Shown piece after piece: positions 1 to 34,000 of a stretch of DNA of 34,000 nt. The stretch comes from an uncultured Nitrosomonadales bacterium (GTDB lineage: Bacteria > Pseudomonadota > Gammaproteobacteria > Burkholderiales > Gallionellaceae). Under the pieces are notes generated by a model, which worked only from the letters and a program-made list of their open reading frames with translations, was not told the origin of the DNA and ran no database searches. The translations under genes were made by a program, and so were the position numbers. The stretch lies in the NCBI GenBank assembly GCA_903876685.1, contig CAIRBC010000458.1, positions 1 through 34,000 on the forward strand. The letters run 5' to 3'. Numbering within the stretch: position 1 is the stretch's first letter; every line of letters begins with the position of its first letter.

Positions 1-81
1 AGTTAGCATCAAAAGCATTTCGGAGCCGAAGTCATCGTGCTTCACCCACTTCAAAAATACAGATATAAAGCTGAAATGCAT
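1..81 (-). CDS. possible 5' end of a CDS running off the left edge (MHFSFISVFLKWVKHDDFGSEMLLMLT...)
   Basis: Open frame from an ATG (complement of cat at 79-81) to the window edge, 27 codons, with a purine-rich ggggg stretch upstream. Too short to identify. Confidence 0.25.
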   Translation of the reverse strand, partial: MHFSFISVFLKWVKHDDFGSEMLLMLT

Positions 82-124
82 AAAACTACCCCCGCACTTT
101 CACCTTGGCGAATTCACAGCACTT

Positions 125-2254
125 TCAAACTGCGGCCACATCCCGACTGCGTAAAGCATACCGCATCCAGAATCCAAACAACAGTAAGGAACCCGTCATC
201 AATCCCAGTGGCCATAGCACAGGCTGATTCCAGGAACGGCGCAGCTGCTCACGCTGAACCGTGTCCACGCGCCAGTATTTAAGCTTGTTGTTCGCCATCA
301 CGTTGGGTTTTATGTTATGCAACCAGCCATGCTGTAATACATAATTTTTGGGATGATAGCCCCACAACCAGGGTGAATCCCGACGTAATATCTGCAACAT
401 CCGGTCGATGATGAGTTGCCGGGCAGGGCTGTTTTCCATGTTTTTCATTTGATCAAATAGCTGGTCATATTCAGGATTATGATAATTTGCCGCATTTTCC
501 CCCCCCTTGCTTACCTTCGCCTGAGCACTATGCAATAGAAACAGAAAATTTTCCGGATCAGGATAATCAGCATTCCAGCCGAAATAAAACATCTGCGTAT
601 CTCCCTTGCGCACCTTATCCTGAAAGCGGTTATAGTCGGTGCTGCGCACCACCAGTTGAACATTTATTTTATCAAATTGTTTACGCAGCCAGTCCAGACG
701 CGACTTGTTGCCTACCCCGCTGGCGGTAGTATCCAGATTTATCACCAGCGGTTGATGGGTTTGTGCATCAGCTCCATCGGGATAACCCGCTTCTGCCAGC
801 AACCGTTTGGCTACCGCTACAGATTTTCGTTTAGGTGCGCCCTCTACCCAATCATAAACATAGCTGTTAATGCCGTCCTTACCGTCACGATACCCAAAAA
901 TTCCCGGCGGTATCGGCGATTGGGCAGAGATGCCGCGACCATTGGCAAAAATGGAAATGAACTCCTCATAATCAACCGCAATCGCGATGGCCTGCCGCAA
1001 CTTGCGCGAACGCTCGGAATCCCCCCCCACCACCGGATCCAGCCAATTGAAACCGGTATACATCGTGGAAGTGGCTACTGCGGTTGAAAGCTCAATACCC
1101 TGTTGTTTCATCTCCTCGCTGACCATCGTTTCACCCGCCACACTCACTTGTACCGCCTGATCAAAACTATCTGAGCTGATGCCGGAAGCATCATAATAGC
1201 CCTGCAAAAATTTATTCCAGTAAGGAATGGTCTCTTTTTCCAGGCTAAATACCACTTTGTCTATCAGCGGCAAGGGTTTACCAGCATCTTTCAGCAGCTC
1301 AGCATCCCCTGTTTCACCTTCAGCAGGATAGGTCTCGCTGTCATAATAAGGATTGCGCGTGAGCACCATCCGCTGATTAGGATCGTTTTCGGACAGATAA
1401 TAAGGCCCGCTGCCCACCGGCCACCAGTCTAACGAAAGATTACGCTCGCGCATCCCCGCCTGCGCATAAAACTTTACCGCCTCGTGCGGCATCGGTGCAA
1501 AAAAGGGCATCGCCAGCCAATAGGAGAATTGCGGATATTTTCCATACACCCTTATCCGGTAGCGATGCTCATCGATAACCTGTACCCCCTGCAACGGATA
1601 CCGAGCCAGATCGAGAAAATCGTTCGGATTTTTTTTGAGCGCCTGCTGTAGCGTCGCGGCATAGTCTTTTAAGCCGACGATATACTCGCTCATTACGCCC
1701 AATATCGGCGTATGCAATTGTGGATGCGCCAACCGTTTGATCTGGTAGGCATAATCTGCCGCCGTGACCTTGCGTGTACCGCTATGTGGAAAATCGGCTA
1801 ACCCGTGGATGCTTTGCAGATTGGTAGCCGCCAAATTTGCATACTCCAGCTGTTCGTCAGCGCCGCGCGCAAAAGCAGGATGCGGCTGATAACGCATCCC
1901 TGGCTTGATGCTGATTTCGTATACGCTATAGGCAATTTTTTCAGTGGCAGCATTTTCCGGAAGCGGTTGCTGGTTTTTATCCAGATAATGCACCACCGGC
2001 ATACTACTAGCAGCCAAGGGGATCAGCTGATAGGGTCGTTTAAGGTAATGATATTGCAAAGGCGGCGCATAAATCTGCGCGAGAAACTCATACTCATTTT
2101 CGCTGTAAGCTTGCACCGGATCCAGATGTTTGGGTCGCTCGGTAAAAGCACTGTATAAAATCGGCTTGCCTTCATCTTGTGCTGAATAGGGATTATTCCA
2201 GACACCACAAGCGGCAAGCGAAAATACCAGCCATAACGCAACTATAACTTTCAT
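125..2254 (-). CDS. ABC transporter extracellular solute-binding protein, family 5 (DppA/OppA-like) lipoprotein
   Basis: 709 aa; signal peptide with LAACG lipobox; SBP family 5 features (LRQAIAIAVDYEEFI, YPDPENFLFLLHS); extra hydrophobic C-terminal segment WPLGLMTGSLLLFGFWMRY. Confidence 0.88.
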   Translation of the reverse strand: MKVIVALWLVFSLAACGVWNNPYSAQDEGKPILYSAFTERPKHLDPVQAYSENEYEFLAQIYAPPLQYHYLKRPYQLIPLAASSMPVVHYLDKNQQPLPENAATEKIAYSVYEISIKPGMRYQPHPAFARGADEQLEYANLAATNLQSIHGLADFPHSGTRKVTAADYAYQIKRLAHPQLHTPILGVMSEYIVGLKDYAATLQQALKKNPNDFLDLARYPLQGVQVIDEHRYRIRVYGKYPQFSYWLAMPFFAPMPHEAVKFYAQAGMRERNLSLDWWPVGSGPYYLSENDPNQRMVLTRNPYYDSETYPAEGETGDAELLKDAGKPLPLIDKVVFSLEKETIPYWNKFLQGYYDASGISSDSFDQAVQVSVAGETMVSEEMKQQGIELSTAVATSTMYTGFNWLDPVVGGDSERSRKLRQAIAIAVDYEEFISIFANGRGISAQSPIPPGIFGYRDGKDGINSYVYDWVEGAPKRKSVAVAKRLLAEAGYPDGADAQTHQPLVINLDTTASGVGNKSRLDWLRKQFDKINVQLVVRSTDYNRFQDKVRKGDTQMFYFGWNADYPDPENFLFLLHSAQAKVSKGGENAANYHNPEYDQLFDQMKNMENSPARQLIIDRMLQILRRDSPWLWGYHPKNYVLQHGWLHNIKPNVMANNKLKYWRVDTVQREQLRRSWNQPVLWPLGLMTGSLLLFGFWMRYALRSRDVAAV

Positions 2255-2265
2255 GAGCTAATTTT

Positions 2266-3513
2266 TTATAGCGTCAGGCGACGAAGGTCAGCAAGCAGTT
2301 GCGCCAGGTAGACACTGAAGCGTGCTCCCTGTGCGCCGTCGATCACCCGATGGTCATAAGACAACGACAACGGCAGCATCAGACGCGGCACAAATTGACC
2401 GTCTTTCCAGACTGGTTTCATACAGGCTCTGGATACACCCAAAATCGCCACTTCCGGGGCATTGATGATGGGCGTAAACGCCATTCCACCGATGCCACCT
2501 AAACTGGTGATCGTAAAACACCCCCCCTGCATCTCGGTTGCAGCCAGTTTTTTTTCACGCGCCCTGGCGCTGATTTCACCTAATTCACGGGCTAACTGCA
2601 CAATGCCTTTATTTTGCACCTCTCGCAACACCGGTACCATCAAGCCTATAGACGTCTCGACCGCCACCCCGATATTAAAATATTTTTTTAATATCAAGTT
2701 TTCCCCGCCTACTCCTAGCGAGGCATTAAATTCAGGGAATTTTTGTAGAGCAGCCGCCACCGCCTTAACCAAAAATGCCATCAGCGTGATCTTTGTAGCT
2801 GGATATTCCTTGCCCAACTGTATTCTGAAGGCTTCCAAATCGCTGATGTCTGCTTCATCAAACTGAGTAACATGAGGAATATCCACCCAACTGCGATGTA
2901 GCCTGGGCCCTGAAATTTTCTGAATACGTGTCAATGCCCTGATTTCGACGGCTCCATAACTTTCATAGTCGATAATGCCATCGGTATTTTCTGGTTGCTG
3001 CAACACAGCTTTCACATAATTCTGCACATCTTCCCTGGTGATTCTCCCTTTTTCACCACTGCCTGAAACCCGCAGCAAATCCACACCCAGTTCATGAGCC
3101 AGATGACGAATAGCCGGACTGGCATGGGGCAAGTTTTTCCCTGACCCCAATTCTGAAGCTTGTTTTTCGGTAACTATTTCATTCTGAATGGCAGGCTTGA
3201 TTATCGGGGGAGGCACAGTGTCACTTTGCTTATTTTGTAATATCTCGCTGCTAACCGTTTCTAAATTACCGGATTCAATTTCCAGCAATAAAATCACCGA
3301 GCCTTTCGATACCTTGTCGCCGCTCTTGACCTTGATTTCCCTGACGGTGCCCGAAAACGGCGAAGGCACATCCATAGCAGCCTTGTCAGTTTCCAGCGTG
3401 ATCAGATTACAATCAACCTCAATTTTTTCACCTACACTGACCATCACATCAATAACGCTGACATCATGAAAATTACCTATATCAGGCACCGATACCATTT
3501 TAAGATCTGACAT
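2266..3513 (-). CDS. aceF: pyruvate dehydrogenase complex E2, dihydrolipoamide acetyltransferase
   Basis: One N-terminal lipoyl domain (ETDKAAMDVPSP), peripheral-subunit-binding domain (ASPAIRHLAHELGVDL), catalytic DHRVIDG motif; directly downstream of aceE. Confidence 0.95.
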   Translation of the reverse strand: MSDLKMVSVPDIGNFHDVSVIDVMVSVGEKIEVDCNLITLETDKAAMDVPSPFSGTVREIKVKSGDKVSKGSVILLLEIESGNLETVSSEILQNKQSDTVPPPIIKPAIQNEIVTEKQASELGSGKNLPHASPAIRHLAHELGVDLLRVSGSGEKGRITREDVQNYVKAVLQQPENTDGIIDYESYGAVEIRALTRIQKISGPRLHRSWVDIPHVTQFDEADISDLEAFRIQLGKEYPATKITLMAFLVKAVAAALQKFPEFNASLGVGGENLILKKYFNIGVAVETSIGLMVPVLREVQNKGIVQLARELGEISARAREKKLAATEMQGGCFTITSLGGIGGMAFTPIINAPEVAILGVSRACMKPVWKDGQFVPRLMLPLSLSYDHRVIDGAQGARFSVYLAQLLADLRRLTL

Positions 3514-3525
3514 GATTTTTCCTTG

Positions 3526-6180
3526 TTAAACGGTGAGCGGATTCGCTTTATCCGGATTGATGTGATACTGGTGCAAGGCACTGCTCACCACTTTTTGATC
3601 GAGTACACCCCCATCTACCAGTGCTTTCAAGGCTGCGACGACGATATTCGCGCGATCTACCTCAAAAAATTGACGCAGTTTATTGCGTGTGTCTGAACGT
3701 CCGTAGCCATCTGTGCCCAGTACCGTGTACTGTCCGGAAACAAACTCGCGAATCTGGTCGGCATAGCTCTTGAGGTAATCTGTGGCTGCTATCACCGGTT
3801 CACCTGATAGACTTTGCTGTACCTGACAGAGGCGCGGCTGAGCTTCCGGGTGAAAACGGTTCCAGCGCGCACAAGCTAGTCCTTCGCGACGCAGTTCATT
3901 AAAACTGGTTACGCTCCAAATATCCGCCGCTACACCGAAATCCTGTTCCAGTAACTCTGCCGCCGCAATCACCTCGCGTAATATCGTACCACTACCCAAT
4001 AATTGTACTTTTGCAATAGGCTTTTTCTCTGCCTTTGACCCTCTCAGCAAGTACATCCCCTTGAGGATATCGGCTTCAACCCCTTGTGGCATCTCGGGAT
4101 GCGCGTAATTCTCGTTCATTACCGTGAGGTAATAGAATATATTTTCCTGATTTTGATACATCCGTCGCATACCATCCTGAACGATGACCGCCAGTTCATA
4201 GGCATAGGTTGGATCGTAAGATACGCAATTGGGTATCATGGCTGCCTGCAACTGACTATGCCCGTCCTGATGCTGCAAACCTTCGCCGTTCAAAGTAGTC
4301 CGCCCGGCAGTTCCACCAATCAAAAAACCACGTGCCAGCATATCGCCTGCTGCCCAGGCCAGATCGCCGATGCGCTGGAAGCCGAACATCGAATAGTAAA
4401 TGTAAAACGGAATCATCGGGGTGTCGTGGTTGGCATAGGCGGTTGCGGCTGCAATCCATGAAGACATCGCGCCTGCTTCGTTAATCCCTTCCTGCAATAT
4501 CTGACCTTGCTGATCTTCCTTGTAATACAACAACTGATCTGCATCCTGTGGCGTATATAACTGTCCAAGCTGAGAAAATATCCCGATCTGACGAAACAAA
4601 CCATCCATGCCAAAGGTGCGCGATTCATCCGGCACGATCGGCACTATTTTCTTGCCGATTTGCTTATCCTTGACCAGTATTCCGAGCATGCGCACAAAGG
4701 CCATAGTGGTTGATATTTCACGGCCTTCAGTCCCTTTAAGCAGTACGGCAAAGGCATTCAACTCAGGTACAGCCAGGATTTCCTTGTTTGGCTCGCGTCG
4801 CGGAATCATCCCCATACAACGGCTACGCTCCTTCAGATATTTCATTTCCAGACTATCTGGCGGCGGACGATAAAAATCCAGAGTTTCGACTTGCGCATCG
4901 GTCAACGGTATATTGAAACGGTCACGAAATTTTCGCAACGAGTCCACATCCATTTTCTTTTGCTGGTGGGTCGGATTCTGAGCTTCACCAGAGGCACCCA
5001 TACCATAACCCTTCACCGTCTTGGCAAGAATAACGGTGGGCTGGCCGGTATGTTTGACGGCCGCTGCGTAGGCTGCGTACATCTTGTAGGGGTCATGACC
5101 GCCCCGATTCAATCGCCACAGTTCATCATCCGACATATCCTCGACCATTTTCAGTAATTCAGGATATTTACCAAAAAAATGGGCGCGTACATAGGCGCCA
5201 TCTCTGGACTTGTAGGTCTGATATTCACCGTCCACTACTTCCTGCATCCGTTTTTGCAGCAAGCCGTGTTTATCTTTGGCAAACAGTCGATCCCAGTGTC
5301 TACCCCATACCACCTTGATGACATTCCAACCCGCGCCACGAAACACACTCTCCAGTTCCTGGATGATTTTACCGTTACCGCGCACCGGTCCATCCAACCT
5401 TTGCAGATTGCAATTAACCACAAAGATCAGGTTGTCCAGATTTTCCCGACCTGCCATTGAAATGGCACCCAGTGATTCAGGCTCGTCCGTTTCACCATCT
5501 CCCAGAAAAGCCCACACCTTTCGACCTGTCGTTTGTACTAGCTGACGATGATGCAGATAACGCATGAAGCGCGCCTGATATATCGCCATTAACGGTCCCA
5601 GTCCCATTGATACCGTTGAAAATTGCCAGAAATCGGGCATCAGCCATGGGTGTGGATAAGAAGAAAGACCGTCACCTTCCGCTTCCTGACGGAATTTGAA
5701 CATCTGTTGCACACTCAGTCGCCCTTCAAGAAATGCCCGCGCATAGATACCGGGCGCTGAGTGACCCTGAAAATACACTAGATCACCCCCGTGCTCAGCC
5801 GATTTTCCATGAAAGAAATGGTTATAAGCAACATCATATAGCGTTGCTGCCGAAGCAAAAGTGGCGATATGTCCACCCAGTTCTGAGGAATTTCGGTTAG
5901 CGTTCAACACCAGCGCCATCGCGTTCCAACGTGTCAAGGCACGGATAGTATGCTCCAACTCATGATTGCCTGCAGAACGTAGCTCTTGCTCCAGAGGAAT
6001 TGTGTTTCGATAGGGTGTGTTGGCGCTGAAAGGAAGGTCAATTCCTGCGCCTCTAGCCTTGTCGATCAATCGTTCAAGTAGAAAATGTGCGCGTTCCGGC
6101 CCTTCTTTTTCCAGCAGCGACTGCAGTGCATCCAGCCACTCCTGAGTTTCATCGGGATCACAATCAGCAATGTTTGCCAT
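3526..6180 (-). CDS. aceE: pyruvate dehydrogenase E1 component, homodimeric type
   Basis: About 885 aa, AceE-like throughout (GDGETDEPESLGAI, LNGEGLQHQDGHS). The track starts at a TTG at 6186; the ATG at 6180 (MANIADCD) has an AAGGAG at better spacing. Confidence 0.97.
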   Translation of the reverse strand: MANIADCDPDETQEWLDALQSLLEKEGPERAHFLLERLIDKARGAGIDLPFSANTPYRNTIPLEQELRSAGNHELEHTIRALTRWNAMALVLNANRNSSELGGHIATFASAATLYDVAYNHFFHGKSAEHGGDLVYFQGHSAPGIYARAFLEGRLSVQQMFKFRQEAEGDGLSSYPHPWLMPDFWQFSTVSMGLGPLMAIYQARFMRYLHHRQLVQTTGRKVWAFLGDGETDEPESLGAISMAGRENLDNLIFVVNCNLQRLDGPVRGNGKIIQELESVFRGAGWNVIKVVWGRHWDRLFAKDKHGLLQKRMQEVVDGEYQTYKSRDGAYVRAHFFGKYPELLKMVEDMSDDELWRLNRGGHDPYKMYAAYAAAVKHTGQPTVILAKTVKGYGMGASGEAQNPTHQQKKMDVDSLRKFRDRFNIPLTDAQVETLDFYRPPPDSLEMKYLKERSRCMGMIPRREPNKEILAVPELNAFAVLLKGTEGREISTTMAFVRMLGILVKDKQIGKKIVPIVPDESRTFGMDGLFRQIGIFSQLGQLYTPQDADQLLYYKEDQQGQILQEGINEAGAMSSWIAAATAYANHDTPMIPFYIYYSMFGFQRIGDLAWAAGDMLARGFLIGGTAGRTTLNGEGLQHQDGHSQLQAAMIPNCVSYDPTYAYELAVIVQDGMRRMYQNQENIFYYLTVMNENYAHPEMPQGVEADILKGMYLLRGSKAEKKPIAKVQLLGSGTILREVIAAAELLEQDFGVAADIWSVTSFNELRREGLACARWNRFHPEAQPRLCQVQQSLSGEPVIAATDYLKSYADQIREFVSGQYTVLGTDGYGRSDTRNKLRQFFEVDRANIVVAALKALVDGGVLDQKVVSSALHQYHINPDKANPLTV

Positions 6181-6204
6181 TTTCAAGACTCCTTGTTCGT
6201 TGCT

Positions 6205-6855
6205 TCAAGTAACGCAGCAATAATAACTTGCTGTTTCAGTCACCAGCCATTGTACTTTGAGGTCGGTTGCATCCTGCGGAATATGCTCGATTATCTGCAT
6301 GGAGAAAGCTGCTGCGACCAGTGTAGCGCCATGTTGATTTTCCAGCAACCTGTCGTAGTACCCTTTGCCATACCCTAGCCGTGCACCCTGTTTGGTGAAG
6401 GCCACGCCGGGTAACAACACGAAATCTATCTCCTCCAGGTTGCGTAAGGGTACACAGCGTTCGGTTAGCGGTTCTTTAATACCCCACGCTCCGGGCGCTA
6501 ACTGACTTTTCAGATCATTCACCCAATATAGCTCGAGTTTATCCCGATTCACTTTGGGTAGTGCCAGACGTTTTCCTTGTTCAAGCACCTGAGCAATCCA
6601 GAGCGTACTGGCATATTCAGTGCCAAAATTCATATAGCCCAGCACTGAATTTGCCTGCCGGTACTCCGGCATTAACGACAAGCGTTGCGTAATGGCCGCC
6701 TCAGCTGCGTCACGCAAATCTTGCTTCAGCTGCTCTCGTGCCTGTAGCACTTGCTGCCTGAGCACTTTCTTCATGGCGGTCATCTGTCCGGCCTGGTTCA
6801 GCGGTGACTGTTCCAGCTGACTTAAATTGCTATCGATTTCGCCAGCCATGGTCAA
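6205..6855 (-). CDS. 5-formyltetrahydrofolate cyclo-ligase
   Basis: Motifs LLPGVAFTKQGARLGYGKGYYDRLL and LALPKVNRDKLELYWV. Start uncertain; an internal Met (MTAMKK/MKK) may be the true start. Confidence 0.92.
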   Translation of the reverse strand: MTMAGEIDSNLSQLEQSPLNQAGQMTAMKKVLRQQVLQAREQLKQDLRDAAEAAITQRLSLMPEYRQANSVLGYMNFGTEYASTLWIAQVLEQGKRLALPKVNRDKLELYWVNDLKSQLAPGAWGIKEPLTERCVPLRNLEEIDFVLLPGVAFTKQGARLGYGKGYYDRLLENQHGATLVAAAFSMQIIEHIPQDATDLKVQWLVTETASYYCCVT

Positions 6856-6864
6856 TTCAATACA

Positions 6865-8379
6865 TTACGCTTGACCCAGGAATAACCGGTAAGCCTGGTT
6901 TTCACTCTCATCCCAGTAACGGTAACCCAAGGTGTCAAGAAAGTTCTTTAATATACTTTTATCCTCAGCGGGCACTTGCATACCGATCAGCACTCGCCCG
7001 TAATCGGCACCGTGATTACGATAATGAAACAGACTGATGTTCCAGTTATGACTCATGCTGTCCAGGAAATTCATCAACGCGCCCGGGCGCTCGGGGAATT
7101 CAAAACGATACAGGATTTCATCTCTCACCTCCGGTGCGTGTCCGCCGACCAGATGGCGCAGATGTAGTTTCGCCATTTCATTGTTGGAAAGATCCAAAGC
7201 TGCTAAATGGTTATTCAGGAGTATTTGTAATAACTCGGTCGTTTCGTGCTGATTTTGCACCTGAATGCCCACAAAAACCTGAGCATTTTTGGGACCTGAG
7301 TATCGGTAGTTGAATTCAGTAATATTTCGTTTGCCAATCAATGAGCAAAAATGACGAAAACTACCCGGTGCCTCAGGAATAGTAACCGCGAGTATCGCCT
7401 CGCGTTGCTCACCAATTTCTGCCTGTTCAGCAACAAAGCGCAGTCGGTCAAAATTCATGTTTGCGCCACAGGCAATTGCGATCAGCGTCTGATCCAGCAG
7501 GTTTTCTCGTGCTGCATATTGCTTGGCACCTGCGATTGCCAGCGCACCGGCCGGTTCCAGTATGGAACGGGTATCTTCAAATACATCCTTGATTGCCGCA
7601 CAAGTGGCATCGGTATCCACCAGCATAATTTCGTCAACCAGTTGACTGCACAATCTAAATGTTTCCTCTCCCACCGTTTTGACTGCGACGCCGTCAGCAA
7701 ACAACCCGACATGATCGAGTGTGATGCGCTGCCCCGCTATCAGGGAACGATACATTGCATCCGAATCGACTGGCTGAACGCCGATAATCCTGATTTCCGG
7801 GCGTAATTGTTTTACATAGGCAGCCACTCCCGCAATCAGTCCGCCGCCACCTATGGCCACAAATATCGCATGGATAGGCCGTGTATGCTGTCGCAATATT
7901 TCCATGCCGATGGTGCCTTGTCCTGCAATAACATCCGGATCATCATAGGGATGTATGAAAACCAGACCCAGCTTTTTTTCTAGTTCGATTGCATGCGCGT
8001 AGGCTTCTGAATACGAGTCACCGTGCAGGATCACGCTTGCACCTCGCTGATGAACCGCCTGAATTTTGATTTGCGGGGTAGTTGCAGGCATCACGATAAC
8101 CGCCTTGCATCCCAGTTTCTTTGCCGACAGCGCCACACCCTGAGCATGATTTCCCGCAGAGGCGGTGATTACCCCGCGAGAAAGCTGTCCCGCATCGAGT
8201 TGCGCCATTTTATTGTAGGCACCGCGCAGTTTGAAGGAAAAAACCGGTTGCATGTCTTCGCGTTTCAGCAGCAGCGTATTGCCTATTCTCACTGAAAGGT
8301 TAGGTGCTTTTTCCAGCACCGTTTCGATCGCCACATCATACACGCGCGCATTCAGGATGCGCTTCAAATAGCCGTTCAT
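6865..8379 (-). CDS. ilvA: threonine ammonia-lyase (dehydratase), biosynthetic type
   Basis: 504 aa; PLP site FSFKLRGAYNKM, AIGGGGLIAGVA, and a long C-terminal ACT-like regulatory region (FPERPGALMNFLDSM). Confidence 0.96.
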   Translation of the reverse strand: MNGYLKRILNARVYDVAIETVLEKAPNLSVRIGNTLLLKREDMQPVFSFKLRGAYNKMAQLDAGQLSRGVITASAGNHAQGVALSAKKLGCKAVIVMPATTPQIKIQAVHQRGASVILHGDSYSEAYAHAIELEKKLGLVFIHPYDDPDVIAGQGTIGMEILRQHTRPIHAIFVAIGGGGLIAGVAAYVKQLRPEIRIIGVQPVDSDAMYRSLIAGQRITLDHVGLFADGVAVKTVGEETFRLCSQLVDEIMLVDTDATCAAIKDVFEDTRSILEPAGALAIAGAKQYAARENLLDQTLIAIACGANMNFDRLRFVAEQAEIGEQREAILAVTIPEAPGSFRHFCSLIGKRNITEFNYRYSGPKNAQVFVGIQVQNQHETTELLQILLNNHLAALDLSNNEMAKLHLRHLVGGHAPEVRDEILYRFEFPERPGALMNFLDSMSHNWNISLFHYRNHGADYGRVLIGMQVPAEDKSILKNFLDTLGYRYWDESENQAYRLFLGQA

Positions 8380-8410
8380 CGCTGTTTTTCCAGAACCAGT
8401 AATCGCATAT

Positions 8411-9085
8411 TCAGTTGAGCTGAATGCCGTTGTTCAGCAGTGGCTGCAACAATTTATCAAAATCCACCGGCGACACATATTGCAACACCGGTTTTTCTTC
8501 ACCTCCCAACGTAATATCCAAGCCGTCCTTAGGGTATAACCAGTGAATGGCACCGTTGCCATTTTCCTTGATGCGTCTGGCGGGCACTCCAAAGCGTTTG
8601 CTGAATACACTCTCTTCAACTCGAACCGAGGGTATATAGGTCAGACTATTGATCGGCAGTGTTCGAAGTTTGAGTACATCTTCCGTTGCAGGGGTGATTT
8701 TCTTGCCGCTAAGGGTTCCGCTGATTCTAATCCCGCGTTCATACATGGCTTGCAATTCAGCTTCTGGCACTGCGATGCTGACGACAATTTTGGCTTTCAA
8801 TCCCACCAGCGTGACCTGCTCAAAAAACATTTCGGCTGATAATTGTCCGCTTTGAGACTTGAACAAACTTGGTTTTGCCTCTTCTTGAAAACGTTGTTCA
8901 GCATCATTAACCGAGCTTTTGCCCAATGTTATGCCAAAGATGCGGCTAGTATCCGGCGTTGCATGTTCGATATGCCATGGCAGATCGTTTTTAGCGGCTG
9001 GCTTTTCGGGTGTCAGGGTTGAACCGAAAAATACTAGCAGAGCTATAATGGCCGTAGCCCAATAAATTTTATGTTCCAGTTTCAT
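8411..9085 (-). CDS. hypothetical protein with one N-terminal TM/signal segment
   Basis: 224 aa ORF; hydrophobic N-terminus IYWATAIIALLVFFG; good fit in a same-strand cluster. Family not recognised. Confidence 0.8.
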   Translation of the reverse strand: MKLEHKIYWATAIIALLVFFGSTLTPEKPAAKNDLPWHIEHATPDTSRIFGITLGKSSVNDAEQRFQEEAKPSLFKSQSGQLSAEMFFEQVTLVGLKAKIVVSIAVPEAELQAMYERGIRISGTLSGKKITPATEDVLKLRTLPINSLTYIPSVRVEESVFSKRFGVPARRIKENGNGAIHWLYPKDGLDITLGGEEKPVLQYVSPVDFDKLLQPLLNNGIQLN

Positions 9086-9099
9086 ATGCTACTGGCCTC

Positions 9100-9603
9100 T
9101 TAGGATACGGTTGGATGCTGTACCGGAAAATTTTCAGGCAACTTTCCATTTTTTGCCATGAAAACCGATTCATTGCCCAGTACGATCAGCACTAACAATG
9201 CCACCATAAACGGCAACAAACCTACTCCCACAATCATGGCTATCGTGGGTATCTTCGCCCATCCCAGCGTTTTGGAAAGCCATAGCCCACCAAACGAAAC
9301 AAAGCAGGTAGTCGTCAATAACATCATGAACAGTCGATTCCGCCGCGCGGCTATCTGCCAGTGAGCCTTGACGAACCACGATTCATCACTCGCAGCGATA
9401 CTCCTGGCTTTGAAATAGATATAGCCGATAATCGCCAGCGAAATAGCAGGTACCAGCGCCGGAAGAAACGGAAATGGTCCCACTACCGCAATCGTCGCAC
9501 AAAATACAAAAATATGATTAAAAATTAAGTTGATAAGAAATATTTCATGTGGCCATTTGGCTATAGTGGCCTCCACCTCTGAGATGCTGAACTGCTGATG
9601 CAT
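9100..9603 (-). CDS. hypothetical multi-TM inner-membrane protein
   Basis: 167 aa ORF with four apparent hydrophobic helices; 14 bp upstream of the next gene. Confidence 0.78.
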   Translation of the reverse strand: MHQQFSISEVEATIAKWPHEIFLINLIFNHIFVFCATIAVVGPFPFLPALVPAISLAIIGYIYFKARSIAASDESWFVKAHWQIAARRNRLFMMLLTTTCFVSFGGLWLSKTLGWAKIPTIAMIVGVGLLPFMVALLVLIVLGNESVFMAKNGKLPENFPVQHPTVS

Positions 9604-9687
9604 AAATCCCCCATTAAAGCTGTCGATAATACCGTTTTTTTGTTAGTTTAAATTAACTATTCATCTTTTCATAAGATTTTTTATATT

Positions 9688-9701
9688 TTGACATTTATCA
9701 A
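9688..9701. promoter_or_regulatory. FNR/CRP-type box TTGACATTTATCAA upstream of hemN
   Basis: TTGAC-N4-ATCAA, one mismatch from TTGAT-N4-ATCAA. A CATAAT -10-like hexamer follows at 9725-9730, placing the box centre near -42. Confidence 0.6.
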
Positions 9702-9753
9702 TTCGCTAGTCGCTCGGCAAATGGCATAATACTAACTATTTTGGAGGATATTT

Positions 9754-11136
9754 ATGGATGGCAATCAACTGGTAGTGGATCTGGAACTGATACGTAGGCT
9801 GGACAAGAATGGTCCCCGTTACACCTCCTATCCGACAGCGGATCGCTTTAATGATGCATTTACCGAGCTTAGTTATAGCGGGTGGTTAGCTAAATGTCAG
9901 GATGTTGCTCAACCTTTATCACTCTATTTCCATATCCCTTTTTGCAATACGCTTTGCTTTTATTGCGCCTGCAACAAGGTTATCACCAAAGATCGTTCAC
10001 TTTCCGCTGAATATGTGCGCTACCTATGCAAGGAAATGGCCATGCAAGCACAGATCCTCGGTAAGGGCAGGGTCGTTGAACAGTTGCATCTGGGTGGCGG
10101 CACACCCACCTTCTTGAGTGATGAGCAAATTCAACAACTAATGGCGGCCGTTCGTTTACATTTCACCCTGGTAGAGGAGGGTGAATATTCCATTGAAATT
10201 GACCCGCGCAAGGTCAGTGATGAGACTATCGCATTGCTCGCGCGCGAAGGATTCAATCGCATCAGTATCGGTGTACAGGATTTTGACGACCAGGTACAAC
10301 AGGCGGTTAATCGTATTCAAAGTGAAGAGGAAACCCTACGCATTATTCATGCTGCGCGTTTGAATGGTTTTAAATCTGTCAGTATCGATCTGATTTACGG
10401 CTTACCCAAGCAGACTTTACAAGGTTTTGACACAACTCTGGACAAGGTTATAGAAGCCAAACCCGATCGCCTGTCAATTTATAATTATGCTCATATGCCC
10501 ACACTCTTCAAACCACAACGGCGCATACATGAAGAAGATTTACCGGCACCCCAGACCAAACTGGATATTCTAAGCCTGGCGGTTAACAAGTTAACCAATG
10601 CAGGCTATGTGTATATCGGCATGGATCATTTCGCAAAACCAGAAGACGAATTGGCGATAGCGCAGCGCCAGGGCAGATTGCACCGTAATTTTCAGGGGTA
10701 TTCAACCCATTCCGATTGTGACCTGGTTGCGTTGGGTGTCAGTGCCATCGGCAAAATAGGGTCTACCTACAGTCAGAATTATCGTGAACTTGAGGGTTAT
10801 TATGCTGCGCTGGACAAGGATGTTTTACCAATCATGCGAGGTATGGAATTAAATGCGGATGATCTGTTGCGTCGCTCAATTATTCAAGCGTTGATGTGTC
10901 ATTTTGAACTTTCTATAGCTTCGTTTAACCAGGAATTTAATATCGATTTTGCACAATATTTTTCTGTAGAGATAAAGGAGTTGCAGGAATATCAGTCAGA
11001 AGGATTGCTTCAAATTTCTAGTCAGCAGCTACAGGTTACCCCTAAAGGACGAATGTTGATTCGCAATATTTGCATGGTATTTGACAAATATTTACGCACT
11101 CGTACCGAGCATGCACGCTACTCCAAGGTCATTTAG
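9754..11136 (+). CDS. hemN: oxygen-independent coproporphyrinogen III dehydrogenase (radical SAM)
   Basis: 460 aa; HIPFCNTLCFYCACNK radical SAM signature; GPRYTSYPTADRF N-terminus; LHLGGGTPTFL; GGAGG RBS upstream. Confidence 0.97.
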   Translation: MDGNQLVVDLELIRRLDKNGPRYTSYPTADRFNDAFTELSYSGWLAKCQDVAQPLSLYFHIPFCNTLCFYCACNKVITKDRSLSAEYVRYLCKEMAMQAQILGKGRVVEQLHLGGGTPTFLSDEQIQQLMAAVRLHFTLVEEGEYSIEIDPRKVSDETIALLAREGFNRISIGVQDFDDQVQQAVNRIQSEEETLRIIHAARLNGFKSVSIDLIYGLPKQTLQGFDTTLDKVIEAKPDRLSIYNYAHMPTLFKPQRRIHEEDLPAPQTKLDILSLAVNKLTNAGYVYIGMDHFAKPEDELAIAQRQGRLHRNFQGYSTHSDCDLVALGVSAIGKIGSTYSQNYRELEGYYAALDKDVLPIMRGMELNADDLLRRSIIQALMCHFELSIASFNQEFNIDFAQYFSVEIKELQEYQSEGLLQISSQQLQVTPKGRMLIRNICMVFDKYLRTRTEHARYSKVI

Positions 11137-11212
11137 CTTCAGGTGCGCGATTATTCGCGCCCTGAGATTTATTTCAGCTCCTTAATATTTTTATTTGATA
11201 GCGGGGTTCAGC

Positions 11213-13447
11213 ATGAATAAGATACTTAAATATGGTTTTGCAGCAGTAGCAGCGGCTCTAATTATTTCTGCCGCTGTTTTGGCTTATGTCGCAGCTACCT
11301 TCGATCCCAATAATTACAAGGAACAAATCATCAAGGTAGTTAAGGACCGTAACCATCGCGATCTACATCTTGATGGTAATATTGTCCTTTCTTTTTTCCC
11401 TAGTATCGGGGCCAAATTAGTCAAGGTCTCCTTATCCGAAATTAACAGTGACGAACAATTTGCTGCCATTGATGCTGCACGCGTATCGTTGTCGTTATTA
11501 CCGTTGTTCTCCGGACGTGTGGAAGTCAATGAAATATCATTAAGCGGTGTTCAGGGTACCTTAATCAAACATACCGACGGTACTACCAATATTGATGATC
11601 TGCTCGGCAAGGGAGCTCAAGAGGATAAAAATCAGCCTGAAAGGCCTCCTGTTAAATTTGACATCGCTGCGATTTCCATTAATCAAACTAACCTGAATTA
11701 TCGAGATGAAGGCAGCGGCGCACTTTACACCATCAAGGATCTTAACCTAAGCACCGGCAGGATTATCAATAAATTACCCGTCAAGATCAGCTTGTCTGCT
11801 GTTGTACAATCGAATCAACCCAGACTTGAAATCACGACACATTTAAAAACTACCTTGACTTTCGATTTGGACAAACAACTATACCACCTTGAAGGACTCG
11901 ACCTGGATGCTGACGGGGCAGCGTTAGATATTGCTAAACTAAAAGTCAATGCCAGCGGTGAAGTAAATGTAGATTTAGCGGCTACAGAATTTTTAGCGAA
12001 GCAATTCAAGCTCAAAGTGAGTGGCGTCAAAATCAAAGATGAATTTTCTGCTTCAGTGGAGGCACCGACACTAATTTTGACCAAAGACAAATTTTCGGGT
12101 GAAAAACTGCTGGTTAATGCCAAATTGAACGGTTCTTCTGGAAATATACTTGCCGCTTTATCGTTACCTAGCCTGGAAGGGAATGCACAATCGTTCAAGA
12201 TTGATGCCTTGGCGCTTGATCTCGATGTTAAACAAGCGGAACAATCTTTCAAATTTAAACTTAGCTTACCTTTGACAGGAAATTTTATCGCCAAACAGTT
12301 CAAGTTGAATAATTTAACGCTGGCGCTAACAGCCAACGGAGACAAGCTTCCCAATAAGTCTATTGAGAGTGTACTCAAAGGTAGTATGCAAGTAGATGCA
12401 CTCAAAGAGACTTTGCAACTTGCCCTTGCGGGTGGATTATTGCAAAGTCAGCTTAAGGCAAAAATTGGGATTAACAATTTTAGTGACCCTGCCCTTAATT
12501 TTGATTTGGATGTTGATCAAGTTGATGCCGATTTGTATCTGCCTAAATCTACTAAACCTGTCGCACAGAATGAAACTGAGCAACCCATAGACCTTTCAGC
12601 TTTACGCAAACTCAATCTGGAAGGCACTCTCAAAATAGGAGCACTAAAGGTTGCCAATTTAAAATCAACTAATTTGCACATTACTGTAAAAGCGCACAAG
12701 GGTGAATTGAAAGTGAACCCTCTTTCTGCAAATCTGTACCAGGGCAGTTTGAATGGCAACCTGAACGTCAATGCAGAAAGTACCCCGGTCATTTCGCTTA
12801 ACCAGACCCTTAGTGGAATCAATATAGCTGCTTTATTAAAAGACGCTGCTAATTTTGATACGCTTGAAGGCAAGGGAAGCGTCCTGTTGAATCTTAATAT
12901 GCACGGCAACACAGTCAGTGCCATGAAAAAGGTACTTGACGGTTCCCTGACGCTTAATCTTGCTGATGGAGCCGTCAAGGGTATTAATATTGCCAAAAAG
13001 TTACGCGAAGCTCAAACCATGTTCAGTAAAGGCGCAAACAGTTCGCAGACGCAAGCACTTAACAAAGAAGAGAAAACTGATTTTAGCGAGCTCAAGGCCA
13101 GTTTTAAAATAGTCAATGGAATTGCTCATAACGATGACTTATCCATGAAATCTCCCGTGCTTCGTGTCGCAGGAAACGGTGACATTAATATCGCTAACGA
13201 TAGCATCAACTACCTCGCCAAAGCAACCCTTGCCAAGACCTTGGAGGGGCAGGGTGGGAAAGATAACGTCAGCGGCATCACCGTGCCAGTGCGACTCAGT
13301 GGCCCCTTTTCTGATTTAAAATACACCTTGGATTATAGTGCACTGTTGAGTGATGTGACCAAACTGAAAATTGAAAATAAAAAGGATGAAATTAAATCCA
13401 AATTACAGGAGCAGCTTAAAGGTGGTCTCAACAATTTATTCAGATAA
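11213..13447 (+). CDS. AsmA family protein
   Basis: About 744 aa; N-terminal TM followed by FDPNNYKEQI (AsmA signature) and repetitive beta-rich sequence with a C-terminal AsmA-like region. MNKILK start at 11213 preferred over 11195. Confidence 0.9.
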   Translation: MNKILKYGFAAVAAALIISAAVLAYVAATFDPNNYKEQIIKVVKDRNHRDLHLDGNIVLSFFPSIGAKLVKVSLSEINSDEQFAAIDAARVSLSLLPLFSGRVEVNEISLSGVQGTLIKHTDGTTNIDDLLGKGAQEDKNQPERPPVKFDIAAISINQTNLNYRDEGSGALYTIKDLNLSTGRIINKLPVKISLSAVVQSNQPRLEITTHLKTTLTFDLDKQLYHLEGLDLDADGAALDIAKLKVNASGEVNVDLAATEFLAKQFKLKVSGVKIKDEFSASVEAPTLILTKDKFSGEKLLVNAKLNGSSGNILAALSLPSLEGNAQSFKIDALALDLDVKQAEQSFKFKLSLPLTGNFIAKQFKLNNLTLALTANGDKLPNKSIESVLKGSMQVDALKETLQLALAGGLLQSQLKAKIGINNFSDPALNFDLDVDQVDADLYLPKSTKPVAQNETEQPIDLSALRKLNLEGTLKIGALKVANLKSTNLHITVKAHKGELKVNPLSANLYQGSLNGNLNVNAESTPVISLNQTLSGINIAALLKDAANFDTLEGKGSVLLNLNMHGNTVSAMKKVLDGSLTLNLADGAVKGINIAKKLREAQTMFSKGANSSQTQALNKEEKTDFSELKASFKIVNGIAHNDDLSMKSPVLRVAGNGDINIANDSINYLAKATLAKTLEGQGGKDNVSGITVPVRLSGPFSDLKYTLDYSALLSDVTKLKIENKKDEIKSKLQEQLKGGLNNLFR

Positions 13448-13459
13448 TTTATTTTTCCA

Positions 13460-14503
13460 ATGAGTAATTTTGCTGAACGAATCATCGTCTGGCAGCAACA
13501 ACATGGACGACATAATTTACCATGGCAAGACGCTGGTGCCTATGGCATTTGGTTATCTGAAATTATGCTGCAACAGACACAGGTATCTACCGTGATCCCT
13601 TACTACTTGCGGTTCATGGCTACTTTTCCCGATATCGGATCGCTGGCAAATGCGTCTGAAGAACGTGTCTTAGCGCTTTGGAGTGGTTTGGGGTATTACG
13701 CACGAGGTCGAAATTTACATCGTGCTGCAAAAATTATTGCTGACCAATATCAAGGTGTATTCCCTCGACTATACGAGCAGATATTGGAGTTACCCGGAAT
13801 AGGACGCTCCACTGCGGCTGCAATCTGTGCGTTGGCTTATTTTGAGCGTCGAGCCATACTGGATGGCAATGTAAAGCGAGTTTTATCACGTTACTGTGGT
13901 TTCTCTGGCTGGAGCGGAGAATACCTGAATTTACTTTGGCTACAGGCTGAAGCCTTGCTGCCCAATCATGATATCGCTTGCTATACGCAAGCCCTGATGG
14001 ATATGGGTGCCACGCTATGCAAACGCAGCAAACCAGCTTGTTCTGCCTGTCCTGTGCAGCAGAGTTGCCATGCTTTTTTAACGGGTCGTATCGCTGAGCT
14101 GCCTACACCACGACCTCGCAAGTCCATACCCGTGAAGGACTGCCACTTTTTATTATTGCTGCATGGTGATGATATATTGTTAGAAAAGCGTCCTGAAATG
14201 GGAATCTGGGGTGGGCTTTGGTGTATGCCTCAATTCGATGATATGCAAGCGTTAGAAAGCTGGTGTGCAGGTTTGGATATGGGTTCCCACCTGGATAAAC
14301 ATGGAAAATCCTGTTTCAAGCAATATCCGTCTTTTATCCATACCTTTACTCATTTTAAGTGGGATATTACCCCGGTAATCCGGCTGGTAAATCGTAAACC
14401 GAAACCAACACAAAAAACTGAGCATATCTGGATGAATATATTGGACGCAGAGAAGTCTGCCATTCCAACGCCCGTGCGGAAATTACTTCAACATTTAAAT
14501 TAG
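13460..14503 (+). CDS. mutY: A/G-specific adenine glycosylase
   Basis: LPWQDAGAYGIWLSEIMLQQTQVSTVIPYY, HhH LPGIGRSTAAAI, Fe-S Cys cluster CKRSKPACSACPVQQSC, C-terminal NUDIX-like region. Confidence 0.97.
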   Translation: MSNFAERIIVWQQQHGRHNLPWQDAGAYGIWLSEIMLQQTQVSTVIPYYLRFMATFPDIGSLANASEERVLALWSGLGYYARGRNLHRAAKIIADQYQGVFPRLYEQILELPGIGRSTAAAICALAYFERRAILDGNVKRVLSRYCGFSGWSGEYLNLLWLQAEALLPNHDIACYTQALMDMGATLCKRSKPACSACPVQQSCHAFLTGRIAELPTPRPRKSIPVKDCHFLLLLHGDDILLEKRPEMGIWGGLWCMPQFDDMQALESWCAGLDMGSHLDKHGKSCFKQYPSFIHTFTHFKWDITPVIRLVNRKPKPTQKTEHIWMNILDAEKSAIPTPVRKLLQHLN

Positions 14504-14518
14504 GCGGGACAAATGTGT

Positions 14519-15112
14519 TCAGTCTCCCCAGGCTTTTATCAAATTTTGCTCGACACCTAGATGATTCAGTATCCGTGCAACAACAAAATCCACCAAGTCT
14601 TGTACGGTTCGCGGATGTTGATAAAAGCCAGGATTGGGTGGCAAAATGATAGCGCCGGCATGGGAAAGTTTTAGCATATTTTCCAGATGGATCGAAGAAA
14701 ATGGTGTCTCGCGTGGAACCATGATCAGCGGCCGTTTTTCCTTTAGCATCACATCGGCTGCACGAGCAATCAAATCATCGCTAATCCCATTAGCAATTTT
14801 TGCCAACATGTTCATGGTACATGGGCAAACAACCATAGCGCTTCCAGGATTAGACCCAGAAGCCATTGGTGCAAACCAGTCGTGCATGCTGTATACCTTT
14901 AACTCGCCACCTTCAAAACGCTCTCTCAGCATTTTTTCAGCATCCTGCGGGCTATTAGGTAGCACTATTTCCATTTCCTGTTTGGCGACAATCTGCGCAG
15001 CCTTTGAATATACCAGATGAACCTGCTGCTCGCTTTGCAGCAGCAATTCGAGCAGACGAATAGCATAAGGCAGTCCAGAAGCGCCAGTTATTGCGAGTGT
15101 AATAGCTTTCAT
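14519..15112 (-). CDS. ubiX: flavin prenyltransferase UbiX
   Basis: MKAITLAITGASGLPYAIRLLELL, VVCPCTMNMLAKIANGI, LIMVPRETPFSSIHLENML. Track start 15127 adds MIRYH; 15112 preferred. Confidence 0.95.
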   Translation of the reverse strand: MKAITLAITGASGLPYAIRLLELLLQSEQQVHLVYSKAAQIVAKQEMEIVLPNSPQDAEKMLRERFEGGELKVYSMHDWFAPMASGSNPGSAMVVCPCTMNMLAKIANGISDDLIARAADVMLKEKRPLIMVPRETPFSSIHLENMLKLSHAGAIILPPNPGFYQHPRTVQDLVDFVVARILNHLGVEQNLIKAWGD

Positions 15113-15272
15113 GTGGTATCTTATCAACTAACAATACATTATCCAGCAAAATTGATGGTTATTCGCTATTTAAACTTTAATTTTTTTTAATCGAATTTTT
15201 AAGGTATATTTACCAAACATCTTTTGCGTCTTTTACGTTGCGCCAAATTTATACAGACAGAGCTAAGCGAAC

Positions 15273-16040
15273 ATGACGAATTTAACAGAACAAGATCCAA
15301 GTTGTACATCGATTTCCTGCCAACATTGCGGCTTATACCAACTTGGTTTATCAATGGGACTGGATAGTGCCGACACGAGTCTTCCTGATCGCTATATCAA
15401 GCGAAAATTTATGCTTAAACGTGGTCAGGTTCTTTATCGTGCAGGTGAGGAATTTACCTCCATCTATTCCATACGCAGCGGTTCAGTCAAAACTTATATT
15501 TCTACCGATGATGGACGACTGCAAATCACCGGATTTCATGTACCTGGCGAGTTACTGGGTTTGAATGCGATAGGAGAGAATCGCTATAATTGTGAAGCGG
15601 TAGCCTTGGAAGCCTCTTCAGTTTGTAAAATTTCTCTGGAATGTTTTCAGGAAATCGCTCTACAAATTCCATCGGTGAACTACCAAATGCTCAGAATGAT
15701 GAGCAAAGAGATCAAACACCATCAAGATTTAATGTTGCTGCTCGGCAAAATGTCAGCTGAGGAGCGCTTGGCTACCTATCTTCTATCTTTGTCCCGTCGT
15801 TTCGCTTTACGCAACTATTCGCCTAATCAGTTTAATTTAAGTATGTCTCGTGGAGACATTGGCAATTATGTTGGAATCGCTGAAGAAACGGTATGTCGTA
15901 TTTTTACCCGATTTCAGGAGGAGGGTTTGATCATTATTCGTAGAAGACACATTATTCTTACTGACATTGAGCGATTAAGTGTGATCGCGCGCGAACCTTA
16001 CCAGCCCCCAACAGTTGCGCGTTATCCTTTGGAAATATGA
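15273..16040 (+). CDS. FNR-family (CRP/FNR) transcriptional regulator with atypical N-terminal cysteine motif
   Basis: 255 aa; CTSISCQHCGLYQLG N-terminus, cNMP-like beta-roll, Cys118 aligning with E. coli FNR Cys122, HTH MSRGDIGNYVGIAEETVCRIFTRFQEEGLI. Confidence 0.93.
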   Translation: MTNLTEQDPSCTSISCQHCGLYQLGLSMGLDSADTSLPDRYIKRKFMLKRGQVLYRAGEEFTSIYSIRSGSVKTYISTDDGRLQITGFHVPGELLGLNAIGENRYNCEAVALEASSVCKISLECFQEIALQIPSVNYQMLRMMSKEIKHHQDLMLLLGKMSAEERLATYLLSLSRRFALRNYSPNQFNLSMSRGDIGNYVGIAEETVCRIFTRFQEEGLIIIRRRHIILTDIERLSVIAREPYQPPTVARYPLEI

Positions 16041-16131
16041 TTCTTGGCTGAAAATCGAACTTTGTTTTAGCTATTATTTGGCTTACAGCCAGTTAGCTTG
16101 TTATATAGTAAGTTTTGTAGGTTACGGCATT

Positions 16132-16158
16132 AAAAAAGGGCAGAATTACCTGCCCTTT
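16132..16158 (-). terminator. Rho-independent terminator of the atp operon
   Basis: Perfect 9-bp stem AAAGGGCAG/CTGCCCTTT with a 6-nt loop. On the minus strand it continues into a T-run. Lies in the convergent gap between the regulator and atpC. Confidence 0.85.
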
Positions 16159-16189
16159 ATTAATAGTTTACATAATCCTGAGGTGCCTA

Positions 16190-16618
16190 TCAGTGTCCTG
16201 CCTGCTTGCGTAATTGCTGAATTGCGCGCAATTGTGCGATTGCTTCCGCTAGTTCCGATTGTGCTTGTGCGTAATCGATGTCAGATGCACGATTTTTGAT
16301 AGATTCTTCAGCCGCTTGCTTTGCTTCCAATGCGCGAGCCTCATCCAAATCTGAACCACGAATCGCCGTATCTGCAAGAACGGTTACCACATTGGGTTGA
16401 ACTTCAAGCATTCCACCAGAAACATAAATCAGCAATTCTTTTTCCTGGTCAGGTTGTTTAATCCTTACCGAACCAGGTTTTATACGAGTCATCAACGCTG
16501 TATGTCTGGGATAAATACCTAATTCACCCATTTCACCTGGAACAACTACGACTTCAGCCAGACCAGAAAAAATAGACTCTTCCGCGCTAACTACGTCTAC
16601 ATGTACGGTCATTGCCAT
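16190..16618 (-). CDS. atpC: F1F0 ATP synthase subunit epsilon
   Basis: [46 protein letters not shown]; last gene of the atp operon. Confidence 0.97.
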
Positions 16619-16635
16619 GCTTGTCCCCTTTAACG

Positions 16636-18099
<1,464 letters not shown>

Positions 18100-18103
18100 T
18101 CAA

Positions 18104-18970
18104 TTAACCAACTGCTGCCGCACCGCTAACGATTTCAGAAATTTCGCGGGTAATCGCTGCCTGGCGTGCTTTGTTGTATACCAGCTTGAGATCGTTAATC
18201 ACACTCTTCGCATTATCAGAAGCCGCTTTCATCGCTACCATACGAGCGCTTTGCTCTGAAGCCATATTTTCAACTACAGCCTGATAAACCAAGGATTCAA
18301 TGTATCGAACCAACAGCTCATCAATCACCTGCTTGGCATCTGGTTCATATATATAATCCCAGTTGCCATCAGTTGTTCCCATTTGATCTCCACTTAACGG
18401 CAGCAACTGCTCTACACGCGGTTCCTGCTTCATGGTATTTACAAAATGGTTATAACTAATGTGTATAGAATCAACTTCACCCGCAGCATACGCATCCAGC
18501 ATCAGCTTAACTGCACCAATCAATTTCTCTATGTGTGGCGTATCTCCCAGACCGGTAAGACTGGATTTAACTTTGGCACCGATCCGGTTCATAAATCCCA
18601 AACCTTTGGTTCCAATCGGACAAACCACTACATTTTTGTTATCTGTTTCCCATTCTTTCATTCGGTTAACAGCTAAACGCAGCACGTTGGTATTTAAACC
18701 ACCACACAACCCCTTATCTGAAGTAACAACAATCAGACCAACATTCTTGTTTTCCGGTCGCTTGACCAGAAACGCATGTTTATATTCAGGGTTAGCACGC
18801 GATAAGTGTGCTGCTACTGCGCGTATTTTTTCCGCATACGGACGAGCAGCACGCATACGATCTTGTGCCTTGCGCATTTTGGCTGCCGCAACCATTTCCA
18901 TGGCGCGCGTAATCTTGCGTGTATTTTCAACACTCTTGATTTTTGCGCGTATCTCTTTACTGCCAGCCAT
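18104..18970 (-). CDS. atpG: F1F0 ATP synthase subunit gamma
   Basis: [37 protein letters not shown]-terminal [22 protein letters not shown]. Confidence 0.99.
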
Positions 18971-18983
18971 TTCTCACCCCGCC

Positions 18984-20525
18984 TTAATAGACTGCCGTGG
19001 ACTTGAATTTTACGATTGCCTCATTCAGCAACTTTTCATTGTCTGCATTCAGGTCTTTGGTAGACTCAATCGCATCAATTAAAGGCTTGTTACTTGATTT
19101 CAGATAGGCATGCAATGCTGATTCAAAGGCAAGCGCTTTAGGAACAGAAATATCGTCGAAGAAACCCTTGTTGACTGAAAACAGCGTGACAGCCATTTCT
19201 GCAACAGACAACGGTGCATATTGCAACTGCTTCATTAACTCTGTAACCATCCGCCCACGTTCCAATTGCTTGCGTGTTGCTTCATCCAGATCCGAAGCAA
19301 ATTGCGCAAAAGCCGCCAATTCACGATACTGTGCAAGAGCAAGACGTACACCACCACCCAGTTTCTTGATAACCTTGGTTTGCGCCGCACCGCCTACTCT
19401 AGACACCGACACCCCTGCGTTAATTGCCGGACGTATCCCTGCATTGAACAGATCTGATTCAAGAAATATCTGACCATCGGTAATTGAAATCACATTGGTC
19501 GGTACAAAGGCAGATACGTCACCCGCCTGAGTTTCGATAATTGGCAGAGCTGTCAATGAGCCCGTCTTGCCTTTCACCTCACCCTTGGTGAAACTCTCAA
19601 CATAATCTGCGTTCACTCTAGCTGCACGTTCCAACAGACGGGAGTGCAAATAGAAAACATCGCCTGGATAAGCTTCGCGACCAGGTGGTCTACGAAGCAA
19701 CAAGGAAATCTGACGATAGGCCCAAGCTTGCTTGGTAAGGTCATCATATACGATAAGAGCATCCTGACCACGATCACGGAAATACTCACCCATCGTACAA
19801 CCTGCATAGGGTGCAAGAAACTGCATTGCCGCCGAATCTGATGCAGTCGCCGCCACTACAATGGTATATCCCAAAGCGCCATGCTCTTCAAGTTTGCGCA
19901 CTACGTTTGCGATATTTGAGGCCTTCTGACCAATAGCAACATAAACGCAGGTCATGTTTTGACCTTTTTGATTGATAATCGCGTCTACGGCCACCGCTGT
20001 TTTCCCGGTTTGGCGATCGCCAATAATCAATTCCCGCTGACCTCTGCCAATCGGTACCATTGAGTCAATCGCTTTCAAGCCTGTTTGTACTGGCTGATCT
20101 ACGGATTTACGTGCAATAACACCTGGCGCCACTTTTTCAATTTTGTCGGTCATCTTTGCATTTACCGGACCTTTACCATCTATAGGCTGACCCAGCGCAT
20201 TGACTACTCGACCACACAATTCAGGACCTACCGGCACTTCCAGAATACGTCCTGTACACTTGACTGTATCTCCTTCGGTGATGTGCTCATATTCACCTAG
20301 CACAACGGCTCCTATGGAATCTCGCTCAAGATTCAGCGCAAGGCCAAACGTATTGCCTGGAAATTCCAACATCTCACCTTGCATCACGTCAGATAGACCA
20401 TGTACACGAACAATACCGTCAGTCACGCTAATTACAGTACCTTCGGTGCGCGCCTGAGTCAGAGCCTCAAAATTATCGATTCGGCTGCGAATTAAACTGC
20501 TTATTTCAGAAGGGTTGAGCTTCAT
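18984..20525 (-). CDS. atpA: F1F0 ATP synthase subunit alpha
   Basis: [37 protein letters not shown]. Confidence 0.99.
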
Positions 20526-20555
20526 CTAAATTTCCTTATCTTGATAAATCTATTA

Positions 20556-21089
20556 TCAGGCCAGGGCGTTTGCCATCTCGCCAAGACGGGTGCGCGCCGA
20601 ACCATCGATCACCTTATCACCGGCGCGTATCACTATCCCGCCCAGTAACTCTTTGTTGATTTTGCAAACGAGCTTTATTTTGCGACCCATGCGCACTTTC
20701 AACGTGTCTGCAATTTTTTCCTGTTGTGCATCTGTCAGCTCGAAAGCACTGTCAACAACTACATTGATGGTTTTTTCAGCTTCAGCTCTCAAACTCTCAA
20801 AGATGGCGGCAATTTCAGGACATACCAACAATCTCTGATTATCTACAACCGCCTTGATGAAATTATGTTGCTGTGTATTTGCCAAGCTGCCAAGCAGACC
20901 CGCCATCAGGCTTTCCAGTTGTTTCTTGGAAACTCTGGGGCTTGTTATAACAGATCTGATTTCGTTATTACAGACATATTCGGCGAGCACTACTAACATT
21001 TCTGCCCACCCTTTTAGGTCTGTCTGCTTTTGCGCTTCCTCAAAAGCAGCCTGTGCGTATGGCCGTGCAATAGTGATATTTTCGGACAT
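20556..21089 (-). CDS. atpH: F1F0 ATP synthase subunit delta
   Basis: ITIARPYAQAAFEEAQ; C-terminal LLGGIVIRAGDKVIDGSARTRLGEM. Confidence 0.97.
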   Translation of the reverse strand: MSENITIARPYAQAAFEEAQKQTDLKGWAEMLVVLAEYVCNNEIRSVITSPRVSKKQLESLMAGLLGSLANTQQHNFIKAVVDNQRLLVCPEIAAIFESLRAEAEKTINVVVDSAFELTDAQQEKIADTLKVRMGRKIKLVCKINKELLGGIVIRAGDKVIDGSARTRLGEMANALA

Positions 21090-21094
21090 GGCGA

Positions 21095-21565
21095 TCAGAT
21101 TTCCGAGACCAATTTGTCGAGCAGGTCACTATGAGCGTTGGCATCAATTTCTCGACCCAGAATCTTGCTCGCACCAGCCAGTGCGATTGCAGAAACCTGC
21201 GTGCGCAATTGTTCCCTTGCACGAAACACTTCCTGATCAATTTCAGCTTTTGCGCCTACAATAATACGGTCACCTTCTACCTTGGCTTTCGCTTTGGCAT
21301 CTTCGACTATTTCTATTGCGCGCTTTTCACCATTGTTAACGATTTCACCTGCTTTTTCCTTCGCTTCGCGCAGAATTTCTGCTGAACGCTTGGCTGCAAG
21401 CTCCAGGTCATGTTTTGCACGATCAGCATCTGCCAAGCCATCAGCAATTTGCTTTTTCCGTTGTTCCAGCGCTGCCACGATTGGCGGCCAAACAAACGCC
21501 ATGCAGAACCACACAAACAGTGCAAACATGATCGTTTGAGCTAGAAGAGTTGCATTGATATTCAT
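21095..21565 (-). CDS. atpF: F1F0 ATP synthase subunit b
   Basis: [29 protein letters not shown] followed by a charged helical stalk. Confidence 0.97.
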
Positions 21566-21608
21566 GCAGGCTACCTTTCCTTAGTTATACGTGGCCGCTT
21601 TTAGAGAA

Positions 21609-21851
<243 letters not shown>

Positions 21852-21882
21852 TTAGTTCTCCTATTGATAAAGTTTAGTGATT

Positions 21883-23195
<1,313 letters not shown>

Positions 23196-24086
23196 TTATT
23201 GATTATTTGCTTCCATTTTATCGTTGCTTAGGGGTGCAATTTTCAGTTTAGCGATCAATTCATCCAGGGAATCATGATTTGCGTACTCAATAATCAACTT
23301 TCCACTTTCTTTCGCTCCCTGCTTAATTTCTACTTTTGTCCCGAGAAATGCACTCACTTCTTCTTGTAAACGTTGAGTATCCCTATTTATTTTAGGTTCT
23401 TTTTTAGGTTTATCCGGATCAGTAGCCTGTTTATTTACCAACTTTTCAGCTTCCCTAACTGAAAGTCCTTCCAGTATGATTTTATTCGCAAGCATTACCT
23501 GCTGAGCATTATCCAAAGATAACAAAGCTCTGGCATGTCCCATATCCAATTTATTTTCCATCAACATATTTTGCACGGTTACTGGCAATTTTAGCAGCCT
23601 GAGCAAGTTACTGGCTGCACTGCGAGAGCGACCAACGGCATCAGCCGCTACCTGATGAGTCATTTGAAATTCATCTATCAATCGTTGAATACCAGTTGCT
23701 TCTTCAAGTGGATTTAGATTCTCGCGCTGAATATTTTCAATCAACGCCATCGCTAGTGCTGCATTATCGGGTACGCTTCGTACCAATACCGGTACATGGC
23801 TCAAACCAGCTATTCGAGCAGCACGCCATCGTCTTTCACCTGCAATGATTTCGTAACTTTTATCTTCCAGTTGTCGAACCAGTATCGGTTGTATTATTCC
23901 CTGAGCCTTGATTGAAGACGCAAGATCATTTAAAGATGCTTCATCCATATGAGAACGTGGCTGATACTTGCCCGGTTTAAGCAGCTCTACGTTTAAATCG
24001 CGCATTACTTCATCTTTCTCACTGTCTCCACCAGACAATAAGGCATCCAAACCGCGCCCTAATCCTTTATTTAACTTCGTCACCAT
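23196..24086 (-). CDS. parB: chromosome partitioning protein ParB
   Basis: KGLGRGLDALLSG; YQPRSHMDEASLNDLASSIKAQGIIQPILVR; GERRWRAARIAG. Start MVTKLNKG at 24086 preferred over 24128. Confidence 0.97.
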   Translation of the reverse strand: MVTKLNKGLGRGLDALLSGGDSEKDEVMRDLNVELLKPGKYQPRSHMDEASLNDLASSIKAQGIIQPILVRQLEDKSYEIIAGERRWRAARIAGLSHVPVLVRSVPDNAALAMALIENIQRENLNPLEEATGIQRLIDEFQMTHQVAADAVGRSRSAASNLLRLLKLPVTVQNMLMENKLDMGHARALLSLDNAQQVMLANKIILEGLSVREAEKLVNKQATDPDKPKKEPKINRDTQRLQEEVSAFLGTKVEIKQGAKESGKLIIEYANHDSLDELIAKLKIAPLSNDKMEANNQ

Positions 24087-24099
24087 ATCAGTTCCTTTC

Positions 24100-24882
24100 T
24101 TACACCGCTGCAACAGGTTGCACTGCATTATTCAACAGTTCACCAGCCAAAGCCAGATATGCCTGCGTTCCTTTAGATAATTTATCATGATATAAAGCAG
24201 GAACCCCAAAGCTGGGGGCTTCAGCCAGTCGAATATTTCGTGGAATGACGGTACGATAAACCTTGTTACCAAAATGTTCCAAAAGCTGGTCTGAAACCTG
24301 TTGCGCCAGTGAATTTCTTGGATCGAACATGGTTCGCAACAAACCTTCAATTTCCAAATCGGGATTCATTTTTGCTCGAACTTTTCTAATGGTATTCACT
24401 AAATCACTCAATCCTTCCAAAGCATAGTATTCACATTGCATAGGTATCATGACAGATTTTGCTGCACATAAGCCGTTTAGTGTCAATAAATTCAATGCTG
24501 GAGGGCAATCGATCAGTATATATTCATAATCTGACTCCACAGACTTCAAGGCTTCTTGTAATCTACCTTCACGATTCGGCATATCTACCAATTCTACTTC
24601 AGCTCCTGCCAGATCTCTGTTCGCTGGAAGCAAATCATATTTACCTGGATTTGATTGAACCCTGACTTCTCTTATTGTTTTGCTACCCAGAAGCACATGA
24701 TATACCGTAGCTTGCAAGTCACGCTTATCGATGCCACTACCCATGGTTGCGTTTCCTTGTGGATCTAAATCTATCAGCAGTACACGCTGTTTAACCGCTG
24801 CCAGGCTGGCTGCCAAATTTACAGCCGTGGTAGTCTTCCCTACCCCGCCTTTCTGATTCGTTACCGCAAGTACTTTAGTCAT
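24100..24882 (-). CDS. parA: chromosome partitioning ATPase ParA/Soj
   Basis: MTKVLAVTNQKGGVGKTTTAVNLAASLA deviant Walker A; DLDPQGNATMGSG. Confidence 0.98.
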   Translation of the reverse strand: MTKVLAVTNQKGGVGKTTTAVNLAASLAAVKQRVLLIDLDPQGNATMGSGIDKRDLQATVYHVLLGSKTIREVRVQSNPGKYDLLPANRDLAGAEVELVDMPNREGRLQEALKSVESDYEYILIDCPPALNLLTLNGLCAAKSVMIPMQCEYYALEGLSDLVNTIRKVRAKMNPDLEIEGLLRTMFDPRNSLAQQVSDQLLEHFGNKVYRTVIPRNIRLAEAPSFGVPALYHDKLSKGTQAYLALAGELLNNAVQPVAAV

Positions 24883-25508
24883 ATTCCTTCACTCCTCTCG
24901 CATGATGCAATAACCAGACTTCGAGCCGCATTAACACCCGGCACCTGTAATGGTACAACTCGCTCAATCCGGCATCCGTTTGGCACTTCAGCCAATTCTT
25001 GTTGAGGTGCACCCTTCATTGCCACCCAACGTCCCTGTTTTGAGATCAGATGACGGCTACAATTTATAAAATCCCCCAGTTCGCTAAACGCCCTTGATAT
25101 AATTCCGTCAAAAACTTCCGTTGGTTGCCATATTTCCACTCTTGCGCAATGCACTACAATATTGTTTAACTTTAAATCTATAATCGCCTGTTGTACAAAA
25201 CTTGTCTTTTTACTATTGCTATCAATTAAACTAAAGTGCCAATCAGGCTGAGCAATTGCCAGCACAATTCCAGGCAAACCCGCTCCAGTACCAACATCCA
25301 GCCATCTTCCATCCCACAGGTGCTTTAGTACCGCCAGATTGTCCAATAAATGATGACTAATCATTTTCTGAGGATCGCGTATGGCTGTCAGGTTATAAAC
25401 CCTGTTCCATTTATGCAACAATTCAATATATTGCTCTAGTTGTAATATAGCTTTTTCATTCAAAGAAATCTCTAATAGCTCAATACCGTGTCGCAATTCA
25501 TTCTTCAT
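24879..25508 (-). CDS. rsmG: 16S rRNA (guanine527-N7)-methyltransferase
   Basis: VYNLTAIRDPQKMISHHLLDNLAVL; WLDVGTGAGLPGIVLAIAQP; 4-nt overlap with parA. Confidence 0.97.
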   Translation of the reverse strand: MKNELRHGIELLEISLNEKAILQLEQYIELLHKWNRVYNLTAIRDPQKMISHHLLDNLAVLKHLWDGRWLDVGTGAGLPGIVLAIAQPDWHFSLIDSNSKKTSFVQQAIIDLKLNNIVVHCARVEIWQPTEVFDGIISRAFSELGDFINCSRHLISKQGRWVAMKGAPQQELAEVPNGCRIERVVPLQVPGVNAARSLVIASCERSEGI

Positions 25509-25510
25509 GC

Positions 25511-27406
25511 TTATACACTTTTTTGAATTTCTTCATTAAATCCCTTTTTGATGTATACCAGTAACAAGGATATTGCTGCGGGTGTTATACCCGAAATACG
25601 TGCGGCTTGACCAATGGTTTGCGGCTTATACTTATTTAGCTTCTGCTGAACTTCAATAGACAAACCTCGAACCAGAAAATAATCAATATCACTGGGCAAT
25701 TCAAATGTTTCATGTTGATTGCTTCGTAAAATCTCAGTGTGCTGTCTTTCGATATACCCCTGATATTTAGCTTGAATTTCCACTTGCTCTGCCACTTTAG
25801 CGTCGATTTCACCCGTATAAGCTTCAGGTAAGGTCATCAATCCCGAGTAATCTACGCCAGGTCTACGCAATAATTCAAGTAATGAATACTCACGCTCTAT
25901 CGGTGCACCCAAAACTTCTATGGAAATTTCTGCTGGTAAAATTCTAGGGTTAACCCAGGTATTTTTCAGACGTTCCTGTTCTTTAGTTATTGCCTCGCGT
26001 TTTTTTTCAAATGCTGACCAGCGTTGTTCATCAACGATACCAAACTTACGGCCAATTTCGGTTAATCTTAGATCTGCATTATCTTCGCGCAATTGCAGGC
26101 GATATTCAGCTCTACTGGTAAACATCCTGTATGGCTCAGTCACTCCGTGTGTAATCAAGTCGTCAACCATCACACCTAGATAGGCTTCATTTCGTAATGG
26201 ACTCCAGGAATCACATCCTTTTACCTGAAGCGCTGCATTGAGACCAGCCAGTAAACCTTGAGCAGCGGCTTCTTCATAACCCGTTGTCCCATTTATTTGA
26301 CCAGCAAAAAATAATCCACCAATATATTTTGATTCGAGAGAATTTTTCAGGCCATGAGGGTTGTAATAGTCATACTCGATTGAATATCCGGGTCGAATTA
26401 TATGTGCATTTTCCAATCCCTTCATGGAACGTACCAAGTCTACTTGAACATCAAATGGTAAACTTGTTGATATTCCATTTGGATAAATTTCGTTTGTAGT
26501 TAAACCCTCCGGCTCCAAATATATCTGATGAGAGGGTTTATCTGAAAAACGATGTATTTTATCTTCAATTGATGGACAATATCTTGGTCCTACTCCCTTG
26601 ATTACCCCGGTATATAATGGGGAGCGGTCTAGTCCTTTACGTATAATCTCATGTGTTTTTTGATTGGTTTCCGTTATCCAGCAAGATACTTGTTTTGGAT
26701 GCAGGGTTGAACTACCCATGAATGAAAATACTGGAACTGGATTGTCGCCTGGTTGCTCTGTAATGGACGAATAGTCTATACTCCGACCATCAATACGAGG
26801 AGGCGTACCTGTTTTAAGACGACCTACAGGTAAGTTCAAATCTCGTAATTTATTAGCAAGCATGATTGATGGCGGATCCCCTGCTCTACCTGCCGGGTAA
26901 TTTGACATTCCCACATGAATCAATCCTGACAAAAAAGTACCTGCTGTCAGCACTATTGTCTTTGCGCTAAAACGTAGACCTAAATTTGTAACCACCCCAT
27001 AAACACGTTCTTGATCTATTAATACATCATCTACTGCTTGCTGAAATAACCATAGATTTTCTTGATTTTCAAGTCGCCTTCTAATTGCTTGCTTATAAAG
27101 CAATCGATCCGCCTGAGCACGAGTTGCACGTACAGCGGAACCCTTACTGGAATTTAGTATACGAAACTGAATTCCACTTTCATCTGCGGCTAGAGCCATT
27201 GCTCCGCCTAGAGCATCAATTTCTCTGACTAAATGACCTTTACCAATTCCTCCTATAGAAGGATTACATGACATCTGTCCAAGAGTTTCAATATTATGGC
27301 TTAACAATAATGTTTTGCAGCCTGCTCTAGCACTAACAAGTGCAGCCTCTGTGCCTGCATGTCCACCACCAACCACTATTACATCAAATATTCCGGAGAA
27401 ATTCAT
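25511..27406 (-). CDS. mnmG: tRNA uridine-5-carboxymethylaminomethyl modification enzyme MnmG/GidA
   Basis: [72 protein letters not shown]. Confidence 0.99.
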
Positions 27407-27479
27407 TTTTATGCGCTCGTAAATGGACGCGCATCATACATCAGCAAGTCCGTATTTCCTAATTCATAGGGAAATTATA

Positions 27480-27495
27480 TGTTTCACGTGAAACA
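27480..27495. promoter_or_regulatory. parS centromere site TGTTTCACGTGAAACA
   Basis: Perfect 16-bp palindrome identical to the widely conserved ParB site; in the mnmE-mnmG gap; ParA/ParB encoded nearby. Confidence 0.95.
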
Positions 27496-27502
27496 TTTTA
27501 AA

Positions 27503-28843
27503 TTATTTGCCGATGCAAAATTTAATAAAAATTTCTCCTAATAAATCATCAGATGTATATTCACCGGTTATTTGATTGAGAGCTTGTTGTGAAGATCTTA
27601 ATTCTTCAGCAAAGAATTCAATATTGCAAATCACATTAGATGCGTTCTCAAAATGCTTCCGTGCCTGTTCCAAGGCAATTAAATGACGCTCTCTAGCCAT
27701 AAAGCAGCCACTTTCTAAATCGCGCCAACCAACCAATTTCAAAATGACGTTAAGTAAATGATCCACACCTGCTCCTGTTTTTGCTGAAACAAAAACATGG
27801 TTATCGTCTGATGATTTTGATTGTTCTAATGAAATTAGATCAGATTTGTTATGCACAATTAAACGTGGAATTCCATCAGGAATATTTTGTAAAATATCAA
27901 CATCATTAATCATTAATCCCAGTGAGGCATCAATGATGAGCAAAACTAAGTCTGACTTAGAAATCATCTGTTTAGCTCGTTGTATTCCCATTAATTCGAT
28001 AGGATCGTCGGTATTTCGCAAACCGGCTGTGTCAAAAAAATGTAAAGTAACGCCCTTAATTTGTATATCCTGTTTGATAACATCTCGTGTAGTACCGTGA
28101 ATATCACTTACCAAGGCAATATCATCACCTGCAATTCGATTAAGAAGACTGGATTTACCAACATTAGTTTGACCTGCAATGGCGATATGTGCTCCTTCTC
28201 GCAATAACGACCCTTGCTTGGATTGATCCAGTACCCGTTGCAAACATTGCTGTAAATTATTTAATAAAAATAACAGGTGTTGAGTATTTATTTGATCTAG
28301 ATCTTCTTCAGGAAAATCAAGTATAGACTCAACTAGTACACGTAGATTAATCAGATCATTGAGCAAACTACGAATTTGTAGAGAAAATTCACCTGTTAAT
28401 GACCTGATTGAAGATCGTGCTGCTTCAGTAGTATTAGCTTCAATAAGGTCAGCAATACCTTCTGCCTGAACAAGATCGAGCTTGTTGTTTAAAAAAGCCC
28501 GTAAGGTAAATTCACCAGGTTCTGCGAGTCTTGCTCCAAGCGTTAAACAACGATCAATAAGAATTTTCTGAATTGCAATACCACCATGACCCTGTAATTC
28601 AAGTATATCTTCACCCGTGTACGAATGCGGGGTTGGAAAAAAAATGGCTATACCTTTGTCCAAAATTGAACCATTTATATCCAAAAAATTAGAATAATTT
28701 GCAACCTTTGATTCAGGTACTTTACCCAATATTTCAACAGCAATAGTTTTACTAAGAATGCCAGATATTCTTATAACACCTATTGCACCTCGCCCTTGTG
28801 CTGTTGAAATAGCAACAATAGTATCAGCGTTTAACTGTGACAT
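27503..28843 (-). CDS. mnmE: tRNA modification GTPase MnmE/TrmE
   Basis: DTIVAISTAQGRGAIGVIRISG; GQTNVGKSSLLN; C-terminal FIKFCIGK. Start MSQLNADT at 28843 preferred over 28867. Confidence 0.97.
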   Translation of the reverse strand: MSQLNADTIVAISTAQGRGAIGVIRISGILSKTIAVEILGKVPESKVANYSNFLDINGSILDKGIAIFFPTPHSYTGEDILELQGHGGIAIQKILIDRCLTLGARLAEPGEFTLRAFLNNKLDLVQAEGIADLIEANTTEAARSSIRSLTGEFSLQIRSLLNDLINLRVLVESILDFPEEDLDQINTQHLLFLLNNLQQCLQRVLDQSKQGSLLREGAHIAIAGQTNVGKSSLLNRIAGDDIALVSDIHGTTRDVIKQDIQIKGVTLHFFDTAGLRNTDDPIELMGIQRAKQMISKSDLVLLIIDASLGLMINDVDILQNIPDGIPRLIVHNKSDLISLEQSKSSDDNHVFVSAKTGAGVDHLLNVILKLVGWRDLESGCFMARERHLIALEQARKHFENASNVICNIEFFAEELRSSQQALNQITGEYTSDDLLGEIFIKFCIGK

Positions 28844-30467
28844 CCTTATTCTCAACTTCTGCAGCACGAGTTATATACCACTGCTGAGTAATAGAAAGAA
28901 TATTATTTACAATTGAGTAAAGAACTAAACCAGCGGGAAAGAAAAAGAATATAACGCTAAAGGCAATTGGCATAATTTGCATAACCTTGGCTTGTATAGG
29001 ATCAGGTGGTTTGGGATTCAAACGCATCTGTATAATCATGCTGGCACCCATTATCAATGGCAAAATATAATATGGATCAGCTGCTGACAAATCGGTAATC
29101 CAACCAAAAAATGGTGCATAGCGCATTTCGACACTAGCCAAGATAGCCCAATATAAAGCGATAAAAACCGGTATTTGTACCAACACGGGTAAACATCCAC
29201 CTAAAGGGTTTATTTTTTCAACTTTATAAAGATCCATCATGGCTCGATTAAGTTTCTCGCGATCGGTGCCACATTGCTGTTTAATCTTTTCTAATTTTGG
29301 CGCAACTAAACGCATTTTTGCCATAGAACGATAACTAGCTGCAGATAAGGGAAAGAATATCAGTTTAATTAGCAGTGTAAGTAAAATTATTGAAACACCC
29401 CAGTTATGCGTCCAATCATGAAAAAGTGCCATTACCCAAAACAATGGAACTGAAAGTATAGTTAGCCATCCATAATCAACAGTCAGTCCAAGACCTGGAG
29501 CAATGTTATCAAGATCCTTGAAGGTAGGGCCTACATAAAGTGAGGTGCCCATATTAGATCTTTGTCCGGGATTAATGGTCAGCTCTGATAAAATTACTCC
29601 CACTGCATATGAATCAATCCCGACCTTACGCGTAAAATATTCGCGACCAGTTTTTTCTTTAGGTAACCATGCTGCAACAAAATAGTGTTGCAAAATACCA
29701 ATCCATCCATCATCAGCCGTCTTGGGATAATCTACTTTATCTTTGGCAATTTGCTGAAACTCTACTTTTTTAAATTTTTCCTTATCGGTATAAACAGCTG
29801 CCCCTATATAGGTAGGTAAAAATCTTGAAGTTCCTGCCAAAGGGGCACTATCGCGAATTAACTGAAAATAACTACTAGTTACAACCGGTTGAATTCCTGA
29901 ATTTTCAAATTCGTAATTAATATCAATCAGATAACTTCCCTTATGAAAAGTAATGATTTTTGTAATATTTAAGGGAGATTTAACGGCCGGTGTTAACTTG
30001 ACTTGTAATTGTTCCTGATGGGTAGTTAATTCATACTTATCAATTTCTGAAATAAATTGACTGTTATGATTAGGTAGTCCCAAGCCTAGTAAACCACTTT
30101 GAGCAACATAATTATGAGTATTTACGCCACGTTCAAAAATAATAAGGGATTTATTTTTATCAGTACCATCTGGATGCTTAAGTAAAGCCAAGTGTGTAAT
30201 GTCACCACCTTGCGTACTAATTTCAGCTTCAAGAAAATCCGTCTTTACATGGATGGTTTTTCCTTCAACAGTCTGAACAGACTGTTGATCTACCACTGGT
30301 GTGGTCTTAACCAGATTTTCAGTGGTTTGCGGTTTAGAAGCTTTTTCTGAGGTACTAGCATTTTGTTGATTATATAATTCAGGATGTTCATGGCGCTGCC
30401 ATCCATCCCAAACCAGACCTAAAGAAAATACAAATATTAAAAACAAAAACAACCTTTGAAAGTCCAT
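28824..30467 (-). CDS. yidC: membrane protein insertase YidC
   Basis: 547 aa; N-terminal MDFQRLFLFLIFVFSLGLVWDGW; QCGTDREKLNRAMMDLYKVEKINPLGGCLPVLVQIPVFIALYWAI. Confidence 0.98.
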   Translation of the reverse strand: MDFQRLFLFLIFVFSLGLVWDGWQRHEHPELYNQQNASTSEKASKPQTTENLVKTTPVVDQQSVQTVEGKTIHVKTDFLEAEISTQGGDITHLALLKHPDGTDKNKSLIIFERGVNTHNYVAQSGLLGLGLPNHNSQFISEIDKYELTTHQEQLQVKLTPAVKSPLNITKIITFHKGSYLIDINYEFENSGIQPVVTSSYFQLIRDSAPLAGTSRFLPTYIGAAVYTDKEKFKKVEFQQIAKDKVDYPKTADDGWIGILQHYFVAAWLPKEKTGREYFTRKVGIDSYAVGVILSELTINPGQRSNMGTSLYVGPTFKDLDNIAPGLGLTVDYGWLTILSVPLFWVMALFHDWTHNWGVSIILLTLLIKLIFFPLSAASYRSMAKMRLVAPKLEKIKQQCGTDREKLNRAMMDLYKVEKINPLGGCLPVLVQIPVFIALYWAILASVEMRYAPFFGWITDLSAADPYYILPLIMGASMIIQMRLNPKPPDPIQAKVMQIMPIAFSVIFFFFPAGLVLYSIVNNILSITQQWYITRAAEVENKDVTVKR

Positions 30468-30481
30468 ATTAATACCTGAAG

Positions 30482-30691
30482 TTATGGTGCGGGATCAAAT
30501 CCTCCGGGGTTCCAGGGATTACATCGCAAAATTCGTTTAATACCTAACCACCCCCCCACTAATACACCATGCTTTGTAACTGTTTCACAGGCATATTGGG
30601 AACAAGTTGGTGTAAATCTACATGAAGGAGGTGAAATTGGGCTTATAAAATACTGATAGAAAAGAATTAATTTAATTATGAGTTGACGCAA
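30482..30691 (-). CDS. yidD: membrane protein insertion efficiency factor YidD
   Basis: 69 aa; YQYFISPISPPSCRFTPTCSQYACETVTKHGVLVGGWLGIKRILRCNPWNPGGFDPAP. Confidence 0.96.
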   Translation of the reverse strand: MRQLIIKLILFYQYFISPISPPSCRFTPTCSQYACETVTKHGVLVGGWLGIKRILRCNPWNPGGFDPAP

Positions 30692-31047
30692 TTCTTCTCT
30701 ACCCGAGTTAATAAAATATTTAAATGCATAATTTGTAGATCAATATCAACATAATTAACCTGTTTTTGTAAAATCACTAAATCGAGATTAAGTCTTTTAA
30801 CATTATGAGTTCTAAATACATTTCTAATTACTCTTTTCAAATAATTTCGTTTTACTGCAGATGGTTGAAATTTTTTACTGACTATAATACCTAGTCTCGC
30901 ATTTAATTTTTGATTAAACACATAAAAAATTTTAAAGTACTTATCGTAAACATTTCGAGCATCAAGTACATGATTAAAACCATCTTTACGCAATAATCTA
31001 TGCGCTCGATTAAAGTTTGAATATGTATTAAACGGCAAGTCGTGCAC
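30676..31047 (-). CDS. rnpA: ribonuclease P protein component
   Basis: [12 protein letters not shown]...[27 protein letters not shown] (RNase P protein signature). Start uncertain: GTG 31047 or TTG 31038 are plausible, both inside rpmH. Confidence 0.9.
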
Positions 31048-31162
31048 GACCCTTGGCTCTACGTGCATTAATAACTGCCCTCCCACCTCGAGTTTTCATT
31101 CGAACCAGAAATCCATGCGTGCGTTTTCTCTTGGTTACTGACGGTTGATATGTTCTTTTCAT
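31028..31162 (-). CDS. rpmH: 50S ribosomal protein L34 (absent from the ORF track, below its length cut-off)
   Basis: Hand translation gives 44 aa: [44 protein letters not shown]. Confidence 0.98.
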
Positions 31163-31244
31163 AATAAAATCCTATTTCAAGCTGTTAAATATGCTATTAC
31201 AAAGCCTTGAAGCAATTGTGTCAAGCAAATTATGTATTTTTGTC

Positions 31245-31253
31245 TGTGGATAA
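31245..31253 (-). promoter_or_regulatory. DnaA box, perfect TTATCCACA on the minus strand
   Basis: tgtggataa on the plus strand, in the rpmH-dnaA divergent intergenic region. Confidence 0.85.
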
Positions 31254-31313
31254 GTTGATGCTTGCAATGTAGAATGATGAAAATTCATTACTTAAACTAA
31301 TTTTGGCTTAACT

Positions 31314-32669
31314 ATGCAGCATATTTCTTTTTGGAAGACTTGTCTCCTCTCATTTGAAAAAAGTCTTCCTCCCCAACAATACAATTCGTGGATTAAGCCC
31401 CTGTCGGTATATTTGGAAAATGACAAAATTATTTTTACAGCTCCAAACACATTTATTTTAAAAGTTGTACAAGATCGTTTCCTGCAGGAAATTCATATAC
31501 AAGCAAATTTATTTTTTGACGAGCTTCCTACTTTTGAATTTCAGGTCATCGAATCGGAAGAATCAAATAAAATTATTGAGCCAAGTGTAATTAAAGAACT
31601 ACTACCAACTTTGGAAAAGAAAACTAAGGCTGATAATAATTTTAAAATTTTTGGAAAACTTAATCCTCATTTAACACTTGATAATTTTGTTATAGGGAAA
31701 GCTAATCAACTAGCACTAGCTGCAGCAACTCATGTCATTGAACAGCCTGGAACATCCTATAATCCACTTTTCATCTACGGAGGATCAGGACTGGGAAAAA
31801 CACATCTATTACAAGCAATGGGTAATCAAATAAAGCTACAAAATCAACAAGCAAAGATTTGTTACATGCATGCTGAGAAATATGTTTCAGATGTGGTTCG
31901 AGCATACCAAACAAATAAATTCGATGAATTTAAACAATATTATCATTCTTTAGATATATTGTTAATTGATGATATACAATTTTTTGCCGGAAAAACAAAA
32001 ACACAAGAAGAATTTTTTTATGCATTTAATACATTAATAGATTCACATAAACAAGTTGTTATGACCAGCGATACATTCCCAAAAGAAATTTCCGGCATTG
32101 ACAATCGTTTAATTTCACGCTTTAGTTGGGGTCTTACCGTTGCAATTGAATTACCAGAATTGGAAATGCGAGTAGCAATACTAATAAAAAAAGCAAAAAT
32201 TAGTGGATACAAATTGAACGAAGCGGTAGCTTTTTTCATTGCAAAAAACATTAATTCAAATATTAGAGAATTAGAAGGCGCTTTAAAACGTGTAGAAGCA
32301 TATGTAAATTTTCACCGTCAAGAAATATCAATAGAAACTGCAAAAGAAGCTTTAAAAGATATTTTGATATCACAAAGTAGGCAAATCTCCATAGAAAATA
32401 TTCAAAAAACAGTAGTAGATTATTATCATATAAAATTAGTTGACCTGATTTCTAAAAAAAGAACTCGAAATTTAAGCAGACCCAGACAAATAGCAATGTT
32501 ACTAGCTCGAGAACTAACCAGTATGAGTTTACCTGAAATTGGTAATGCTTTTGGCGGTAAAGATCATTCAACCGTAATACATGCATGTAAAACCATGATT
32601 AACTTGCGTGCAATAGATCAAACAATAGATGCAGATTACAAGATTCTGTTTCAAACTCTACGAGGTTAA
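31314..32669 (+). CDS. dnaA: chromosomal replication initiator protein DnaA
   Basis: [47 protein letters not shown]-terminal DNA-binding [16 protein letters not shown]. Confidence 0.99.
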
Positions 32670-32865
32670 GTTGTGGATTACTTGTTGATACAATGTTTAT
32701 AATCATCAAAATTTTACATTTTTTCAAATTATGAACATTTGATATTATGGTTACTAACAAGATAACTCTGTATTTGAAAATTGATTAATGAATTGATCTA
32801 TAAAGAATTTTTAACTTATTAACAAATTTTATAACGCTCTATTAGCTATTATTAAGGTTTATATT
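32670..32865. other. candidate oriC segment, dnaA-dnaN intergenic
   Basis: AT-rich 196-bp gap with three one-mismatch DnaA boxes: 32672-32680 (tgtggatta), 32694-32702 (tgtttataa), 32816-32824 (ttattaaca). Confidence 0.6.
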
Positions 32866-33972
32866 ATGTTTATTGAAAAGATAGATAAAGAAATCATACT
32901 CAAACCTTTGCAGGTTGTAATTGGTATTGTTGAAAGAAAACAAACTTTACCTATACTTTCTAATGTTCTAATTGAAAAAATTGAAAATCAATTACAATTT
33001 ACAACTACGGATTTGGAAATTCAAATTACTACTAGTATAGATCTTGGAATTTTATTTGATCAAAATTCTTCATTTACAGTTAATGGTAAGAAATTGCACG
33101 AAATTCTCAAAGTACTACCTGAATCCAGCTCTATTTCAATTGAGTTAAAAGAAAACAAGGTTCAAATTAAATCAAATAAAAGTAGATTTAGCCTTCAAAC
33201 ATTACCTGCAGTTGATTTCCCTGAAATTAGCAATCAACTTGATAATTCTAAAATTATTTCTCTATCTCAAAAAATGTTAAGGGATTTAATTTATTCAGTT
33301 CAATATGCAATGGCTCAACAAGATGTAAGATACTATTTAAATGGTGTTTTAATCATTATTGACGGGAACCAATTGAAAATTGTTGCAACTGATGGTCATA
33401 GACTTGCTTTTAACATGGGTAATATTGAGGGATTTTTCGAAAAGCAAGAAATAATATTGCCTCGCAAAGCCGTAATAGAACTATATAAATTACTAAATGA
33501 TACTGATGAAATTGTAAATTTGGAATTTTCAACCCAACAAGTCAAGATCACTTTTTCAGGTATAACACTTATAACAAAAGTTATCGAAGGTAAGTTTCCG
33601 GATTATGAACGTGTAATTCCAAAATATTCTAATCATTTAAATATGGAAAAATCTATAGTACAACAGGCTTTACAGCGCGCTGCCATACTTTCGAGTGAAA
33701 AATTTAGAGGTGTTCGTTTTATTTTAACCACAAATAATCTAACTATAATCAGCAATAATAGTGAACAAGAAGAAGCACATGAGGAAATTGAAACTAATTA
33801 TCAAGGTGAACCTTTAGATATTGGTTTTAATGTTAATTATTTAATGGATTGTTTAAATAATATAAGTAACAATGTTGCCACATTCTCATTTGGTGATCCA
33901 AATAGCAGTATTTTGATAAGTTCACCAGAATCTTTGAACTTTAGATATGTTGTAATGCCAATGCGAATTTAA
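32866..33972 (+). CDS. dnaN: DNA polymerase III subunit beta (sliding clamp)
   Basis: 368 aa; LPILSNVLIE; DVRYYLNGVLIIIDGNQLKIVATDGHRLA; C-terminal YVVMPMRI. Confidence 0.99.
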   Translation: MFIEKIDKEIILKPLQVVIGIVERKQTLPILSNVLIEKIENQLQFTTTDLEIQITTSIDLGILFDQNSSFTVNGKKLHEILKVLPESSSISIELKENKVQIKSNKSRFSLQTLPAVDFPEISNQLDNSKIISLSQKMLRDLIYSVQYAMAQQDVRYYLNGVLIIIDGNQLKIVATDGHRLAFNMGNIEGFFEKQEIILPRKAVIELYKLLNDTDEIVNLEFSTQQVKITFSGITLITKVIEGKFPDYERVIPKYSNHLNMEKSIVQQALQRAAILSSEKFRGVRFILTTNNLTIISNNSEQEEAHEEIETNYQGEPLDIGFNVNYLMDCLNNISNNVATFSFGDPNSSILISSPESLNFRYVVMPMRI

Positions 33973-33981
33973 TTTTAATGT

Positions 33982-33997
33982 TGTTTCACGTGAAACA
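33982..33997. promoter_or_regulatory. second parS site TGTTTCACGTGAAACA
   Basis: Perfect 16-bp palindrome identical to the 27480 site, immediately downstream of dnaN. Confidence 0.95.
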
Positions 33998-34000
33998 AAA

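Follow-up and report, generated by a model that had tools for sequence, protein, structure and literature searches.

The gene and its cluster residues

Positions 15273..16040 on the forward strand of the window (the whole 34,000-nucleotide stretch of DNA analysed here) encode an FNR-type regulator of 255 amino acids that belongs to a subgroup of FNRs found at cbb3 oxidase loci. Its whole-protein score against the NCBIfam FNR family (PRK11161 / NF008365) is 241.1 bits, above the curated cut-off of 228, and it contains the Pfam domains cNMP_binding, HTH_Crp_2 and Crp. The AlphaFold model, with an overall pLDDT of 86, predicts a CRP/FNR fold with its dimerisation helix and HTH; the structures that Foldseek ranks first against this model are those of A. 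fischeri holo-FNR, with TM scores of 0.75-0.83 (normalised by query length). A stop codon lies in frame two codons 5' of the ATG at 15273. The N-terminus is therefore fixed, and no further upstream cysteine has been overlooked. The protein is very likely a functional regulator.

All four cysteines that bind the cluster in E. coli FNR (C20, C23, C29 and C122) are regarded as essential. The N-terminal region of the window FNR reads DPSC11TSISC16QHC19GLYQLG25LS27MGL, giving the pattern C11-x4-C16-x2-C19-x5-G25. When it is aligned with E. coli FNR, C16 (TGC, 15318..15320), C19 (TGC, 15327..15329) and C118 (TGT, 15624..15626) fall opposite C20, C23 and C122, and all three are invariant in the alignment. 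The residue opposite C29 is G25 (GGT, 15345..15347). An alignment with A. fischeri FNR from the PDB gives the same correspondence. The original prediction, that glycine replaces the C29 equivalent in a protein that keeps the three other ligands, is borne out by the codons and alignments, coordinates and residue assignments included. Could another cysteine occupy the C29 column? None is found there in either the E. coli or the A. fischeri alignment; misalignment is ruled out and the loss stands. Because its C29 equivalent is glycine, we class the protein as FNR-type rather than as a canonical four-cysteine FNR.

Compared with the E. coli and A. fischeri proteins, the window FNR shares the fold, the family score, three of the four cluster cysteines and the Glu and Arg of the recognition helix. 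It differs in four replacements: C29 to Gly, P31 to Ser (S27, 15351..15353), D154 to His (H150, 15720..15722, where the Asp contributes a dimer-interface charge) and S212 to Cys. The last of these lies among the DNA-recognition residues E205..C208-R209 (15885..15899), equivalent to E. coli E209, S212 and R213, whose roles in DNA recognition have been described (PMC4505428); E205 and R209 are kept, and cysteine takes the Ser212 position. The Pseudomonas putida FNR paralogue PP_3287 also has Cys for Ser212 and shows lowered oxygen reactivity, but it retains all four ligand cysteines (PMC4505428).

Gly25 is genuine and recurs in relatives

The window comes from a 4.8-Mb, 600-contig assembly in a genus in which Gallionella and Candidatus Ferrigenium are the named members. 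A search of 76 genomes of this genus gave orthologues with 69-81% identity in 14 genomes other than the window's; three more (L060, L061 and L063) came from a genome collection, bringing the total with the window to 18. Residue 25 is cysteine in 14 of these and glycine in four. The Cys25 orthologues include those of Ca. Ferrigenium altingense (L003) and Ca. F. bremense (L039), which derive from enrichment cultures, as does Ca. F. straubiae (L006). The Gly25 genes come from four separate assemblies: the window's, Ca. Ferrigenium straubiae KS03 (L006/L062), Gallionella sp. nzgw563 (L040/L056) and a Gallionellaceae MAG (L008/L059). Codon 25 is GGT or GGC in the three assemblies other than the window's. 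A fifth, more distant Gly25 protein (about 50% identity) is encoded by a Hydrogenophilus MAG (L066); a genus-level search around this MAG returned that genome alone. Residue 27 has changed as well: none of the five Gly25 proteins has proline there (the replacements are Ser, Ser, Phe, Ser and Leu), whereas every Cys25 orthologue of the genus retains it.

The closest homologues, which are 80-81% identical to the window FNR, carry Cys25, a result that the original prediction had named as counting against it. The loss itself is not refuted, however, as Gly25 recurs in other lineages. Might the glycine be a sequencing or assembly error, or the mark of a decaying pseudogene? The gene's position outside the usual cbb3 neighbourhood in the window's genome would suit such a reading, but we consider it extremely improbable: the reading frame is intact, the DNA-binding residues are kept, dN/dS is low, and Gly is present in five independent assemblies with Pro27 changed each time. 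Five independent assemblies make a base-calling error very unlikely, and we reject sequencing error as the source of Gly25. The loss of the C29-type cysteine is real.

The dN/dS ratio is 0.10-0.12 in the three less divergent Gly25 lineages (L006, L040 and L008), against 0.10-0.16 in Cys25 lineages. For the window FNR, synonymous sites are saturated (pS 0.89), with a pN of 0.12. By these estimates, strong purifying selection acts in Gly25 and Cys25 lineages alike.

The number of origins of Gly25

A codon-aligned DNA tree built without the N-terminal columns calls for three changes at residue 25 within the genus, where its resolution is weak. A single origin of Gly25 for all four genes of the genus is rejected: the AU test excludes the clade that would unite them (p = 0.007). 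A clade of L006, L040 and L008 is likewise rejected (p = 0.011), whereas neither the window with L040 and L008 (p = 0.43) nor the window with L006 (p = 0.19) is. These results imply either at least two origins within the genus or one origin with recombination of the N-terminal segment. L006 and L040 have the segment GFYRIGL in common, as gene conversion could produce. On the protein tree the Hydrogenophilus protein forms a long branch among Cys25 proteins; judged by this placement, its Gly25 is of separate origin from those in the genus.

The cbb3-linked subgroup and its neighbourhood

On the tree, the window FNR falls in a subgroup apart from the canonical four-cysteine FNRs of its order, with which it shares about 42-46% identity. 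Its C-x4-C-x2-C-G motif, the Asn/His at the D154 position and its place in the tree all assign it to this subgroup. Subgroup genes adjoin ccoNOPG; ompW and a gene for a di-haem CCP/MauG-type peroxidase frequently intervene. ccoNOP is adjacent at 13 of 15 Gallionella-group loci whose flanks or partial flanks were checked and at six of seven more distant ones, and the ccoNOPG neighbourhood occurs in Cys25 and Gly25 lineages alike, Hydrogenophilus included. The window's genome is different: the FNR gene lies in a ubiX/atp neighbourhood and ccoNOPG on another contig (C512). From the gene order, the FNR gene is relocated away from the cbb3 locus in this genome.

A characterized protein has the neighbourhood typical of the subgroup. 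The gene for Herbaspirillum seropedicae Fnr1 lies beside ompW1 and fixNOP (cbb3), and Fnr1 directly activates ompW1, fixNOP and hemN2 (PMC5934665). By description, it differs from the window FNR in retaining its cluster cysteines and in having Glu at the D154 position (PMC5934665).

Do these genomes encode other FNRs? Ca. F. straubiae and Gallionella nzgw563 have an additional canonical-type FNR, and the genome of L059 encodes a second, four-cysteine member of the subgroup. No other close FNR was found in the window's assembly or in the Hydrogenophilus MAG, so that the Gly25 protein may be the sole FNR there, to the extent that these incomplete assemblies tell. A plasmid collection was uninformative: all FNRs in it are less than 60% identical to the window FNR, and those listed are 43% identical.

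A second branch of the cbb3-linked subgroup (L044, L046, L043, L009 and related proteins) has, after CGIYGLC, an acidic or some other residue in place of proline. Its dimer helix carries E-I-L-D-N-Q, and its oxygen response is likewise unpredictable from E. coli FNR.

Predicted target sites

hemN, the gene for the oxygen-independent coproporphyrinogen III oxidase, lies in the window at 9754-11136 (equivalog match, 614 bits). A predicted FNR-like box, TTGACATTTATCAA (9688..9701, forward strand), precedes its start codon by 66 bp, a typical spacing for such a box. On contig C512, TTGACGTACATCAA is found 365 bp upstream of the start assigned to ccoN in this analysis. Both putative sites have the form TTGAC-N4-ATCAA, of which there are 26 in 4.8 Mb, or about 0.002 expected per 400 bp. 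hemN and ccoN are classic FNR/ANR targets. The two predicted boxes could instead serve another CRP/FNR protein.

Perfect TTGAT-N4-ATCAA boxes number 18 in the window's genome; most lie within ORFs, which makes perfect boxes uninformative on their own. One perfect box, TTGATTCATATCAA, lies on contig C139 (L089/L106) in the gap that separates a gene for a distant CRP/FNR regulator from the neighbouring norCB-like operon (gene names assigned by eye). The arrangement of box, regulator and norC/norB-like operon suggests a nitric-oxide responsive module.

The assembly itself is much larger than those of relatives (4.8 Mb versus 1.5-3.5 Mb). It contains 91 near-identical copies of GGGGTGGCAATTTGCCATGCCC on many contigs, often near contig ends, and none within the window. 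This high-copy repeat may explain the fragmentation into 600 contigs.

Candidates for the fourth ligand

What could take the place of the missing cysteine? The original prediction proposed C11 as a substitute, with C107 or C124 as possible contributors. Of the extra cysteines, only C11 (TGT, 15303..15305) occurs in every one of the five Gly25 proteins, each of which also keeps C16, C19 and C118. C107 (15591..15593) and C124 (15642..15644) are weaker candidates: the Hydrogenophilus protein lacks both, most canonical four-cysteine FNRs of the set also have a cysteine equivalent to C107, and C124 is seen in Gallionella orthologues only. C11 itself is kept in 42 of the 48 subgroup members regardless of residue 25, that is, in 37 of 43 Cys25 relatives and in every Gly25 protein (5 of 5; Fisher p = 0.50). 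Its presence in most Cys25 relatives means that C11 is older than the loss of Cys25 and does not covary with it statistically. The idea that it was gained as a replacement is rejected, C11 being ancestral in the subgroup. C11 thus survives as a plausible stand-in, but not as a residue that covaries with Cys25 or arose to replace it.

E. coli FNR offers an analogy. Its own extra cysteine, Cys16, which precedes the first ligand by x3 rather than x4, is a non-ligand; it was removed in a study of the C122A mutant as close enough to possibly become one (PMC4214427). Co-option of C11 as a ligand in the window FNR is plausible.

The explanation that we favour, at a probability of about 0.4 for the whole, is a working cbb3-linked FNR with reduced oxygen sensitivity, its cluster held by C16, C19 and C118 with or without C11. 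An FNR of this subgroup is normally encoded beside the cbb3 oxidase operon and would control it. In the window lineage the Cys29-type ligand has been exchanged for glycine; a [4Fe-4S] cluster would most likely still assemble on the three remaining cysteines, with C11 filling the fourth site or, as a fallback, that site left open or occupied by something other than cysteine. Oxygen levels that inactivate E. coli FNR would probably leave the resulting sensor active, which would fit microaerobic Fe(II) oxidisers, whose cbb3 oxidase works with some oxygen present. His at the Asp154 position would lower the barrier to dimerising free of the cluster, in the same direction as reduced oxygen sensitivity.

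Cluster binding, C11 ligation and the oxygen response are all properties that we infer for the window FNR, and they do not stand equally firm. The cluster is probably retained in some form; C11 as its fourth ligand is a tentative assignment. Counting against the favoured explanation are the lack of covariation between C11 and residue 25 and the disorder of residues 1-11 in the AlphaFold model (pLDDT <50). So does the behaviour of E. coli FNR deprived of C122, in which cluster uptake in vivo is nearly abolished (PMC4214427): a missing ligand can disable the protein.

C11 might instead be irrelevant, with the cluster bound by three cysteines only and its fourth iron coordinated by water, hydroxide or the side chain of a residue other than cysteine. 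We regard this as unlikely. C11 is indeed equally common in Cys25 proteins, and such FNR clusters are documented in Acidithiobacillus (At.) ferrooxidans and in B. subtilis, where three cysteines and an aspartate bind the cluster. Glycine is incapable of ligation, however, and no non-cysteine candidate near the loop is peculiar to the Gly25 proteins: position 18 (H18 in the window FNR, 15324..15326, equivalent to E. coli D22) is His, Asn, Asp, Asp and Asn among the five.

Oxygen response and known systems

Has the cluster been lost altogether? With the Asp154 charge gone, a protein with a marginal cluster or none could form an apo-dimer active whatever the oxygen supply, a FixK/DNR-like regulator whose activity is set by its level. 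His150 at the Asp154 position is what such a protein might be expected to have: the E. coli D154A variant dimerises permanently and is significantly active in air, C122A/D154A is also an aerobically active dimer (PMC4214427), and structures of dimeric apo-D154A FNR exist. In 42 of 48 subgroup members the D154 position holds Asn or His, whereas 17 of 18 canonical FNRs have Asp there. Asn is also usual in four-cysteine members, however, so the replacement of Asp is no adaptation to cluster loss. Nor is the residue decisive on its own, since P. putida apo-ANR is dimeric despite retaining Asp at this position (PMC4505428). Moreover, C16, C19 and C118 are invariant in the Gly25 proteins despite a divergence (pN 0.12 for the window) that would put unused cysteines at risk. 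We therefore judge an oxygen-blind apo-dimer rather unlikely. The recurrence of the same loss in several relatives argues that the change is genuine and that its effect is probably to retune the sensor, not to destroy it; reduced oxygen sensitivity would be the most likely consequence of Gly25.

The best precedent for the window FNR is that of At. ferrooxidans, which keeps Cys20, Cys23 and Cys122 and has Ser29, His22 and Ala154 (PMC6659574). It contains about 4.5 Fe per monomer, an iron content like that of a [4Fe-4S] cluster, and is unusually air-stable, with Ser proposed at the fourth site (PMC6659574). Judged from the description in that paper, the two proteins have in common C29 as the only missing ligand, His22, the absence of Asp154, a shortened N-terminus and an Fe(II)-oxidising host. 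The At. ferrooxidans protein differs in having Ser rather than Gly at position 29 and its extra cysteine at 40 rather than upstream, and it is 28% identical to E. coli FNR (PMC6659574). Bacillus subtilis Fnr is another natural three-cysteine [4Fe-4S] FNR; its cluster is C-terminal, the fourth ligand is Asp141 and its association state is constant (PMC3520743).

Given these three-cysteine precedents, the Gly25 FNR is a variation on something already known. No discussion of Gly25-type ligand loss in cbb3-linked FNRs was found in the open-licence literature; as far as that literature shows, this is the first description of ligand loss in the subgroup, and of its recurrence. Ligand swapping might even be a recurrent form of tuning, in which Cys29 was repeatedly traded for an existing upstream cysteine, so that in microaerobic iron oxidisers the cluster acquired a different geometry and the sensor a higher oxygen set point, although we think this broader idea improbable. 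If true, repeated natural loss of one ligand at the cbb3 locus of Fe(II) oxidisers, with the other three kept, would show how evolution can shift the set point at which an iron-sulfur sensor responds to oxygen.

The 14 Cys25 and four Gly25 orthologues form a ready natural comparison set. Five other subgroup members (L061, L063, L068, L071 and L014) have His, Tyr or Leu instead of C11 but retain Cys25, and they provide a natural comparison set for the importance of C11.
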